The translations under genes were made by a program, and so were the position numbers. Shown one piece after another: positions 1 to 64,000 of a DNA stretch of 64,000 bases; the stretch's first letter is position 1; each line of letters starts with the position of its first letter. Origin of the DNA: Leifsonia shinshuensis. GTDB taxonomy: Bacteria; Actinomycetota; Actinomycetes; Actinomycetales; Microbacteriaceae. The notes below the pieces were generated by a model that was not told the origin of the DNA, searched no databases, and was given only the letters and a program-made list of their open reading frames with translations. The stretch covers positions 248,001 through 312,000 of the forward strand of contig NZ_JAHHZQ010000003.1 in the NCBI RefSeq assembly GCF_022606355.1. The letters run 5' to 3'.

Positions 1-387
1 CGGCAGCGTGCCGAGCTGGGTCGGCAGGATGATCGCCACGAGGAACAGGTAGAACGACCGTCGGCTCCACTTGCTCGTCGAGCGGGCGATGCCGTAGGCG
101 GCGACCGAGCCGAGGCCCACCAGCAGCAGGATGCTGCCCGTCGTGATGATCACACTCGACGCCAGGCCCGCCCAGATGTTGCCCGACGACGCGGAGGCCG
201 GCGAGAGCAGCTGGATGAAGTTGTCGAAGGTGGGGCTCGTCGGCGGCGCGACCGCGGCGGAGCTCAGGATGTCGGGCAGCGTCTTGAACGACCCGACGAG
301 CAGGATCCAGAACGGCAGCAGCATGATCGCCGTCGCGATGAGCACGATGACCTCGATCGCGAGGGTCTTCTTGGTGTAGCGGAACAT
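1..387 (-). CDS. Carbohydrate ABC transporter permease, MalG-like (3' part missing)
   Basis: This is the N-terminal ~129 residues of a CUT1-family inner-membrane permease; the rest lies beyond the left window edge. It starts MFRYTKKT, has a long first membrane segment, an extracellular stretch rich in Ser/Pro/Ala, then a second membrane segment and the polar SKWSRRSFY loop followed by a third. This is the usual MalG-type order. It begins three bases after the stop of the MalF-like permease, so the two are co-transcribed with the upstream binding protein. The sugar cannot be told from the sequence. No ATPase gene is visible; CUT1 systems of actinobacteria often borrow a shared MsmK/MsiK-type ATPase, which is family knowledge and not shown here. 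Confidence 0.9.
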   Translation of the reverse strand, partial: MFRYTKKTLAIEVIVLIATAIMLLPFWILLVGSFKTLPDILSSAAVAPPTSPTFDNFIQLLSPASASSGNIWAGLASSVIITTGSILLLVGLGSVAAYGIARSTSKWSRRSFYLFLVAIILPTQLGTLP

Positions 388-390
388 GGC

Positions 391-1365
391 TCACGCCTCC
401 TTGAGCGAGCGATCGCGCGTCGCGTACTGCTGCGCGAGGGAGAAGACCAGGATGAGCAGGCTCAGGATCAGCGCGAGCGCCGCACCGAAGCCGAACTGCT
501 GATAGGTGAACGCCGTCTGGTACACCTCCAGCGCGAGCGTCTGGGTGGCGCCGGCCGGCCCTCCCCCGGTGAGGGCGACCACCTGGTCGAAGACCCGGAG
601 GCCCTGGATGAGCGTCAACGTCGTCGCGATGGCGACCGACGGCTGGATCTGCGGGAGGACGACGTACCGGAACCGCTTGAACGTGCTGGCGCCGTCGAGT
701 GCGGCCGCCTCCTCCATCTCGATCGGTACCGTCGCGAGGCCGGCCAGGTAGATGACCATGACGAAGCCGATGTTCTGCCAGACCATCACGATCAGCACGC
801 ACCAGATGGCGAGCGCCGGGCTGGCGAGCCAGTTCTGCTTGGGGAGGCCGACGGCGGTCATCGCCTGGTTGAGCGGACCGTTGTAGTCGAAGATGAACTT
901 CCAGATGTACGAGACCGCGATCGGGCTGACGACCACCGGCATGAAGATCAGGGTCCGCAGTACGTAGCGCGACTTGAGCGTGCGGTTGAGCGCAAGCGCG
1001 AAGAGCAGTCCGAAGATGTTGGTGAAGACCAGGAACCCGAACGCCAGGATCAGCGTGTTCCAGAGCGACCCGATCAGCTCCGGGGTCTGGAAGATCTTGA
1101 CGAAGTTCTGCAGACCGACGAAGTCGAACGCCCCGAGACCCGACCAGTTCGTGAAGGCGAAGAACCCGCCGGCGATCGTGGTGGCGTAGATCACGATCAG
1201 CATCAGCACCAGAGCGGGGAGCGCCCACCACCAGCTGCCGAGCTTCACCCGGTAGGGCTTGGTGCGGGGCGCGCGCCGGGGCGACGCCACCGGCGCCGTC
1301 GTGGCTCCACTCGTCGTGGTCTGGGTCTTCGTGCTCATCGTCCGCACCTCTGACTGCGTCGTCAT
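391..1365 (-). CDS. Carbohydrate ABC transporter permease, MalF-like
   Basis: A 324-residue CUT1 permease that pairs with the MalG-like gene downstream. A Thr-rich cytoplasmic tail of about 45 residues precedes six predicted membrane helices. The EAA loop reads EEAAALDGASTFKRFRYVVLP around residues 218-238, the typical coupling site for the ATPase. The first ATG has GGAAAGGAA at good distance. A second ATG nine codons in (1338) is preceded by GAGGTG and is a possible alternative. It lies 70 bp after the binding-protein gene, with a strong stem-loop in that gap. Confidence 0.93.
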   Translation of the reverse strand: MTTQSEVRTMSTKTQTTTSGATTAPVASPRRAPRTKPYRVKLGSWWWALPALVLMLIVIYATTIAGGFFAFTNWSGLGAFDFVGLQNFVKIFQTPELIGSLWNTLILAFGFLVFTNIFGLLFALALNRTLKSRYVLRTLIFMPVVVSPIAVSYIWKFIFDYNGPLNQAMTAVGLPKQNWLASPALAIWCVLIVMVWQNIGFVMVIYLAGLATVPIEMEEAAALDGASTFKRFRYVVLPQIQPSVAIATTLTLIQGLRVFDQVVALTGGGPAGATQTLALEVYQTAFTYQQFGFGAALALILSLLILVFSLAQQYATRDRSLKEA

Positions 1366-1391
1366 CGATTCGTTCCTTTCCCAACCGGGTT

Positions 1392-1425
1392 CGGGCGGCC
1401 GGCCCTCTGCAGGGTCGGCCGCCCG
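1392..1425 (-). promoter_or_regulatory. Intercistronic stem-loop between binding protein and permease
   Basis: CGGGCGGCCG and CGGCCGCCCG form perfect 10-bp arms. The inner CCCT/AGGG pairing extends the stem across one mismatch to a four-base loop. There is no T-run. It sits between the binding-protein stop and the permease start. By family precedent such stems protect upstream mRNA or partly stop transcription, giving excess binding protein. That role is inferred. Confidence 0.6.
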
Positions 1426-1435
1426 GGTCGCCGGA

Positions 1436-2728
1436 TCAACCCCAGTCGGTGTCCAGCTGCTGGAGCACCTGCTTGACGGTCATCTGACCGGTCAGGATGC
1501 CCTGCACGCCGTTGCCGAGGTCGGTGTAGACCTTGGCGTTCGGCCATTCGGTGGGTGCGTAGCCGCGGGTGTCGTTCTTCGCGATCTCGTCCTTGATGCC
1601 GGCGTACTGCGGCAGCAGAGAGGAGTCGTTGCTGACGTTCACGGGGATGGTGCCGACCTGCTTGGAGTACTCCTCCTGGCCCTTCTCCGACACGATGTAG
1701 CTCAGGAACTTGGTCGCGAGCTTCGGGCTCTTGGTCTTGGCGCTCGCGGTGACGCCCTGGTCGGCGCTCAGCGACAGGTAGGTCTTGGTGCCCTGGGGCG
1801 CGCCGACCGGGAGGGCGATGAGCTTCACGTGACCGCCCGCCGCCTGCATGATCTGCTGCGCGGCGGCGCTCGGAGCGAAGAAGCCGAGGATCTTGCCGGA
1901 GGACGCTCCGTTGGTCAGGGCGTCGAAGCCGGCGCTGGTGGCGCCGTCCTGGAAGCAGCCCGCGTCGTACAGCTTCTTGATGGACTCCAGCGCGGTGGTC
2001 CAGCCCTTGGTGCCGGCGAAGGTCACCTTGTTCTTGGCACGGTCCGCGTTCCAGTTCTTGTTCGGGCCGTACACCGTGGAGGTGGCGAGCGCGACGGCGA
2101 GGATGCCGTTGTTCTGGTACGTCGATCCGGCCAGACCGAAGACTGTCTTGCCGGCCGCGCGGGCCGTCCCGCACTGCGCGATGATGTCGTCGAGACTGGT
2201 CGTCGCGTCGATCTTGACGCCGATGGACTGGGCGAGCTCGTCGTTGTAGATGACGCCGTTCAGCTGTGTGCCGAGCGGGACACCGTAGATCTTGCCGTTG
2301 TACGTGTAGAGGCTCTTGGCGGAGTCGGGAAGGTTCGACGCGATCGACGGGTCGTCGAGCGGGAGTACGAGCCCGGACTTCGCCCACGGGAGGATCGAGT
2401 TGGACTGGCCGGTGCCACCCTCCGCGTAGAACGTGTCCGGAGCGTTGCCGCCCTGGACGCGGGTGGCGATCGTCGTCGGGTAGCTCTGGACGGGGAGGTT
2501 CTGGGTCGTCACGGTGACGCTCTTGTTGGCGGCCTCGAACGACTTGGCCAGGCTGTCGTAGGCCGCCTTGTCCTGGTCGTTGGTCGCGCCGTAGGCGAAG
2601 GTGATGGTCTGCGGCTCCGCGCCGGAGGAGTTCCCCGAGCTGGAGCAGCCTGCGAGCAGGAGGCCCGTTGCGGCGGGGATGGCGAGCCAGGCGAGCCGAG
2701 CAGTGCGGCTCCTGCGGGTGTGCTTCAT
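1436..2728 (-). CDS. Extracellular sugar-binding lipoprotein (family 1 solute-binding protein)
   Basis: A 430-residue lipoprotein that delivers sugar to the two permeases downstream. It starts at MKHTRRSRTARL, with a basic n-region, a hydrophobic h-region and the lipobox LLLAGC, giving lipidated Cys at about residue 27. An open frame continues 43 codons upstream, but that stretch looks non-coding, and AGAAGAGG lies just before the ATG chosen. The mature part has the family layout, including a FYAEGGTGQSNSI segment near residue 110 and a Trp-containing C-terminal region. It is first in an operon divergent from a LysR gene. The ligand is unknown. Confidence 0.93.
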   Translation of the reverse strand: MKHTRRSRTARLAWLAIPAATGLLLAGCSSSGNSSGAEPQTITFAYGATNDQDKAAYDSLAKSFEAANKSVTVTTQNLPVQSYPTTIATRVQGGNAPDTFYAEGGTGQSNSILPWAKSGLVLPLDDPSIASNLPDSAKSLYTYNGKIYGVPLGTQLNGVIYNDELAQSIGVKIDATTSLDDIIAQCGTARAAGKTVFGLAGSTYQNNGILAVALATSTVYGPNKNWNADRAKNKVTFAGTKGWTTALESIKKLYDAGCFQDGATSAGFDALTNGASSGKILGFFAPSAAAQQIMQAAGGHVKLIALPVGAPQGTKTYLSLSADQGVTASAKTKSPKLATKFLSYIVSEKGQEEYSKQVGTIPVNVSNDSSLLPQYAGIKDEIAKNDTRGYAPTEWPNAKVYTDLGNGVQGILTGQMTVKQVLQQLDTDWG

Positions 2729-2842
2729 CGGATTGACCTCTTCTAAGACTTCGTTGTCGATCAGAGCGGCGGCTGTGTCGCCGTCCTCCTGGGGGCAGTT
2801 TCGAGTGTCGCAGCGGTAAAGCAGATAAACAACGGTAGTTCT

Positions 2843-2861
2843 GCTTATCCCAGACATAAGC
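2843..2861. promoter_or_regulatory. Probable LysR-type operator (T-N11-A palindrome)
   Basis: GCTTAT and ATAAGC form an inverted repeat with a 7-bp spacer, and the inner TAT...ATA satisfies the T-N11-A rule of LysR-type regulators. It lies between the divergent sugar-binding-protein and LysR genes. An adjacent imperfect repeat (AAAGCAGAT ... TTCTGCTT, 2819-2846) could be a second half-site group. No other feature of the gap explains it. Confidence 0.55.
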
Positions 2862-2960
2862 TGGGTCGATACGCGATCGATACGGTGGCCCGCACCCTGG
2901 CCGCGACCCGCGTCGTTATAGTGAAAACGCCTGTCCCGCGTAGGAAGGGATCACATCGTC

Positions 2961-3896
2961 GTGACCGATTACCCGCTGATGTCGCGGCTCGATCTGAACC
3001 TCCTGATCGCGCTGGACGCCCTGCTCACCGAGCGCAGCGTGACCCGCGCGGCCGAGCGTCTGCGCCTCAGCCAGCCGGCCCTGAGCGCCTCCCTCTCGCG
3101 GTTGCGCATCCATTTCGGCGACCCGATCCTGGCCCGCCGCGGCAACACCTACGAGCTGACGCCGTTGGCGCTGCGGCTGGCCGACCACACCACGATCGCG
3201 CTGGACGCCGCCCGCCGCGTGTTCGAGAGCCAAGCCACCTGGGACCCCTCCGAGTCGGTGCGCCAGTTCTCGATCTACGGTTCGGACTACGGCTTCACGA
3301 CCATCGGCCGCACCGTCTCTGAACTGGCCGCCGCGCAGGCTCCCGGCGTGCACTTCCGGTTCATGCTGCACAACCCGACGGTGGTCGAGGACGCGACCAA
3401 CCGGCTGCGTTCGGTGGACGGCATGGTCATCCCGCACGGCTTCCTCACCGAGCTGCCGTTCGTCGACCTCTGGCACGACGATTGGGTCGCGATCGTCGCG
3501 GAGGACAACGACGAGGTCGGAGACGCGCTGTCGCGCGAGGAGATGTCGAAGCTGCCCTGGGTCATGAACTACCAGTCGCGCTCGGCCTTCACCTCCGCCG
3601 AGCGCCAGGTGCAGCAGCTCGGCATCGAGCCCAACGTGGAGGTCGTGGTCGAGAGCTTCCTGGCCATCCCGCACTTCATCGCGGGCACCCGCCGGGTCGG
3701 GATCATCCACCGTGCCCTGGTGCCGCTCGCCCAGCGCGCCGGGGCGGTGCGCGTGGTCGGCCTCCCGTTCGCCCCGACGCCGATCGTCAACGCGCTGTGG
3801 TGGCACCCGGTGCACACGCACGACCCCGAGCACACGTGGATGCGCGGCCTCTTCGAGGAGGCCGGCCGCATCGTCGCCGCGGGCGAGCACACCTAG
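2961..3896 (+). CDS. LysR-family transcriptional regulator
   Basis: A 311-residue regulator. Residues 1-65 hold the winged helix-turn-helix typical of the family (LDLNLLIALDALLTERSVT, then a recognition helix in SQPALSASLSRLR). An effector-binding domain of two alpha/beta lobes follows. The GTG at 2961 is preceded by AGGAAGGG; ATG 2979 is the alternative. Divergence from the sugar ABC operon and the palindrome in between suggest it controls that operon and itself. LysR control of a CUT1 sugar transporter is less common than LacI or ROK control. The gene ends in a family A hairpin repeat. Confidence 0.92.
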   Translation: MTDYPLMSRLDLNLLIALDALLTERSVTRAAERLRLSQPALSASLSRLRIHFGDPILARRGNTYELTPLALRLADHTTIALDAARRVFESQATWDPSESVRQFSIYGSDYGFTTIGRTVSELAAAQAPGVHFRFMLHNPTVVEDATNRLRSVDGMVIPHGFLTELPFVDLWHDDWVAIVAEDNDEVGDALSREEMSKLPWVMNYQSRSAFTSAERQVQQLGIEPNVEVVVESFLAIPHFIAGTRRVGIIHRALVPLAQRAGAVRVVGLPFAPTPIVNALWWHPVHTHDPEHTWMRGLFEEAGRIVAAGEHT

Positions 3897-3915
3897 CGCG
3901 CTGCCGCCTTCCACC

Positions 3916-3969
3916 GAAGGGCACGCAAACGCCCCTAAAACCGCGTTTTAGGGGCGCTTACGTGCCCCT
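3916..3969. repeat. Family A hairpin repeat, copy 1
   Basis: A ~54-bp near-palindrome running GAAGGGCACG...CGCCCCTAAAAC...GTTTTAGGGGCG...CGTGCCC. It sits between the convergent LysR and esterase genes and could work as a bidirectional terminator. Closely similar copies lie at 19001-19055 and 39592-39650. Confidence 0.85.
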
Positions 3970-3983
3970 CGATCGTGGGTTGC

Positions 3984-4898
3984 TCACCAGCGGGCGGCGA
4001 TCCAGGCGACGACCGCGGCGAGCGTGCGCGCCGCGCCGAGGTGCGACGGCTCGTTGATGTGGGCGTGATCGGCGGCGGGTTCGACGTGGAGGGTGCTGTC
4101 GCGTCCGGCGGCCGTGAGCCGGGCGGCGAACGCCTCGCCCGACGGGCGCAGGGCATCCTGCTCGCAGACCACCACGAGGGTCGGCGGGAAGCCGCCGACG
4201 GAGCCGAGGCCCGGGAAGGCGTGCGGGTCGAGCAGAGCCGCCGGCGATCCGCCGTAGTTCACCGACAGCTGCGCGAACGGCGACTCCGGGTCCGGCGTCG
4301 TGCCGGGTCGAGCGCCGTCCGGGTCGAGCGCCGGGTAGACGAGCACGAGCCCGGCGGGCACTGCCGCCCCTGCGTCCCGGAGCCGCGCCACGACGCCCGC
4401 GGTGAGGTTCCCTCCCGCGCTCGCGCCCCCAAGCAGCAGGGCGCCCGGCTCGACGCCCAGCAGCTCGGCACTGTTCGCCCTGGCGTACCTCCACCCGGCG
4501 AGCACGTCGTCCGACGGCGCAGGGAAGTGCACGTCGCCGAGGCACTTGACGTAGTCGACGGCGAGCACCGGGATGCCACGCGCCGCGAGTTCCAGTGCCA
4601 CCCAGTTCGACTCCGGCATGTCGAGGTGGCCGCCGATGAAGGCACCTCCGTGCACCCACACCAGTGCCGCGCCCGCGTGGGCGACCGTGTCGTCGCGGTA
4701 CAGCCGGGCCGGCTGCGGGCCGCTCGGCGCCTCGACGATGAGGTCGCGTGTTCGGACGTGCGCCAGACGCGGGAACCGCCTCCGCAGCGATGCCGTGTCG
4801 ATGTCGGGCCGCGGATCCGCCGGCTCGCCGTGCTCGCGCAGCCACGCCAGCGCCTCCGGCAGCGGCAGGGCGCGGAGGTCTGGCTGCGTGTCTGTCAT
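3984..4898 (-). CDS. Alpha/beta hydrolase of the hormone-sensitive-lipase family
   Basis: A 304-residue cytoplasmic carboxylesterase-type hydrolase. The HSL oxyanion motif HGGAF is at 83-87, nucleophile Ser160 is in GASAGG, Asp248 is in CEQDALRP, and the catalytic His is 278 or 280 in ADHAHINEP. The start is the ATG at 4898; the open frame continues upstream, but it overlaps the deglycosidase gene. It is the last gene of the C-glycoside operon, five bases after the fused deglycosidase. In that context it may remove acyl groups from glycosides or aglycones. This is inference from position. Confidence 0.9.
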   Translation of the reverse strand: MTDTQPDLRALPLPEALAWLREHGEPADPRPDIDTASLRRRFPRLAHVRTRDLIVEAPSGPQPARLYRDDTVAHAGAALVWVHGGAFIGGHLDMPESNWVALELAARGIPVLAVDYVKCLGDVHFPAPSDDVLAGWRYARANSAELLGVEPGALLLGGASAGGNLTAGVVARLRDAGAAVPAGLVLVYPALDPDGARPGTTPDPESPFAQLSVNYGGSPAALLDPHAFPGLGSVGGFPPTLVVVCEQDALRPSGEAFAARLTAAGRDSTLHVEPAADHAHINEPSHLGAARTLAAVVAWIAARW

Positions 4899-4903
4899 GG
4901 ACC

Positions 4904-6385
4904 CTACCGCCCGGCGGTCTGCAGCGACCGCATGCTCGCCCGGATGAGGTCGTGCTGCTTGCGCACGAGCAGGAGCGGGTCGACCTCCCCCAGCTCGGCG
5001 AACGCGTGCCCCTCCCACTCGCTCGACCAGTAGCCGCGGTAGCCGCCCTCGACGAACACCCGCACGAGCTCCGGGTAGTCGATCGCGGCTTCCTGTCCGT
5101 TCTCGTCGATGTCGTAGAACTTGGCGTGCACGTGCTGGATCTGCGGCATGATGTCCGCCCACTCGCGCGGGTCGACGTGGCCGTGCATGTTGAAGGCCAG
5201 GTGGGCGAAGGCGCCGAGGCGGCCCGGGTCGAAACCGCGGCTGTCGAGGTAGCCGATGAACTCCTGCTGGCGCTCGCGCATCGACGCGTCGGTCGCCCAG
5301 ATCTCCTGCAGCCGTTGCACCTCCTCGTCGCCCAGGCCGGCACGGCGCACGGCACGCAGCAGCGTCGGCGACATGCTGTGCATGGTCGAGGAGAAGTCGG
5401 CGACGAAGCCGAGCAAGGGCGAGTCGAGCTCGGCGTAGACGTCGCGCACCTTGAGGATCTCGGGTGAGTTCGGTCCCATCGGCGCGTGGATCTCGTACGC
5501 GAGCTTCAGATCCAGGTCTTCTGCGACGGGCAGGAGGCGACGCAGCAGCTCCGGCTTGGCCGACTGGATGCGCACCAGCGGGAACCCCAGCTTCGCGGCA
5601 CCCCGGAACAGCAGCTCGCTGACCTCGAACTCCTCGTCGGGCGTCATGTCGCGGTCGCGGCGCTTGCCCATGTCGAGGTTGGCACCGAACGAGCTGGCGT
5701 CGAAGCCGTGCCGGTCGAAGGCCTCCCGCCAGGTCGCGACGAACGCGTCGGAGACGACCGGGTAGGTCGGCAGCACCTGCGAGGCCACGATCTCGATGCC
5801 CGGGCCGATGCCGAGCTCGGCCACGCGATCCAGGAGGCCGTCGAAGTCTAACCAGCCGGCGCGGAACTCCGCACTGGCCGAATACAGCGTCAGCCCGAGC
5901 CTGAACGGGTCCGCGTCGGTCGCCTCCGGAGCCGGCGGCACATCGGAGACGAGCGCGGGCGCCGGCGCGTCATGGTCGGTCGCGGTGAGCGTCAGTCGCT
6001 GGTGCACGACGTTCGGCACGTACAGGCCGGGGCCGCCGTCCTCTCCCGGCTTGATCTGCATGTACGGCAGCCGCAGCTCGCCGTGCAGCTCGACCTCGTG
6101 CGTCTCGCCCAGCTCCACGACCAGCTCACGCCGCACGATCAGCAGGGGGTGCGACTGCAGGTACCAGAGCACGTCGCTCTGCTGCGGGAGGTCGGCGATC
6201 GGGTAGCGCACGCCGTCGAGTTCGAAGGCGAGGTCCTCCTCCGGCACCTCGACTCCGTCGAAGGTCAGCCGGAGCGTCGTCACCGACGACAGCCACAGGC
6301 TGCGGTACCAGGGGATGGTGAGGGCGAGAGCGACGCCCTCCGGGTGGACGCGCAGGCTCGCGTCGTCGATGAGTCCGTTGGGCAT
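4904..6385 (-). CDS. Single-chain C-glycoside deglycosidase-like protein (beta domain fused to TIM-barrel alpha domain)
   Basis: A 493-residue protein. Residues ~1-150 match the small beta subunit encoded at 7319-7735: a beta-sandwich DUF6379-type domain containing an IPWYRSLWLS segment comparable to SPYYRGLWGN. Residues ~165-493 are a sugar-phosphate isomerase/epimerase TIM barrel like the alpha subunit at 6387-7322. Barrel metal ligands are recognisable by alignment: Glu in AYEIHAP, Asp in VADFSS, His in HVHAKFYDID and Glu in SSEWEGH. Known deglycosidases of this type cleave 3-oxo C-glycosides after C3 oxidation and are normally two proteins. The single chain suggests a paralogous module with different specificity. 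The ATG at 6385 is one base after the preceding stop. Confidence 0.75.
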   Translation of the reverse strand: MPNGLIDDASLRVHPEGVALALTIPWYRSLWLSSVTTLRLTFDGVEVPEEDLAFELDGVRYPIADLPQQSDVLWYLQSHPLLIVRRELVVELGETHEVELHGELRLPYMQIKPGEDGGPGLYVPNVVHQRLTLTATDHDAPAPALVSDVPPAPEATDADPFRLGLTLYSASAEFRAGWLDFDGLLDRVAELGIGPGIEIVASQVLPTYPVVSDAFVATWREAFDRHGFDASSFGANLDMGKRRDRDMTPDEEFEVSELLFRGAAKLGFPLVRIQSAKPELLRRLLPVAEDLDLKLAYEIHAPMGPNSPEILKVRDVYAELDSPLLGFVADFSSTMHSMSPTLLRAVRRAGLGDEEVQRLQEIWATDASMRERQQEFIGYLDSRGFDPGRLGAFAHLAFNMHGHVDPREWADIMPQIQHVHAKFYDIDENGQEAAIDYPELVRVFVEGGYRGYWSSEWEGHAFAELGEVDPLLLVRKQHDLIRASMRSLQTAGR

Positions 6386-6386
6386 G

Positions 6387-7322
6387 TCAGTTCCTGTCTG
6401 CGAGCGCCGCGGGCGCGGACGCGGTGGCCGCACGCTCGGCGGCGATGGATCGGATGAGGGCGTGCTGCCGGCGAAGCTGGTCGGACGCGCGGTAGGGCTC
6501 GTGGTGGCCCTCGTACTCGCTCGACAGCCAGCCGGTATAGCAGGCGTCGACGACGACGTCGACGATCTCCCGCCACGGGATGTAGTGGTCGACCAGCTCG
6601 TCGTCCACCTCGTAGAACTTGGCCTGGAAGTACACGGTGTGCTCCATCACGTCGGCCAAGTCGGACACCGGCACGAACGGCACGTCCGGCGGCATCGCTC
6701 CCCCGTCGCCCATCCGGAAGGCGGCGCTTCCGCCGCGCCGCTGATAGCGCTGCACGTCGAAGACGCCGGTGTCGATCAGGAGGCCGAACTGCGAGGTGCC
6801 GGTGCGCTCCTTGAACTCCAGGTACTCCTCGACCACCGGGGACTTGATGACCGTCGGCCAGTGGATCTCGGGGCAGATGACGATGCCGAGCTCCTCCGCG
6901 AGCTCGAGGTTGCGCTCCACGGCCTCCTGCCAGATCGGGTCGACCCGGAGGTCGCCGGAGATCACGCCGATCTTCGGCCGCACGAACGAGAAGCCGAGCC
7001 GGCCGGCCAGACGCAGGTCGAGTTCGAGCTGGGCGGCTCCCTCGACGGCCGTCATCGTTCGGCCGGGGAACCGCCGGGTGTCGATCCACGAGCCGTAGAG
7101 GGTCGGCGTGAGCCCGAGGCGCTCGTTGCGGGCGAACCAGGCGTCGATCCAGGCGCTGGAGGGGTTCGGGTAGTCCGCGATGTGGCCCTCGCCGAGGATC
7201 TCGAGCCCGGTGGCCCCGAGGTCCGCGACGTCCTCGATGCAGTCCTCGACCGTCATCGTGACGCCGATGTCCTCGGTGTAGCTGTACAGGGAGACGCCCA
7301 GGCCGAACGGAAGCGTGCTCAT
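6387..7322 (-). CDS. C-glycoside deglycosidase alpha subunit-like (sugar phosphate isomerase/epimerase fold)
   Basis: A 311-residue TIM-barrel protein of the AP-endonuclease/xylose-isomerase superfamily. Likely metal ligands are Glu152 (CPEIHWP), Asp184 (LLIDTG), the YFQAKFYEVD strand near 233 and Glu269 (SSEYEGHH). It overlaps the beta-subunit stop by ATGA. The gene order oxidoreductase, beta, alpha matches the CarA/CarC/CarB system described for actinobacterial C-glycoside breakdown, where the alpha-beta complex splits the C-C bond of 3-keto-C-glycosides. The assignment rests on fold, neighbours and the DUF6379 partner. Another role in 3-keto-sugar chemistry is the main alternative. Confidence 0.75.
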   Translation of the reverse strand: MSTLPFGLGVSLYSYTEDIGVTMTVEDCIEDVADLGATGLEILGEGHIADYPNPSSAWIDAWFARNERLGLTPTLYGSWIDTRRFPGRTMTAVEGAAQLELDLRLAGRLGFSFVRPKIGVISGDLRVDPIWQEAVERNLELAEELGIVICPEIHWPTVIKSPVVEEYLEFKERTGTSQFGLLIDTGVFDVQRYQRRGGSAAFRMGDGGAMPPDVPFVPVSDLADVMEHTVYFQAKFYEVDDELVDHYIPWREIVDVVVDACYTGWLSSEYEGHHEPYRASDQLRRQHALIRSIAAERAATASAPAALADRN

Positions 7323-7735
7323 CGGACGATCACCGCCTTCCGGCTGGTTGTCCAGATCGAGGGCTGGAGCTCCTCGGGGATGTACGACATGCGCAGCCGC
7401 AGCTCGAGCGTCACGTCGTGGATGCCGCGGGCCAGGCCGCCGGGCTTCGGAACGGTGAGCACGGCCGGCGCGTCCATCGGCCAGCGCGCGTCGGGCGATC
7501 GCTGCAGTCCGTCGAAGGTGTAGTCCGTCGCACCGGATGGACCGGCCGGCAACGTCCAGACGATGTCGTCCCCGCCGAACACCTCCCCGTCGACGGTCAC
7601 CGTCGGCTTCTCGATCAGGTTGCCCCAGAGCCCGCGATAGTACGGGCTCCGCACGCGCAGCTGGAACCCCGTGGGGGCGTCATCCGGCCCGACGTTGCGG
7701 AACCCGGCAGCCTGGATCAGCTGTTCTTCGAGCAT
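7319..7735 (-). CDS. C-glycoside deglycosidase beta subunit-like (DUF6379)
   Basis: A 138-residue all-beta protein without signal peptide. The pattern LRVRSPYYRGLWGN...PTVTVDG...WTLP, with a C-terminal LELRLRMSYIPEEL, is that of the small deglycosidase subunit (DUF6379), which forms a complex with the TIM-barrel subunit and completes its active site. Its coding end overlaps the alpha subunit start by four bases, as expected for subunits made in equal amounts. It lies 13 bp after the GMC oxidoreductase gene. The similarity to the first 150 residues of the product of 4904-6385 supports a shared origin. Confidence 0.75.
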   Translation of the reverse strand: MLEEQLIQAAGFRNVGPDDAPTGFQLRVRSPYYRGLWGNLIEKPTVTVDGEVFGGDDIVWTLPAGPSGATDYTFDGLQRSPDARWPMDAPAVLTVPKPGGLARGIHDVTLELRLRMSYIPEELQPSIWTTSRKAVIVR

Positions 7736-7748
7736 GTCGTCCTTGCCT

Positions 7749-9347
7749 TCAGTTGGTTCGTCCGGCGGCCTCGGGCACCGCGATCAACCTCCGCGCCGCC
7801 TCACGCGCGCCGCGCACGGCGATCGCGACGCTCATCAACGTGGGGTTCATCGTGGTCGCCGTCGGGATGAGCGCGTTGCCGCCGACGACGAGGTTGTCGT
7901 AGCCCCACACGCGTGAGTACGGGTCGGCCACCGAGGTGCCGTCGTCCTCCGCGCCGAGCCGCATGGTGCCCTGGTAGTGGAGGCTCGAGCCGTTCGGCAG
8001 CAGTCGCGGCTCGGCGACGAAGGTGCCGAGCGCGCTCCCGGCTCGGCGCAGGCGCTCCGTGGCCTCCGCGATCTCGGCCTGCTCGGCGTCGGTGAGCCCG
8101 TAGGCGATGGTGAAGTTCGGGAAGCCGCGGTAGTCGAGCTCGTCGTCGTCGAAGGTGACGGCGTCGTCGAAGCGCGGTCGCTTGCGCATCCCGTAGCCCA
8201 TGTTGACGTAACCCCAGCGGTTGCCGGCCGCCGGGTGCCCCGGGTCGAGCTGGAAGGGCGGGTTCTCCGCGTACATCACCTGCAGCGAGAACGGGTGGTC
8301 CGGCTCCGAGAACGGGATGCGGTTCACGGCCGCGACCGGGTCGACCGGGTTCGTCGCACGGCGGGCGAGCTCGTGGTCGAGCTGCTCCTCCGTCGCGAAC
8401 CGGCCCATGCTCGCGGCGTCGAGGGCGACCGTCGAGATGACCACCGGGTGCTCGGTGAGGTAGTGGCCGAGCGCCCGCGGCCGGATGCCCGACGCCCACA
8501 GCAGCTGCGGCGAGCGGAAGGCGTCGGCGGCCACGACGACGAGGTCGGCCTCCACCGGGTAGACCTCGTGACTGCGGAGGTCCTCGACGGTGACACCGGT
8601 GACGCGCCCGTCCGTGTGGTCGACACGGCGCACCAGAGACAGGTCGCGCAGTTCGAAGCGCTCGGCGAGCGGGTTCTCGGGGTCGAGCAGCGGTCCGAGC
8701 ACGACATCGGCGCCCGCCCAGCGCATCGTGCCGTCGGGCTGCGGGTCGCCGGACACCGGCAGGGTGCTCGGCCCGAACCCTTCGGGCAGCTCGCCGCCGA
8801 ACTCCTCGGCCAGCAGCGACCGGATGGCCGACCCGATCTCGGAGTCGGCGAACGCGGCCGTCTGCACGTGCAGCAGCCGCGAGGCCTCGGCGATGAGTTC
8901 CTCCCACTCGGCGTCGGCGATGAACGGGATGCGCTCGCTGAACGACGGGCTGGGCGTCGCGCACGTCCAGTGCGCGCCCATGCCGCCCACGTTGGTGGAG
9001 GCCGCGGCGGCCGGGAACGTCGGCGCATGCGCGGAGCCCACGCCGCCGAAGTCGAGCAGGTGAGTTCCGCCGCGCGCGGTGAACATGCCCTCCACGACCA
9101 CCGCCGACGGGATGCCGAGCGACTCGCGGAACGAGCCGGCTTGCGGACCCTGCGACCGCTCGCGCGCCCGCTCCTTCTCCTCCGGGTCGGGGATGTTGCG
9201 GACGTTCTCGCCGGCGATGGCGGTCAGCTGGGGGCCGGCCTCCAGCATCACAGCCCGCGCGTCGGGCACGGCCTCCAGCAGCAGTCGTGCGTACGCTGAG
9301 CCGATCGGGCCGCTGCCGACGATGGCGATGGTAGGGGTGGTGTTCAT
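7749..9347 (-). CDS. GMC-family FAD oxidoreductase, probable C3 oxidase/dehydrogenase of (C-)glycosides
   Basis: A 532-residue flavoprotein. The dinucleotide-binding GSGPIGS is at residues 11-17, followed by a NVGGMGAHWTCATP segment of the pyranose-oxidase branch. Catalytic His457 is in HYQGTMRLG, with Asn in NALIPTATTMNPT near 491-501. The ATG at 9347 has AGGAG upstream; an open frame further upstream is unrelated sequence. Placed directly before the deglycosidase subunits, it resembles CarA-type enzymes that oxidise the sugar C3 hydroxyl of C-glycosides so that the deglycosidase can cleave. The substrate is inferred from context. Confidence 0.82.
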   Translation of the reverse strand: MNTTPTIAIVGSGPIGSAYARLLLEAVPDARAVMLEAGPQLTAIAGENVRNIPDPEEKERARERSQGPQAGSFRESLGIPSAVVVEGMFTARGGTHLLDFGGVGSAHAPTFPAAAASTNVGGMGAHWTCATPSPSFSERIPFIADAEWEELIAEASRLLHVQTAAFADSEIGSAIRSLLAEEFGGELPEGFGPSTLPVSGDPQPDGTMRWAGADVVLGPLLDPENPLAERFELRDLSLVRRVDHTDGRVTGVTVEDLRSHEVYPVEADLVVVAADAFRSPQLLWASGIRPRALGHYLTEHPVVISTVALDAASMGRFATEEQLDHELARRATNPVDPVAAVNRIPFSEPDHPFSLQVMYAENPPFQLDPGHPAAGNRWGYVNMGYGMRKRPRFDDAVTFDDDELDYRGFPNFTIAYGLTDAEQAEIAEATERLRRAGSALGTFVAEPRLLPNGSSLHYQGTMRLGAEDDGTSVADPYSRVWGYDNLVVGGNALIPTATTMNPTLMSVAIAVRGAREAARRLIAVPEAAGRTN

Positions 9348-9384
9348 GGTGCTCTCCTGCGGTGTCAGCTTCGGATGGTTGCGC

Positions 9385-10881
9385 TCAGGCGGCGGGGATG
9401 GACTCGGTCGCGGCCGCGCGGAGCGGGCCGGTATCGTCGGACAGGCGGCTGTTCGGCAGCAGGATCGACGCGACCACCCCGACGACGTAGGCCGCGGCGA
9501 GCGCCACGAAGACGGGGACGAAGACACCCTGATAGACCTGCGCGATCTGCTGCTGCGCGGCGGCGCTCTGGGTGCGCACGACGGCCGGGGTCAGCGTCGC
9601 CGGGTCGAGCCCTGCAGGCAGCAGCGCGACCACGGTCGCGCCGATGATGCCGCCGACGAGGGCGGTGGCGACCGTCGCCCCCACCTGGCGGACGAGGTTG
9701 ACGGTCGCGGTGATCGCACCGGTCTCGGTGCGCGGCACCGCGCTCTGCACGACCGCGACGATCAGGCTCATGAAGGCGCCCGTGCCGAGCCCGACGACCG
9801 CCATCGCGATCGTCGGAGCCCAGAGCGGCGCGCCGAGGGGCAGCAGCGCCATGGCGCCGAGTCCCGCGGCGCCGAGCGCGGTGCCGACGAGCGGATAGAC
9901 GCGGTAGTGACCGGTGCGGCTCACCAGCCAGCCGGTGGCGAGATTGCTGACCAGCATCCCGAAGACCGTCGCGATCGGGACGAGGCCGGAGACCGTGGCG
10001 CTGGTGCGGTAGGCCATCTGGAAGTAGGTGGGCAGGTACGAGGTGATCGAGAACAGCCCGATGCCGACGATCGCGGAGATCACGGTTCCGGTGGCCACCG
10101 TGCGGTCGCGGAAGTGGCCGAGCGGCACCAGCGGCTCCTCCGCCCGCACCTCGACGGCGAAGAAGACGACGAACGCGACGGCGGCGACCGCGAACGCGAC
10201 GGCCGTGGCGACGGTCTGAGAGCGGTCGCCGATCGAGGTCACGGCGAGCACCAGCGCGACCAGTCCGATGGTGAGGGCGACGGCTCCGGCGAGGTCGAAC
10301 CGACCGGACCTCCCCGGTTCGATGTGCGGCACCGCGACGATCGCGAGCGCCAGCGCGACGATGCCGACGGGCGCGTTGATCCAGAACACCCACGGCCAGC
10401 CCCAGTTGTCGGTGATCACGCCGCCGAGCACCGGCCCGATGAGGATGGCGACAGGGAAGGCTGCGCCGATGATCGCCATGAACTTCGGCCGCTGCCGCGG
10501 GGTCGTCGTCTCGGCGATGATCGTCTGCGACATCAGCTGGAGGCCGGCCGAGCTCATCCCCTGCACGACGCGCGCGACGATCAGCCAGACGATGCCGTTG
10601 GCGAAGCCGCAGGCGATCGACGTGACGATGAACACCACGACGGACGCCAGGAACACCGAACGCGGGCCGACCCGGTCGCCGAGCTTGCCGAGCACCGGTA
10701 GCAGGACCGTGCTGGCGAGTGTGTAGCCCACGACGATCCAGCTCATGTGCTCGAGCGCACCGAGCTGGCCGGCGACCGTGGCGATCGCGGTGCTGACCAC
10801 GGTGTTGTCGAGGGCGCCGAGGAAGGACACGACGAGGAGGGAGGTGACGAGGAGGCGGAACCTCAGTGGCGAGAGCGGCAT
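9385..10881 (-). CDS. MFS transporter, DHA2 (EmrB/QacA) type with about 14 helices
   Basis: A 498-residue permease. The family motifs are visible: ALDNTVVSTAI in helix 1, the loop GKLGDRVGPR, and WRW-like GWPWVFWINAPVG before helix 6. It is the first gene of the C-glycoside operon, 37 bp before the oxidoreductase. DHA2 members are usually exporters, but the position suggests it imports the glycoside or exports an aglycone. No regulator adjoins this operon on the same strand. Confidence 0.88.
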   Translation of the reverse strand: MPLSPLRFRLLVTSLLVVSFLGALDNTVVSTAIATVAGQLGALEHMSWIVVGYTLASTVLLPVLGKLGDRVGPRSVFLASVVVFIVTSIACGFANGIVWLIVARVVQGMSSAGLQLMSQTIIAETTTPRQRPKFMAIIGAAFPVAILIGPVLGGVITDNWGWPWVFWINAPVGIVALALAIVAVPHIEPGRSGRFDLAGAVALTIGLVALVLAVTSIGDRSQTVATAVAFAVAAVAFVVFFAVEVRAEEPLVPLGHFRDRTVATGTVISAIVGIGLFSITSYLPTYFQMAYRTSATVSGLVPIATVFGMLVSNLATGWLVSRTGHYRVYPLVGTALGAAGLGAMALLPLGAPLWAPTIAMAVVGLGTGAFMSLIVAVVQSAVPRTETGAITATVNLVRQVGATVATALVGGIIGATVVALLPAGLDPATLTPAVVRTQSAAAQQQIAQVYQGVFVPVFVALAAAYVVGVVASILLPNSRLSDDTGPLRAAATESIPAA

Positions 10882-10983
10882 ACGCGAGACCCGAACGATC
10901 GGGTGATCGACGCGACGGTATGTGCCCTCGCCGCAACATCACGGTGAGGAACGGGCCCTTCGGCCCCGACGTCATGGTGATTC

Positions 10984-10996
10984 TAAGACAATCTTA
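10984..10996. promoter_or_regulatory. Short palindrome upstream of the C-glycoside operon
   Basis: TAAGA-CAA-TCTTA forms a perfect inverted repeat in an A/T-rich patch (10978-11025), about 100 bp before the MFS start codon. It may be part of the operon's promoter or operator region. No matching regulator is identifiable here, so this is a weak call. Confidence 0.3.
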
Positions 10997-11027
10997 CGTC
11001 TATTTTCAACCTAAGTGCTTTGATTGA

Positions 11028-11078
11028 TTCGTCACGAATGTCGAGATTCGTGCCACGAATGTCGCGATTCGTCACGAA
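11028..11078. repeat. Family B repeat: triplet of TTCGT-ACGAA palindromes
   Basis: Three palindromes, TTCGTCACGAA (11028-11038), TTCGTGCCACGAA (11047-11059) and TTCGTCACGAA (11068-11078), have centres exactly 20 bp apart. The third overlaps the end of ddl and supplies its last codons and stop. The same triplet occurs twice in the array at 20621-20960 and in degenerate form at 16061-16111. Confidence 0.85.
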
Positions 11079-12064
11079 TGTCGGGCAGCACCGGCGGACA
11101 AGACGGCGGTGGGCAGGGCCGCGGCGAGCAGCGCGGCGACGAGGCCGGGGTAGTCGAGCCCCTTCGCGGCGAACATCCGCGGCACCTGGGACTGCTCCGT
11201 GAACCCCGGCGTCGTGTTCACTTCGTTCAGCACGACGCCCTCGGCTGTCACGAAGAAGTCGAAGCGGGCGACGCCCGCGCAGCCGAGCGTGTCGTAGAGT
11301 GCGCGGGCCGCGCCCTCGATGGCGGCGTGCTCGGCGGCGGTCACGCGCGCGGGCAGCGTGAACGACGCCGACCCGTCGTACTTCTGCTCGCGGTCGAAGA
11401 CCGCCCCGTCGGCCACCCCGATCTCGAGGGTCGAGCCGGCGCGCAGGGCGCCGTCGCGGTCCCGGAACAGGGCGATGTCCACCTCGCGGCCCGAGACGAA
11501 CGCCTCGATCAGCGCCGTGCCTCCCGCCGCGCGCGCCGTTGCGACGGCGGCCGAGAGCTGCCCGGCCTCCCTGACCACCGAGACCCCGTTGCTCGATCCC
11601 CCGGGCGTCGGCTTCACGACGAACGGTGGTTCGAGGCGGAGGTGCGCGCTGTCGAACCGGTCGTCGACGAGCACGCCGGGAGCGGTGGGGATGCCGAGCT
11701 CCTCCGCCACGAGCTTCGTGAGCCACTTGTCCATGCCGAGCGCTCCGGCGCGCACCGGGGAGCCGACGAACGGCACGCCCGTGAGGCGCAGCAGCCCGGC
11801 GATCGCGCCGTCCTCGCCGTCCACGCCGTGCAGCACGGGGAAGGCCACGTCGCACGATGAGAGGACCGTGATCGCGTGCGCCGCGGCCACCGGGCCGTCG
11901 GCGAGCTGCCAGCCACCCCGCCGGTCGATCGTCAGCGGGACGGCGGTCAGGCCGAGGGCGCGGACCGCACGCACGACGGCGGCCGCCGAGGCGAGCGACA
12001 CGTCGTGCTCGTCGTTGGCACCGCCGCCGATCACGGCGACGCGGCGGATCGTCGACTCAGGCAC
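11072..12064 (-). CDS. ddl: D-alanine--D-alanine ligase
   Basis: A 330-residue ATP-grasp ligase joining two D-Ala for the peptidoglycan precursor. The family marks are EHDVSLASA near residue 19, PVLHGVDGEDG near 77, the ATP-grasp lysine in PPFVVKPTPGGSSNG, and the Mg-binding LNEVNTTPGFTEQS at the C-terminal side. In the omega-loop, where ligases for other depsipeptides differ, it keeps a Lys-Tyr pair (REQKYDG), which favours D-Ala as second substrate, although the usual YDY is replaced. It overlaps the alr stop by 8 bp. The last residues and stop come from a family B repeat. Confidence 0.88.
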   Translation of the reverse strand: MPESTIRRVAVIGGGANDEHDVSLASAAAVVRAVRALGLTAVPLTIDRRGGWQLADGPVAAAHAITVLSSCDVAFPVLHGVDGEDGAIAGLLRLTGVPFVGSPVRAGALGMDKWLTKLVAEELGIPTAPGVLVDDRFDSAHLRLEPPFVVKPTPGGSSNGVSVVREAGQLSAAVATARAAGGTALIEAFVSGREVDIALFRDRDGALRAGSTLEIGVADGAVFDREQKYDGSASFTLPARVTAAEHAAIEGAARALYDTLGCAGVARFDFFVTAEGVVLNEVNTTPGFTEQSQVPRMFAAKGLDYPGLVAALLAAALPTAVLSAGAARHS

Positions 12065-13238
12065 CGGCCGCCTCCCCGATGCACGCGGCGGGGGTGCCGT
12101 CCGCGGCGGCGGTGCCGGCCGCGGCGGCGGTCACCGTCGACCGGTGGATGCGCGCGACGCGGCTGCCGATCCGGGTGACGATCTCGTGCTCGATCGTCCC
12201 CGACCAGCCGGCCCATTCGGCGACGGTCGGCTCGCCGTGGTCGCCCGGGCCGAACACCGTGACCGTCTCCCCCGCCGTGAGCAGGTCGTCGCCGGTGTCG
12301 ACGACCAGCATGTCCATCGAGAACCGTCCGACGACGGGCCGGCGGCGGCCGCGCACCTGCACCTCGGCGCGCTCCGACGCCGCGCGCGGGAGGCCGTCGC
12401 CGTAGCCCACAGGCAGCAGCGCGAGATTCGTGCGCCGGTCGGCGACGTGCTCCAGTCCGTAGCCGATCCCGGTTCCCGCTGCGACCTCCCGGGAGCCCAC
12501 GACGGTCGTCGTCAGCGAGAGTGCCGGGCGCAACCGGTCGGACGTGCCGGAGGGATCGATCCCGAACAGGCCGGCGCCGATGCGGTGCAGCCCGAACCCG
12601 GAGCCGACGCCGGTCACGGTCGCCGCTGTCGCGGCCAGGTGGGCGACCGAGGGCGCCAGGCCGCGGCGCTGCGCCGTCCGCAGTGCGTTCGCGAAGACCA
12701 ACCGCTCTCGGGCGTTCTGCGGGTGATCAGGCCGGTCGGCGCACGACATGTGGCCCATGACCCCGACGACACGGACGCTCCCGAGCACCTCCAGCTCGCG
12801 CGCGACGCCGCAGAGAGCGGACCAATCGGAGGCGGGAGCGCCATCGCGCGCCATGCCGACGTCGATGTGCAGATGCACGCGGGCGCGCCGTCCCAGCGCC
12901 GCCGCTGCCCGGCCGACGGCGTGCAGCAGCCGGACGCTCTGCACGGCCAGGTCGATGTCCGCGACGACCGCGGCCGCGAGATCGGCGTCGACCGGATTGA
13001 GCCAGCTCAGGATCGGCACCCGCACCCCGGCCGCCCGCACGACGAGTGCTTCCTCGATGGAGGTGACGCCGATGGATGTCGCTCCCGCCGCGAGAACCGA
13101 GTGCGCGATCGAGCCGTGACCGAACGCGTCGGCTTTGAGCACCGCCATCAGGCGGCCTCCCGTGGCGGCGGCGAAGTAGGCGGCGTTCGAGCGGATGGCT
13201 TCGTCGTCGACGACGAGCTCAGAGGTCCACGACATCAT
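12057..13238 (-). CDS. alr: Alanine racemase (PLP fold type III)
   Basis: A 393-residue enzyme making D-Ala for the ligase downstream. The PLP lysine is Lys35 in AVLKADAFGHG, and the opposing catalytic Tyr is 260 in GIGYG; VGYGDGLPR and GRFSMDM follow. Two deviations stand out: Phe replaces the usual Tyr of KADAYGHG, and HLAATAA replaces the usual HxxNSAA phosphate-contact segment. It may thus be a divergent copy, perhaps with altered specificity. The C-terminus ends in an Ala/Thr-rich tail of ~25 residues. The two codons at 13233-13238 are both ATG. Confidence 0.85.
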   Translation of the reverse strand: MMSWTSELVVDDEAIRSNAAYFAAATGGRLMAVLKADAFGHGSIAHSVLAAGATSIGVTSIEEALVVRAAGVRVPILSWLNPVDADLAAAVVADIDLAVQSVRLLHAVGRAAAALGRRARVHLHIDVGMARDGAPASDWSALCGVARELEVLGSVRVVGVMGHMSCADRPDHPQNARERLVFANALRTAQRRGLAPSVAHLAATAATVTGVGSGFGLHRIGAGLFGIDPSGTSDRLRPALSLTTTVVGSREVAAGTGIGYGLEHVADRRTNLALLPVGYGDGLPRAASERAEVQVRGRRRPVVGRFSMDMLVVDTGDDLLTAGETVTVFGPGDHGEPTVAEWAGWSGTIEHEIVTRIGSRVARIHRSTVTAAAAGTAAADGTPAACIGEAAGA

Positions 13239-13314
13239 CGGCCCCCGGGGCTCGTGGATCGACGCACGCTGGTGTCCTGCATTCCCTCAGAATGTGGGAT
13301 TCTGTCGTACGATC

Positions 13315-13355
13315 CATCCCTCCAGGGATGCGAACCGGTCATCCGGAGGGATGAC
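13315..13355. promoter_or_regulatory. Paired palindromes between alr-ddl and the glucosidase
   Basis: CATCCCT-CC-AGGGATG (13315-13330) and GTCATCC-GGAG-GGATGAC (13338-13355) are both perfect and share the half-site CATCC/GGATG. Their centres are 24 bp apart. They lie in the 183-bp divergent gap and look like a double operator. The cognate regulator is not evident in this window. Confidence 0.5.
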
Positions 13356-13421
13356 GCCTCCTCTCTGCCAATCCGCTCAGCCTTCGCGTCCACGGCGGCG
13401 ACCCGGCACCAGAATGAACCC

Positions 13422-16049
13422 ATGCCGCAGGTCGCAGACGGAGCCGAACACGAACGGATCGCGCGTACAGAGGATGGCTCGGCCGGCTGGCGCGACTGGG
13501 GCCCGTACGTCGCGGAGCGCGCCTGGGGCACCGTCCGCGAGGACTACAGCGCCGACGGCGACGCGTGGGAGTTCTTCCCGCACGACCACGCCAGGAGCCG
13601 CGCCTACCGGTGGAACGAGGACGGCATGGCCGCCTTCTCCGACCTGAAGCAGACCTGGTGCCTCGGCCTCTCGCTGTGGAACGGGCGCGACGCGATCCTC
13701 AAGGAGCGGATGTTCGGGCTCGCCGGGCCGCAGGGCAACCACGGGGAGGACGTCAAGGAGTACTGGTGGTACCTCGACGGCACGCCCACCCACGCCTGGA
13801 ACACCTGGCGCTACCACTACCCGCAGGCGGAGTACCCCTACGCCGACCTGATCGCCACGAACGCGGCCCGCGGCCGGCTCGAGCCCGAGTACGAGCTCGT
13901 CGACACCGGCGTCTTCGACGACGGCCGTTACTGGGTGGTCGGCGTCGACTACGCCAAGGACAGCCCGCACGACCTCCTGATGCGCATCACGATCGAGAAC
14001 GCCGGACCCGAGCCTGCGACGCTGCACGTGCTGCCGACCCTCTGGTTCCGCAACACCTGGTCGTGGGGGTACGAGGTCGAGAAGCCGTCGTTGCGGCTCG
14101 ACGGCGAGCGCATCGTCGGGGCCGGGCCGTCGGGGGCGCTGGCCCTGCGCGGCGAGGGCGCGCCGGAGGCCCTGTTCTGCGACAACGAGACCAACACTGC
14201 GCGGCTGTTCGGCGCGACCGCCGGCGAGTCCCCCGCGTACCCGAAGGACGGGATCAACGACCACGTCGTCGACGGCGCGGCGACCGTGAACCCGGAGCAC
14301 ACCGGCACCAAGGCCGCCCTCCATTACACGGTCGAGCTCGGTCCGGGCGAGAGCCGCGTGATCCGCGTGCGACTGACCGGCACCGAGGCGACCCCAGCGG
14401 CCCTGGGCGAACAGGAGCTCGGGCCCGGTTTCGACGCCGTCGTCGAGCAGCGGGCGACGGAGGCCGACGCCTTCTACTCCGGACTCCCGAATGCGCCGAC
14501 CGACCCGGACGAAGCCCGCGTGCTGCGCCAGGCGTTCGCCGGGTTGCTCTGGTCGAAGCAGTACTTCCACTTCAACGTGGACAAGTGGCTCGACGGCGAC
14601 CCCGGGGGCCCGCCCCCGCCTCCCGGGCGCGGCGGCGTGCGCAACGGACAGTGGCGGCACTTCGACGCCGACGACGTGATCCTGATGCCCGACCCGTGGG
14701 AGTATCCGTGGTTCGCCGCGTGGGATCTCGCCTTCCACTGCGTGACGTTGGCGCACATCGACCCCGCGTTCGCCAAGGCGCAGCTGATCCTGCTGCTGCG
14801 CGAGTGGTACATGCATCCCAACGGGCAGCTGCCGGCCTACGAGTGGAACTTCTCCGATGTCAACCCGCCCACGCACGCCTGGGCGGCGATCCAGGTGTTC
14901 CTCATCGACGGCGGGACCGACTTCGGCTTCCTCGCCCGCATCCTCCACAAGCTGCTGATCAACTACACGTGGTGGACGAACAGCAAGGACAAGGACGAGG
15001 ACGACCTCTTCGAGGGCGGCTTCATGGGCCTCGACAACATCGCACCCCTCAACCGGTCGACGCTGCCGCCGGAGGTCGGGACGCTGGAGCAGGCCGACTC
15101 GACCGGCTGGATGGCGAGCTACGCGCTCGACCTCCTCGAGATCGCCCTGCGGCTCGCGCGCCGCGACGATGTCTACGAGGACGTCGCGGTGAAGTTCGGC
15201 GAGCAGTTCCTGCGCATCGCGGGCTCCGCCAACAGCTCGGGGATGTGGGACGACGCCGACGCCTACTTCTACGACGTGCTGCACCTGACCGACGGCCGGG
15301 AGGTGCCGCTCAAGGTGCGCTCGCTGGTCGGCCTGGTGCCCGTCGTGGCCTCCCTCGCCTATGACGAGCCGGGCGTGCGGACCATCCCGGAATTCCGGCA
15401 GGTGCTCAACCAGTACCTGGTGAAGCATCCGGAGCTGGGCGCGTCGTTCCATCGCAGACGGATCGGCGACGAGCAGGTCTACCTGCTGGCGATGGTGTCG
15501 CCGGAGCGGTTGACGCGGATCCTGAAGCAGGTCTTCGACACGGAGGGCCTGCTGAGCGACCACGGCATCCGCGGCGTCTCCGCCTACCACCGCGAGCACC
15601 CGTTCACGGTGGAGGTCGACGGTGTCGAGGCGTCGGTCGACTACGAGCCGGCCGAGTCGACCTCCCCGCTGTTCGGTGGCAACTCGAACTGGCGCGGGCC
15701 GGTCTGGTTCCCGCTCAACGCCCTCCTGATCGCCGCCCTGCAGCACTACGAGTCGCACGGCGAGACCGGCGTGCGCATCGAGGACCCGCTCGGATCGGGC
15801 AACGCGCTGACCCCGGGCGAGGCCGCCGACGACCTCTCCCGCCGGCTGATCTCGCTGTTCCTCCCCGGCCCCGACGGACGGCGACCGGCCGACGCCCGCT
15901 ACCCGCTGCTCTCGGCCGACCCGCGCTGGAAGGACAACATCTTCTTCTACGAGTACTTCGACGGCGACACCGGCCAGGGGCTCGGCGCCTCCCACCAGAC
16001 CGGCTGGACCGCGATGGTCGCCCACCTGATCCTCACGCGCCGCCGGTGA
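13422..16049 (+). CDS. Glucosidase of the MGH1-like / GH63 family
   Basis: An 875-residue cytoplasmic glycoside hydrolase without signal peptide. A beta-rich N-terminal half (to ~365) is followed by an (alpha/alpha)6 barrel. The barrel contains MPDPWEYPWFAAWDLAFH near 425-442, where GH63-type enzymes carry the general acid Asp, and a later FGGNSNWRGPVWFP motif near 752-765 in the substrate-binding end. A Pro/Gly loop (GGPPPPPGRGG) interrupts the barrel start. The ATG at 13422 is the first plausible start; the open frame reaches far upstream only because it is antisense to alr-ddl. The substrate is unproven; alpha-glucosides or mannosylglycerate-like compounds are family possibilities. Confidence 0.88.
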   Translation: MPQVADGAEHERIARTEDGSAGWRDWGPYVAERAWGTVREDYSADGDAWEFFPHDHARSRAYRWNEDGMAAFSDLKQTWCLGLSLWNGRDAILKERMFGLAGPQGNHGEDVKEYWWYLDGTPTHAWNTWRYHYPQAEYPYADLIATNAARGRLEPEYELVDTGVFDDGRYWVVGVDYAKDSPHDLLMRITIENAGPEPATLHVLPTLWFRNTWSWGYEVEKPSLRLDGERIVGAGPSGALALRGEGAPEALFCDNETNTARLFGATAGESPAYPKDGINDHVVDGAATVNPEHTGTKAALHYTVELGPGESRVIRVRLTGTEATPAALGEQELGPGFDAVVEQRATEADAFYSGLPNAPTDPDEARVLRQAFAGLLWSKQYFHFNVDKWLDGDPGGPPPPPGRGGVRNGQWRHFDADDVILMPDPWEYPWFAAWDLAFHCVTLAHIDPAFAKAQLILLLREWYMHPNGQLPAYEWNFSDVNPPTHAWAAIQVFLIDGGTDFGFLARILHKLLINYTWWTNSKDKDEDDLFEGGFMGLDNIAPLNRSTLPPEVGTLEQADSTGWMASYALDLLEIALRLARRDDVYEDVAVKFGEQFLRIAGSANSSGMWDDADAYFYDVLHLTDGREVPLKVRSLVGLVPVVASLAYDEPGVRTIPEFRQVLNQYLVKHPELGASFHRRRIGDEQVYLLAMVSPERLTRILKQVFDTEGLLSDHGIRGVSAYHREHPFTVEVDGVEASVDYEPAESTSPLFGGNSNWRGPVWFPLNALLIAALQHYESHGETGVRIEDPLGSGNALTPGEAADDLSRRLISLFLPGPDGRRPADARYPLLSADPRWKDNIFFYEYFDGDTGQGLGASHQTGWTAMVAHLILTRRR

Positions 16050-16060
16050 GAGGCCGCGGA

Positions 16061-16111
16061 TTCGTCACGTATGTCGCGAAACGGCACCTCGTTCGTGCCA
16101 TTCGCCACGAA
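16061..16111. repeat. Degenerate family B repeat
   Basis: TTCGTCACGTA (16061-16071), a partial TTCGTGCC (16092-16099) and TTCGCCACGAA (16101-16111) preserve the family B motif with substitutions, just after the glucosidase stop. The first and last centres are 40 bp apart, as in the intact triplet. Confidence 0.65.
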
Positions 16112-16227
16112 TCTCCGGCTTCCGCGGCACGACACGCCGCGTCACAATGCACCTGGGCGCCGGCACAGCTGGAGTTGACTGTGGCCGTTCCCGCTCGACG
16201 CACCGCACCGCTCGAAAGGACCACGCC

Positions 16228-16668
16228 ATGACCGCTCCGCAGCCCCCCGCCTCCGCACCGCTGGGCCAGCCCCTCTACGGCGCCACATTCGGTGACGCCA
16301 TCCGCCGGTTCTTCAAGAAGTACGCCGACTTCACCGGTCGGGCCAGCCGCAGCGAGTTCTGGTGGTGGTTCCTGTTCGCCATCATCATCGGGGCCGTCTA
16401 CGGCATCCTGCTCCAGACGCTCGGCACGATCGGCAACGGAGGCCGGGGCCTCGGCCCGTTCGGCTGGCTGCTGATCGTGGTCTACATCGTCTGGGACCTC
16501 GTGATCCTGGTGCCCAGCCTGGCGCTCAGCTGGCGCCGGTTGCACGACGCCAACCTGGCCGGTCCGCTCTGGTTCCTCGGCTTCATCCCGCTCGTCGGCT
16601 GGATCATCGTGCTGGTCTTCTACCTGATGCCGTCCAAGCCGGAGGGCGCGCGGTTCGACCGGCGCTGA
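16228..16668 (+). CDS. DUF805 membrane protein
   Basis: A 146-residue integral membrane protein with a soluble N-terminal stretch of ~25 residues, the DUF805 mark GRASRSEFWWWFLF, then a WRRLHDANLAGPLW segment and a final helix. GAAAGGA precedes the ATG. The biochemical role of the family is unknown. It stands alone between a family B repeat and the convergent tetR gene. Confidence 0.9.
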   Translation: MTAPQPPASAPLGQPLYGATFGDAIRRFFKKYADFTGRASRSEFWWWFLFAIIIGAVYGILLQTLGTIGNGGRGLGPFGWLLIVVYIVWDLVILVPSLALSWRRLHDANLAGPLWFLGFIPLVGWIIVLVFYLMPSKPEGARFDRR

Positions 16669-16674
16669 ACCGCC

Positions 16675-17313
16675 TCAGGCGCCGGCCGACGAGGTCGCGG
16701 GCCGGATCCCCACGGCCGGCAGCAACACCCCGTCGATGAGCGACAGCAGGTAGGTGCGGTCGACCGGCTGCTGCAGGATGAGCACCCGGTAGGCGGTCAT
16801 CGACGGCACGAGCATCGCGAGAGTCTCCACATCGGTGTCGGCCGGGATCTCGCCGCGCTCGATCGCCCGGCGCATGAAGAGCCGGTTGAGGGAGGCGCGC
16901 GGCTCGACGATCGCCGCCGTCACCGCATCGACCAGGTCGGGGTCGCGGGCGAGCATGGAGGTCAGGCCGGCCATGATCTGCAGCTTGCGCTCGCCGTCCT
17001 CGATCGCGTGCGGCCTGATCATCGCGACCAGGTCGCCGCGCAGCGTGCCGGTGTCGGGCAGGTGCTCGAGGTCGATGTCGTTCTTCTTCATGCACGCGAT
17101 GGCGTCGACGACGAGTTCGCCCTTGGAGGCCCAGCGCCGGTAGACGGTCGCTTTGCCCGCCTTGGCGCGTGCGGCGACCATGTCCATGGTCATCCGGTCG
17201 TAGCCGGTCTCGGCGAGGACTGCGAGGGCGGCGTCGAGGATGTCGGCGTCACGCGTGTGGTCGCGCTTGCGGCCGAGCTTCGGTGCGGATCCGCTGGTGT
17301 CGAGCTGCGTCAT
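16675..17313 (-). CDS. TetR-family repressor
   Basis: A 212-residue regulator. The helix-turn-helix covers ~20-66 (ILDAALAVLAETGYDRMTM, then AGKATVYRRWASKGELV), and the C-terminal ligand domain is TetR_C-like. It is divergent from a DHA2 efflux gene. The 149-bp gap holds two inverted repeats, one overlapping the efflux -10 region, so it most likely represses the pump and itself until a toxic ligand binds. Confidence 0.92.
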   Translation of the reverse strand: MTQLDTSGSAPKLGRKRDHTRDADILDAALAVLAETGYDRMTMDMVAARAKAGKATVYRRWASKGELVVDAIACMKKNDIDLEHLPDTGTLRGDLVAMIRPHAIEDGERKLQIMAGLTSMLARDPDLVDAVTAAIVEPRASLNRLFMRRAIERGEIPADTDVETLAMLVPSMTAYRVLILQQPVDRTYLLSLIDGVLLPAVGIRPATSSAGA

Positions 17314-17398
17314 TGCGGCTGTCCCCCTTGTTCGTCTGTGTCGGCTTATTCGCCTGTGTCGGTCAGGTCGCCCGGGTCTGGTGATGTCGCTTCGATCA

Positions 17399-17447
17399 TT
17401 CTAAGGTTAATTTTAGAACTCAGTAGATCCGAAACTGCCGAGTTTCG
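17399..17447. promoter_or_regulatory. TetR operator candidates and leaderless efflux promoter
   Basis: CGAAACT-GCCG-AGTTTCG (17430-17447) is a perfect 18-bp palindrome abutting a -10-like TATGCT (17450-17455). TTCTAA-N8-TTAGAA (17399-17418) is a second inverted repeat upstream. A -10 at 17450-17455 puts the transcript start near 17461-17463, at the ATG of the efflux gene, and no Shine-Dalgarno sequence is present. This supports a leaderless mRNA. Confidence 0.6.
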
Positions 17448-17462
17448 TATATGCTGACCCGC

Positions 17463-18998
17463 ATGACCCAGACTTCTCCCGTTTCCTCGGCCGCATCGGC
17501 GACCGCCGGCGGCTCCGTTCCGCACTCGCGGCGCTGGTGGACGCTCGTCACCGTCGCGCTGGCTCAGCTCATGGTCGTGCTCGACTCGACCGTCGTGAAC
17601 ATCGCCCTCCCCTCGGCCCAGCAGGACCTCGGCTTCTCCAACGCCGACCGCCAGTGGATCGTCACCGCCTACTCGCTGGCCTTCGGCAGCCTCCTGCTGC
17701 TCGGCGGCCGCATCTCCGACCTCATCGGCCGCAAACGCGCCTTCATCATCGGCCTCATCGGCTTCGCCGGGGCGTCCGCACTGGGCGGCGCCGCGGGCAC
17801 ATTCGGGATGCTCGTGGGCGCCCGTGCCCTGCAGGGCGCGTTCGGCGCACTGCTCGCCCCGACCGCCCTGGCGGTGCTGACGACGACCTTCACCGTCCCG
17901 AAGGAGCGCGCCCGCGCCTTCGGCATCTTCGGAGCCATCGCCGGCGCGGGCGGCGCGGTCGGGCTGCTGCTCGGCGGCGTGCTGACCGAGCAGTTTGACT
18001 GGCGCTGGAACCTCTACATCAACGTCTTCATCGCCATCGCCGCGATCGCCCTCGCGATGGTCTTCGTCACAGCCGGACACCGCACCGAGCCGCGCCCGAA
18101 GCTCGACATCCCGGGCACCGTGCTCGTCTCCGGCGCGCTGTTCTCGCTGGTCTACGGCTTCTCCAACGCCGAGAGCGACGGCTGGGACTCGCCGATGACC
18201 TGGGGCTTCCTCGCCGCCTCCGGCGTGCTGCTGATCGCCTTCGTGCTCTGGCAGCGCCGGGCCTCCCACCCGCTGCTGCCGCTGCCGATCGTGCTCGACC
18301 GCAACCGCGGAGCCTCCTACAGCTCGATCCTCATCGCCGGCTCCGGCATGTTCGGCATCTTCCTCTTCGTCACGTACTACCTCGAGACGACGCTGAAGTT
18401 CACGCCCATCCAGACCGGCCTCGCCTTCCTGCCGATGATCGTCATGCTCGTGATCGCCGCGCAGTTCTCGACCAACCTCTTCGTGCCCAGGTTCGGCCCC
18501 AAGGTCATGGTGCCGATCGGCATGGTGATCGCCGGCTCCGGGATGCTGCTGCTGACCCGCCTCGGCGTCACCGCGAACTACGGCACGGAGATCCTGCCCG
18601 CCCTCATGGTCATGGGCGTCGGCATGGGCTCGATCATGCCGGCGGCGATCCAGACGGCGACCCTCGGGGTCGACCGCCACTTCGCCGGCGTCGCCTCCGC
18701 CCTCGTGAACACCAGCCAGCAGGTCGGCGGCTCGATCGGTACCGCCCTCCTCAACACGCTCGCGGCGACCGCGCTGACCGACTACGTTGCGGGCCACCTG
18801 CCACCGACTCCGCACGTGCTGCAGGAGGCCGCGGTGCACAGCTACTCGACCGCCTACTGGTTCAGCGCCGGGCTGTTCGCCTTCGGCGCCGTGCTCTCGG
18901 CCCTGCTGTACCGGCGCCGCAAGCCTGCGCTGGCTGCGACAGCGGCCTCCACCGCCGCCGGAGCGCCCGGCGAGCCGGAACCGGTCGCCGCACACTGA
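17463..18998 (+). CDS. DHA2-family multidrug efflux MFS transporter
   Basis: A 511-residue pump with about 14 helices. VVLDSTVVNIALPSAQ lies in helix 1, GGRISDLIGRKR in the 2-3 loop and QFDWRWNLYINV before helix 6, all typical of EmrB/QacA drug exporters. ATG 17463 (MTQTSP) is preferred over an in-frame ATG at 17451 because the latter lies inside the -10 region. Regulation by the divergent TetR is likely. The gene ends three bases before a family A hairpin. Confidence 0.9.
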   Translation: MTQTSPVSSAASATAGGSVPHSRRWWTLVTVALAQLMVVLDSTVVNIALPSAQQDLGFSNADRQWIVTAYSLAFGSLLLLGGRISDLIGRKRAFIIGLIGFAGASALGGAAGTFGMLVGARALQGAFGALLAPTALAVLTTTFTVPKERARAFGIFGAIAGAGGAVGLLLGGVLTEQFDWRWNLYINVFIAIAAIALAMVFVTAGHRTEPRPKLDIPGTVLVSGALFSLVYGFSNAESDGWDSPMTWGFLAASGVLLIAFVLWQRRASHPLLPLPIVLDRNRGASYSSILIAGSGMFGIFLFVTYYLETTLKFTPIQTGLAFLPMIVMLVIAAQFSTNLFVPRFGPKVMVPIGMVIAGSGMLLLTRLGVTANYGTEILPALMVMGVGMGSIMPAAIQTATLGVDRHFAGVASALVNTSQQVGGSIGTALLNTLAATALTDYVAGHLPPTPHVLQEAAVHSYSTAYWFSAGLFAFGAVLSALLYRRRKPALAATAASTAAGAPGEPEPVAAH

Positions 18999-19000
18999 GC

Positions 19001-19055
19001 GAAGGGCACGTAACCGCCCCTAAAACTGGGTTTTGGGGGCGTTTGCGTGCCCTTC
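19001..19055. repeat. Family A hairpin repeat, copy 2
   Basis: GAAGGGCACG...CGCCCCTAAAAC...GTTTTGGGGGCG...CGTGCCCTTC, a 55-bp near-perfect palindrome directly after the efflux stop codon. Its position fits a transcription terminator. Confidence 0.85.
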
Positions 19056-19207
19056 AGCGGTGAGAGGGCGGGCTCAGCCGGCGACGGGAGCGTCGACCCT
19101 GTGATCCTGGCAGATCGCTGGGCGGCACTGGACGTCAGCGGCAGACGGGGATACCGTCCACGGTCGGTCTGCGTGTCTTCTCGCCGCGCCGGCCCGGAAG
19201 GAGTCCC

Positions 19208-20593
19208 GTGGCCCTCAACCTGCCCCTGTCCCCCCACCTCAGCGCCCGCTTCAGCGCGGATGCCACGGGTGAGCTCACGATCGACGGCGCACCCGAGTGG
19301 TTCGCCGAGGAGAGCACGCAACGGCTGCGGGAGGTCGTGCTGCGCCGGGTCGGCGACATCGCCGCCTCGGCCGGGCATCCCGTCCAGCTCATGGTCTCCG
19401 ATGACGAAGGCGACTGGCTGCTCGCCGTGCACCCCGACGGCACGATCGGTGACGAGGAGGAGCTGCCTCCCGAGGTGGGGGTCGCTCCGGCCGCCGCCGC
19501 GTCCTCGCCGTCGGCCGGCGGCTTCGCCGCGCTTCTCAGCCCGGAGGGGTCGCCCGCGGACGGATCGTCGACGGCCGAATCGTCGGCGGCTGAACCGTCG
19601 CAGGCTGCGGCCGGTTCTTCCCCGGTCGGATCGTCGCCGGTCGCGCCCGTCGCGCTGCTGCCGCGCACGGCACCCGAGCGCGAGTCGTTCCTCTATGTGG
19701 AGCGGCCGCGCCCTGACCGCGCGCGACGCGGAGTCCGCGGGGCGTTGGCGCGGGCCGGCATCCCGCTCGAGCCCTCGGCCGGCGAACTGCGCGAACGCGA
19801 GGAGCTCGACGCCGTCAGCCGGCACTGGGCCGGTCCGCGCACGATCGCGATCGTCAACGGCAAAGGCGGCGCCAACAAGACCCCGACCACCGCGCTGCTG
19901 TCCGCGGTCTTCGCGCGCAGCGGCGGATCCGGCGTGCTGGCGTGGGACAACAACGAGACGCGTGGAACGCTCGGCTGGCGCACGGAACAGGACGCCCACG
20001 ACGCCACGGTGCAGTCCCTGCTCCCCGCGACGGCCTCCCTGCTCTCGGCGGAGGCGCGCACGGCCGACATCGGTCACTTCGTGCACCACCAGAACGCTGA
20101 CAAGTACGACGTGCTGCGCTCGAACCCGACGATGCTCGCGACCGAGCAGCGCATCTCCTCGGCCGACTTCGACGTCCTGCACACGGTGGCCACCAAGTTC
20201 TACCGGCTCGTCTTCATCGACAGCGGCAACGACGAGTCGGCCGAGCGGTGGCTGCGGATGATCGACCACACCGACCAGCTCGTCATCGCGACCACGGCCC
20301 TCGGCGAGCACGCGGAGGCCGGCGCCCTGTTGCTGGAGGCGCTGCTGCAGCGCGACGCGAACTCGGCGCGGCTCGCCCGCGACGCGGTGGTCATCGTTTC
20401 GCAGTCCGAGCGCACCGGCCCGGCCTCCGACGTGCGCCGCGTCGCCGCCGGCTTCGAGCCCCTCGCGCGCCGGGCGGTGACCATCCCCTTCGACCCGGAG
20501 ATGCACGGTGGCCGCCTCGCGTTCGACACGCTCGCGCCGCGCACGCGCCGCGCCTGGCTGCGCGCGGCGGCCGCCGTCGCCGACGGCCTCTGA
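19208..20593 (+). CDS. ParA/MinD-like ATPase with a disordered N-terminal half
   Basis: A 461-residue protein; the GTG start is preceded by AAGGAG. Residues 1-90 form a small acidic domain, ~91-155 are Ala/Ser/Pro-rich and probably flexible, and ~205-461 are a SIMIBI-class P-loop domain. The deviant Walker A at 218-226 reads GKGGANKTP: the ParA signature Lys is kept, but the usual Gly of GGVGKT is Asn. LVFIDSGND, in the Walker B/switch position, lies in the second half. The layout resembles EspI-like and orphan MinD-like proteins of actinobacteria. No ParB or secretion genes adjoin it. A three-unit palindromic repeat array lies immediately downstream. Its function is not assignable. Confidence 0.8.
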   Translation: MALNLPLSPHLSARFSADATGELTIDGAPEWFAEESTQRLREVVLRRVGDIAASAGHPVQLMVSDDEGDWLLAVHPDGTIGDEEELPPEVGVAPAAAASSPSAGGFAALLSPEGSPADGSSTAESSAAEPSQAAAGSSPVGSSPVAPVALLPRTAPERESFLYVERPRPDRARRGVRGALARAGIPLEPSAGELREREELDAVSRHWAGPRTIAIVNGKGGANKTPTTALLSAVFARSGGSGVLAWDNNETRGTLGWRTEQDAHDATVQSLLPATASLLSAEARTADIGHFVHHQNADKYDVLRSNPTMLATEQRISSADFDVLHTVATKFYRLVFIDSGNDESAERWLRMIDHTDQLVIATTALGEHAEAGALLLEALLQRDANSARLARDAVVIVSQSERTGPASDVRRVAAGFEPLARRAVTIPFDPEMHGGRLAFDTLAPRTRRAWLRAAAAVADGL

Positions 20594-20620
20594 CCTCCGT
20601 CCGCGCAGAAGCGCGCGACA

Positions 20621-20960
20621 TTCGTCACGAATCCGACGCCGCCGTTTCCGCAAATGTGGCGACCCACCCCTCCTAACGCCACATTTGGCGCAAATCGCGC
20701 AACCGCACATTCGTCACGAATCGCGAGATTCGTGGCACGAATGTCGACATTCGTCACGAATCGCACGACCACATTCGCCGCAAATGTGGCGACTCGGGGC
20801 GTGTAACGCCACATTTGGCGCAGATCGCGCAACCCCACATTCGTCACGAATCGCGAGATTCGTGGCACGAATGTCGACATTCGTCACGAATCGCACGACC
20901 ACATTCGCCGCAAATGTGGCGACTCGGGGCGTATAACGCCACATTTGGCGCAAATCGGGT
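20621..20960. repeat. Family B tandem array: three 130-bp units of phased palindromes plus hairpins
   Basis: This fills the 432-bp gap between the convergent ParA-like and phosphoesterase genes. Units 20701-20830 and 20831-20960 differ at only a few bases; a left unit is cut off by the ParA-like gene. Each full unit has TTCGTCACGAA, TTCGTGGCACGAA and TTCGTCACGAA with centres 20 bp apart (20715/20735/20755 and 20845/20865/20885), followed by CAAATGTGGCG and its complement CGCCACATTTG around a 15-base loop (20781-20817, 20911-20947; also 20651-20687). Confidence 0.9.
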
Positions 20961-21025
20961 GAGGCCGGTGACGCGGGTGTCGCCTCCCGGGGTTCGGGAG
21001 GCGACAGCCGCGTCGCGCGGTCAGG

Positions 21026-22213
21026 TCAGCCCCGGCACTTCCCCGAACCGGTGTCGGAGTAGTTCAGCGCCGACGCCGGCTGCCCGGCGCCCGCGAGCGC
21101 CGGCGTGTACGAGTACGCGTACGAGTGCTCTCCCAGCGTGAGCTTCATCGTGCCATAGCCCTGGTCGTAGCCGGTGATCACGTTGCTGTTCGCGAAGCTG
21201 CCGTCCGCGTTCTTCGCGAGGGTGTCGAGTGCCTCGCCTCCGGTGCCGACGATGAACTCCGGGATGCCGCGCTTCGGGTCGTACTGTCCTGCCGGGTTCA
21301 TCGGCTTCAGGTGCGCATAGGCGTGCTCGTGACCGTTCAGGACGAGGGTCGCGTGGTTGTCGTAGAGCAGCTTCCACCAGGCGTCGGCCACCTGGCCCTC
21401 CTGGCCGCCAGCGCCCGGCGCCGACGCAGCGACCGTCGAGGTGGAGGCGGTGGTGGCGCTGAACGTCGGCTGGTGCCAGTACGCGATCGTGCACTGCTGC
21501 TGGTTGTTCTTCAGGTCGGCGGCCAGCCACTGCGTCTCCTGCGCCAGCAGGCCGCCGTCCGTCGTCGAGCAGTCGTTGCCGAACGCGGCCGAGTTGCACT
21601 CGACGTTGAGGGAGACGATGTGCCAGTTGCCGAGGTCGTACGAGTACCAGCCCTGGTTCGCCGGGGTGTCGTCTCCGGCCTGTCCCGACGCGTTGGGCGT
21701 CCCGGACTGGTCGTGACCGTTGAAGTAGGCGAAGTAGCCGTTGCCGTTCTGGCCGGCCTCGTTGTCGCCCTTCTTCGTGTAGGAGTAGAACTCGTGGTTG
21801 CCGGGCGCCGGCTTCTCGAGGAACTTCAGGCCGCCCCAGGCCTGCTCGAACGAGCCCTCGAAGTCGCTCAGCTTGCCGACCTGGTACTGCTCGTCGCCGA
21901 GGAGCGCCACGGCGTCCGGCTTCATCGCGTCGGCCTGCTTCGCCGTCGCGAACTCGGCGTCGAAGCCGCCGAGGCTCGGGCTGCCGCACTTGAGAGCTGC
22001 GGGGTTCGCGGCGTTGTCGGAATCGTTCGGCTCGCAGGCGATGTCGCCGACGGCGGCCAGCGTGTAGGTCTTGTCGTCGTGGGCCTTGACGGCGTGGCCG
22101 TACGGCCAGCCGTTGTCGATGGCGGGGGCCGCGACCGCGGCAGCCGTCCCGAACAGCGAGACGGCGACGACGCCGGCGGCGACGACGGTGAACGTGCGGG
22201 TTCGAGAGCGCAT
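21026..22213 (-). CDS. Secreted metallophosphoesterase (purple-acid-phosphatase-like)
   Basis: A 395-residue exported protein. A Sec signal peptide (Arg-rich start, hydrophobic core, AVAAPAID cleavage region near residue 28) precedes a calcineurin-like domain. Metal-binding motifs are in order: VGDIAC, LLGDEQYQVG, PGNHEFYS, a His in YWHQP and GHEHAY. Three or more Cys are present, as often seen in secreted enzymes. It probably hydrolyses phosphate esters outside the cell. It is monocistronic, and its 3' end meets the family B array. Confidence 0.9.
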   Translation of the reverse strand: MRSRTRTFTVVAAGVVAVSLFGTAAAVAAPAIDNGWPYGHAVKAHDDKTYTLAAVGDIACEPNDSDNAANPAALKCGSPSLGGFDAEFATAKQADAMKPDAVALLGDEQYQVGKLSDFEGSFEQAWGGLKFLEKPAPGNHEFYSYTKKGDNEAGQNGNGYFAYFNGHDQSGTPNASGQAGDDTPANQGWYSYDLGNWHIVSLNVECNSAAFGNDCSTTDGGLLAQETQWLAADLKNNQQQCTIAYWHQPTFSATTASTSTVAASAPGAGGQEGQVADAWWKLLYDNHATLVLNGHEHAYAHLKPMNPAGQYDPKRGIPEFIVGTGGEALDTLAKNADGSFANSNVITGYDQGYGTMKLTLGEHSYAYSYTPALAGAGQPASALNYSDTGSGKCRG

Positions 22214-22333
22214 CGTGCGATCCTCCTGAATGGTGAGTGTGAGTTTCCCCAGGCAGGAGCGAGCCTCGGTTCCGACGGCGACAGCCGGGTGAACCGGCGG
22301 GGGCGGGCCGGTGAACGCTCCCTGCGGACCCTC

Positions 22334-23359
22334 TCAGACGGCTCGGGTCGCGGTCGACCGACGCTCGATGATGCGACCGTGATCCGGCTCCGGCACCGAG
22401 ATGTCGAGGCCGGGTTCGAGCTGACGCAGCACGGCGGCCGCCGCCTGCCGGCCGAGCGCTTCGGGCTGGAGGTCCACCGCGGTGATCGACGGTTCCGCGT
22501 TGCGGAGGCGGTCGGCATCCGATCCGCAGACGACACGGATCTCGTCTGGCACGCGGACGCCCCGCTCCAGGAGTCGGTCCACGAGACCGCGCGCATGGTC
22601 GCTCGTCTGGCAGTACACGCCGTCGGGGCGTTCGGGCAGGGCGAGCAAGTCGTCCGCGGCCCGGCTCCCCGCTTCGCCGCCGTCGAGCTCGCGAGCGTGG
22701 ACGACGACCTCCGCGGCGCCGGACGCGCGCATCCGCTCCCGGTAGCGCTGTTCGGTCGCCAGGTTCCACTCGATCTGGTCGAACCCGGTGACCAGCGCCG
22801 GACGCGTCGCACCGGCCTCGGCGAGGAGATCGAGCACGCGGTCGGTGATCGCCGGTGTCGCGATGTCGACGGTCTGGGGATCGTCCGGATCGTTCACGTC
22901 CACCCCGACCAGCGTGTACGGGGTGCGGCTCGAGCGCAGCAGCGCGACCAGGGGGTCGTCGGCGACCGGGTCGGTGACCACGATTCCGTCGCACGCGTAG
23001 GCGGTCACCGGCGCTCCCGGTTCGGTCGGGTCGGCCACGAGCATGAGCGCGTAGCCGTGCTGAAGGCAGGTGAGGGCGGCTGCGCCGGCGAATCTCGGGA
23101 AGTAGTCGACGTCGCTCACGTGCTCCGGGTGCTCTCCCGCCGGCCGCAGCACCAGGCCGACCACCCCGAGCCTGCTCCGCCGCAGCCCGCTCGCCACGAC
23201 GTCCGGGTGGTAGCCGAGCTCGGAGGCCGCCGCACGCACGCGCGCCTGGGTCGCGGCGTTGACCACGCCGTTGCCGGAGAACGTGTGCGACACCGTCGTC
23301 ACCGAGACGCCCGCGCGTCGGGCCACGTCGCGGATGGTCGATCGCTGCCGGGCCATCAC
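22334..23359 (-). CDS. LacI-family transcriptional regulator
   Basis: A 341-residue repressor. The N-terminal helix-turn-helix and hinge (TIRDVARRAGVSVTTVSHTFSG, then VASGLRRSRLGVVGLV) are followed by a periplasmic-binding-protein-like effector domain with DGIVVTDP and the C-terminal SITAVDLQPEALGRQAA. It is divergent from an NCS1 permease and amidohydrolase; a LacI-type box in the 119-bp gap supports control of both genes. The effector may be a nucleobase-like compound rather than a sugar. Confidence 0.92.
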   Translation of the reverse strand: MMARQRSTIRDVARRAGVSVTTVSHTFSGNGVVNAATQARVRAAASELGYHPDVVASGLRRSRLGVVGLVLRPAGEHPEHVSDVDYFPRFAGAAALTCLQHGYALMLVADPTEPGAPVTAYACDGIVVTDPVADDPLVALLRSSRTPYTLVGVDVNDPDDPQTVDIATPAITDRVLDLLAEAGATRPALVTGFDQIEWNLATEQRYRERMRASGAAEVVVHARELDGGEAGSRAADDLLALPERPDGVYCQTSDHARGLVDRLLERGVRVPDEIRVVCGSDADRLRNAEPSITAVDLQPEALGRQAAAAVLRQLEPGLDISVPEPDHGRIIERRSTATRAV

Positions 23360-23386
23360 CGCATCCTAATCGTCGGATCCCGCTTG

Positions 23387-23402
23387 CCCAAATCGTTTTG
23401 GG
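23387..23402. promoter_or_regulatory. LacI-type operator
   Basis: CCCAAATCGTTTTGGG is a 16-bp near-palindrome with central CG and the AANCGNTT core typical of LacI-family sites. It lies between the lacI and permease genes and is the only strong inverted repeat in the gap. Confidence 0.65.
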
Positions 23403-23478
23403 TACGTAGCGTGCCCTCCGACGCGAACGACGACGTTCCGCGCACCCGAGCGCTTCTGCAGAATGACCTGGAGGACCC

Positions 23479-24921
23479 GTGTCAGACCAACCACCCATCG
23501 AGACACTGGCGGAGGAGTCAGCGCTGACGACCGACGCCGACAGCCCCACGCGCATCGAGACGCATGGCATCGACTTCATCCCGGAGACCGAGCGCCACGG
23601 CCGCGCCCGCGACCTGTTCGCCGTCTGGGCGGCGCCGAACGTCAACTTCCTCGCAGTGGTGGTCGGAGCGACCCTCATGGTCATGGGCCTCAGCCTCTGG
23701 GAGGCCCTCGTCGTCATCGTGATCGGGAACGTGTTCTCGATCGTCACCGGAATCGTCGCCGGCTCCGGTCCCGCGGCCGGCACTCCCAGCGAGGTCATCA
23801 CCCGCGCGATGTACGGCATCACCGGCAACCGCTTCAACGTCGCGATCGCGGGCTGGCTGATCAGCGTCTGCTACCTCGCCATCAACTGGGCTGCCGCGAC
23901 GACCGTCGCCGTCGGTCTGCTCGGGCGCATCGGCGTCCCCTCGACCGGCTGGACCATCGCGATCAGTGCCGTGGTCATCGCGGCGGCCACCATGGTCATC
24001 AGCGTGTACGGTCACGGCCTGATCATGCGGCTCTATCAGCCGCTCGCCATCGTGCTCGCGCTGATCTTCGCGGGCATGGCCGTCTTCGTGGTCAGCGGAG
24101 CGCACTGGAGCTTCGCCCCCGCGAAGCCGCTCTCCGGCATCGAACTCGTAGCCATGATGGCCGCGGGCGTCGCGCTCGTCGCCTCCGCACCGCTCTCGTA
24201 CACGAACAGCGCCGACTTCTCGCGCTACCTGCCGCGCGGCACGCGGGTGCGCGACGTGGCGCTGTGGACGACGCTCGGGCTCGTCATCCCCGGCATCCTG
24301 GCCACGTTCGTCGGCAGCCTCGCGGCGAGCGCCGTCGACATGACGTCGCCCGAAGCCGGCCTCGAGAAGTTCCTGCCGGCCTGGTTCGCCCCGGTCTTCC
24401 TGATCTCGGTCATCGTCGGCACCATCGCCAACAACGCCATGACCGCGTACAGCTCGGGGCTTGCGCTGCAGGCCGTCGGCATCAAGCTCCCCCGCTCGCG
24501 CACGGTGCTGCTCGACGGGACGGTCGGCGTAGCCATGACGCTGTTCGCCCTCCTGGTCTGGAACTTCCTCGACAGCGTCTCCAGCGCGCTGCAGCTGGGG
24601 GTCACGATCCTCGCGCCGATCATGGGCGTCTACCTCGCCGACATGTTGTGGCGCCGCAACCGCTACGACGGCCCCGCGCTGACGGACGAGTCCCGCGGCA
24701 GTCGCTTCTGGTTCTCCGGCGGCTTCCATGTCGCGGGCGTCGCGGCGGTGCTCGTCGGCATCGCCGCCTCGCTGATGTGCAGCGCGACCCTCGTCTTCGT
24801 CGGCCCCATCGCCGCCGCCCTGAGCGGCATCGACCTCTCGGTGCCGGTCGGCCTGATCATCCCGTTCGTCCTCTATCTCGTGATCGTGCGGTCGTCGCGA
24901 CGGTCGAAGGAGTCGCTGTGA
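23479..24921 (+). CDS. NCS1-family cytosine/purine-type permease
   Basis: A 480-residue transporter of about 12 helices. A 45-residue cytoplasmic tail ends in IDFIPETERHGRARDLFAVW, the NCS1 entry motif. Helix 1 is WAAPNVNFLAVVVG, and TPSEVITRAMYG and NSADFSRYLPRG further mark the nucleobase:cation symporter group. GTG 23479 is preceded by GGAGG. Its stop overlaps the amidohydrolase start by GTGA. The pair probably imports and then hydrolyses a nucleobase-, hydantoin- or amide-like compound. Confidence 0.9.
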   Translation: MSDQPPIETLAEESALTTDADSPTRIETHGIDFIPETERHGRARDLFAVWAAPNVNFLAVVVGATLMVMGLSLWEALVVIVIGNVFSIVTGIVAGSGPAAGTPSEVITRAMYGITGNRFNVAIAGWLISVCYLAINWAAATTVAVGLLGRIGVPSTGWTIAISAVVIAAATMVISVYGHGLIMRLYQPLAIVLALIFAGMAVFVVSGAHWSFAPAKPLSGIELVAMMAAGVALVASAPLSYTNSADFSRYLPRGTRVRDVALWTTLGLVIPGILATFVGSLAASAVDMTSPEAGLEKFLPAWFAPVFLISVIVGTIANNAMTAYSSGLALQAVGIKLPRSRTVLLDGTVGVAMTLFALLVWNFLDSVSSALQLGVTILAPIMGVYLADMLWRRNRYDGPALTDESRGSRFWFSGGFHVAGVAAVLVGIAASLMCSATLVFVGPIAAALSGIDLSVPVGLIIPFVLYLVIVRSSRRSKESL

Positions 24922-26549
24922 GCACCCTGATCCACTACCGCGGCGGAGCGGTCTTCACTGCGGACACCCGGCCCTGGGCCGAGTCGATCGTGGTCGAGGA
25001 CGGCCGGATCGCGTTCGTCGGGGACACCGTCACAGCCGACGCCCTGCCGGTCGACGAAGTCGTCGAGCTGCACGGCGCGGTCGTTCTCCCCGGCATCGTC
25101 GACGCGCACACCCACCTTGTCAGCCTCGGCGAGTCGCTGACCCAGGTCGACCTGCACGACGCCGCCGACGTGACGGAGATCCAGTCGCGGCTGCTGGAGG
25201 CCGCGGCCGACCAGCCCGGCGCCGACCGCCTGATCGGCCGCAGCTGGCTGTTCTCCGCACTCGGCGGACGGCCGCCACACCGCGACCTGATCGATGCCGT
25301 CGTCTCCGACCGCCCGGTCTACCTCCACGCCAACGACGTGCACTCGGCGTGGCTGAACAGCGCAGCGCTCGCCGAGCTGGGCATCGACGACGACACGCCC
25401 GACCCGCTGGGAGGCAGGATCGAGCGGGACGCTGCGGGGGCGGCCACGGGCTGGCTGCTCGAGAACGCGGCACTCGGGCTGATGCTCGACCGGCTCGAGG
25501 GGCTGGTGTCCGACGGCGAGCGCGAGCGGGCATTGCGGGCGGCCTTCGACACTTACAGGGAGGCCGGCGTCACCGCCGCGGTCGAGATGGCGCTGCGCGA
25601 AGCCGACCTGCGCGCGCTCACCGCTGCGCTGGCCGACGGCGACGGCACCCTGCCGATCCGGGTGGCCGCCCACTGGGTCGTCAACCGCACGGGCACGACC
25701 GAGGGCGACCTGGCCGGCGTCGCCCGCGCGATCGAGTTGGCAGGCGAACACCCCGGACCCTGGTTGCGCATCACCGGCATCAAGCTGTTCGTGGACGGCG
25801 TGATCGACAGCTGCACCGCCGCGATGCGCGCGCCGTTCGCGGACGGCTCGCAGCCGGAGGCGCTGTGGGACCTCCCCTCGCTCGCTGCCGTGGTGACGGC
25901 CGCGGATGCCGCGGGCCTCCAGGTCGCCATGCACGCGATCGGGGACGCGGCATCCGCTCTCGCGCTCGACGCCCTCGATGCGGCCGTGACCGCCAACGGG
26001 CCGCGCGCGGATCGCCGCCACCGCATCGAGCACCTCGAGACGGTGGATGCCGCCACCCCCGCCCGCCTCGCGCGCCTCGGCGTCGTCGCCTCGGTGCAGC
26101 CGGTGCACAGCGACCCCGCGATCCAGGAGAACTGGCGGGCGATGCTCGGCGACGCGCGGGTCGAGCGCGCGTACCCGTGGGGCGAGCTCGCGGACGCCGG
26201 CGCGACGCTCGCGCTCGGGACGGACGCCCCGACGGCGCCGTACGGCCCGCTGCCCAACCTCTACATCGCCGCGACCCGGCGATCGGCGACCGACCGTGAC
26301 CTGCCGCCGAACCTCCCGGGCAACGCGATGGCGATCGCTGACGCGGTGCGCCGGGCGACGCGCGACGCCGCGTACGCCTCGCGCTGGGAGGGGGAGCTCG
26401 GCGTGCTGCGCCAGGGAGCGGCGGCCGACTTCATCGTCATCGACGCCGATCCGTTCCGCGACGGCGCGGAGGTGCTGCTCGATGCGACCGTCCGGCTCAC
26501 GGTGCTGGGCGGGGAGGTCGTGTACTCGGCGGAGGGGGTCGCGGTGTGA
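24918..26549 (+). CDS. Amidohydrolase, YtcJ-like (amidohydrolase family 3)
   Basis: A 543-residue metal-dependent hydrolase. The first metal motif is GIVDAHTHL near residue 60, a middle region includes GIKLFVDGVID (carboxylated-Lys/metal region), and AMHAIGDAA, RIEHLET and ALGTDAPT follow. The C-terminal beta segment IVIDADPF closes the composite beta-sandwich. The GTG start overlaps the permease stop and has GAAGGAG. YtcJ-like enzymes hydrolyse N-acyl or cyclic amide bonds; the actual substrate is unknown. Confidence 0.88.
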   Translation: MSTLIHYRGGAVFTADTRPWAESIVVEDGRIAFVGDTVTADALPVDEVVELHGAVVLPGIVDAHTHLVSLGESLTQVDLHDAADVTEIQSRLLEAAADQPGADRLIGRSWLFSALGGRPPHRDLIDAVVSDRPVYLHANDVHSAWLNSAALAELGIDDDTPDPLGGRIERDAAGAATGWLLENAALGLMLDRLEGLVSDGERERALRAAFDTYREAGVTAAVEMALREADLRALTAALADGDGTLPIRVAAHWVVNRTGTTEGDLAGVARAIELAGEHPGPWLRITGIKLFVDGVIDSCTAAMRAPFADGSQPEALWDLPSLAAVVTAADAAGLQVAMHAIGDAASALALDALDAAVTANGPRADRRHRIEHLETVDAATPARLARLGVVASVQPVHSDPAIQENWRAMLGDARVERAYPWGELADAGATLALGTDAPTAPYGPLPNLYIAATRRSATDRDLPPNLPGNAMAIADAVRRATRDAAYASRWEGELGVLRQGAAADFIVIDADPFRDGAEVLLDATVRLTVLGGEVVYSAEGVAV

Positions 26550-26639
26550 CGAGCCGGCCGTCGCCGGCCGTGCTGCACCGTTCGTCCTGACGATCCGGTT
26601 AGGTTGAAGGCGGCAGCTACGATCACCGATGGGAGCACC

Positions 26640-27251
26640 ATGGGACTCTTCCCCTACGAGTCGCAGTGGGGCGACCTCGGCTGCAACGAACCGCTCATCG
26701 AGCACGGAGAGAATCCGGCTCGATTCTTCGACTGGTCCTCGGACGGCTATCCGTCGGAGGAGGAATACCTGTTCTGGTCCCGACACATCTGCGGCCTCGC
26801 CTGTCTGCGCTCGGTACTGCGCGCCTGGTCGCCGCAGCATGGCGACATCACCATGTTCGAACTGGTCGGCCGCGCGCAGCGGTGGACCGCGCTCGTGCGT
26901 GAGGGCGACACGGTCGCAGGACTCTACTACCGGCCGTTCGTGGACTGGGTCCGCGAGGACTTCGGCATCGACGGGGCCGTACACCCGGACATCGCGGCGG
27001 AGGAACTGCTCGAGCACGTCCGCGGCGGTCGGGTCGCACTCGCCTCCGTCTCCTCCGAGATCCGGTATCCCGACCGGCCGAACGTCAGGCGTGGCGGCCA
27101 CCTCGTCCTCGTGCATCGCCTGGAGCGCGACCGCATCGTCCTCCACAATCCGTCCGGGGTGGGGCAGAGCGCGCGCGACGCCGAACTCGACCTCGACACG
27201 TTTCGACGGTTCTTCGCCGGCCGTGGCGTCACGCTGCAGAAGCCTGGGTGA
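26640..27251 (+). CDS. C39-like cysteine peptidase family protein
   Basis: A 203-residue cytoplasmic protein with a papain-like C39_2 signature: likely catalytic Cys51 in HICGLACLRSVL, His154 in RRGGHLVLVHR and Asn170 in VLHNPSG. The ATG at 26640 is preceded by GGGAGC; an in-frame ATG twelve codons earlier is less likely. No transporter or leader-peptide gene for a bacteriocin adjoins it. It is 28 bp before kup, so the two may share a transcript. The natural substrate is unknown. Confidence 0.75.
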   Translation: MGLFPYESQWGDLGCNEPLIEHGENPARFFDWSSDGYPSEEEYLFWSRHICGLACLRSVLRAWSPQHGDITMFELVGRAQRWTALVREGDTVAGLYYRPFVDWVREDFGIDGAVHPDIAAEELLEHVRGGRVALASVSSEIRYPDRPNVRRGGHLVLVHRLERDRIVLHNPSGVGQSARDAELDLDTFRRFFAGRGVTLQKPG

Positions 27252-27279
27252 GCATCAGCTGCGGCGCAACGGGGGTAGC

Positions 27280-29250
27280 GTGTCCCGCGTGCACGAGAAA
27301 CACCCGGCCGTCACGCACGAAGACGTGGACGACGAGACCCCGGCCCCGTCGCGCACGGGCCGCCGCAAGAGAGTCGTGTACGCCGCAGCGCTCGCGGCCC
27401 TCGGCGTGGTCTTCGGCGACATCGGCACCAGCCCGCTCTATGCGCTGAAGACCGTCTTCCTGCTCGACGGCGGAGCGGTCAGGGCGCAGCAGGCCGACGT
27501 GTTCGGAGTGATCTCGCTGATCTTCTGGAGCGTCACCATCATCGTCTCGATCAAGTACATCGGGATCCTGATGCGCGCGGACAACGACGGCGAGGGCGGC
27601 GTGATGGCCCTGGCCGCGCTCGCGCAGCGGCTCTACGCGTCGAAGGCGGGCAAGGCCGGCACCCTCCTCGTCATCGGGATCGTCGGCGTCGCGCTCTTCT
27701 ACGGCGACTCGATCATCACACCGGCGATCAGCGTGCTGTCCGCTGTCGAGGGCCTCCATGTCACGGTGCCGGCGATCTCGCACCTCGTCATCCCGATCGC
27801 CGCCGTCATCCTCGTCGCACTGTTCGCGGTGCAGCGGTTCGGCACGGGCCGGGTCGGCGCGCTGTTCGGCCCGGTCATGGTGCTGTGGTTCGTCGTCATC
27901 GCGGCTGCCGGGCTGGCGATGGTCGTCCGGTTCCCCTCGGTGCTGCTCGGCCTGTCGCCGACGTACGCCATCGCGTTCATCGTCGACCGTCCCGTGCTCT
28001 CCTTCGTCGCGCTCGGCGCCGTCGTCCTGGTCATCACCGGTGCGGAGGCGCTGTACGCCGACATGGGCCACTTCGGTCGCGCTCCGATCAGCCGGGCGTG
28101 GTTCTTCCTGGTCTTCCCCGCGCTCGTGCTCAACTACCTCGGCCAGGCCGCGCTCGTGCTGCACGACCCGGCGGCGCGCGCCAACCCGTTCTTCCTGCTC
28201 ATCCCGGAGTGGGGGCGACTGCCGGTCGTCATCCTCGCCACCGCCGCGACCGTGATCGCGAGTCAGGCCGTCATCTCCGGCGCCTACTCGCTCTCGCGGC
28301 AGGCCGTGCAGCTCGGGCTCCTGCCGCCGCTGAAGATCCGGCAGACGTCGCTGCGCGAGGGCGGCCAGATCTACATGCCGGCGGTCAACATCCTGCTGTT
28401 CATCGGCGTGCTCGCGGTGACGCTCTCGTTCGGTTCCTCGGACCGGCTGTCGACGGCGTACGGCATCTCGGTCACCGGCGCGCTGGTCGTCGACACCGTG
28501 CTCCTGCTGCTCGTCGCGCGCCCGCTCTGGCACTGGGCGCCGTGGAAGCTCGCCCTGGCCGCCGTCGCGTTCGGCGGTCTCGAGCTGTCGTTCCTGGCGG
28601 GCAACCTGTCGAAGATCATCAACGGAGGCTGGGTCCCGCTGCTGATCGCCGGCGTCGTCATCCTGATCATGACCACCTGGCGTCGCGGCCGGCAGCTGGT
28701 GCAGGCCGACCGCAAGCGCAAGGAGGGGTCGATGGCCGCCTTCGTCGAGGAGGTCCGCCGGCTGCACCTGCCGCGGGTTCCCGGCATCGCGATCTTCCCG
28801 CACCCGAGCAAGGAGACGGTGCCGCTGGCGCTGCGTGCGAACGTCAAGCACAACCACGTGCTGCACGAGCACGTGATCATCGTCTCGGTGAGCTTCGCGC
28901 AGGTGCCGCACGTACCGGCCGAGGAGGCCTTCGAGTGCGACACGCTCGGCTACGAGGACGACGGGATCGAGTTCCTGAGCGTCCGCTTCGGCTTCTCGGA
29001 CGATCCCGACATCCCGCGCGCCCTCCGCGCGGCCGTGCGGATCGGGGTGCTGCCGCTCGACTCCGCGAACTTCAAGACGGCGTCGTACTTCATCTCGCGC
29101 GGCGCGATCCGCGTGACCCGGCAGAACGGGATGGTGCCGTGGCGCCGCGGGCTGTTCGTCGCCCTCGCCCACAACGCGGCCGACCCGGCCGCGCGGTTCG
29201 GCCTCCCCGCCCTCCGCACGGTGACCATGGGCAGCGACGTCGAGATCTAG
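27280..29250 (+). CDS. kup: Kup-type potassium uptake protein
   Basis: A 656-residue K+/H+ symporter. The signature ALGVVFGDIGTSPLYALKTVF lies near residue 40 and RADNDGEGGVMAL follows; about 12 helices end near residue 470, and a ~185-residue cytoplasmic domain closes the protein. The start is GTG 27280 (GGGGG upstream); GTG 27289 is the alternative. The gap to the previous gene is 28 bp, too short for a c-di-AMP riboswitch. A family C repeat follows the stop codon. Confidence 0.93.
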   Translation: MSRVHEKHPAVTHEDVDDETPAPSRTGRRKRVVYAAALAALGVVFGDIGTSPLYALKTVFLLDGGAVRAQQADVFGVISLIFWSVTIIVSIKYIGILMRADNDGEGGVMALAALAQRLYASKAGKAGTLLVIGIVGVALFYGDSIITPAISVLSAVEGLHVTVPAISHLVIPIAAVILVALFAVQRFGTGRVGALFGPVMVLWFVVIAAAGLAMVVRFPSVLLGLSPTYAIAFIVDRPVLSFVALGAVVLVITGAEALYADMGHFGRAPISRAWFFLVFPALVLNYLGQAALVLHDPAARANPFFLLIPEWGRLPVVILATAATVIASQAVISGAYSLSRQAVQLGLLPPLKIRQTSLREGGQIYMPAVNILLFIGVLAVTLSFGSSDRLSTAYGISVTGALVVDTVLLLLVARPLWHWAPWKLALAAVAFGGLELSFLAGNLSKIINGGWVPLLIAGVVILIMTTWRRGRQLVQADRKRKEGSMAAFVEEVRRLHLPRVPGIAIFPHPSKETVPLALRANVKHNHVLHEHVIIVSVSFAQVPHVPAEEAFECDTLGYEDDGIEFLSVRFGFSDDPDIPRALRAAVRIGVLPLDSANFKTASYFISRGAIRVTRQNGMVPWRRGLFVALAHNAADPAARFGLPALRTVTMGSDVEI

Positions 29251-29260
29251 GTGTCGGCGA

Positions 29261-29446
29261 CTCCGGAGTCCCGGGGGGTCCGGCGGCGTGTCGACCCGTT
29301 ACTCCGGAGATCCGCGGCGATTCGGCCGGGTTCTCCGGAGTTACGGTAGCGGTCTCCCGACCGTGTCTCCGGAGGTCTGTCGGGGGCCGGTCGGGTTCTC
29401 CGGAGTTACGGAAACCGCGGCGGCGTGTCGGCTGCAGCTTCCGGAG
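29261..29446. repeat. Family C repeat, copy 1: six CTCCGGAG-like octamers with symmetric spacing
   Basis: Octamers start at 29261, 29302, 29333, 29367, 29398 and 29439 (five CTCCGGAG, the last TTCCGGAG). The distances are 41, 31, 34, 31 and 41, mirror-symmetric. Flanks such as CCGTTA before the second site and TTACGG after the third and fifth make the whole block a loose inverted repeat. It fills the gap between convergent kup and the peroxidase-like gene. The second copy is at 44755-44941. Confidence 0.85.
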
Positions 29447-29458
29447 TTGCGAACCTGC

Positions 29459-30079
29459 CTACGACTTCGGCGGGGTGGGCTCGCCCAGGGACAGCATGAG
29501 GCGGTTGGCCCAGTTGAAGAAGGCCGCGCCGTTGATCGCGTCGATGATCGCCACGTCGTCGAGGCCGGCCTCCCGCAGCGCGCGCACGTCCGAAGCGCCG
29601 AACTCGTCCGGGATGCGGGTGAGCGCGACCGACGCGTCGATCACGGCCCGCCACTGCGGGTCGCCCTGCTGGGCGGCGGTGCCGTCGTCGAGCAGGCGCT
29701 GCACGTCCTCCGGCCGCTTGGAGTGGTGGCTGGCGAAGCGTGAGTGCACGGACGCGCAGAAGATGCAGCCGTTGGTACGGGAGGCCGCGGTGGCCGACAG
29801 CTCGCGGAGGGCGCGGGTCAGGCCGCCCTTCTCGTTGTAGAAGATGTCGTTGTCGGTGCGGGTGCGTGCCCCGAGGATGTCGGGGTCGCGCACCAGCAGC
29901 CGGAAGTACGGGCTGTTCGCGCGGCCCTTGTCGACCAGGCCGGCATAGTGGCGCTCGGTGAGCTCCTCCAGCGGCAGCGGCTCGAGCCAGGCCTCCCAGC
30001 CGAGTTCCGCCTGCGTGAACTCGTTCGGCGCCGTGGCCGTCGGCTCCTCGGTCGTGGTGCCGGTGATCGTCTCGCTCAT
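29459..30079 (-). CDS. Alkylhydroperoxidase-domain protein (Avi_7169-like)
   Basis: A 206-residue AhpD/CMD-fold protein. The redox motif CIFCASVHSR has Cys105, Cys108 and His112, the thiol pair and proton relay of AhpD. An acidic N-terminal tail precedes LGWEAWLEPLPLEELTERHYAGL. It overlaps the CMD-domain gene by ATGA and closes the seven-gene operon. Members of this subfamily travel with the luciferase-like monooxygenase and CMD protein found here; the substrate is unknown, and a peroxide or thiol-linked step after oxygenation is inferred. Confidence 0.85.
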   Translation of the reverse strand: MSETITGTTTEEPTATAPNEFTQAELGWEAWLEPLPLEELTERHYAGLVDKGRANSPYFRLLVRDPDILGARTRTDNDIFYNEKGGLTRALRELSATAASRTNGCIFCASVHSRFASHHSKRPEDVQRLLDDGTAAQQGDPQWRAVIDASVALTRIPDEFGASDVRALREAGLDDVAIIDAINGAAFFNWANRLMLSLGEPTPPKS

Positions 30080-30663
30080 GCGAGCTCTCCCTTCAGGACG
30101 GTGAGCCCCGCGACCACGCGGAGCTGGAAGCTGAGGAACGCCACGAGCTGAGACAGCGTGACGATCCCGGTGGTCGACCACCCGGCGTCGAGCAGCGCCT
30201 GGAGGGCGTCGGCCGAGGCATCCCTCGGCCGGTAGACGAGCAGGTGCGCGTGGGCGAGGGCGGCGGCGAGACGCGGGCCCGCGGCGGCGGCGAGCTCGGC
30301 CGACGGCTGCCAGTGGAGGCCGTCGACGTTCTCGGCCGACAGGGGGCCGTCGGGATAGTCGCCGTAGGGGCCGTCGGTCAGCGCGCCGGGCAGCGCCGCC
30401 TCCAGGGCCGACAGCAGCACGGCGTCCTCGGCGGCCAGGAGGTCGCGGTAGAACGACGCGGTGGGCGACTTCGAGAGCCTGACCGTCCAGAAGGCGACGG
30501 CCAGCCGCTCCCGCTGGGCGACGTGCGACAGGTCGTCGGACCGCAGCAGCGCGTCGAAGCTCGCCTGCGCGTTGGCGCGGGCGTTGGGGCGCTGGTCGCG
30601 CAGGCTGTCGAGCGGGTCGCCCGGCTGGATGCCGACCAGCTGGTCGATGACGTCGGTGGTCAT
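30076..30663 (-). CDS. CMD-domain protein (Avi_7170-like)
   Basis: A 195-residue helical protein of the carboxymuconolactone-decarboxylase fold (DVIDQLVGIQPGDPLDSLRDQRPNA at the start, GIVTLSQLVAFLSFQLRV near the end). It lacks the AhpD CxxC pair, so it may be a structural or catalytic partner of the Cys-containing relative whose start it overlaps by 4 bp. It begins 38 bp after the monooxygenase gene. Confidence 0.82.
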   Translation of the reverse strand: MTTDVIDQLVGIQPGDPLDSLRDQRPNARANAQASFDALLRSDDLSHVAQRERLAVAFWTVRLSKSPTASFYRDLLAAEDAVLLSALEAALPGALTDGPYGDYPDGPLSAENVDGLHWQPSAELAAAAGPRLAAALAHAHLLVYRPRDASADALQALLDAGWSTTGIVTLSQLVAFLSFQLRVVAGLTVLKGELA

Positions 30664-30701
30664 GGGGGTCCTTTCGATGGGTCGGAACGGTTCGGAACGG
30701 A

Positions 30702-31751
30702 TCAGCGCAACGCGACCGCCGGCACGGCCGGCGACCAGTCGAGCAGCTCGCGCCCGACCTCTGCGCTCAGCTCGATGGAGCGCAGCACGGTCTCGTGCGG
30801 CGGATCCACCGGGTGCGGCTGGAACGCCACATCGGTCGCCCGCGCGAGCACGGTGTCGGCGCCGAGCGTGGCGAGCACCTGCTCCGGCGTGCCGATGTGG
30901 ACGTCCAGCCAGGCCAGCAGCTCGGCGTCGGTGGTCCCGGCGGGCACCGCCAGCCCCTGGGCGTCGACGAACGAGCGCCCGCGGTCGATCCCGCGCCGGA
31001 TCCAGGAGGCCGCCTCGGCCTCCGTGTCGACGACGAGCACCGAACGGGAGGCCAGGATGCGCGGCGCCACACCGGCGGGCAGGGCGGCGAGGTAGGCGTC
31101 GACGATCGCCTCCTGCAACTGAGGAGAGGAGGGCGCTGCCCACTCGCGGCGCGGCTGGGTGCGCGAGAGCATGAGGCCGTTGCCGCGGCGGCCGATGCGG
31201 GCCGCTCCCTCGGCCGAGAAGGTGGCCTCCCAGATCACGTCGAGCACCGCAGGCGCCGCCGGGTACAGCGCTCCCCCGTCGGCGGTCAGCTGCTCCCCGC
31301 GCAGGGCGGCGACCAGCGCCTCCCTGTGCCGGTCGTAGATCGCGGCCCTGTCGGCAGGTTCGTGGCCGAACGGCGCGAACGACGACGGCGTGCCGCCGGA
31401 CCCGATGCCGAGCTCCAGCCGCCCGTCGGAGAGCAGGTGCAGCACGGCGGCGTCCTCGGCCACCCGCAGCGGCGCCTCGAGCGGCAGCGTCACGATGCCG
31501 GTGCCCAGCCGGATGCGGACGGTCAGCGCGGCCGCCTGGGCGAGCAGCACGAACGGTGAGGGGAGGCCGCCCTCCGCCTCGTGGAAGTGGTGCTGAGCCA
31601 CCCAGACCGTGTCGAAGCCCACCTCCTCCGCCCGCACGAACTGCTCGAGCGCGTTGCGATAGCGCTGCAGCGCCGTACCGTCATCGAGCAGCCGGGTGAA
31701 GAACCCCAAGCGCTGGCGCGTCGTGTCCGTCCGTCGTGCGAGTCCGGTCAT
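30702..31751 (-). CDS. FMN-dependent luciferase-like monooxygenase (KPN_01858-like)
   Basis: A 349-residue TIM-barrel flavin monooxygenase. Family marks are LGFFTRLLDDG, VWVAQHHFHEAEGGLPSP, the VRIRLGTGIVTLPLEAPLRVAEDAAVL stretch and RLELGIGSGG. Its start overlaps the livF stop by ATGA, so oxygenation is tied to uptake by the ABC system upstream. A flavin reductase is not encoded nearby. The compound oxidised is unknown. Confidence 0.88.
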   Translation of the reverse strand: MTGLARRTDTTRQRLGFFTRLLDDGTALQRYRNALEQFVRAEEVGFDTVWVAQHHFHEAEGGLPSPFVLLAQAAALTVRIRLGTGIVTLPLEAPLRVAEDAAVLHLLSDGRLELGIGSGGTPSSFAPFGHEPADRAAIYDRHREALVAALRGEQLTADGGALYPAAPAVLDVIWEATFSAEGAARIGRRGNGLMLSRTQPRREWAAPSSPQLQEAIVDAYLAALPAGVAPRILASRSVLVVDTEAEAASWIRRGIDRGRSFVDAQGLAVPAGTTDAELLAWLDVHIGTPEQVLATLGADTVLARATDVAFQPHPVDPPHETVLRSIELSAEVGRELLDWSPAVPAVALR

Positions 31752-32491
31752 TCGTGGGCCGCCTTTCCCAGATAGGCCTCCTGGATCTGCGGGTCGTCGA
31801 GCAGCTCGCGCGCCGTGCCCTGGAGCACGATCGCGCCCGTCGCGAGCACGTAGCCCCGGGAGGCGATGGAGAGCGCCAGCTCGGCCTGCTGCTCGACGAA
31901 CAGCACGGCCACGCCGAGCTCGGTGTTGATGCGCACGATCTCGTCGAGCACCTGATCGACCAGCTTCGGCGAGAGGCCCATGGTCGGCTCGTCCATGCAG
32001 ATGAGCCTCGGGCGGCTCATCAGGGCGCGCGCGAACGCGAGCATCTGCTGCTCGCCGCCGGAGAGCGTGCCCGCCTGCTGCTTGCGGCGCTCGGCGAGGC
32101 GCGGGAAGTGCGTGCGCATCCGGTCGAGGTCCTCGGCGACGGCCGCCTTGTCCGTGCGCGAGCGGGAGCGGCGCGTGTACGCGCCCGCGATCAGGTTCTC
32201 GTCCACCGTCATGTCGGGGAACACCCGCCGCGCCTCCGGCACCGAGGCGATCCCGCCGGCGACCCTCCGCCGCGTCGAGGCGTGGGTGATGTCGGCGCCG
32301 GCGAAGCGCACCGTGCCGGACTTGGGCCGCACGAGTCCCAGGATGGTCTTCATCGTGGTGGACTTGCCGCTCGCGTTGCCGCCGAGCAGCGAGACGATCT
32401 CGCCCTCGCCCACGGTGAGCGAGTTCCCGCGCAGGGCGTGGAACGGGCCGTAGTAGACGTTCACGTCCTCCAGCGCCAGCAGCTCGGTCAT
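31748..32491 (-). CDS. livF: Branched-chain-amino-acid-type ABC transporter ATPase, LivF-like
   Basis: A 247-residue ATPase. Walker A is GGNASGKST (canonical GxNGAGKTT slightly altered), the signature LSGGEQQ, and Walker B LICMDEPTMGLSP with H-loop-equivalent FVEQQ. It overlaps livG by four bases and the monooxygenase by four. With LivG it powers the fused permease. HAAT-family importers take up amino acids and also urea, amides or aromatic acids, so the name does not fix the substrate. Confidence 0.92.
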   Translation of the reverse strand: MTELLALEDVNVYYGPFHALRGNSLTVGEGEIVSLLGGNASGKSTTMKTILGLVRPKSGTVRFAGADITHASTRRRVAGGIASVPEARRVFPDMTVDENLIAGAYTRRSRSRTDKAAVAEDLDRMRTHFPRLAERRKQQAGTLSGGEQQMLAFARALMSRPRLICMDEPTMGLSPKLVDQVLDEIVRINTELGVAVLFVEQQAELALSIASRGYVLATGAIVLQGTARELLDDPQIQEAYLGKAAHE

Positions 32492-33357
32492 GCCAGGTCC
32501 ACCCCTCCGAGTCCGCGTCGGCGGCCGAGATACGCCTCCACGACCGCGGTGTCTCTGCGCACCTCGTCCGGCCGCCCCTCCGCGATGATCCGCCCGCCGT
32601 CCATGACGATCACGCGATCGGACACCGTCATCACCAGGTCGAGTTTGTGCTCCACGAGCAGGATGCTCTGGCCGGCAGCCTTGAGCTCGAGCAGCTGCGC
32701 GAGCACCTCGGCCGTCTCCGACTGGTTCATGCCGGCCGTCGGCTCGTCGAGCACCAGCAGCTTGGGCTCCAGGGCCAGTGCACGGGCGATCTCGGTGCGC
32801 CGCCGGTTCGCATAGCTCAGCGAGTACGCCGGGTCGTCGCGGCGCGGGCCGAGCCTGGCTTCGAACCGGTCGATCTCCGACTCCACGACCGCGTCGATCG
32901 TCGCCCGCTCGCGACGGGAGGCCGGCGTGCCGACGATCGCGATGTACAGCTCGGCGAGCAGCGGGATCCAGCGGAGCAGGAACAGGTTCGCCAGCCGCCG
33001 GAACGGCCGGTGCGCCCGCAGCGTGGTGTGCAGGCCGACCTCGATGTTGTCGGCCACCGACAGCGTCGCGAACACGCGTCCGTTCTGGAAGGTGCGGGCG
33101 ATGCCGTGCTCGGCGATGCGCGCGCTGTCGGCGCGCTCGATCCGGTCGCCGTCGAGGGTGATGGTGCCGCCGTTCGGCCGGATCGCGCCGGTGACCAGGT
33201 TGAGCGTGGTGGTCTTGCCCGACCCGTTCGGACCGATGATCGACACGACCTCCCCGCGGTGCACGGAGAACGAAATCCCGTCGACGGCCTTCAGCCCGTC
33301 GAAATGACGCTCCAGTCTCTGGACGCTCAGCAGCGTTCCGTTCGATTCGGCGGTCAC
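32488..33357 (-). CDS. livG: Branched-chain-amino-acid-type ABC transporter ATPase, LivG-like
   Basis: A 289-residue ATPase starting with GTG 33357. Walker A is GPNGSGKTT near residue 40, the LivG-specific ARTFQNGRVFATLSV lies near 100, the signature region is SYANRRRTEIARALAL, and Walker B is LLVLDEPTAGMNQSE. It has the longer helical insert typical of LivG (~120-165). The start overlaps the permease stop by GTGA. Confidence 0.93.
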   Translation of the reverse strand: MTAESNGTLLSVQRLERHFDGLKAVDGISFSVHRGEVVSIIGPNGSGKTTTLNLVTGAIRPNGGTITLDGDRIERADSARIAEHGIARTFQNGRVFATLSVADNIEVGLHTTLRAHRPFRRLANLFLLRWIPLLAELYIAIVGTPASRRERATIDAVVESEIDRFEARLGPRRDDPAYSLSYANRRRTEIARALALEPKLLVLDEPTAGMNQSETAEVLAQLLELKAAGQSILLVEHKLDLVMTVSDRVIVMDGGRIIAEGRPDEVRRDTAVVEAYLGRRRGLGGVDLA

Positions 33358-35156
33358 GAGTTCCTCACCAGGATGCCGCCGGGGCGGAAGCGGACGACCA
33401 GGATCAGCACCAGGCCGTAGACGATGATGCGCAGCTCGGGCGTGAACCTCAGCAGCTCCATGGCGCCGATCAGGACGATCGAGCCCACCACCGCTCCGTA
33501 CGGGAGGCCGACGCCGCCCAGGATCACGATGGTCACCACGAGCAGCGACATCAGCATCGTGAAGATGGTCGGGTCGATGTACGTGTACTGGTGGGCGAGC
33601 AGTGAGCCGCCGATCCCGGCGAAGAAGCCGGAGACCGCGAAAGCGAGCGCCTTGTAGTCGCGGCCGCGCACCCCCGACGACAGGGCGGCCACCTCGTCGG
33701 AGCCGACCGAGGAGATCACCTTGCCGAGGTGCGACGTGCGCAGCCGCCACATCACGATCAGCGTGATCACGAGCACGCCGAAGTCGATCCAGTAGTACGC
33801 CTGCGGGGTGTTCAGCGGCGTCCCGAACCAGTCGGGGACCGGGATGTTGTAGAGCCCCTGCGGCAGGACCAGCTGGATCACCGCGACGATCGCGATGCCC
33901 AGCCCGAGCGTGGCGATGGAGACGTAGTGCCCCTTCACTCCCCAGATCGGCGACGCCAGGATCGACGCCACGACGGCAGCGGCCAGGCCGGCCAGCGGCA
34001 GCGCCACCCAGAACGGCACGTGCAGGTACAGCGTCAGCAGGGCGGAGGCGTACGCGCCGATCGCGATCGGGCCGGCCTGACCGAGCGCGAGGACGCCGGC
34101 CTGGCCTGCGGTCACGGTGAAGCCGGCCGCGATGATCGCGTAGATCAGCACCTGGGTGCCGGTGGTCACCAGGTAGTCGTTGCCGAACACCGGCACCACG
34201 ATGCCGAGCACCGCGAACGCCAGCGGCCACACCCAGCGCGGGATGCGCAGCGGCCTGCCCTTGCCGAGGAACGTTCCGGTGAGCGGCTCCGTGGAGATCA
34301 ACGGCACCTTTCCGAACAACCCTCCCGGCCGCACGATCAGCACCACGATCAGGATGACGAAGACGATGATCTCGCGGGCGGTGTCGCCGAAGAAGTGGAT
34401 GCCGAACGCCTCCAGGATGCCGAGGACGAAGCCGCCGATCACCGCGCCGACGAGCGAACCCAGCCCGCCGAGGGTGGCGGCCACGAACGACGTGAGCCCG
34501 ACGTCCAGGCCCGAGCTGGGGTTGGCGACGCCCACGTAGAGCGCGATGAAGACGCCGGCGAGGCCGCCGAGCGCCGAGGCGATCACGAACGAGACGTGCT
34601 GCACCTGGCCGACGGGGATGCCCATCTGCAGAGCGGCCTCCTGGTCCTGCGCGGTGGCGCGGATGGCACGGCCGACTTTGCCGTACTTCAGGAAGACGGT
34701 CATCACGACCATGACCGCGGCGGTGGTGCCGAGCATCACCACGTCGGAGGTTCCGAAACGCATGTTCCCGATGTGCAGGTTGGAGGTCGGCAGCACCTCG
34801 GGGAAGACGCGGAACTGCGCCGTGAACGCGACCTGCGAGGCGTTGTCGAGGATCAGCGAGATCGCGTAGGTCGACAGCATCGCCGCGAGCGGCAGGTACT
34901 TCGCCAGCGGGCGCACGACGGTCGCATTGATGAGCAGACCGATCGCGCCGCAGATCGCGAGCACGAGGAGCAGGGCCAGCCAGAACGGCAGGCCCAGCTT
35001 CACCACGAAGAACCACGACAGCATCGCGCCGAGCCCGAAGAACGAGAACTGCGCGAAGTTGACGACGTTCATGACGCCGAAGACGAGGGAGATGCCGACC
35101 GCTCCGAGGGCGTAGACGTTCCCTCGGAGCAGGCCGGCGATCAGTGTGTCGAGCAT
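33354..35156 (-). CDS. Fused LivH-LivM permease
   Basis: A 600-residue membrane protein. Residues 1-290 match LivH (VFGVMNVVNFAQFSFFGLGAM near 26-46, then GLDVGLTSFVAATLGGLGS). Residues 300-600 match LivM (VTAGQAGVLALGQAGPIAIGAY near 350, GVKGHYVSIATLGLGIA, then SLLVVTIVILGGVG). Two genes are usual; the in-frame fusion is joined by a short loop with VPLISTEPLTG. It lies 18 bp after the binding protein. Confidence 0.93.
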   Translation of the reverse strand: MLDTLIAGLLRGNVYALGAVGISLVFGVMNVVNFAQFSFFGLGAMLSWFFVVKLGLPFWLALLLVLAICGAIGLLINATVVRPLAKYLPLAAMLSTYAISLILDNASQVAFTAQFRVFPEVLPTSNLHIGNMRFGTSDVVMLGTTAAVMVVMTVFLKYGKVGRAIRATAQDQEAALQMGIPVGQVQHVSFVIASALGGLAGVFIALYVGVANPSSGLDVGLTSFVAATLGGLGSLVGAVIGGFVLGILEAFGIHFFGDTAREIIVFVILIVVLIVRPGGLFGKVPLISTEPLTGTFLGKGRPLRIPRWVWPLAFAVLGIVVPVFGNDYLVTTGTQVLIYAIIAAGFTVTAGQAGVLALGQAGPIAIGAYASALLTLYLHVPFWVALPLAGLAAAVVASILASPIWGVKGHYVSIATLGLGIAIVAVIQLVLPQGLYNIPVPDWFGTPLNTPQAYYWIDFGVLVITLIVMWRLRTSHLGKVISSVGSDEVAALSSGVRGRDYKALAFAVSGFFAGIGGSLLAHQYTYIDPTIFTMLMSLLVVTIVILGGVGLPYGAVVGSIVLIGAMELLRFTPELRIIVYGLVLILVVRFRPGGILVRNS

Positions 35157-35174
35157 GGTGTGCGCTTCAGCGGC

Positions 35175-36338
35175 TCAGCCGTTGTACGCGACCCACTTCC
35201 CGTTCTTCAGGATGCTCGGGGTGAGCTGCGGCGACGCGACGCGACGGGTGGCCTGGTCGAAGGTGATCGTCCCGTAGACGACGCTGGGCACGTCCTTGAC
35301 CTTCTTGAAGCCGGCCAGGATGCCCTCGCGGGTCGTCCCGCCGAGCTTCGCCGCGGCGACCGCGACGTTGAGCGCGTCGTAGGCGCCGGCCTCGAATCCG
35401 GTGACCTCGGTCTCGTTCGGGTACTTCTTCTGGAAGGCCTTCACGAAGTCCTGCACCTCCTTGGCGGGGTTGGAGGCGAGGAACTCGGCGCCGTTGATCG
35501 CGCCCTCGGCATCCTTGGTGCCGTCGAAGGACTGCTCGTCCTGGCCGCCGTAGAAGGTGCCGTCGTAGCCGATCGCGCGCAGCTGGGTGACCAGCTTGGC
35601 GGCGTCAGGGCCGTAGCCGATGTGCACGAAGGCGTCCGGCTTGCCGGCGACGGCCTTGGTGAGAGAGGGGCGGTAGTCGTCGGAGGTGTCGAGCACGCCC
35701 TCCGCGTCGGTGATCTTCAGGCCGATCTTCTTGGCCTCGTCCTTGAAGGCGTTGAACGCCGGGATGCCCCAGTCGGCGGTGTTGAGGTAGGTCACGCCGA
35801 CCGACTTCACGCCCTGCTTCTTGATGTAGTCGGCCGTCCAGGTGTAGGTCGCGCTCGTGGTGATGGAGGTCGACCACTGGTACTGCGTGCCCTTGGCCGT
35901 GAAGTCCGGGTTCGAGTTGTTGAAGCCGTACTGCAGCAGCTTGCCCGCGGTGTAGATCGGGGAGGCCGGGATGGAGGCGGCCGACGAGTAGTCGCCGAAG
36001 ACGAGGCTGACGCTGTCGTCGCCCACGAACTTCTGCGCGACGGCGACCGACTGCTTCGGGTCGGACTGCGAGTCCTCGTACTTGAGAGCGACCGGGTGGC
36101 CGTTGATGCCGCCCTTCGCGTTGACCTCCTCGACGGCGAGGTCGAACGCCTCCTTGAACTGCTCCCCGTACTGCGCGTACTGGCCGGTCACCGCGGCGGA
36201 GACGCCGAAGTAGACGGGGCTCTTTCCGGAGGAGGAGCCTCCGGTCGCGGCGGACGAGTCGCTCGCGCACGCGGCGAGACCCGCGACGGTGAGCGCGGCG
36301 ACGGAGACGACGGCGGCGCTCCGGAGGATTCTCTTCAT
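35175..36338 (-). CDS. Branched-chain-amino-acid-type substrate-binding lipoprotein
   Basis: A 387-residue lipoprotein. The signal peptide ends in the lipobox LAAC (Cys24) and is followed by a Ser/Gly linker. The mature type-1 periplasmic-binding fold starts VYFGVSAAVTGQYAQYGEQ, the LivJ entry motif, and includes AFDLAVEEVNAKGGINGHPV and a hinge around 190-200. It is the first gene of the seven-gene operon. The ligand, which would be the monooxygenase substrate or its precursor, is unknown. Confidence 0.92.
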   Translation of the reverse strand: MKRILRSAAVVSVAALTVAGLAACASDSSAATGGSSSGKSPVYFGVSAAVTGQYAQYGEQFKEAFDLAVEEVNAKGGINGHPVALKYEDSQSDPKQSVAVAQKFVGDDSVSLVFGDYSSAASIPASPIYTAGKLLQYGFNNSNPDFTAKGTQYQWSTSITTSATYTWTADYIKKQGVKSVGVTYLNTADWGIPAFNAFKDEAKKIGLKITDAEGVLDTSDDYRPSLTKAVAGKPDAFVHIGYGPDAAKLVTQLRAIGYDGTFYGGQDEQSFDGTKDAEGAINGAEFLASNPAKEVQDFVKAFQKKYPNETEVTGFEAGAYDALNVAVAAAKLGGTTREGILAGFKKVKDVPSVVYGTITFDQATRRVASPQLTPSILKNGKWVAYNG

Positions 36339-36531
36339 GCTGTGTCCTTCACATCGGGCTGGGATGACGCGGGTGGGTGCGTCGCCGACGTTAGGACCGG
36401 ACCGGGCGCGGACGCACCCTCCACCGTCACAAACGGTTGCGGTTGTTAATACACGTCACACAGTTTGCGAGCGGACGCGTTCGCGAGGCAGGAGCGTCGC
36501 AGCTCAGCGCCGGTGGCGTCGGAGCGAGGCA

Positions 36532-36726
36532 TCATCGCCGGCTCGCCGCCCTGTCCGCTCCGGTGTCGCTGTCGAACTCGGGCCGCCACTCGTCGTGCGC
36601 GTGCGTGCGGCCGATCAGGCAGAGGCACGCCACAGCGATCACGGTGTCGTCGCGCGCCGAACGGAACAGCTCGACGTGCGGCTGCCGCTGCGCCGGCTGC
36701 GCCAGCGCGGAGATGGGGCGTGCCAT
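36532..36726 (-). CDS. Small hypothetical protein
   Basis: A 64-residue frame, MARPISALAQPAQRQPHVEL..., with almost every third codon position G or C, which supports real coding. It has one short hydrophobic stretch (TVIAVACLCLIG) containing two Cys, and a charged tail. No Shine-Dalgarno is apparent. It stands alone in the 493-bp gap between the binding-protein gene and the Fes-like esterase; the rest of that gap holds only an A/T-richer patch near 36430-36475, probably the operon promoter. I do not recognise the family. Confidence 0.5.
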   Translation of the reverse strand: MARPISALAQPAQRQPHVELFRSARDDTVIAVACLCLIGRTHAHDEWRPEFDSDTGADRAASRR

Positions 36727-36831
36727 ACCGGGAGGTTAGGCGTGTCAGGCAGGGAAACCGCTGGCCGGCAGCCGACAGTGCGCTGACTCTGTGCCCTGAG
36801 ATTCGTGCGGACTCTCAGGTCGGCGCGTCGT

Positions 36832-37689
36832 TCAGACCCCGCTCACGCCACTCGGAGCGTTCCAGAGCCAGCGGAGAGCGTCGGGGAGGAGCACACCGCC
36901 GTGGTTGGGGCTGTGGCCGCCGTCGCCGACGGCCAGGCGGATGTCGTAGCCGGCGCGCGCGAAGGCGGCCGCGGTCTCCAGGTTCTCGGCGAACCAGTTG
37001 TCCTCGCGCCGGTTCCAGTTCAGATCGCGGTGCGCCGCGTGCAGGAACGCCCGGAACCCCCGCGGGCTCCCGGTGCCCGCGAGGGCCGGATACGGGTTTC
37101 CGCCGGGCAGCTGCGCGAAGCTCGCGTTGAAGGTGATGGCGCGGCCGAATGCGTCGGGCCGGGTCCAGACGGCCGTCAGCGCCGCGTTGCCGCCGCTGCT
37201 CCCGCCGCAGATCCCGCGCATCATCGGGTCGCTCGAGACGGCGAAGCGCTCCTCGACCAGCGGCAGCACCTCCTCCAGCAGGAAGCTCGCGAAGCGGTCG
37301 TCGAAAGCGTCGTACTCGGCATTGCGGTTCTTCGCGGGAGGATCCTCGCCTGCCAACACCCCCGGATCGACGAAGACGCCGACCATCGGCGGCAGCTCGC
37401 CGCGCGCGGCGAGGTTGTCGAGGACGATTCCACCCCGCACGTCTCCGGCGGGATCGAGGTACCACCAGCCGTCGGTGAAGAACATGACGGCGCAGTCCGT
37501 CTCCGCCGACAGCCCGGCCGGACGGTGCAGCCACACGCTCCGGGAGGTGCCGGGGAAGCGTTCACTTTCGCTCAGGCGCAGTTGCTCGACGACGCCGGGC
37601 ACGACGCCGGGCTGCGGCGTCGAATCCGGACCGTACGCGTAGTCGACGGCGTCCTGCGACACCGGCAACGGAGCGTACGGGAGGCTCAC
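36832..37689 (-). CDS. Enterochelin-esterase-like alpha/beta hydrolase
   Basis: A 285-residue hydrolase. Features of the Fes/esterase-D group are the N-terminal beta strand region with SRSVWLHRP, NRNAEYDAFDDRFASFLLEEVLPLVEERF, the nucleophile Ser in CGGSSGGNAAL (near 166) and the C-terminal His in GDGGHSPNHG. The GTG start overlaps the ROK kinase stop by GTGA. The pairing with a sugar kinase suggests ester removal from a sugar rather than siderophore processing; this is inference. Confidence 0.87.
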   Translation of the reverse strand: MSLPYAPLPVSQDAVDYAYGPDSTPQPGVVPGVVEQLRLSESERFPGTSRSVWLHRPAGLSAETDCAVMFFTDGWWYLDPAGDVRGGIVLDNLAARGELPPMVGVFVDPGVLAGEDPPAKNRNAEYDAFDDRFASFLLEEVLPLVEERFAVSSDPMMRGICGGSSGGNAALTAVWTRPDAFGRAITFNASFAQLPGGNPYPALAGTGSPRGFRAFLHAAHRDLNWNRREDNWFAENLETAAAFARAGYDIRLAVGDGGHSPNHGGVLLPDALRWLWNAPSGVSGV

Positions 37690-38570
37690 GCGACCAGGTC
37701 GGCGGCGAGGCTGAGCGCCCCGACCAGCCCCGACTTCCCCTCGAGCCCCGGGGTGACGAGGAGTTCGCGCGGGTCACCGGTCGCGACCTGCGGCGGGCCG
37801 TAGCCTCCTGCGATGGCGGTCAGTGCCGGCCAGGTGCGCTCGAGGAGACCCGGAGCGAGCATGACTCCCCCGCCCAGCACGAGGCGGTCGAGGCCGAGGG
37901 TGAGCACCGTCGTCCAGGCGAGCTGCGCGATGTAGTAGGCGAGGATGTCGAACGCCTCGTCCTTCTGGTCCGCGGGGAACGACGACGCGTCGACTCCCCA
38001 GCGGGCGAGCACGGCCGGGCCGGCGGTGAGGCCCTCCAGGCAGTCGCCGTGGTAGGGGCAGTGGCCCTCGAACCGGTCGGCCGGGTGACGGCGGACCAGC
38101 AGATGGCCGAGCTCCGGCCAGCCGTTGCCGATGAGCGGGTGGCCGTCGACCACCAGGCCGACGCCCACGCCCGTGCCGATCGTCGCGTAGCCGACGTTGC
38201 GCGCGCCACGCCCGGCTCCGGCCCGGGACTCGCCGATCGCGGCCCCGGTCACGTCGCTGACGAAGGCGGCGGGGGCGTTCGCCGCAGCGCGCACCGCGGA
38301 GAGCACGTCGGTGTCCTTCCAGCCCGGCTTGGGGGTGGAGGTCACGAAACCGTAGTGCGGAGAGGCCGGGTCGGCGTCGACGGGGCCGAAGGAGGCGATG
38401 CCGACGGCCTCCACCGGTCCGACCTCCGCGAGGAAGTCGGCGATGCGGCCGAGCGTCTCCTCCGGTGTCGTGGTCGGGAACCGCCGGATCGACGTGGGCT
38501 CCGTCAGGTTCTCCCGGTCGGCGACACCGCAGACGATCTTCGTTCCGCCGGTCTCGATCCCTGCGATCAT
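37686..38570 (-). CDS. ROK-family sugar kinase (fructokinase-like)
   Basis: A 294-residue kinase. The ATP-binding ETGGTK is at 6-11, probable catalytic Asp106 is in VSDVTGAAIGE, and ELGHLLV is at 154-160. The zinc site has His156, Cys171, His174 and Cys177 (GHCPYHGDCLEG), the layout of bacterial ROK fructokinases. AAGGAAGGG precedes the ATG. It probably phosphorylates a hexose such as fructose. Confidence 0.9.
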   Translation of the reverse strand: MIAGIETGGTKIVCGVADRENLTEPTSIRRFPTTTPEETLGRIADFLAEVGPVEAVGIASFGPVDADPASPHYGFVTSTPKPGWKDTDVLSAVRAAANAPAAFVSDVTGAAIGESRAGAGRGARNVGYATIGTGVGVGLVVDGHPLIGNGWPELGHLLVRRHPADRFEGHCPYHGDCLEGLTAGPAVLARWGVDASSFPADQKDEAFDILAYYIAQLAWTTVLTLGLDRLVLGGGVMLAPGLLERTWPALTAIAGGYGPPQVATGDPRELLVTPGLEGKSGLVGALSLAADLVA

Positions 38571-38706
38571 CGCGCACCCTTCCTTACGGCTCCGGGCGCG
38601 ACCACACGCGCCCCTCAGAGAACGCTAGCCGACCCGGGACCCCCCTCGCGCACCGCCGAGACGTGAGGGATTGCCGGGGAGGCTGCTCGCGGAGCACGCT
38701 GAGGGA

Positions 38707-39591
38707 ATGAGCACCGGGGAGCGCGCAGCGAAGCCGCGCCGGCTGCCGCGCCGGCCGGCGTCGAGCCTGGCGGAGCACTGGACGCGGGTCGACGGAGTCG
38801 ACGTCTTCTACCGGGAGGCGCCGGGACCGCCCGGCGCGCGCACCATGATGCACGTGCACGGCTTCGGGCTCTCCGGCCGGTACCTGCTGCCGACCGCCGA
38901 GCGGTTGGTGCACACCTTCCACACGCTCGTCCCCGACCTCCCGGGGTTCGGACGCAGCGGCGGGTCGCCGCGCGGACTCGCTGTGCCCGACCTGGCGCAC
39001 GCCGCCGTGCGGTTCCTCGACGACCGCGGCGTCGAGAAGGCGACCCTGGTCGGCAACTCGATGGGCTGCCCGGTGATCGTGGAGTTCGCGCACCACTATC
39101 CCGACCGGATCGACCGCGCCGTCCTGGTGTCGCCGGCGGGCGGCGCGTACAACCGCCCGATGACCCGTGCCGTCCTGCAGCTCGCCAAGGACGGCCGGCG
39201 CGAGCCCGTGCGGCTGGTGAAGGTCGCGCTGCCCGACTACCTCCGGTTCGGCGTCGCGAGCACGGTCGTCATGTTCGACGCGCTCACGAACTATCCGTCC
39301 CTCGAGCGGCTGCTGGAGCTGAGCGTCCCGACCCTGATCGTGATCGGCGACCGCGACCCCCTGATGCCGGACCCGGAGCGGGTGCGGGAGCTCGTGGCCG
39401 AGACGGACGACCATGTGGTGATCGTGCGTCTGGAGGGCGCCGCGCACGCGATCAACTTCAGCGAGCCCGACGAGCTCGCCCACCTGATCGAGCGGTTCAT
39501 GACCGACCGTCCGATCGTGCAGGGCGCGACCCCCGCGCAGCGCTCGTACGAGATCCACCGCAGCCGCCACCTCCCCGCCTCCGGCGCGTGA
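38707..39591 (+). CDS. Alpha/beta-fold hydrolase
   Basis: A 294-residue hydrolase. The oxyanion-side motif HVHGFGLSGRYLLP is near 58, the nucleophile Ser lies in VGNSMGCP (near 119), Asp in GDRDPLMPD and His in GAAHAINFSEP. A basic N-terminal stretch (AAKPRRLPRRP) precedes the core. It is monocistronic, divergent from the ROK gene, and its stop abuts family A repeat copy 3. Its distance from the hpa genes is small, but it points the other way, so a role in that pathway is not indicated. Confidence 0.85.
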   Translation: MSTGERAAKPRRLPRRPASSLAEHWTRVDGVDVFYREAPGPPGARTMMHVHGFGLSGRYLLPTAERLVHTFHTLVPDLPGFGRSGGSPRGLAVPDLAHAAVRFLDDRGVEKATLVGNSMGCPVIVEFAHHYPDRIDRAVLVSPAGGAYNRPMTRAVLQLAKDGRREPVRLVKVALPDYLRFGVASTVVMFDALTNYPSLERLLELSVPTLIVIGDRDPLMPDPERVRELVAETDDHVVIVRLEGAAHAINFSEPDELAHLIERFMTDRPIVQGATPAQRSYEIHRSRHLPASGA

Positions 39592-39650
39592 CCGAAGGGC
39601 ACGTAGCCGCCCCTAAAACCACGGTTTAGGGGCGGTTGCCTGCCCTTCGG
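39592..39650. repeat. Family A hairpin repeat, copy 3
   Basis: CCGAAGGGCACG...CGCCCCTAAAACC...GGTTTAGGGGCGG...TGCCCTTCGG, between the convergent alpha/beta hydrolase and hpaD genes. The outer arms are extended by two pairs relative to the other copies, and the position again fits a two-way terminator. Confidence 0.85.
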
Positions 39651-39670
39651 CGGGCGGGGAGCAGCCCTTC

Positions 39671-40804
39671 TCAGACCTGCGCGCCGAGCTTGAAGCCCTG
39701 AGGCTCGTCGTTCTTGCGGGTGTACGAGAAGCCGTCGGCGCCGATGGTGACCTCCATCTCGGAGTCGTCGGTGCGCGTGGTGAGCGGCTGCGGGTTGCCG
39801 TCGAGGTCGAGCACCAGGGAGGCGTCGGTGTACCAGGAGGGCACGACCGGGTTGCCCCACCAGTCGCGGCGCTGGTTGTCGTGGACGTCCCAGGTGACGA
39901 CCGGGTTGTCCGGGTCGCCCGTGTAGTAGTCCTGCGTGTAGATCTCGACGCGGTGGCCGTCGGGGTCGCGCACGTAGAGGTAGAACGCGTTGGAGACGCC
40001 GTGCCGGCCGGGACCGCGCTCGATCACGTCGCTCATGCGGAGCGCGCCGAGCTTGTCGCAGATGGCGATGATGTTGTGCTTCTCGTGCGTGGCGAACGCG
40101 ACGTGGTGCATCCGCGGCCCGTCGCCGCCGGTCATGGCGGTGTCGTGCACGGTCGGCTTGCGGCGCATCCACGCGGCGTAGGTGGTGCCCGCCTCGTCCT
40201 GGATGTCCTCCGTGACGCGGAAGCCGAGGTCCTCCATGTACTTGACCGCCCGCGGCACGTCGGGGGTGACCTGGTTGAAGTGGTCCAGCCGGACGAGGGC
40301 GCCGGGGGTGTAGAGGTCGTACCGCCACGCGAGCCGCTCGACGTGCTCCACCTCGTAGAAGAACTCGTACGGGAAGCCCAGCGGGTCCTCCACGCGGACG
40401 CTGTCGCCGACGCCCTTGGTGAAGCCCTCCGCACGCCGCTCGACGCGGCAGCCGAGCTCGGTGTAGAACGCGACCGCGCGGTCGAGGTCCTCCGGAGTGC
40501 GCACGCGGTAGGAGAAGGCGGCGACCGCGGCGATCGGCCCCTTGCGCAGCACGAGGTTGTGGTGGATGAACTCCTCGAAGCTCCGCAGGTAGACGGTGTT
40601 CTCGTCCTCCTCGGTCACGACGAGGTCGAGCACGTTGACGTAGAAGTTGCGGCTGGCCTCCAGGTCGGTGACCACGATCTCCATGTACGCGCAGCGCACG
40701 ATGTCCGGCGGGGCGGCCTTCGGGGTCGGGATGCGGTCGGTCGGTGCCGGGATCGGGTCGGTCAGGCCGACCACGGGCTCCGGGCCGTCGGGGGTGATGC
40801 TCAT
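39671..40804 (-). CDS. hpaD: 3,4-dihydroxyphenylacetate 2,3-dioxygenase (type I extradiol)
   Basis: A 377-residue vicinal-oxygen-chelate dioxygenase opening homoprotocatechuate to 5-carboxymethyl-2-hydroxymuconate semialdehyde. Metal ligands by motif and spacing are His175 (LDHFNQ), His234 (MHHVAFATHEKHN) and Glu287 (HRVEIYTQDY); the spacing of 59 and 112 matches the Brevibacterium enzyme ligands 155/214/267. Last gene of its operon, 58 bp after hpaE. The N-terminal ~30 residues are Pro-rich and variable. Confidence 0.92.
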   Translation of the reverse strand: MSITPDGPEPVVGLTDPIPAPTDRIPTPKAAPPDIVRCAYMEIVVTDLEASRNFYVNVLDLVVTEEDENTVYLRSFEEFIHHNLVLRKGPIAAVAAFSYRVRTPEDLDRAVAFYTELGCRVERRAEGFTKGVGDSVRVEDPLGFPYEFFYEVEHVERLAWRYDLYTPGALVRLDHFNQVTPDVPRAVKYMEDLGFRVTEDIQDEAGTTYAAWMRRKPTVHDTAMTGGDGPRMHHVAFATHEKHNIIAICDKLGALRMSDVIERGPGRHGVSNAFYLYVRDPDGHRVEIYTQDYYTGDPDNPVVTWDVHDNQRRDWWGNPVVPSWYTDASLVLDLDGNPQPLTTRTDDSEMEVTIGADGFSYTRKNDEPQGFKLGAQV

Positions 40805-40862
40805 GGTGCTGCTTCCTCTGCGTTGAGTACGGTCTGGTGTCGTGTGGGGATGGAGGCGGGCG

Positions 40863-42359
40863 TCAGCGCGCGCCGAACCGGGCGGTGTGCACCGGTCCGA
40901 GCGTGATGTGCACGGCCTGCTGGTCGGTGTAGAAGTCGATGGAGCGGTAGCCGCCCTCGTGGCCGAGGCCGGACGCCTTCACACCGCCGAACGGGGTGCG
41001 GAGGTCGCGCACGTTGTGCGAGTTGAGCCACACCATCCCGGCCTCCACGTTCTGGGCGAAGGTGTGCGCGCGCTCCAGGTCGTTGGTCCAGAGATACGCG
41101 GCGAGGCCGTAGCGGACGCCGTTGGCGAGCTCGAGCGCCTGCTCGTCGGAGTCGAACGGGGTGATCGCGACGACCGGGCCGAAGATCTCCTCCTGGAAGA
41201 TCCGGGCCTCCGGCGCGACATCGGCGAAGACGGTCGGCGCGACGTAGTTGCCGTGCTCCAGCCCCTCCGGGCGGCCGCCGCCGGCGAGCAGTCGGCCCTC
41301 CGACTTGCCGATCTCGACGTAGCTCATCACCTTGTCGAAGTGCTCGGGGTGCACCAGCGCGCCGACCTCGGTCTTCGGGTCGTGTGGGTCGCCGACGACG
41401 ATGTTCTTCGCGCGGGCGGCGTAGCGCTCGCAGAACTCGTCGTAGATCGACCGCTCGACGAGGATGCGCGACCCGGCGGTGCAGCGCTCGCCGTTCAGCG
41501 AGAAGACGCCGAATAGGGTGGAGTCGATCGCCGCGTCGAGGTCGGCGTCGGCGAAGACGACGGCCGGCGACTTGCCGCCGAGCTCCATCGACAGGCCCTT
41601 CAGGAAGGGCGCGGCGTTGGCGAAGATCAGCTGGCCGGTGCGGCTCTCGCCGGTGAACGAGATGAGCGGGACGTCCGGGTGCTTGACCAGCGCGTCGCCG
41701 GCCTCCTCGCCGAGCCCGTTGACCAGGTTGAAGACGCCGTCCGGCACGCCGGCCTCGCGGAAGATCTCGGCCCAGAGGCTCGCCGACAGCGGCGTGAACT
41801 CGGCGGGCTTGAGCACGACGGTGTTGCCGGTCGCGAGCGCGGGGGCGAGCTTCCAGCTCTCCAGCATGAACGGCGTGTTCCACGGTGTGATGAGGCCGGC
41901 GACGCCGATCGGCTTGCGGTTGACGTAGTTGAGCTGGCTGCCGGGCACCTTGTAGGCGTCGTCGGCCTGGGCGACGATCAGGTCGGCGAAGAACCGGAAG
42001 TTCTCGGCGGCACGTCGCGCCTGACCCAGCGCCTGGGTGATCGGGAGGCCGGTGTCGAAGGTCTCGAGCTCGGCGAGCCGGGCGTCCTGGGCCTCCACGG
42101 CGTCGGCGATGCGGTTCAGCACGCGGGCGCGCTCGCGCGGCTTCATCCGCGGCCACGGGCCCTCCTTGAACGCGCGGGTCGCGGCGGCGACGGCGAGGTC
42201 GATGTCCTCCTTCTGCCCGGCAGCGGCCTGCACGTACGTCTGGTTCGACACCGGGTCGAGCACGTCGAAGGTCTTGCCGGAGACGCTGTCGACGAACTCG
42301 CCGTCGATGAAGTGCCGGATGGTCGTGGGGAGGTTCTCGGGAACGTAGTGCTGCGCCAT
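40863..42359 (-). CDS. hpaE: 5-carboxymethyl-2-hydroxymuconate semialdehyde dehydrogenase
   Basis: A 498-residue NAD-dependent aldehyde dehydrogenase. Catalytic Cys293 is in NGERCTAGSR, Glu259 in SMELGGKSP and Asn161 in TPWNTPF. RHFIDGEFVDSVSGKTFDVLDP and the adjoining hpaD gene fix the subfamily. It oxidises the ring-cleavage semialdehyde to 5-carboxymethyl-2-hydroxymuconate. It starts 33 bp after the gntR stop. Confidence 0.92.
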   Translation of the reverse strand: MAQHYVPENLPTTIRHFIDGEFVDSVSGKTFDVLDPVSNQTYVQAAAGQKEDIDLAVAAATRAFKEGPWPRMKPRERARVLNRIADAVEAQDARLAELETFDTGLPITQALGQARRAAENFRFFADLIVAQADDAYKVPGSQLNYVNRKPIGVAGLITPWNTPFMLESWKLAPALATGNTVVLKPAEFTPLSASLWAEIFREAGVPDGVFNLVNGLGEEAGDALVKHPDVPLISFTGESRTGQLIFANAAPFLKGLSMELGGKSPAVVFADADLDAAIDSTLFGVFSLNGERCTAGSRILVERSIYDEFCERYAARAKNIVVGDPHDPKTEVGALVHPEHFDKVMSYVEIGKSEGRLLAGGGRPEGLEHGNYVAPTVFADVAPEARIFQEEIFGPVVAITPFDSDEQALELANGVRYGLAAYLWTNDLERAHTFAQNVEAGMVWLNSHNVRDLRTPFGGVKASGLGHEGGYRSIDFYTDQQAVHITLGPVHTARFGAR

Positions 42360-42392
42360 GCGCTGGCTCCTTCTTACTGGTCGGGGATGAGG

Positions 42393-43091
42393 TCAGTGGT
42401 GGGTGTGCTCGTCCTGATACGCGTGGAAGGCGTCCAGGGTGGCGAGCCGGTGCCGGCGCGCGGCGAGCTCGATGTCGAGGGGCTCTGCGCCCGACTCGAT
42501 GAGGGAGACGATCTGCTCGTGCTCGGCGACCGACTCGCGGGCGCGGCCGGGCACGAAGCTGAAGACGGAGTCGCGGAGGACGGCGAGCCGGTTCCAGCCG
42601 CGGTGCACCAGGTCGAGGATGTGCGGGTTCGGGCACTCCTCGAACAGCACGGAGTGGAACTCCTGGTTGAGCTGCGTGAAGCGGTGCGGGTCGAAACCGT
42701 CGAGGCTCGCGATCATCGCCTCGTTGACCTGGCGCGCGCGGCGCAGGTGCTCGGCGGTGAGGCGTGGTGCGGAGAGCTGCGTCGCCGCACCTTCCACGAG
42801 CGCGAGCGTCTCCATCGTGTAGGTGTACTCGGTGGGGTGCAGGAAGGCGACCTGGGCGCCGACGTTCTTCTCGAACGTCACGAGGCCCTCGGCCTCCAGG
42901 CGCCGGATCGCCTCGCGCACCGGCACGACGCTGATGCCGAGCTCGCCCGCGATCGACCCGAGCACGAGCCGGTAGCCGGAGACGTACCGGCCGTCCTCGA
43001 TCCGCTCGCGGATGAACTCGTAGGCCAGCTGCGATTTGCTCGGCGCGACGGCTTTCAGGGCCGGGTCGGCCTTCAGCGCTGTGTCAGCCAT
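42393..43091 (-). CDS. GntR/FadR-type regulator (FCD domain)
   Basis: A 232-residue regulator. The winged helix covers ~18-82 (SQLAYEFIRERIEDGRY, ELGISVVPVREAIRRLEAEGLV), followed by an all-helical FCD ligand domain with NQEFHSVLFEE and SVAEHEQIVSLIESG, whose His/Asp residues usually bind a metal and carboxylate. It overlaps the upstream FAH-RraA gene by 19 bp, so it is made with the pathway. A shared palindrome upstream of both hpa transcription units is its likely operator. Confidence 0.9.
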   Translation of the reverse strand: MADTALKADPALKAVAPSKSQLAYEFIRERIEDGRYVSGYRLVLGSIAGELGISVVPVREAIRRLEAEGLVTFEKNVGAQVAFLHPTEYTYTMETLALVEGAATQLSAPRLTAEHLRRARQVNEAMIASLDGFDPHRFTQLNQEFHSVLFEECPNPHILDLVHRGWNRLAVLRDSVFSFVPGRARESVAEHEQIVSLIESGAEPLDIELAARRHRLATLDAFHAYQDEHTHH

Positions 43092-44662
43092 GCGGCGTAC
43101 CTCTCTTTCCACGCGGCGTTCATCGGGAACAGTCCGTCGACCCGCTCGCCGGCGGCGACCATCTCGGCGATGAACTCCTCTTCCCGCTCCTGCTCGATCG
43201 CGTCGGCCACGACCTCCTCGACGAGGGAGGGCGGGATGACGAGGAGGCCGTCGGCGTCGCCCACGATCACATCGCCGGGCTGCACGGTGGCGCCGCCGCA
43301 GGCGATCGTGAGATCGGTGTCCCACGGCACGTGCTTGCGCCCGAGCACCGCGGGGTGCGGGCCGGCCGAGTAGGTCGGGATGTCGAGGGCGGCGACGACC
43401 GCGAGGTCGCGCACACCGCCGTCGGTGACGATGCCGGCGGCGCCGTTGACCTGCGCGCGCAGAGCGAGGACGTCGCCGACCGTTCCGCTGCCGCGCTCGC
43501 CCCTGGCCTCGATGACCAGCACCTCGCCTGCGCCTACGGAGTCGAAGGCGCGCTTCTGGGCGTTGTAGCCGCCGCCGTGGGTCGCGAAGAGGTCCTCCCG
43601 GTTGGGCACGAAGCGCAGCGTGCGCGCGGTGCCGATGACCTTCGCCTCCGGGCGCGTGGAGCTCAGGCCGTCGATGCTCACGTTGTTCAGGCCGCGCTTG
43701 CGCAGCTGCGAGCTGAGGGTGGCGGTGGCGACGGAGGCGAGCTTGGCGCGGAGTTCGTCGGTGAGGACGAATCCCGGCTGTTCCGTTTCAACCTCGGTCG
43801 CAGGCTCGGTCCTCGGTCGCAGGCTCCCTCGGCGCTGGGGTCGCAGGATCGCTTCGCGCTCCTCTTCAGCTCCACCGCGCGGCGCTGGGGTCGCGGCATC
43901 GCTCCGCGCTGCCTCTGAGCTCCACCGCGCCCAGGCCTCGGACCTTTGGAGGTCGTCCACGCTCGGCTTGGACCCGAAGTCGCCGAACGGCACGCTGCCC
44001 TCGGTGATGCGGGTGACCAGGCGGCCGGAGGTCGGAGCGCCGGCAGCGGTCGGAGCATCGACCTCCACCTCCACGACGTCGCCGGGCTGCGTGACCGACG
44101 AGCCGGCGGGGGTGCCGGTGAGGATGACGTCGCCCGGCTCCAGCGTCATCAGCTGAGACAGGTCGGCGACCAGCCGCCCGAACGGGAACAGCAGGTCGTC
44201 CGTCGCCCCCTCCTGCACGAGTTCGCCGTTCAGCCAGGTGCGCACCCGCAGGGCATCGGGGTCGACGGATGCGGCCGGGATGACGTCCGGGCCGAGCGGG
44301 GTGAAGCCGTCGCCGCCCTTCGAGCGGACGTTGGAGCCCTTGTCGGCGGCGCGCAGGTCGTAGAGGCCGAAGTCGTCGGCCGCGGTCACGCCCGAGACGG
44401 CGGCCCAGCCGTCCTCCGGCGCGACCCGGCGGGTGGGCCGGCCGATGATCAGGGCGATCTCGCCCTCGAAGGCGAGCAGCTCGGTGCCGGCCGGGCGCTC
44501 CAGCTCGCCGCCGGTCGACGCGATCGACGACGCCGGCTTGAAGAAGTACGACGGCTGCGCCGGGGTGCGGCCGCGCTGGGCGGCGCGGGAGCGGTAGTTG
44601 AGGTGCACGGCGATGATCTTGCCTGGCCGGCCGATGCCGCTCGCGGGGCCGATGTCGCTCAC
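43073..44662 (-). CDS. FAH-domain/RraA-domain fusion, probable HpaG-type decarboxylase-isomerase
   Basis: A 529-residue fusion. Residues ~1-255 are a fumarylacetoacetate-hydrolase-family domain (IIAVHLNYRSRAAQRG, EGEIALIIG, DVILTGTPAG). A charged, low-complexity linker spans ~256-312. Residues ~315-529 are an RraA/HMG-aldolase-like domain (ATLSSQLRKRG, DVLALRAQVNGAAGIVTDGGVRD). In E. coli HpaG two FAH repeats perform decarboxylation and isomerisation; here one repeat seems replaced by RraA, a family that includes oxaloacetate decarboxylases. GTG start with GAGGAG upstream. First gene of the hpa unit containing gntR, hpaE and hpaD. Confidence 0.83.
   Translation of the reverse strand: MSDIGPASGIGRPGKIIAVHLNYRSRAAQRGRTPAQPSYFFKPASSIASTGGELERPAGTELLAFEGEIALIIGRPTRRVAPEDGWAAVSGVTAADDFGLYDLRAADKGSNVRSKGGDGFTPLGPDVIPAASVDPDALRVRTWLNGELVQEGATDDLLFPFGRLVADLSQLMTLEPGDVILTGTPAGSSVTQPGDVVEVEVDAPTAAGAPTSGRLVTRITEGSVPFGDFGSKPSVDDLQRSEAWARWSSEAARSDAATPAPRGGAEEEREAILRPQRRGSLRPRTEPATEVETEQPGFVLTDELRAKLASVATATLSSQLRKRGLNNVSIDGLSSTRPEAKVIGTARTLRFVPNREDLFATHGGGYNAQKRAFDSVGAGEVLVIEARGERGSGTVGDVLALRAQVNGAAGIVTDGGVRDLAVVAALDIPTYSAGPHPAVLGRKHVPWDTDLTIACGGATVQPGDVIVGDADGLLVIPPSLVEEVVADAIEQEREEEFIAEMVAAGERVDGLFPMNAAWKERYAAWLTQR
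43831..43930. repeat. Tandem 50-bp repeat inside the FAH-RraA linker
   Basis: 43831-43880 and 43881-43930 match at 42 of 50 positions. Because 50 is not a multiple of three, the two copies are read in different frames: one as RWSSEAARSDAATPA, the other as RGGAEEEREAILRPQ. Shorter GGTCGCAGGCTC repeats flank it (43795-43830). Confidence 0.85.
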
Positions 44663-44706
44663 AGGTGGAGGCTCCTCGTCGTCGGGGATGGGTGGAACGT
44701 ATTCGT

Positions 44707-44720
44707 GATTGTATACGATC
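44707..44720 (-). promoter_or_regulatory. Putative GntR operator over the promoter of the FAH-RraA unit
   Basis: GATTGTATACGATC fits the palindrome GATNGTATAYNATC, 44 bp before the GTG start. On the minus strand it contains a -10-like TACAAT. The same pattern occurs at 46587-46600 before hpaH, so binding by the FCD regulator would block both units. Confidence 0.6.
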
Positions 44721-44754
44721 CATCCGGGGTTGGACAAGAACGGGGTGTCCGTAG

Positions 44755-44941
44755 TTCCGGAGATGGGGCGCGACGCGCCGGACGAATGCCCGTAACTCCG
44801 GAGATCGCGGGCGGATGGCGCCAGACCTCCGGAGTCGGCAACGGCCCGCGAGCGTCCGTACGTCCGGAGGTCGCGGCCGGATGGCGGCGGATGTCCGGAG
44901 TTACGGCGCGAAGCGCCGCGGGCGCGGTCGCGGCTCCGGAG
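44755..44941. repeat. Family C repeat, copy 2
   Basis: Six octamers start at 44755, 44796, 44827, 44862, 44893 and 44934 (TTCCGGAG, CTCCGGAG, CTCCGGAG, GTCCGGAG, GTCCGGAG, CTCCGGAG). The distances 41, 31, 35, 31 and 41 reproduce copy 1. CCGTAA precedes the second and TTACGG follows the fifth octamer. With the operator beside it, it fills the 298-bp gap between hpaI and the FAH-RraA gene. Confidence 0.85.
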
Positions 44942-44960
44942 TTGGCGCCTGCCCGCAGCA

Positions 44961-45767
44961 TCAGTACGCCGCCGCGGAGCCGCCCGCGGGGCCGATGAAG
45001 CGGTCGGCGAGGGCCTCGGAGGCCCGCGCCAGCAGCGTGACATCCGAGCCGACCAGCAGGTACGCCGCCCCGGCCTCCGCATATCGGTCGGCGGTCGCCG
45101 GGTCGAACGCGTTGACGCCGACCGGTGTGCCGGCCTCGCGGCCCGCGCGGATCACGCTCTCGACGGCCGCGATGACGTCCGGGTGGTTCTGCTGCCCGAG
45201 CAGGCCGAGGGAGGCCGCCAGGTCGGCCGGACCGACCAGCAACGCGTCCACGCCCTCGACCGCGGCGATCCCGCCCGCCGCGGCGAGCGCCTCCGCCGTC
45301 TCGATCTGCACGGTCAGCGACACCAGCTCGTGCGCGCGGGCCAGGTAGTCCGGGATGCGGCTCCAGCGGGAGGACCGGGCGAGCGCACTGCCGACGCCGC
45401 GCACGCCGAGCGGCGGGTAGCGCACGGCGCGCACCATCGCCTCGGCCTGCTCGACGCTGTCGACCATCGGCACCAGGACGTTCTGCGCCCCGAGGTCGAG
45501 CAGCTGCTTGAGGATGGCGGCGTCGCCGATCGGCGCGCGCACGATCGGCGTGACCGGGTAGGCGGCGACCGCCTGCAGCTGGGCGAGGATCGACTCCAGC
45601 CCGACCGGCGAGTGCTCGCCGTCGATGAGCAGGAGGTCGAGGCCGCTGCCCGCACAGATCTCCGCGGCCAGCGGGCTGCCGCCGCACGACCACATCCCGT
45701 ACAGCGTGCGGTCGGCCGTGCGGAGGCGGTCGGCGAGCGTCGGCGCTGAGGTCAGAGGAATCGGCAT
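44961..45767 (-). CDS. hpaI: HpaI-type 4-hydroxy-2-oxoheptanedioate aldolase
   Basis: A 268-residue class II pyruvate aldolase of the HpcH/HpaI family, last step of homoprotocatechuate breakdown (pyruvate plus succinic semialdehyde). His52 in LLIDGEHSP is the likely base, PIVRAP holds the pyruvate-binding Arg, SLTVQIETAEA the metal Glu, and LLVGPADLAASLG the second metal motif. The ATG at 45767 overlaps the hydratase end by 16 bp. Confidence 0.9.
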   Translation of the reverse strand: MPIPLTSAPTLADRLRTADRTLYGMWSCGGSPLAAEICAGSGLDLLLIDGEHSPVGLESILAQLQAVAAYPVTPIVRAPIGDAAILKQLLDLGAQNVLVPMVDSVEQAEAMVRAVRYPPLGVRGVGSALARSSRWSRIPDYLARAHELVSLTVQIETAEALAAAGGIAAVEGVDALLVGPADLAASLGLLGQQNHPDVIAAVESVIRAGREAGTPVGVNAFDPATADRYAEAGAAYLLVGSDVTLLARASEALADRFIGPAGGSAAAY

Positions 45768-46537
45768 GTCACGGCCCCCAGGGTCCCGTAGTCGGCGTGG
45801 ATGGTGTCGCCGCGCTCGACCCACATCGGGCGCGTGAACGAACCGGCGAGGACGATGTCGCCGGCCTCGAGGCGGGTGCCGTGCTGCGCGAGCTTGTTCG
45901 CGAGCCAGGCGACCCCGGCGGCGGGGTGGTCGAGCACGGCCGCCGCGACGCCGGACTCCTCGATGGTCTCGTTGCGGTAGAGCAGCGCCCCGACCCAGCG
46001 CAGGTCGACGGCGTCGACCGCGACCGGCCGCCCACCGACGACCATGCCGCCCATCGCGGCGTTGTCGGAGATCGTGTCGACGATGGTGCGCCCCTGGAGC
46101 TCGATGCGCGACGACAGGATCTCCAGCGCCGGTACCACGTACTTCGTGGCGTCGAGGACGTCGAAGAGCGTCACGTCGGGCCCGGCGAGCGGCCGGTCGA
46201 GCACGAACGCCAGCTCGACCTCGATGCGCACGTTCGAGTACTGGTCGAACGGGATGACGGAACCGGTCTCGTAGACCATGTCGGCGAAGATCGCGCCGTA
46301 GTCGGGTTCGGTGATGCCCGTCGCCTGCTGCATCACCTTGGAGGTCAGGCCGATCTTGCGGCCGACGAGGCGCCGGCCGGCGGCGAGGCCCCGTTCGACC
46401 CAGACGCGCTGCACGGCATAGGAGTCCTCCACCGTCATGCCGGGGTGGCGGGCGGTCAGCAGCGGGACGGTCGTGCGGTCGCTCTCGGCTGTCGCGAGCT
46501 CGTCCGCGATGGCCTGGATGGTCGGGCTGTCGAGCAC
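45752..46537 (-). CDS. hpaH: 2-oxo-hept-4-ene-1,7-dioate hydratase
   Basis: A 261-residue hydratase of the FAH-related HpaH/MhpD family. Typical stretches are RRLVGRKIGLTSKVMQQATGI, DYGAIFADMVY, VRIEVELAFVLDRPL, ALEILSSRIE and VLAGSFTRPMWVERGD; the Glu residues in IEVELAF bind the metal. GTG start preceded by GAAGGGAGC. It forms a two-gene unit with hpaI, divergent from the peptide-type ABC operon. Confidence 0.9.
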   Translation of the reverse strand: MLDSPTIQAIADELATAESDRTTVPLLTARHPGMTVEDSYAVQRVWVERGLAAGRRLVGRKIGLTSKVMQQATGITEPDYGAIFADMVYETGSVIPFDQYSNVRIEVELAFVLDRPLAGPDVTLFDVLDATKYVVPALEILSSRIELQGRTIVDTISDNAAMGGMVVGGRPVAVDAVDLRWVGALLYRNETIEESGVAAAVLDHPAAGVAWLANKLAQHGTRLEAGDIVLAGSFTRPMWVERGDTIHADYGTLGAVTCRFL

Positions 46538-46586
46538 CGGTGGCTCCCTTCGACGTCGTAGGGGACGGGGCCGATCGCCCCGTGAG

Positions 46587-46600
46587 GATCGTATATCATC
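46587..46600 (-). promoter_or_regulatory. Putative GntR operator upstream of hpaH
   Basis: GATCGTATATCATC matches GATNGTATAYNATC, 49 bp before the hpaH start, and overlaps a -10-like TACGAT on the minus strand. It lies in the 303-bp gap shared with the divergent ABC transporter operon, about 120 bp from that operon's promoter. Confidence 0.6.
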
Positions 46601-46717
46601 CCGTACATTGCGGCCACCTCCCCGCGTCGCGCGATGCGCCGAACGACGATCGCCCTGCGCCGATTTCGCATGCGAGCCGCGCCATGTCAGGCTTTTCCCA
46701 TCGTTTTTCTCCGCTAG

Positions 46718-46745
46718 TTGCCTTTCTTGTCAACAACTGTAGAAT
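46718..46745 (+). promoter_or_regulatory. Promoter of the peptide-type ABC/sulfatase operon
   Basis: TTGCCT and TAGAAT (46740-46745) are separated by 16 bp, close to the sigma-70 consensus. A ~90-base leader follows, containing the small inverted repeat GACAC-N6-GTGTC (46756-46771). TTGT-CA-ACAA (46727-46736) lies between the boxes and could be a regulator site. Confidence 0.5.
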
Positions 46746-46840
46746 TACCGCCACGACACAGCGGAGTGTCAGCCGATCGCTGGATCGACGTCTGCTGTTT
46801 CGAGTTCCACTCCCTGCCTAGCGAACCGAGAGAAGACACC

Positions 46841-48361
46841 ATGAAGAAAGCCTTGATCGCGGTGGCCGTGGCCACCGCGACCGTGCTGGCGCTGAGCGCC
46901 TGCGGCTCCGGGGGAACCGAAACCACACCCACGAAGGCGGCGGCCGGCGGTCCGCTCAACATCGGCAACTTCGCCGACGTGACGAGCTGGGATCCGTCCC
47001 TGGCCGACGTCGGCTTCGACGGCCCCTACCTGTCGGCGGTCTACGACCCGCTGATCGCGGTGGACGGCGACGGCAAGCCCGTGCCGGCCCTGGCCACGAA
47101 GTTCGAGACCTCCACCGACTACAAGACCGTGACACTCACCCTGCGCACCGGAGTGAAGTTCTCCGACGGCGAGAAGTTCGACGCCGCCGCGGCCGTCAAG
47201 AGCCTGAACTACCTCAAGCAGGGCGCCCGCAGCGGCGAGGCCTACGCGAGCGTCGACAAGTTCGAGGCCGTCGGCGACGACACCGTGAAGATCGACCTGA
47301 AAGAGCGCGACGACACGCTGCTCTATTTCATGGGCATCGGCCGCAGCTACATGATGGCGCCCAAGGCGATCGACGCCGGCACGCTCGCCAAGGAGCCGGT
47401 CGGATCCGGGCCGTACACGCTCGCCTCCACGAGCGTCGCGGGGTCGGAGTACCACTTCACCAAGGTGAAGAACCACTGGGACGCCAAGCAGTTCCCGTTC
47501 GACCCGCTGGCGATCTACCCGATCCAGGACGCGACCGCGCGTGACAACGCCATGATGTCCGGCCAGATCAACGTGAACTACGCCGACGACACCGCCCTGC
47601 AGCAGGCGAAGCAGAACGGCTGGAACATCGCGGAGAAGGTCTCCGGCTGGGTCGGCCTCCAGTTCACCGACCGCGCCGGCCAGAAGTTCAAGCCGCTCGG
47701 CGACGAGAAAGTCCGCCAGGCGCTGAACTACGCGTTCGACGGCGCCAGCATCCTCAAGTCCGTCGGCAACGGCGCAGGCAAGGTCTCGAACCAGGTGTTC
47801 CCCGCCGGGATGCCCGGCAACGTCGCCTCGCTGAACACGATGTACACCTTCAACATCAGCAAGGCGAAGGCGCTGCTGGCCGAGGCCGGCTACCCGAACG
47901 GGTTCTCACTGCACATGCCGATGTCGCAGGTCTTCCAGGTCTGGCAGCCGGTGGTCGATCAGACCTTCGGCGACCTCGGGATCAAGGTCACCTGGGACGA
48001 CATGCAGTACATGGACTACCAGAAGAACGCCCCGACCTACCCGATGTTCGTCGCTTTCCTGTCCATGGACTCCAACCCGGTCGCGACCGTGCAGCGCATG
48101 ATCAACCTGCCGCAGTGGTACAACCCCACCCCGGAGGTCGACCAGTTCCCCGACGTGCAGGCCGCCGTGCAGAAGGTGCTCACCGCCGACCCGAGCGACC
48201 AGATCACCCAGATCGAGGCACTCAACAAGCTGGTCACCCAGAAGGCGTGGTTCTCGATCTGGTACCAGGCCAACAACAGCTACACCTCCACCTCGAACAT
48301 CGCGATCACCCCGGTGGTCGGGATGATGTTCCCCACGCTGCGGCAGATCGCAGTCAAGTAG
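46841..48361 (+). CDS. Peptide-type ABC transporter substrate-binding lipoprotein (family 5)
   Basis: A 506-residue lipoprotein. It starts at MKKALIAVAVA, with lipobox LSAC (Cys21) and a Gly/Thr/Lys linker. The mature fold begins LNIGNFADVTSWDPS, with the family VKFSDGEKFDAAAAVKSLNYL and KVRQALNYAFDG. GAGAGAAGA precedes the ATG, while a frame open further upstream covers the promoter. First gene of a five-gene operon with permeases, ATPases and a sulfatase. The ligand may not be a peptide. Confidence 0.93.
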   Translation: MKKALIAVAVATATVLALSACGSGGTETTPTKAAAGGPLNIGNFADVTSWDPSLADVGFDGPYLSAVYDPLIAVDGDGKPVPALATKFETSTDYKTVTLTLRTGVKFSDGEKFDAAAAVKSLNYLKQGARSGEAYASVDKFEAVGDDTVKIDLKERDDTLLYFMGIGRSYMMAPKAIDAGTLAKEPVGSGPYTLASTSVAGSEYHFTKVKNHWDAKQFPFDPLAIYPIQDATARDNAMMSGQINVNYADDTALQQAKQNGWNIAEKVSGWVGLQFTDRAGQKFKPLGDEKVRQALNYAFDGASILKSVGNGAGKVSNQVFPAGMPGNVASLNTMYTFNISKAKALLAEAGYPNGFSLHMPMSQVFQVWQPVVDQTFGDLGIKVTWDDMQYMDYQKNAPTYPMFVAFLSMDSNPVATVQRMINLPQWYNPTPEVDQFPDVQAAVQKVLTADPSDQITQIEALNKLVTQKAWFSIWYQANNSYTSTSNIAITPVVGMMFPTLRQIAVK

Positions 48362-48376
48362 CACCTCGGCACGACC

Positions 48377-48411
48377 AGGGGCGGGCCGCGCAGCCGGCGC
48401 GACCCGCCCCT
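48377..48411 (+). promoter_or_regulatory. Intercistronic stem-loop after the binding-protein gene
   Basis: AGGGGCGGG and CCCGCCCCT form a perfect 9-bp stem with a GC-rich 17-base loop, no T-run, between the binding-protein stop and the permease start. It parallels the stem at 1392-1425. A role in keeping binding-protein mRNA in excess is inferred. Confidence 0.6.
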
Positions 48412-48438
48412 CCCCCACAACCGGCAGGAACCCCGCAC

Positions 48439-49380
48439 ATGATCAGATTCACCGTCAAGAGGCTCATCTCGGGCGTGATCCTCTTGCTGGCCGTCTCCAT
48501 CGGCACCTTCTTCCTCGCCCACGCCGCCATCGGCGACCCGACGGCCGGCCTCCTCGGCAGCTCTGCGACGCCGGCGCAGCAGGCGGCCCTCGCCGCCAAG
48601 ATCGGCACCGACCGCCCGCTGCTCGTGCAGTTCTGGGACTGGGGCAGCCATGCGCTCGTCGGCGACTTCGGCGACTCCTGGCGCAACTTCCAGCCGGTCA
48701 ACGCCCAGATCGCCATCAAACTCCCCGTGACACTCTCGGTCGTCACCGCGGCGACCCTGCTGTCGGCACTCTTCGGCGGCCTCTTCGGCGTGCTCGCCGG
48801 CCTGCGTCCCGGCAGCGTGCTGGACAAGATCATCAAGGCCGCGTCCGTCATCCTGTTCGCGCTTCCGGGCTTCTGGGTGAGCCTCGTGCTCGTGATCTGG
48901 TTCGCCGTGAACCTCCGGTGGTTCCCGGCCGTCGGCTACGTGCAGCCCCAGGTCAGCGTCGACGGCTGGCTGCGCTCGATCACCCTGCCGGCGGTGGCGC
49001 TGTCGCTCGGCGCGATCGTCATGATCGCCGAGCAGCTGCGCAACGCCATCATCTCCACCAACAACCAGGACTTCGTGCGCACGCTGCGCTCGCGCGGCCT
49101 CTCCCAGCGGCGCGTCGTCGTGCACCTCGTGCGCAACGCGGCGCCGGCCTCCCTGACGGTGCTCGCGCTCATGTTCGTCGGCCTGCTCGGCGGCGCGATC
49201 GTCGTGGAGCAGATCTTCTCCCTGCCGGGGATCGGCGCTCTCACCTCGGGCTCCTCCCAGAACGGCGACATCCCCATCCTGCTCGGCATCACGGTCATCA
49301 CGGTCATCTTCGTGGTGGTCGTCAACTTCCTCCTGGACGTGGTGCTCGGCTGGATCAACCCGAAGGCGCGTGTGCAATGA
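48439..49380 (+). CDS. Peptide-type ABC permease, DppB-like
   Basis: A 313-residue permease with six helices. It starts MIRFTVKRLISGVILLLAVSIGTFFLAH, with the large external loop near 35-95 of DppB/OppB proteins, and the EAA loop reads NNQDFVRTLRSRGLSQRRVV. CAGGAA lies upstream. The stop overlaps the next start by ATGA. Confidence 0.93.
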   Translation: MIRFTVKRLISGVILLLAVSIGTFFLAHAAIGDPTAGLLGSSATPAQQAALAAKIGTDRPLLVQFWDWGSHALVGDFGDSWRNFQPVNAQIAIKLPVTLSVVTAATLLSALFGGLFGVLAGLRPGSVLDKIIKAASVILFALPGFWVSLVLVIWFAVNLRWFPAVGYVQPQVSVDGWLRSITLPAVALSLGAIVMIAEQLRNAIISTNNQDFVRTLRSRGLSQRRVVVHLVRNAAPASLTVLALMFVGLLGGAIVVEQIFSLPGIGALTSGSSQNGDIPILLGITVITVIFVVVVNFLLDVVLGWINPKARVQ

Positions 49381-51182
49381 CGGCGACCGAAGTCCTCATC
49401 GACCCAGGCCCTGCGGCGGCACCACGCCGCGGCTCCACGTTCACACGCTTCCTGAAGCGGCCGGCGGGCGCCGTCTCGCTCGGCGTGCTCGTGATCGTCG
49501 TGCTGGTGGCCGTGCTCGCTCCGCTGCTGTCGCCGCACGACCCCAACTTCGTCGACCTCGCGCTCACCAAGGCGCCGCCGAGCCCCGCGCACCCGCTCGG
49601 CGGCGACAGCGCGGGGCGCGACGTGCTGAGCCGGCTGATCTGGGGCACCCAGTCCACGCTGTGGGGCGCGTTCGTCACGATCGTGGTGGCCATGCTCGTG
49701 GGCGTACCCGCCGGCCTGGCCGCGGGCTATTACGGCCGCACCTTCGACCGCACGGCGACCTGGGTCAGCGACGCCCTGCAGGCGGTGCCCGGCATGATCA
49801 TCTTGCTGATCGTCGCCGCCGGCACGCGCAACGACTTCACCGTGCTGATGGCGACTCTCGGCGTCTTCATGGCTCCCGGGTACTTCCGGCTCACCCGCTC
49901 GACGGTACTCGCCGTGCGCAACGAGCCGTACGTGGATGCCGCCCGCGTCTCGGGTCTCGGCGACGCGCGCATCCTGTCCAAGCACATCGTGAAAGCGGTC
50001 TACGCCCCCGTCATCATCCAGACCGCGCTGACCGCCGGGCTCGCGATGGGCATGCAGGCTGGCCTGCAGTTCCTCGGCATCGGCGGTGCGAAGACGCCCG
50101 GCTGGGGCGCGATGATGAACGAGGGCTTCCGCACGATGCTGACGACGCCGTTGCTGCTGCTCTGGCCGTCGCTGGCCCTCGGTATCACGATCGCGGCCCT
50201 TGCCGTGCTGGGCTCCACCCTCGCGGACGTCGTCAGCGTCAAGACGCCCGTGCACCGTCGGCGCAAGCGGAGTGCACTCCGCGAGCCGGCCGCCGTCACG
50301 ACCTCCACCGGCGCGATCGCGCACAAGTCGGCCGACTCCGCCGTCCAGCTCAAGAACCTGCGCGTGAACTACGCGACGGCGGACGGCGGCGAGCTCGAGG
50401 TCGTGCACGGCATCGACCTGGACGTCGCCCCCGGCGAGGTGCTCGGAATCGTCGGGGAATCCGGCTCGGGAAAGTCGCAGACCGTCTTCAGCATCCTCGA
50501 CCTGCTCCCGGCGGGCGGCGCCTGCGCGGCGGACGCCATCTGGATCGGCGGCAGGGACGTCACGAAGCTCCCGCACGCCGAGCGCCAGAGGCTGCTCGGT
50601 CACGAGATCGGCTACATCCCGCAGGAGCCGATGTCGAACCTGGACCCGTCGTTCACGATCGGGCACCAGCTCATCGAGCCGCTGCGCGCCGTGCACAAGC
50701 TATCGAAGGCGGATGCCCGCCGACGCGCACTGGGGGTGCTGGAGCGGGTCGGCATCGTCGATCCTCCCCGCGTGATGAAGTCGTACCCGCACCAGCTCTC
50801 CGGTGGCATGGCGCAGCGCGTGCTCATCGCCGGAGCGATCGCGGGCAAGCCGTCGGTGCTCGTCGCAGACGAGCCGACGACCGCGCTCGACGTGACGGTG
50901 CAGGCGGAGGTGCTCGAGCTGCTTCGCGAGCTGCAGCGGGAGTACCGGATGGCGCTCGTGATCGTCACCCACAACTTCGGCGTCGTCGCCGACATCTGCG
51001 ATCGCGTCGCCGTGATGCGGGGCGGCGAGATCGTGGAGGTGGGTGAGGTCGATCGGATCTTCGCGAGCCCGGCGAGCGCCTACACACGCGAGCTCATCGC
51101 CGCCTCGCTCGACGGGGCGGAGAGCCGCTCCGAGCTGGACGCGGCGCACGATCCCGAGACCAGAAAGGCGGTGCCGGCATGA
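49377..51182 (+). CDS. Fused DppC-like permease and DppD-like ATPase
   Basis: A 601-residue fusion. Residues 1-300 are a DppC permease (HPLGGDSAGRDVLSRLIWGT near 72-91, EAA loop VDAARVSGLGDARILSKHI). A linker of ~20 residues with a basic RRRKRS patch follows. Residues ~320-601 are an ATPase: Walker A GESGSGKSQ, QEPMSNLDPSFTIGHQ, signature QLSGGMAQR and Walker B VLVADEPTTALD. Separate genes are usual. The ATPase lacks the extended C-terminal OppD tail. Confidence 0.92.
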   Translation: MTATEVLIDPGPAAAPRRGSTFTRFLKRPAGAVSLGVLVIVVLVAVLAPLLSPHDPNFVDLALTKAPPSPAHPLGGDSAGRDVLSRLIWGTQSTLWGAFVTIVVAMLVGVPAGLAAGYYGRTFDRTATWVSDALQAVPGMIILLIVAAGTRNDFTVLMATLGVFMAPGYFRLTRSTVLAVRNEPYVDAARVSGLGDARILSKHIVKAVYAPVIIQTALTAGLAMGMQAGLQFLGIGGAKTPGWGAMMNEGFRTMLTTPLLLLWPSLALGITIAALAVLGSTLADVVSVKTPVHRRRKRSALREPAAVTTSTGAIAHKSADSAVQLKNLRVNYATADGGELEVVHGIDLDVAPGEVLGIVGESGSGKSQTVFSILDLLPAGGACAADAIWIGGRDVTKLPHAERQRLLGHEIGYIPQEPMSNLDPSFTIGHQLIEPLRAVHKLSKADARRRALGVLERVGIVDPPRVMKSYPHQLSGGMAQRVLIAGAIAGKPSVLVADEPTTALDVTVQAEVLELLRELQREYRMALVIVTHNFGVVADICDRVAVMRGGEIVEVGEVDRIFASPASAYTRELIAASLDGAESRSELDAAHDPETRKAVPA

Positions 51183-52051
51183 CCGCACCCACCGCAGCCG
51201 TCCCCGCTCCCGTGCCTACGGCGCCCGGGTTCGAGCCGCTGCTGTCCGCGAAGGACGTCGTGGTCGACTACGGCCAGCGCCGTGGGTCCTTCCGCGCGCT
51301 CAAGGAGGTCTCGATCGAGGTGGGCGCCGGCGAGTGCGTCGGGCTGGTCGGCGAATCCGGCTCGGGAAAGTCCACGCTCGGCAAGGCGATCCTCGGGCTC
51401 GTACCCGTCGCCTCCGGCAGCATCGAGTTCGACGGCCGCGACATCACCCGACTCAAGGGCGCCAAGCGGCGCGAGCTCGCCTCCAGCATCCAGGTCGTCT
51501 TCCAGGACCCGTACGGATCGCTGAACCCGGCGATGACGATCGGCGACATCCTGGCCGAACCGCTGACCACCGCGGGCACGTCCCGCAGGGAGGCGCGCGC
51601 GGTGGTCTCCGAGATGCTCGACCGTGTGAAGCTCCCTTCGAACGTGCTCGACCGCTATCCGAAGGAGTTCTCGGGAGGTCAGCGCCAGCGCATCGCGATC
51701 GCCCGGGCGCTCGTGCGCAAGCCGCGGCTGATCGTGTGCGACGAGCCCGTCAGCGCGCTCGACCTCACCACTCAGGCGACGATCATCGACCTGTTCATCG
51801 AGCTGCAGCGCGACACCGGCGTCTCGTATCTCTTCGTCTCGCACGACCTGGGCGTCGTGCGGCGCATCTGCCACCGTGTCGCGGTGATGTACCGGGGCGA
51901 GATCGTGGAGACCGGGGACGGCGAGCAGCTCACGCGCGACCCGCAGCACCCGTACTCCCGGCGGCTGCTGACGGCCTCCCCGATCGCCGACCCCGTGAAG
52001 CAGGCCGAACGTCGGGCGGCGTGGCTGAAGCTGCGGGAGCAGGCGGCGTGA
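51179..52051 (+). CDS. Peptide-type ABC ATPase, DppF-like
   Basis: A 290-residue ATPase. Walker A is GESGSGKST near residue 57, Q-loop VVFQDPYGSLNPAMT, signature EFSGGQRQR, Walker B LIVCDEPVSALD and H-loop SHDLGVV. It overlaps the fused permease-ATPase by four bases and the sulfatase by four (GTGA). With the fused ATPase it forms the nucleotide-binding pair. Confidence 0.93.
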   Translation: MTAPTAAVPAPVPTAPGFEPLLSAKDVVVDYGQRRGSFRALKEVSIEVGAGECVGLVGESGSGKSTLGKAILGLVPVASGSIEFDGRDITRLKGAKRRELASSIQVVFQDPYGSLNPAMTIGDILAEPLTTAGTSRREARAVVSEMLDRVKLPSNVLDRYPKEFSGGQRQRIAIARALVRKPRLIVCDEPVSALDLTTQATIIDLFIELQRDTGVSYLFVSHDLGVVRRICHRVAVMYRGEIVETGDGEQLTRDPQHPYSRRLLTASPIADPVKQAERRAAWLKLREQAA

Positions 52052-54363
52052 CGGGCGACGCGGCCGGGTACCCCTCGCGCGGCTACGAGCGATTCACGGG
52101 CGTCGCCGCGGAGGTCACCAGCGCCTCCACCCCGGCCTGGCCGCCGCGCCTTCGCGCGCGGGAGGGAGCACCGAACGTCGTCGTGGTGCTGCTGGACGAC
52201 CTCGGGTTCAGCGACTTGTCGCCGTTCGGCAGCGAGATCGCCACGCCGGCCGTGCAGGAGCTCGCCGAGACCGGCTATCGCTTCACCAACTACCACTCGA
52301 CTCCGGTCTGCTCCCCCGCCCGCGCCGCGCTGCTGACCGGCCTCAACCCGCACCGTGCCGGGTTCGCCTCCGTCGTCCACGCCGATCCCGGCTTTCCCGG
52401 TTACGTCATGGAGATCGCCGAGGACGTGCCCACGATCGCGCAGTCGTTCCGAGCGTCCGGCTACGCGACGTTCATGGTCGGCAAGTGGCACCTGACGACG
52501 GAGTCGAAGATGAACGACGGCGCCGACAAGTCGTCGTGGCCTCTGCAGCGCGGCTTCGACCGCTACTACGGGTCGATGGACGGGTTCACGACGCTCTTCC
52601 ATCCCCACCGTCTGGTGTGCGACAACTCGCCCGTGATCGTCGACGACTACCCGGACGACTACTACCTCACCGACGACCTCACCGACCGCGCGCTGGGGAT
52701 GGTGCGGGCGCTGCGCGCGAACGACGCGGACAAGCCCTTCTTCCTGTACTTCGCGCACCACGCCGTCCACGGCCCGATCCAGGCCAAACGCCAGGACATC
52801 GAGAAGTACCGCGGCGCCTACGAGCGCGGCTGGGACCACGTGCGCTCGGAGCGCTTCTCGCGTCAGGTGCGCGACGGGCTCTTCCCCGCCTCGACAGAGC
52901 CCGCACCCGGGGACACCGCGTGGGAGGACCTCACCGCCGAACAGCGCGACCTGTTCGCGCGCTACATGGAGGTGTACGCCGCAGCCGTCGACAACGTCGA
53001 CCAGAACCTCGCTCGGCTCCTCGACGAGCTGCGCGAACTCGGCGAGTACGAGAACACGATCGTCGTGGTGGCGTCCGACAACGGCGGAACGGGCGAGGGC
53101 GGCCCCGAGGGCACACGCAGCTACTTCAGTCAGTTCGTGCAGCTCGCCGGCCTCCCCGCCGACTGGGAGCGGGATGTCGACCGCGACCCCGACCTGATCG
53201 GCGGCCCGCGAGTGCACGCGCACTATCCGGCCGGCTGGGCGCGCGTCTCGAACACGCCGTTCCGCCTCTACAAGGGCTCGACCTACGAGGGCGGCATCCG
53301 CGTGCCGCTCGTGGTGTCGTGGCCGGCGGGACTGCCTCGCGCCGACGGCGACGACGGCATCCGGTCGCAGTACGCCTACGTCACGGACCTCGGGCAGACG
53401 CTGCTGGAGCTCGCGGGCGTGCCGCGGTTGGCGTCGCCGCACGAGGTGGACGGCCTCCCCTTCGACGACGTGCTGCGCGACGCCGCGGCGGCCCCCTCGC
53501 GCACGGCGCAGTACTCGGAGTTCGCCGGCAACCGGGCCTACTCGCGCGGGCCGTGGAAGATCGTGACAGCTCACCGCTGGGGTGACACGTACGACGACGC
53601 CGAGTGGCGGCTGTACGACACCTCGAGCGACCCCACCGAGCTGGTCGACCTCTCCGGGGAGGATCCCGAGCTCGTGGCCGAGCTCGCGGAGGAGTGGCGC
53701 CGCGCCGCCTGGTGGAACACGGTGTTCCCCCTCGATGACGACGGCTCGCTGTTCACCCACCGCCCCTCGACCGAGCTGGAGCTCGAGCGCCCCGTGACGC
53801 TCTACCCCGGAACAGCGACCCTGGAGCGGTTCCGGTCGGCGAAGCTCACCAAGCTGCGCAGCTTCGACATCGTCGTGCGCGCCGACTTCGGCAGCGGCGA
53901 GGGCGTGCTCGTCGCGCACGGCGACCAGGGCGGAGGCTATGCACTGTCGGTGCGCGACCAGGTGCTCGAACTCGCATACAACGAGTACGGGCGCATGCAT
54001 CGGGCGTCGGGAGCGCTGGGGGCGCTGGCGACGGCGGGCGAGAGCGAGGTGCTGCTGCGCTTCGCCGCCGAGCCCGGGCTGCGCTGGCGGGTGAGCGCGT
54101 GGGCGGGCGCCGACGCTGACGTCGCCTCCCAGCTGTTCGAGTTGGAGCCCGTGCTGCAGTTGCTCGGCATGGCCCCGTTCACGGGCATCAGCGTCGGCCT
54201 CGACCGTGGCGGGCCCGTCGACTGGGACCGCCACGTCCTCCGCCGGTCGAATCCGTTCCAGGGCGCGCTGCGCTGGGTGCGGTACGTGCCGGGCGAACGG
54301 GCCCCGGAGAACCCGGAGGTCATCATCCCGGTCGAGGAGGCCGTGGCCCGCATCTACGAGTAG
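52048..54363 (+). CDS. Sulfatase of the arylsulfatase/alkaline-phosphatase superfamily
   Basis: A 771-residue type I sulfatase without signal peptide, so presumably cytoplasmic. Cys88 in CSPARAALLTG is the residue converted to formylglycine (CxPxR pattern). Metal ligands are Asp50 and Asp51 in LLDDLG and the Asp-Asn of VVASDNGG near 350; KWHLT and a His in YFAHHAVHGP are further active-site elements. A ~180-residue C-terminal extension after ~590 is beta-rich. GTG start overlapping the ATPase stop. No formylglycine-generating enzyme is in the window. Co-expression implies the transporter imports a sulfate ester; this is inference. Confidence 0.9.
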   Translation: MTGDAAGYPSRGYERFTGVAAEVTSASTPAWPPRLRAREGAPNVVVVLLDDLGFSDLSPFGSEIATPAVQELAETGYRFTNYHSTPVCSPARAALLTGLNPHRAGFASVVHADPGFPGYVMEIAEDVPTIAQSFRASGYATFMVGKWHLTTESKMNDGADKSSWPLQRGFDRYYGSMDGFTTLFHPHRLVCDNSPVIVDDYPDDYYLTDDLTDRALGMVRALRANDADKPFFLYFAHHAVHGPIQAKRQDIEKYRGAYERGWDHVRSERFSRQVRDGLFPASTEPAPGDTAWEDLTAEQRDLFARYMEVYAAAVDNVDQNLARLLDELRELGEYENTIVVVASDNGGTGEGGPEGTRSYFSQFVQLAGLPADWERDVDRDPDLIGGPRVHAHYPAGWARVSNTPFRLYKGSTYEGGIRVPLVVSWPAGLPRADGDDGIRSQYAYVTDLGQTLLELAGVPRLASPHEVDGLPFDDVLRDAAAAPSRTAQYSEFAGNRAYSRGPWKIVTAHRWGDTYDDAEWRLYDTSSDPTELVDLSGEDPELVAELAEEWRRAAWWNTVFPLDDDGSLFTHRPSTELELERPVTLYPGTATLERFRSAKLTKLRSFDIVVRADFGSGEGVLVAHGDQGGGYALSVRDQVLELAYNEYGRMHRASGALGALATAGESEVLLRFAAEPGLRWRVSAWAGADADVASQLFELEPVLQLLGMAPFTGISVGLDRGGPVDWDRHVLRRSNPFQGALRWVRYVPGERAPENPEVIIPVEEAVARIYE

Positions 54364-54418
54364 GCGCCGCGACGCAGAATCCGTTTTGTTCATGGACGTT
54401 AACCACTAGGGTGACGCC

Positions 54419-55564
54419 ATGGACACTCCGGGGGAATCCAGCACTCGTCGCGATCAGTACACGCTCGTGCCCGGTATGACCGCCTACCGGGCGAGCCTGA
54501 TCTTCCGGAGGAGCACCGCTGCGCTCAGCCTCGTCTGGGTCGTCCTCGGCGTCGGCGTCGGGCTCTTCCTGGGCGCCACGAGTCGGCGCGGTGCCATGAC
54601 CGCCTCCGACGCCGCCTTGCTGGCCGGCGTCCTTCTCGTCCCTGCCCTGGTGATCGTCGCCTTCGTCGTCTTCGTGTCGCGGCGCGACCGCGCCGAGGCC
54701 GCAGCCGGCTACACGACCCAGACCTCCGGACGGGTCGCCTTCGACCAGGTCGATCCGGTCACCGGCGTCGTCATCCGCCGGGCGCACTCCGCCGTGCTGA
54801 CCCTCCCCCCGGCGGAGGCCGGTGGTCCGGCTGAAGCCGGTGGTCCGCCCGAGCCCGCCTCGGCGCCCACGACGGCGACGTACTTCGCGGTGCCTCCGGA
54901 CGAGGGCAGAGGAGCCGCAATCGTGTACACGGCCGCTGCGGTGCTGTTCGCGGTGCTCTTGACGGCACTCCTCCTACCTGTGGCCCTCAGCGTGCCGGAC
55001 GGGCCAGGTCGCTCAGGAGTGCTCATCGGGCTCGTTGCGGCAATCGTGGGCGTCCCGCTCCTGGTGGCTGCAAGCATGGGGCTCGGCGTCCTCCGGACGC
55101 GCGGCCGGATCCGTCGGTTCGCGACCGTCCGGCCCGGCGAAACCGTCTTCCTCTCGCCGCAGACGCCCGAGCTCCGACAGGCGCTGAAAGCGGCAGGAGG
55201 CACCACTCCTCACCTCGGCCTCGGCGGCGCGGTCGTCGTATCGGTCGGATTCGACGGCATCCGGCTCTGGAAGGGCAGCCCGGACGCAGAACCTCGCTTC
55301 ACACTGACCTGGGATCGCGTCGACCACGTCCAGGCGGGCACCCTCATGGTGGCGTCGGGCAGGACGAGGGTGCCGTACCGCACGGCCCACGTCTTCCAGA
55401 AGGGCACCCCGCCGATCGACCTGCCGCTCCCCCTCGTCAACCCGCGGGGTCAGGGCACCGCCCGCGCCGGCTACGCCAACGACGTGCTCGGCTCCATGGC
55501 CCGATTCACCACCGTGCTGCCCGCGCACGAACCGGTGCGGCGGAGGCGACCGGCGCGGAAGTAG
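54419..55564 (+). CDS. Membrane protein of unknown function
   Basis: A 381-residue protein with two helices near 33-90, a soluble loop (~95-165) containing a duplicated AEAGGP unit (two 18-bp DNA repeats at 54816-54851), two further helices (~165-235), and a soluble C-terminal domain of ~145 residues with a pleckstrin-like pattern (GGAVVVSVGFDGIRLW, FTLTWDRVDHVQAG). No Shine-Dalgarno is obvious; TAGGGT seven bases upstream of ATG may be a -10 of a near-leaderless transcript. I do not recognise the family. Confidence 0.8.
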   Translation: MDTPGESSTRRDQYTLVPGMTAYRASLIFRRSTAALSLVWVVLGVGVGLFLGATSRRGAMTASDAALLAGVLLVPALVIVAFVVFVSRRDRAEAAAGYTTQTSGRVAFDQVDPVTGVVIRRAHSAVLTLPPAEAGGPAEAGGPPEPASAPTTATYFAVPPDEGRGAAIVYTAAAVLFAVLLTALLLPVALSVPDGPGRSGVLIGLVAAIVGVPLLVAASMGLGVLRTRGRIRRFATVRPGETVFLSPQTPELRQALKAAGGTTPHLGLGGAVVVSVGFDGIRLWKGSPDAEPRFTLTWDRVDHVQAGTLMVASGRTRVPYRTAHVFQKGTPPIDLPLPLVNPRGQGTARAGYANDVLGSMARFTTVLPAHEPVRRRRPARK

Positions 55565-55618
55565 AGTCCGCAGCGGGCGCGCCGAGCCGCTTCAACAGAG
55601 CGCGCCAACGCAGAGAAG

Positions 55619-55658
55619 GGCCGCACCCGTCGGGCGTGTCGAGCTCGCGGGTGCGGCC
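55619..55658. terminator. Bidirectional stem-loop between convergent genes
   Basis: GGCCGCACCCG and CGGGTGCGGCC form a perfect 11-bp stem around an 18-base loop in the 187-bp gap between the convergent membrane-protein and crystallin-like genes. There is no T-run, as is common for terminators in high-GC actinobacteria. Confidence 0.6.
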
Positions 55659-55751
55659 GGTGCGGCTGTCGGATTTCAGCGAACCCCCTTCACTGTCCGA
55701 CGGCCGCGGCCTGACGACGTCTGCTGCTCCGCTCTCCCCTCGACGAGCGGA

Positions 55752-56348
55752 TCAGCCGGAGACGCGCCAGGACTTCGCGAGGTCGTTCATCGATCCGACC
55801 GAGCTGAGCGAGGTCCAGTAGCCGGTGCTGGATCCGCCGTAGTTGGTGCTCGAGAACACGGCCGTCTTGCAGCCTCCATAGCTCTTGAACGACGAGACGC
55901 GGTTGTACCAGCCGATCGGGCCGATGTCGGTGAACCCGTACGCGGTGGTGGCGCAGCTCCCGCTGCTGACCGACATCGTGTACGAACCCCCGCCGTAGTT
56001 GTTGTCGTCGTAGATCGTCGAGACCGCCGTGCTCGCCAGCGCCCCCGCCGGCGCGAGCGCGGCCTCGCTGCGGGCGTCGACCTTCAGCCCGGACACGCTC
56101 TCGCCGTCGGGGATGATCAGCCGTACGCCCTGCTCCTCGGCCACAGCGGCGACCAGGTCCTCCCCCGTCTTCACGCACAGACTCTGCCCGGTGTCCACGG
56201 CGTACCAGCAGCTCTCGTCCGCGGCCGCGACCGGCGGAGGCGCCACCGCAGGAGCGGCCGCGACGGCGGCGTTCGCCCCCAACGCCGTCATCGCGACCGC
56301 CAGCCCCAGAACGGCCACCCCTGCACTCACGCGCGCGCGTCTCCCCAT
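55752..56348 (-). CDS. Secreted beta/gamma-crystallin-type (peptidase inhibitor I36-like) protein
   Basis: A 198-residue exported protein. A Sec signal with a long Ala-rich region (cleavage near AVAAAPA) is followed by a ~50-residue domain with two Cys, and a C-terminal domain with two crystallin-like repeats (YDDNNYGGGSYTM and FSSTNYGGSSTGYW) and three more Cys. Such domains bind Ca2+ or inhibit metalloproteases (I36 family). ATG 56348 is chosen because AGGGGA sits six bases before it; a GTG two codons earlier would overlap that site. It is monocistronic. Confidence 0.8.
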   Translation of the reverse strand: MGRRARVSAGVAVLGLAVAMTALGANAAVAAAPAVAPPPVAAADESCWYAVDTGQSLCVKTGEDLVAAVAEEQGVRLIIPDGESVSGLKVDARSEAALAPAGALASTAVSTIYDDNNYGGGSYTMSVSSGSCATTAYGFTDIGPIGWYNRVSSFKSYGGCKTAVFSSTNYGGSSTGYWTSLSSVGSMNDLAKSWRVSG

Positions 56349-56591
56349 AGTCACTCCCCTGCAGCGAATGCATCACCCGATCACGGCCGGTACCCCAGTC
56401 AAGACGCAATCGCCGGTCCCACGCAACGGGCCACGGGCGACACGCCGACAGCGCAGGCCGTTTTGAGACGCATCCGTCTGCGCGCACATACGAGCCGACA
56501 CGCCCACGTCACGCTCCCTGAGATCGCGTGAGACGATTCCGCGCGAGCGGACATGATGTCAGTGAGACGCACATTCGGCGTAAGGGGGACC

Positions 56592-57164
56592 GTGTACGCG
56601 CCAACGCCCGAATCGACGGGGAGCTCGGTCGATGACCGGCCCGCCGTCGAGCGGCTTCGGCACGGCGATCGCGACGCCCTGACCGAGCTGTACCAGCGGC
56701 ACGGAGCGAGCGTCTACTGGAACGCGTACGGCGTCCTCCGCTCCCGGCCGGACGCCGAGGAGATGACGGCCGACGCCTTCCTGACGCTCTGGACGCGCCG
56801 ACGCGAGGTGCAGCTCTACGGCGTCTCCGTCCTCCCCTGGCTGATCGTCACGGTCAAGAACCTCAGCCGCAACCGCCTGCGCGCGAACCAGCGCAGGACG
56901 GCGGATTCGCTCGACGCCGCCGACCCGCCGTCGGCCCGCGCCTCCGCCGAAGAGCTCGCGGCACTCGACGAGGCGATGGCGCTCGTCCGCGAGGTGGTCG
57001 ACCGGCTGCCGGCCGTCGACCAGGAGATCTTCCGCCTCTGTCTGGTCGAGGAGCTCACCTACAAGGAGGCTGCGGCCGCGCTCGGCCTCAAGCACGGCTC
57101 CGTGCGCAACCGCCTCTCCCGCATGCGCACGCGCCTGCAGAGCGAACTGGGACCGAGGAGCTGA
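56592..57164 (+). CDS. ECF-type RNA polymerase sigma factor
   Basis: A 190-residue sigma factor. Region 2 spans ~25-95 (ALTELYQRHGASVYWNAYGVL, RPDAEEMTADAFLTLWTRR, LPWLIVTVKNLSRNRLR) and region 4 ~130-185 (RLPAVDQEIFRLCLVEELTYKEAAAALGLKHGSVRNRLSRMR). GTG 56592 directly follows AAGGGGG; an ATG at 56553 is possible but lacks such a site. Four bases separate it from a membrane-anchored protein that could be its anti-sigma factor. Confidence 0.88.
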   Translation: MYAPTPESTGSSVDDRPAVERLRHGDRDALTELYQRHGASVYWNAYGVLRSRPDAEEMTADAFLTLWTRRREVQLYGVSVLPWLIVTVKNLSRNRLRANQRRTADSLDAADPPSARASAEELAALDEAMALVREVVDRLPAVDQEIFRLCLVEELTYKEAAAALGLKHGSVRNRLSRMRTRLQSELGPRS

Positions 57165-57168
57165 GGAC

Positions 57169-57672
57169 ATGACGACGAACGCAGCACCCCTGCTCCCCGC
57201 GGGAGCGGACGCCCGGATCACGGCGCTCCTCGACGACGGGCTGACCCGCTACACGCGCCGGCAGAAGAAGCGCGGCCGCATGATGGCGGCAGCCGCGGGC
57301 GCCACCGTCGTGCTCGGCGCCGGGAGCCTCGCCTGGGTCACCCTGGCGCCGCACGTGCAGCAGACCAGGTCGGCGTACTGCTACAGCGCCGACAGCGTCG
57401 ACTCCCGCTACACGCAGGTCGGCCTCCCCGACGAGCAGACCGGCCCGAACGGAACGTCGCAGGTGCCGACGCCCGCCGACCGCGCCGCCAGTGCCGTCGA
57501 CCTCTGCTCCTCCGCGTGGACCGCCGGGATCCTCGGCGACAGCACCGGCGTCCCTCCGCTCGTGGTGTGCGTGCGGCCCGACAACGTTCCCGCGGTGTTC
57601 CCGCGGAAGCCCTCCGACACCCGCAGCGATGCGACGTTCTGCTCCGACCTCGACCTGGCACTGGAAAGGTGA
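57169..57672 (+). CDS. Single-pass membrane protein, possible anti-sigma partner
   Basis: A 167-residue protein with a ~38-residue basic cytoplasmic part (TRYTRRQKKRGR), one helix (~39-62) and a ~100-residue external domain with five Cys (AYCYS, DLCSS, VVCV, TFCSD). No zinc-binding anti-sigma motif (HxxxCxxC) is present, so the anti-sigma role rests only on linkage and topology. It starts four bases after the sigma stop. Confidence 0.7.
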   Translation: MTTNAAPLLPAGADARITALLDDGLTRYTRRQKKRGRMMAAAAGATVVLGAGSLAWVTLAPHVQQTRSAYCYSADSVDSRYTQVGLPDEQTGPNGTSQVPTPADRAASAVDLCSSAWTAGILGDSTGVPPLVVCVRPDNVPAVFPRKPSDTRSDATFCSDLDLALER

Positions 57673-57677
57673 CGCCC

Positions 57678-57773
57678 ATGAATCCGTCCATCCGACCCGA
57701 CGCGACCGACCTCCCGCCGACCCACAGCGTCGACATCAGCTGGGCGGTCGACCTCGGCCTCCAGCGCGCGTGA
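57678..57773 (+). CDS. 31-residue peptide gene of unknown function
   Basis: MNPSIRPDATDL...LGLQRA, with GAAAGGTGA well placed upstream, a stop overlapping the next start by GTGA, and G/C third positions. It begins five bases after the membrane-protein stop. It is hydrophilic, with no Cys and no helix. It may be a real small protein or a coupling leader for the zinc-ribbon gene. Confidence 0.5.
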   Translation: MNPSIRPDATDLPPTHSVDISWAVDLGLQRA

Positions 57774-57988
57774 GCGGCCGCTGCGACAACTGCCGGAGAC
57801 GCCTCTCCGGCGAAGGCAGGCGGACCGCGACGCGCGTGCTCTGCGAGGAGTGCTTCACGCAATTCACCGGGCTCGCCGCGGGATTCCTGGCCGCGGGGAC
57901 CGTCGACGACGCCATCAGCACGGCCGACTGGCTTCAGCGCGTGAAGGATGCGGGTCGACAGGAGCTGGAGGCGCCTCGTGCCGGGTAG
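57770..57988 (+). CDS. Small zinc-ribbon protein
   Basis: A 72-residue protein starting with GTG. Two Cys pairs (CDNC at 5-8 and CEEC at about 27-30) form a zinc ribbon, followed by a helical tail (FTGLAAGFLAAGTVDDAISTADWLQRV). It is translationally coupled to the 31-residue gene and belongs to the sigma-factor cluster by spacing. It could contact RNA polymerase or the sigma system; no family is recognised. Confidence 0.65.
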   Translation: MSGRCDNCRRRLSGEGRRTATRVLCEECFTQFTGLAAGFLAAGTVDDAISTADWLQRVKDAGRQELEAPRAG

Positions 57989-57998
57989 CGTTGGCGGG

Positions 57999-58547
57999 AT
58001 GACGCGAACGGAAGCGGAGCCGGGCCTGTCCGAACTGGGCGAACGCATCTGCATCCTCGGGCCGTCGAACAGCGGCAAGTCGACGCTCGCCGCCGCGATC
58101 GGCGCGACGACCGGGCTGCCCGTCGTGCATCTGGACGTGCTGCGATTCGTCCCGGGCTCGCACTGGATCGAGCGCGACCCTGACGAGTTCGGCCGCCTCC
58201 ACGACGCCGCGATCGACGGGGAGCGGTGGGTCATGGACGGCGACTACTCGCAGTGGCTCCCGCAACGCCTCACCCGGGCGACGGGACTGATCGTGCTGGA
58301 CATCTCGACACCGACCAGCCTCGCGCGGTACGTCCGGCGCACCCTCTTCGAGCGCGACCGCCTCGGCGGCCTCGACGGCGTGGCCGACCGGCTGGACCCG
58401 GCGATGATGCGCTGGATCGTCACCCGGACGGCCGGGAATCGGGAGCGCTACCGCGAACGCGCCAGGTCGGCGGGCATACCGTCGATCGTGCTCGCGTCGC
58501 GGGGCGCGGTCAGACGGTTCTACGCCGCGGGCGACCTGCGACGATGA
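57999..58547 (+). CDS. P-loop kinase-like protein (adenylate-kinase/FlaR topology-modulation type)
   Basis: A 182-residue ATP-binding protein. Walker A GPSNSGKST lies at about 21-29, VVHLDVLRFVPGSHW follows as in FlaR/AAA_17-type kinases, then WVMDGDYSQWLPQRL and a LIVLDIS Walker B-like strand. The ATG at 57999 overlaps nothing and lies ten bases after the zinc-ribbon stop, so co-transcription is likely. The phosphorylated substrate is unknown. Confidence 0.8.
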   Translation: MTRTEAEPGLSELGERICILGPSNSGKSTLAAAIGATTGLPVVHLDVLRFVPGSHWIERDPDEFGRLHDAAIDGERWVMDGDYSQWLPQRLTRATGLIVLDISTPTSLARYVRRTLFERDRLGGLDGVADRLDPAMMRWIVTRTAGNRERYRERARSAGIPSIVLASRGAVRRFYAAGDLRR

Positions 58548-58640
58548 GGTTGCGGTGAAGCCGCTGTGCCGTCAGACTATGTGCGCTCGGGCCGGACGAA
58601 CCGCTGGCCCAGCGACCTGTACCCGTCTGAAAGGAACCCG

Positions 58641-58919
58641 ATGAGCGAGTCCGCTCCGTACCAGCAGCCGTCCGCCCCCGCCGGAGACTACCCCGGCAAG
58701 ACCCTCGGAATCGTGGGACTGATCCTGGCGATCATCCTCCCCCTGGTCGGCCTGATCATCAGCATCGTCGCCTCCAGCCAGTCGAAGAAGGCCGGCTACT
58801 CCAACGGCCTCGCCAAGGCCGGCATCATCGTCGGCGCCATCCTCGTGGCACTCGGCATCATCGTCTCGATCATCTACGGCATCGCGGTCGGCGCCGCGCT
58901 GTCGAGCGTGAACGGCTGA
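58641..58919 (+). CDS. DUF4190-type small membrane protein
   Basis: A 92-residue protein with a Pro/Gln-rich N-terminus (~20 residues) and two hydrophobic helices (TLGIVGLILAIILPLVGLII and AGIIVGAILVALGIIVSII) separated by SSQSKKAGYSNGLAK, the DUF4190 arrangement. AAGGAA precedes the ATG. The function of the family is unknown. A strong terminator follows. Confidence 0.85.
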   Translation: MSESAPYQQPSAPAGDYPGKTLGIVGLILAIILPLVGLIISIVASSQSKKAGYSNGLAKAGIIVGAILVALGIIVSIIYGIAVGAALSSVNG

Positions 58920-58938
58920 GGTTCGCCGTCTGCTGTGG

Positions 58939-58967
58939 CCGGCCGTCCCGCTGTGCGGGGCGGCCGG
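58939..58967 (+). terminator. Rho-independent-like terminator after the DUF4190 gene
   Basis: CCGGCCGTCCCGC-TGT-GCGGGGCGGCCGG forms a 13-bp stem with one G-U pair and a three-base loop, 20 bp after the stop codon, followed by TTCTG. Confidence 0.75.
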
Positions 58968-59129
58968 TTCTGCGTGAATCTCTCGAACGACCGCCGTCAC
59001 CAGTACGTGAGTCCACGCCCTCTGGTCACCTGCTCACGCATCCGACGTGTTCATCAACGCGGGAATCGCTGCGGGGGCGGGGCGCTGGCGTCTGCATCGT
59101 CTTTCTCGTCGTCGACCTGGTCGCCCGGC

Positions 59130-60380
59130 TCATACACCGCCGCGTGACGACGCCGGAGGACCGACACGACTGACGCGAGCCACTCCTCGCCGCAACACCA
59201 CCCCAGCCCCCACCGCCCCCACCGCAGCCACCCCCGCCGCCACCGCGATCGTCACCGCCATCGCGTGCGCCGACGTCCCGCCCAGCGCTGCCAACGGCCC
59301 GACGAGCGGCCCGACCGTGAACGTCACCGTTCCCAGCACGGCCGCCGCCGTGCCCGCGCGCACCGCGTGCCCGCCGAGTGCGATGGTGGTCCCGTTCGGC
59401 CCGCCCAGACCCGACGCGAACAGGAACGCCGCGAGCGACGCGAGCACGCCCGTCATCCCCCAGCCGAGCAGGACCACCGCCAGCAACAGCATCGCCGCCA
59501 GCGCCGTCGCGAGCTGGCCGATCAGGTACAGCCGCCCCGGCCCGAGGCGCAGCACGAGCGCGCGGCTCAGCTGTGCGCCGAGCAGGTTGGCGAGCGCGTT
59601 GACGGCGAAGAACAGGCTAAACAGCTGCGGGCTGAGGCCGAACCCGTCCTGCAGCACGAAGCTCGACATCGACAGGTACGCGAAGAAAGCCGTTCCGCCG
59701 GCCGCCGCGGCCGCGACGACGAGGACGTAGACCGGGTCGCGGCCGAGGGCGTGCAGGTGGGAGGCGACCGTGCGCATCCCGCCGGAATGACGGGAGGCGG
59801 CAGGCAGCGTCTCCCGCAAACCCGTGAACGCCAGCACGAAGAGGCCGAGACCGATCGCGGTGAGCGCGGCGAAGATCCCGCGCCAGTCGAGCACGAGCGC
59901 GAGCGCGCCTCCGACGACGGGGGCGACGATCGGGGCCGACGCGCTGACCAGGGCGAGCAGGGACAGCATCCGGGACAGGTCCGCCCCGCTGTACAGGTCG
60001 CGGGCGACGGCCAGCGTGATCACCAGTCCGGCCGAGCCGGCGAGGCCCTGCAGCAGCCGCGCCACGAGCAGCAGCTCGACGCTCGGCGCCAGCACGCACG
60101 CCAGCGAGAACACCGTGAACAGGGCGACGCCGATCAGCAGCGGCCGGCGCCTCCCGAACCGGTCGGAGAGCGGACCGGCCACGAGCTGGCCGACGCCCAG
60201 CCCGATCATGCACACCGACATCGTCGCCTGCGCGAGGGCGTCGCCGGTGTGCAGGGACGCCGCCAGCCGGGGCAGCTGCGGGAGGTACAGGTCCATCGAG
60301 AGCGGGCCGAACGCCTCCAGCAGCCCGAGCACCAGGACGCTGCGCCGCACGCTCATCAGCGGCGGCGCTGCGACGGTCAC
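59130..60380 (-). CDS. Bcr/CflA-type drug efflux MFS transporter
   Basis: A 416-residue 12-helix pump. The family start LLEAFGPLSMDLYLPQLPRLAASL is preserved, then GPLSDRFGRRRPLL in the 2-3 loop and GLAGSAGLVITLAVARDL in helix 4. The GTG at 60380 overlaps the esterase stop (GTGA), matching the coupling elsewhere; the ATG eleven codons further in is an alternative start. It ends the operon of two esterases. Confidence 0.88.
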   Translation of the reverse strand: MTVAAPPLMSVRRSVLVLGLLEAFGPLSMDLYLPQLPRLAASLHTGDALAQATMSVCMIGLGVGQLVAGPLSDRFGRRRPLLIGVALFTVFSLACVLAPSVELLLVARLLQGLAGSAGLVITLAVARDLYSGADLSRMLSLLALVSASAPIVAPVVGGALALVLDWRGIFAALTAIGLGLFVLAFTGLRETLPAASRHSGGMRTVASHLHALGRDPVYVLVVAAAAAGGTAFFAYLSMSSFVLQDGFGLSPQLFSLFFAVNALANLLGAQLSRALVLRLGPGRLYLIGQLATALAAMLLLAVVLLGWGMTGVLASLAAFLFASGLGGPNGTTIALGGHAVRAGTAAAVLGTVTFTVGPLVGPLAALGGTSAHAMAVTIAVAAGVAAVGAVGAGVVLRRGVARVSRVGPPASSRGGV

Positions 60381-61375
60381 GCGAGTCGCAGGGTGCGGCG
60401 CACCCAGCTGTCGCGGGCGGCGAGGGCGGCACGCGAGACGATGGCGTCCGGCGAGAAGCCGGCGAAACCGTGGTAGCCGCCGCTCCAGACGTGCAGTTCG
60501 GCGGGCCCTCCCGCCGCCCAGATGCCGGAGGCGTAGGCGACGGCCTCGTCGCGGAAGACCTCTGCGGCGCCGACCGCGATGTAGGCGGGCGGCAGGCCGG
60601 AGAGGTCGGTCGCCCGCGCCGGCGCCGCGTAGGGCGACACGGTGTCGCCGAACCGGTCCGGGCCGAGGATGGCGTTCCACGCGGTGTCGTTGTTGTTGCG
60701 GTCCCAGGCGCCGATGCCGTCGTACTGTGCGGCGGACACGGTGTCGTCGCGGTCATCGAGCATCGGGCAGTCGAGCAGCTGCCCGGCGAGCCGGGGGCCG
60801 CCGCGGTCGCGTGCCATCAGCGCGACGGAGGCCGACAGGCCGCCGCCGGCACTCGCTCCCGAGACCAGCAGGCGCTCGGTGTCGACGCCGAGCTCCTCCG
60901 TGTGGGAGGCGAACCACTCCAGGGCCGCGTAGCAGTCCTCCGCGCCTGCGGTTCCGCGGGGGCCGGGACCGGCGTCGGAGGCCTCCGGGTGCAGTCGGTA
61001 CTCCACCGCGACCCCGACCGTGCCGAAACGCACGGCGAAGTCGATCAGCTCGCCGGTGCCGAAGAAGCGGGTGCCGAGCACCTGACCGCCGCCGTGGATG
61101 CTCAGGACGCCGGGAGCGGCGGCCTCCGCCCGCACCGGTCGCACGATCGTCACCGCCACCGCCGGAGCCCCGGGCGGTCCGGGGATGAGCCGGTCCTCCC
61201 ACTCCACCGGCAGCCCGGCCGCCTGCTCCGCGATCGGCGGGATGATGGTCGCGAAGTGCGCCCGGTTGGCCAGGATGGTGTGCCCACGCAGCGGGATGCG
61301 CTCCACGAGGTCGAGGAACGCCGCGAGACCGGGCTCCAGCTCGCTGTCGTAGGGGACGGGCCGTGGCGCGGTCAC
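60377..61375 (-). CDS. HSL-family esterase
   Basis: A 332-residue alpha/beta hydrolase. The oxyanion motif HGGGQ is near 94-98, nucleophile Ser near 172 in SGASAGGG, Asp in AAEVFRDEAVAYA and His in WSGGYHGFAGF. The GTG start overlaps the stop of the preceding esterase. It is clearly paralogous to that gene (shared LAGQLLxCPMxD, ATDLSGLP, LHVWSGG), so the pair arose by tandem duplication and has diverged. Confidence 0.9.
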   Translation of the reverse strand: MTAPRPVPYDSELEPGLAAFLDLVERIPLRGHTILANRAHFATIIPPIAEQAAGLPVEWEDRLIPGPPGAPAVAVTIVRPVRAEAAAPGVLSIHGGGQVLGTRFFGTGELIDFAVRFGTVGVAVEYRLHPEASDAGPGPRGTAGAEDCYAALEWFASHTEELGVDTERLLVSGASAGGGLSASVALMARDRGGPRLAGQLLDCPMLDDRDDTVSAAQYDGIGAWDRNNNDTAWNAILGPDRFGDTVSPYAAPARATDLSGLPPAYIAVGAAEVFRDEAVAYASGIWAAGGPAELHVWSGGYHGFAGFSPDAIVSRAALAARDSWVRRTLRLA

Positions 61376-62346
61376 AGCCCGAGCACCCTCCGCAGCCAGG
61401 AGAACCGCGCCGCCAGCGCCGCCCGCGTGAGCTCGCTGTCCGGCGCGTACATGTCGAAGCCGTGGAAGCCTCCCGACCAGACGTGCAGCTCCGCGTCGCC
61501 GCCGACCGCCCAGATCCGGGAGGCGTACTCGACGTCCTCGTCGCGGAACGGCTCGGCGGCGCCCACCTCGATGTACGCGTGCGGCAGCCCTGACAGGTCG
61601 GTCGCGCGGGTCGGCGCGGCGTAGGCGGGAGCGCGGTCGCTGAAGGCGAGCTCCTCGCCGAGCACGCACTCCCAGGCGAGCAGGTTGGTCTCGCGCGTCC
61701 AGGTGCCGATGCCGGCGTACTGATGGCTCGAGACGGTCGTGTTGGTGTTGTCGATCATCGGACACAGCAGCAGCTGTCCGGCGAGCGCGGGGCCGCCGCG
61801 GTCACGGGCGAGCAGGGCGACGGCGGCGGAGAAGCCGCCTCCGGCGCTGCCGCCCATCACCACGATGCGATCGGGGTCGGCGCCGAGCTCTGCTGCGTGC
61901 TCAGCCAGCCAGACCAGGCCGGCGTAGCAGTCCTCCACCCCGGCCGGGTACGGGTTCTCCGGGGCGAGCCGGTACTCGACGTTGACCGCGATGACGCCCA
62001 GCTCCTCCACCAGCTGCACGAGCCGGCCGGTCTCCCAGCTGCGGTGGCCGACGATCATCCCGCCGCCGTGGATGTTGTACAGCACGGGCAGCGCGGGGCG
62101 CGACGCGTCGTGGCCGCGCGGGGTCAGGACGGTCACCTCCAGGTCGGGCGCGCCGGCCGGGCCGGGGATGACGCGGTCCTCCACGTCGATGGGCCGGCCG
62201 CCGATGACGGCCTCCGCCGACGGGAACACGGACGCGGCCCCGTGGCGCATTCCGGGCAGCGTCTCCCGGCTGAGCGCCGGCTGCGGGTCGGCGGCCAGGG
62301 CGTCGAGCACGGGGGCGATCTCGGGGTCGAACGGGACGGGGATCAT
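61372..62346 (-). CDS. HSL-family esterase, tandem paralogue
   Basis: A 324-residue hydrolase with HGGGM near 94, Ser near 170 in MGGSAGGG, Asp in AAEPFRDEDVEYA and His in WSGGFHGFD. GAGAGGA precedes the ATG at 62346. First of three overlapping genes (esterase, esterase, Bcr-type pump). Small ester or lactone substrates are typical of the family; export by the pump suggests a detoxifying or product-releasing role. Confidence 0.9.
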   Translation of the reverse strand: MIPVPFDPEIAPVLDALAADPQPALSRETLPGMRHGAASVFPSAEAVIGGRPIDVEDRVIPGPAGAPDLEVTVLTPRGHDASRPALPVLYNIHGGGMIVGHRSWETGRLVQLVEELGVIAVNVEYRLAPENPYPAGVEDCYAGLVWLAEHAAELGADPDRIVVMGGSAGGGFSAAVALLARDRGGPALAGQLLLCPMIDNTNTTVSSHQYAGIGTWTRETNLLAWECVLGEELAFSDRAPAYAAPTRATDLSGLPHAYIEVGAAEPFRDEDVEYASRIWAVGGDAELHVWSGGFHGFDMYAPDSELTRAALAARFSWLRRVLGL

Positions 62347-62411
62347 GGGGTGTCCTCTCGGTGGTTCGGGATGGGGCGGGAGTGGTCCACGCGGGTGGAG
62401 GGGGTGGGACG

Positions 62412-63374
62412 TCACGGCCCCTCCGGGTCCACGACTCCGCGGTCGGCCCAGAACGGCTCGACCCTCGCGCGGATCGTCTCGGCCCCGACGCGCTCGACCA
62501 GCGCGACCGCCTCGAGGTTGGCGAGCAGCTGCTCGAGGCGGCTGGCCCCGAAGAGCGTGGTCGCCGTCGCCGGGTGGGTGAGCGAGAACGCGACGGCGAG
62601 CTGCGCCGGGGTCGCCTCCAGCTCGTCGGCGAGCGCGACGAAGGCGGGCAGCTCGGCCACGATGCGCTCGCGGATCGCGCCAGGGTCGCGGCCGACCTCG
62701 CGGCCGGGGGCTGCGTTCCCGGCGAGGATCCCGCCCTCCATCACGTCGGAGGCCTGCATCGCCAGGCCCTGCTCCCAGAGCCGCGCGAACGGCTCGCCAT
62801 CCGGAATGGCGCGGCGCGCCACGCTGTACTTGAGCTGCGCGAGCTGGGGACCCGGCACCCCCTCGGCCGCCGCGATGTCGATGAGCGCCTGGAGATTCGC
62901 GGCCGACCAGTTGTTGACGCCCCAGGCGCGGATCAGGCCCGACTCCGCCAGCCCGGCGAGGTCGACGACGAGGTCGCGCAGATCGAGGTCGTCGCGCCGC
63001 AAGTCGCCGAGGATCACCAGGTCGGCATACTCGCTTCCGACCCGGAACAGCGCGTGCTCGAGCTGCGGGCGGAAGCCGCCCTCGCCGTATCCCTCCAGCC
63101 AGAGCTTCTCGGAGAGCAGGTAGCGCTCGCGCGGGAGGCCGGCGGCGCGCACGATCGCCGAGAACAACACGTCGGTGAACACCGGCGGCTGCATCCCCCT
63201 GAACCCGTAGACACCGACGTCGAAGAGGTTCACGCCGTGCTCGACGGCCGAGGAGACGAGCTCGACGGCGTCGGTGAAGTCCATCCGGTCGTACGTGTGC
63301 CAGGAACCGAGCGACAGTACGCCGGTCTCCAGACCGGAGGCTCCGATCGGGCGGGTGGGGATGCGTTCGGTCAT
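62412..63374 (-). CDS. Aldo/keto reductase
   Basis: A 320-residue (beta/alpha)8 NADPH-dependent reductase. It starts TRPIGASGLETGVLSLGSW, the AKR opening. The catalytic Tyr lies in NLFDVGVYG (canonical DTAxxYG partly altered), Lys in LLSEKLWLEG, and the cofactor-side motif is ATTLFGASRLEQLLANL. It lies 65 bp before the esterase pair on the same strand. The substrate is unknown. Confidence 0.88.
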   Translation of the reverse strand: MTERIPTRPIGASGLETGVLSLGSWHTYDRMDFTDAVELVSSAVEHGVNLFDVGVYGFRGMQPPVFTDVLFSAIVRAAGLPRERYLLSEKLWLEGYGEGGFRPQLEHALFRVGSEYADLVILGDLRRDDLDLRDLVVDLAGLAESGLIRAWGVNNWSAANLQALIDIAAAEGVPGPQLAQLKYSVARRAIPDGEPFARLWEQGLAMQASDVMEGGILAGNAAPGREVGRDPGAIRERIVAELPAFVALADELEATPAQLAVAFSLTHPATATTLFGASRLEQLLANLEAVALVERVGAETIRARVEPFWADRGVVDPEGP

Positions 63375-63418
63375 GGGTGCGGTGCTCCTCGTCGCTGGGG
63401 GATCTGATGGGCGCGGTC

Positions 63419-64000
63419 TCAGCCGAGCCGCGGGTCGATGACGGCCTTGATCTCTCCGAGGGAGGCCATCGTCGCGATCTTCTGCGACGCGTCGGCCAGC
63501 CCGACCGGGGCGCTGAAGAGCTCGTCCCACGGCATCCGGCCGGCGAACGCGCGGAAGAACTCGATCGCCCGGTAGTAGTCGGCGATGTCGCCGTTGAGCG
63601 AGCCGACGACCGTCAGCTCCTTGCCCATGATCGTGCTGAGCGCGACCGCGTCGCCGGCGGGGCCGGTTGAGCCGACGATCGCGAACGTTCCGCGCTGGGC
63701 GGCCATCGCGAGTGCCTCGGGCCCGACGCTCGGTGCGCCGGCGACGTCGAGCACGAGGTCGGCGCCCTGTCCGTCGGTGAGTTCGAGCACCCGTTGCACG
63801 GTGGCGTCGGAGCCGCCGGCGATGTCCACGACCGCGTCGGCGCCGAAGCGCCGGGCCGTCGCCAGGCGGTCGGCGGGAGCCCCGACCGTGATGACGGTCG
63901 CGGCGCCGGAGAGGTGCGCGACCGCCGTCGCGAAGATCCCGAGGGCGCCGGAACCCTGGATGACGACACGTGAACCCGGTCGCACGCCGCCCGCACGCTG
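63419..64000 (-). CDS. Medium-chain alcohol dehydrogenase, zinc-type (5' part missing)
   Basis: The C-terminal ~193 residues of an MDR-family dehydrogenase; its start is beyond the right window edge. The nucleotide-binding fold shows VVIQGSGALGIFATAVAHLSGA (GxGxxG), followed by RFGADAVVDIAGG and GQGADLVLDVAGAPS, the typical NAD(P)-domain order. The catalytic-domain zinc ligands would be in the missing part. It lies 44 bp before the aldo/keto reductase, and both may act on the same alcohol or aldehyde. Confidence 0.9.
   Translation of the reverse strand, partial: QRAGGVRPGSRVVIQGSGALGIFATAVAHLSGAATVITVGAPADRLATARRFGADAVVDIAGGSDATVQRVLELTDGQGADLVLDVAGAPSVGPEALAMAAQRGTFAIVGSTGPAGDAVALSTIMGKELTVVGSLNGDIADYYRAIEFFRAFAGRMPWDELFSAPVGLADASQKIATMASLGEIKAVIDPRLG

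Follow-up and report, generated by a model that had tools for sequence, protein, structure and literature searches.

The open reading frame at 4904-6385 on the minus strand of the analysed window, a 64,000-nucleotide stretch of Leifsonia shinshuensis DNA, very probably encodes a single-chain C-glycoside deglycosidase (CGD) of the AgCGD2 clade, the product of a beta gene joined in frame to the alpha gene downstream of it. Among its relatives, fused proteins fall into at least four distinct groups in the trees of both the alpha and the beta domains, and a single origin is rejected. We tentatively extend this to a broader reading, possible rather than probable, in which two-chain CGDs were repeatedly and independently converted into single chains with the beta domain first, and in which the products are not equivalent: adjoining fusions would differ in the position of the beta domain, in whether the active site forms in cis or between chains, and in the use of His or Gln at one metal-ligand position.

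The frame translates into 493 amino acids without an internal stop and is organized as follows:

4904-6385, minus strand: very probable single-chain beta-alpha CGD; 493 amino acids, ATG start, stop codon counted in
5972-6385, minus strand: beta domain of the CGDB/DUF6379 type, approximately residues 1-138 (Pfam, match to 7dnm_B, model)
5912-6016, minus strand: residues 124-158, which separate the two HMM envelopes
4919-5911, minus strand: alpha domain, a xylose isomerase-like TIM barrel, residues 159-489 (match to 7dnm_A)

The initial annotation had placed a beta-like domain before an alpha-like barrel, and database searches bore out both the assignment and the order of the two domains. In Pfam, the CGDB model matched residues 16-108 (49.2 bits, cut-off 27.6) and AP_endonuc_2 matched residues 186-486 of the same chain (36.1 bits, cut-off 31.1); in NCBIfam, no model matched the frame at E 0.001. 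Phmmer searches against the PDB aligned residues 160-485 without gaps to 7dnm_A, the alpha subunit of AgCGD2 (E 1.2e-126), and residues 3-138 to 7dnm_B, its beta subunit (E 1.1e-28). In the structural model, the stretch at residues 124-158 starts within a strand (121-134) and is mostly coil in its remainder. The inter-domain stretch measures 35 residues in 67 of the 75 rows (approximately 70 distinct genes after duplicates) of the lineage to which the window protein belongs, here lineage II. Assembly error and chance read-through were discarded as sources of the fusion, since the frame is common to 64 of 78 loci of other genomes and the gene shows purifying selection: in each of seven pairwise comparisons of the window gene with its relatives, dN/dS stays below 1 for the beta part, for the linker and for the alpha part. 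Judged by its sequence, the frame is a real and functional-looking single-chain CGD.

Alignment to AgCGD2 and, for the beta domain, to 7bvr_B located the residues expected in a CGD active site:

5012-5494, minus strand: span with the metal ligands and catalytic residues
5492-5494, minus strand: metal ligand E298 (AgCGD2 E147)
5396-5398, minus strand: metal ligand D330 (AgCGD2 D179)
5126-5128, minus strand: metal ligand H420 (AgCGD2 H269)
5120-5122, minus strand: metal ligand K422 (AgCGD2 K271)
5018-5020, minus strand: metal ligand E456 (AgCGD2 E305)
5486-5488, minus strand: catalytic base H300 (AgCGD2 H149)
5012-5014, minus strand: helper E458 (AgCGD2 E307)
6305-6307, minus strand: Tyr27 in the beta domain; its counterpart in the alignment is residue 39 of 7bvr_B, which is Tyr39beta of PuCGE

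The metal-ligand motifs are intact, as previously noted, and the two catalytic residues are present as well. All seven positions, whose roles in AgCGD2 are described in passages of PMC8563793, are identical in the window protein and in each of the 75 lineage II rows. The protein thus combines the features of a CGD, namely a TIM barrel with a metal site of one His, two Glu, one Asp and one Lys, a catalytic His and Glu, and a CGDB domain, the beta-sandwich partner by which CGDs shape the aglycone site, with its Tyr. The position of AgCGD2 His269 varies between lineages: it is His in 75 of 75 lineage II rows and Gln in all 64 rows of lineage I, the 8QRZ type, as well as in a separate alpha subunit encoded in the window.

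In the beta domain, Tyr27 and Gln110 are conserved by alignment. Exchange of Tyr39beta for Phe in PuCGE is reported to remove nearly all activity on C-glycosides and to lower that on O-glycosides just 2.4-fold (PMC10628242). The expectation that the N-terminal domain retains residues needed to complete the active site held for Tyr27, but not for the AgCGD2 beta contact Thr3, which has no equivalent in the window protein; an extrapolated alignment places Met1 there. In the alpha half, AgCGD2 Arg123 and Pro241 align with Gln and Ala, and the window beta loop between YMQI and YV is six residues longer than that of AgCGD2 (counted by eye). AgCGD2 acts on a C8-glucoside, and the authors of the same study tie a loop that is four residues longer in MiCGD, AgCGD1 and MtCGD to the use of C6-glucosides (both from parts of PMC8563793). 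Because of the altered aglycone contacts and the longer beta loop, a substrate specificity unlike that of AgCGD2 is plausible; the substrate may be a different one or a non-flavonoid compound.

The fusion has the following neighbors:

6387-7322, minus strand: alpha subunit, encoded by a gene of its own, of a second CGD; it belongs to the clade of unfused proteins that is sister to the 8QRZ lineage and has Gln at the His269 site
7319-7735, minus strand: separate beta subunit (CGDB) of the second CGD (Pfam); its stop overlaps the alpha start in ATGA
7749-9347, minus strand: GMC oxidoreductase, probable C-glycoside 3-oxidase (Pfam, PDB matches)
3984-4898, minus strand: alpha/beta hydrolase (Abhydrolase_3), directly downstream of the fusion (Pfam)
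2961-3896, plus strand: LysR-type regulator, on the strand opposite to the fusion (Pfam)

The unfused pair, whose presence next to the fusion agrees with the initial annotation, and the GMC gene are located upstream of the fusion on the same strand. The best PDB matches of the GMC protein are 8qve_A (E 5.8e-112) and 7qf8_A (E 1.4e-98), the latter of which we take to be the glycoside 3-oxidase PsG3Ox. In passages of PMC10646112, PsG3Ox is described beside CGD genes, and oxidases of this class are said to serve soil degraders of C-glycosides. The GMC enzyme would probably make the 3-keto substrate for the CGD. Its relatives are found in 24 of the 64 lineage II loci (flanks of up to 5 kb), those of the Abhydrolase_3 protein in 17/64 and those of the LysR-type regulator in 48/64.

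The window genome contains four CGD modules within approximately 20 kb. The first two are the fusion and the separate pair. The third, about 13 kb from the fusion, is a pair from the clade of the other A. globiformis pair, which is presumably of the AgCGD1/MiCGD type, and the fourth consists of an AgCGD2-type alpha subunit split from a beta subunit by a SnoaL-like gene. In their vicinity are a second GMC oxidase, two TIM-barrel genes, a GFO/IDH/MocA oxidoreductase, a GH106-like gene and a GH43 gene. The stretch just upstream of the window (L100; G000:C5:234000-248000) holds the two extra CGD modules, the second GMC oxidase and the GH43 and GH106-like genes, and, from its gene content, the combined region resembles an island for the catabolism of plant glycosides. 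At 11072-13238 (minus strand), the window also carries a D-Ala-D-Ala ligase family gene that overlaps an apparent alanine racemase gene (motif seen by eye); these are unrelated to CGDs.

Homology to characterized CGDs suggests the reaction, the metal and the formation of the active site by the beta and alpha parts of one chain. The GMC enzyme encoded upstream would oxidize the glucosyl group at C3. In the CGD, the TIM barrel would hold Mn2+ or a similar metal through E298, D330, H420, K422 and E456, and H300, aided by E458, would take a proton from C2, while Tyr27, together with further residues where the two domains meet, would hold and activate the aglycone. Beta-elimination would then free the aglycone and 2-hydroxy-3-keto-glucal. 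The window enzyme of this soil bacterium would probably remove carbon-bonded sugars from plant compounds in this way.

Several lines of evidence argue for the single-chain CGD: CGDB and AP_endonuc_2 both score above their Pfam cut-offs in one chain; the alpha half is 58% and the beta half 40% identical to AgCGD2, an assayed C8-deglycosidase; the seven active-site residues and Tyr27/Gln110 are kept; the model is confident; the GMC neighbor resembles C-glycoside 3-oxidases; and the frame is intact in most loci and has dN/dS below 1. Against it stand the loss of Thr3beta, the changes at Arg123 and Pro241, the longer beta loop and the presence of GMC relatives in just 24/64 lineage II loci. In addition, the whole chain does not superimpose on 8QRZ (17.7 Å), and the intrachain active site is therefore putative.

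The departure of the aglycone contacts from those of AgCGD2 also bears on a second reading, in which the protein acts as a lyase on 3-keto glycosides, with an O-glycoside or some other 3-keto sugar conjugate as its principal substrate in nature and with C-C cleavage absent or secondary. PuCGE is reported to cleave 3-keto O-glycosides too (PMC10628242), and substrates may be split among the four CGD modules. Nevertheless, the beta domain and Tyr27 are kept, the Tyr39 change in PuCGE affects C-glycosides far more than O-glycosides according to the same report, and by a wide margin the protein is most similar to a C-deglycosidase; we consider the lyase a realistic but minority possibility next to the single-chain CGD.

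The structure of the window protein was predicted with AlphaFold2 from an alignment with 55 further rows, which included fusions and separate halves, and yielded a model with a pLDDT of 94.4 and a pTM of 0.92. Superposition, which had been suggested as a check, matched the two halves of the model to the two chains of AgCGD2: the alpha half reached a TM score of 0.94 by target against 7dnm_A (VIA Z 42.5, rmsd 2.0, 336 aligned), and the N-terminal half folded like the known beta subunit, with a TM score of 0.88 by target against 7dnm_B. By their position, helices 340-399 of the model are probably the equivalent of the AgCGD2 lid. The arrangement of the halves is a different matter. Foldseek aligned the whole model, as one predicted monomer, to 8qrz_A over 507 columns and both domains with an rmsd of 17.7 Å, and VIA aligned only window residues 147-490 of this monomer to 8qrz_A. 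As a control, the 8QRZ sequence from locus L027 was modelled from a 45-row alignment and agreed with 8qrz_A to 1.4 Å over 433 residues (Z 53). The method is thus capable of recovering the 8QRZ geometry, and the placement of beta on alpha is predicted to differ between the two lineages. The 17.7 Å difference may reflect a different angle, a cis versus trans arrangement or an error of the model; AgCGD2 is reported to differ from PuCGD in angle (PMC8563793, in part). The lengths of the linkers, 32-41 residues in lineage II and 13-14 in the 8QRZ lineage, fit a different tethering.

These models bear on a trans arrangement, in which each beta domain would reach over to the active site of a neighboring chain in a homo-oligomer, the linker would act as a tether, and a single chain would not be the catalytic unit by itself. 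The beta placement in the model is unlike that in 8QRZ though each domain matches AgCGD2, and the control reproduced 8QRZ to 1.4 Å; one of the two lineages may thus use a different beta-alpha pairing. Known CGDs are described as ranging from alpha-beta to alpha4beta4 assemblies, yet AgCGD2, the closest solved relative, is a plain alpha-beta heterodimer (both from parts of PMC8563793), which suggests pairing in cis in the window lineage. We therefore regard pairing in trans as unlikely and tentatively favor an active site completed within one chain.

A search for the fused architecture, also proposed earlier, showed that beta-alpha fusions are not peculiar to the window: the fusion is not a one-off but a known architecture that is common among relatives. 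The 78 loci were retrieved with the fused window protein as query, and the resulting rate is biased because close relatives are over-represented; within this set, 64 loci carry the window-type fusion intact in a single frame. Nine carry an unfused beta-then-alpha sister pair instead, two (L081 and L082) have only the AgCGD2 type, that is, AgCGD2 itself or a near twin, and three lack an intact window-type fusion. In the last three, the beta and alpha parts lie in different frames (L063), the alpha part is broken (L075), or the match spans query residues 1-349 only, near the end of the stored stretch (L064). An 8QRZ-type fusion stands beside the lineage II fusion in 51 of the 78 loci (51/64 lineage II loci), and a separate pair, as in the window, in 5/64.

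Pfam model searches found CGDB in 12 of 150 Microbacteriaceae genomes, the window's own included, of which nine contain lineage II and six the 8QRZ-type fusion; at least five of the 12 genomes duplicate loci of the 78 set. Outside this family, copies were found in Demequina (L059), Pseudarthrobacter (L029) and Arthrobacter (L046), as well as on an Arthrobacter plasmid of 1 Mb. Matches were found for 22 plasmids, seven of which were examined: six carry separate genes (Croceicoccus, two Novosphingobium, Deinococcus, Niallia and Arthrobacter NicSoilB11), and the unannotated Arthrobacter StoSoilB13 plasmid carries both fusions (frames read by eye). Four stretches of viral contigs matched a pattern, and none of them encodes a relative. 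The all-contig scan detects close relatives only, and the family-model searches covered the window's own phylum. In the open-licence PMC literature, we found no account of natural CGD fusions.

For the phylogenetic analysis, 232 alpha domains were gathered, duplicates included (L102 equals L023, L103 equals L062, L104 equals L019, L108 equals L005 and L115 equals L012). In 143 of them, the alpha domain shares one frame with a beta domain, which comes first in every case. After four domains had been dropped, the remaining 228 were clustered at 85% identity into 75 representatives. The first alpha tree (75 rows) required six changes of the fused label, a count in which L026 appears as separate just because its contig begins inside the gene. 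A second tree of 70 rows, without L026 and four long branches, required five, as did the trees across the 5-95% bootstrap range. The beta tree comprised 62 rows, as seven representatives have no paired beta in the stretch and one beta is shared; it recovered the same groups and likewise required five changes (bootstrap range 4-6, with four forced by well supported branches). These counts refer to changes of label and not to their direction, gain or loss. When all fused rows were held as one clade, the topology was rejected in the alpha tree (lnL 818 lower, p-AU 2.1e-7), and in the beta tree the p-AU was 6.5e-7. The fused groups are:

Fused group I: the 8QRZ type; three members are separate, which implies one loss or a second gain within the group
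Fused group II: the window type; one clade with unfused AgCGD2 and the pairs of Geodermatophilus, Microbispora and Sinomonas (support 100/100 for the whole clade, 100/94 for the fused part)
Fused group III: L109 and L111; Gln stands at the position of the catalytic His and Gly at that of the Glu, and both sequences fall short of the Pfam CGDB cut-off
Fused group IV: a tandem of two in one genome (L093)

For groups II and III, the nearest neighbors are separate, which makes a gain of the fusion the simpler reading there. Among the nine unfused sisters of lineage II, six have overlapping beta and alpha genes and the other three a gap of 10-12 bases between them, which is a short step to fusion. 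Descent of the window-type fusion from the 8QRZ fusion through a single event and later losses would agree with the beta-then-alpha order of both, with their occurrence in one family and with their adjacency in 51/78 loci, an arrangement that tandem duplication of one fused gene would produce. Such descent is very improbable in view of the five label changes and the one-clade tests in both trees (p-AU 2.1e-7 with lnL 818 lower, and 6.5e-7), the strict division at the His269 site (His in 75/75 lineage II rows, Gln in 64/64 of lineage I) and the linkers of 32-41 against 13-14 residues. We thus retain separate fusion events for the two lineages.

Some of the sequences collected along the way have features of their own. 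A divergent CGD-like group of 10 rows retains the metal ligands but has Gln in place of the catalytic His and Gly in place of Glu307, and, from these replacements, possibly catalyzes another reaction. It includes the two fused members of group III (L109:11644-12996 and L111:7413-8828, both on the minus strand) and unfused members in L019, L081, L082, L102, L012 and L014. In L111, a Shine-Dalgarno-like GAGGAGG with an in-frame ATG after it lies in the linker of the fused frame (approximately 8388-8500, minus strand), which suggests that a separate alpha subunit might also be made and that the fusion is possibly recent. The tandem of L093 (97-3131, minus strand) consists of two different fused CGDs, with an upstream oxidoreductase that resembles GFO/IDH/MocA proteins by eye. 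Two further candidates, L096:2329-3861 and L099:626-2149 (both plus strand), were rejected as CGD fusions; they come from two genomes of the same phylum, show sub-threshold similarity to CGDB, and combine an HMG-CoA_red_N-like domain with URO-D, a barrel of the uroporphyrinogen decarboxylase family.

For the CGD enzyme class, these results are an extension and establish no new principle. A single chain has a built-in 1:1 stoichiometry, which follows from its architecture, and natural single-chain CGDs could help expression, engineering and the swapping of the halves of the aglycone site; a beta-subunit swap between two two-chain CGDs is reported to have failed (PMC8563793, in part). The repeated fusions also amount to a replicated natural experiment: several separate fusions are available together with the unfused relatives of every one, and fused and unfused forms occur within one genome. 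A 2025 review, in the part available to us, describes the order and timing of heterodimer-to-fusion transitions as in need of phylogenetic evidence (PMC12141560), which the CGD family can supply.

Among known CGDs, AgCGD2 (AgCarB2-C2 of Arthrobacter globiformis NBRC 12137; 7DNM/7DNN) is the closest solved relative of both halves of the window protein and belongs to the same clade in both trees. In contrast to the window protein, which is one chain with the beta domain first, AgCGD2 consists of two polypeptides encoded in alpha-then-beta order (L081) and forms an alpha-beta heterodimer (PMC8563793, in part); the window protein lacks its Thr3beta contact and has a beta loop by the aglycone site that is six residues longer. 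L081 also contains a second A. globiformis pair, presumably AgCGD1, which belongs to a distinct clade; this clade is also represented in the window genome (L100).

A counterpart in architecture is 8QRZ/8UN2, a natural single chain with a CGDB domain followed by a TIM barrel, as in the window. Foldseek lists it under the title "Microbacterium testaceum C-glucosyl deglycosidase (CGD), wild type", with a release date of 2025-04-23; in the open-licence PMC literature, we found no paper that describes it. The statement of the initial annotation that known enzymes of this type are complexes of separate alpha and beta polypeptides has thus been outdated since April 2025. In phmmer comparisons, the N-terminal part of 8qrz_A (435 residues) resembles the separate beta subunit of the window and its C-terminal part the separate alpha subunit, and 8QRZ is closer to this unfused pair than to the window fusion. 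It corresponds to a frame of L027 (Microbacterium testaceum NS220; 100% identity over 294 + 129 residues, 423 compared), where a window-type fusion follows immediately downstream of this frame. The two fusions differ in several respects: 8QRZ belongs to the other fused clade in both trees, has a linker of 13-14 instead of 32-41 residues, carries Gln at the metal-ligand position His269, is 24-29% identical to the window protein and is predicted to place its beta domain differently within the chain. What is new is therefore the separate fusion lineage, the repeated fusion and the frequent adjacency of the two lineages; the single-chain architecture itself is known from 8QRZ.

The other known CGDs compared here have separate subunits. 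MiCGD (CarBC), AgCGD1 and MtCGD from soil actinobacteria share the reaction class and the alpha-beta composition with the window protein, and MiCGD is reported to act after an FAD oxidase (PMC8563793 and PMC12724307, in part). PuCGD (DgpBC), EuCGD (DfgAB) and DaCGD (8QVC/8UMC) contain the same two domains and are 22-31% identical to the window alpha half. PuCGD and EuCGD conserve the metal-site residues and form alpha4beta4 assemblies according to passages of PMC8563793, and Tyr39beta of PuCGE corresponds to Tyr27 of the window protein.
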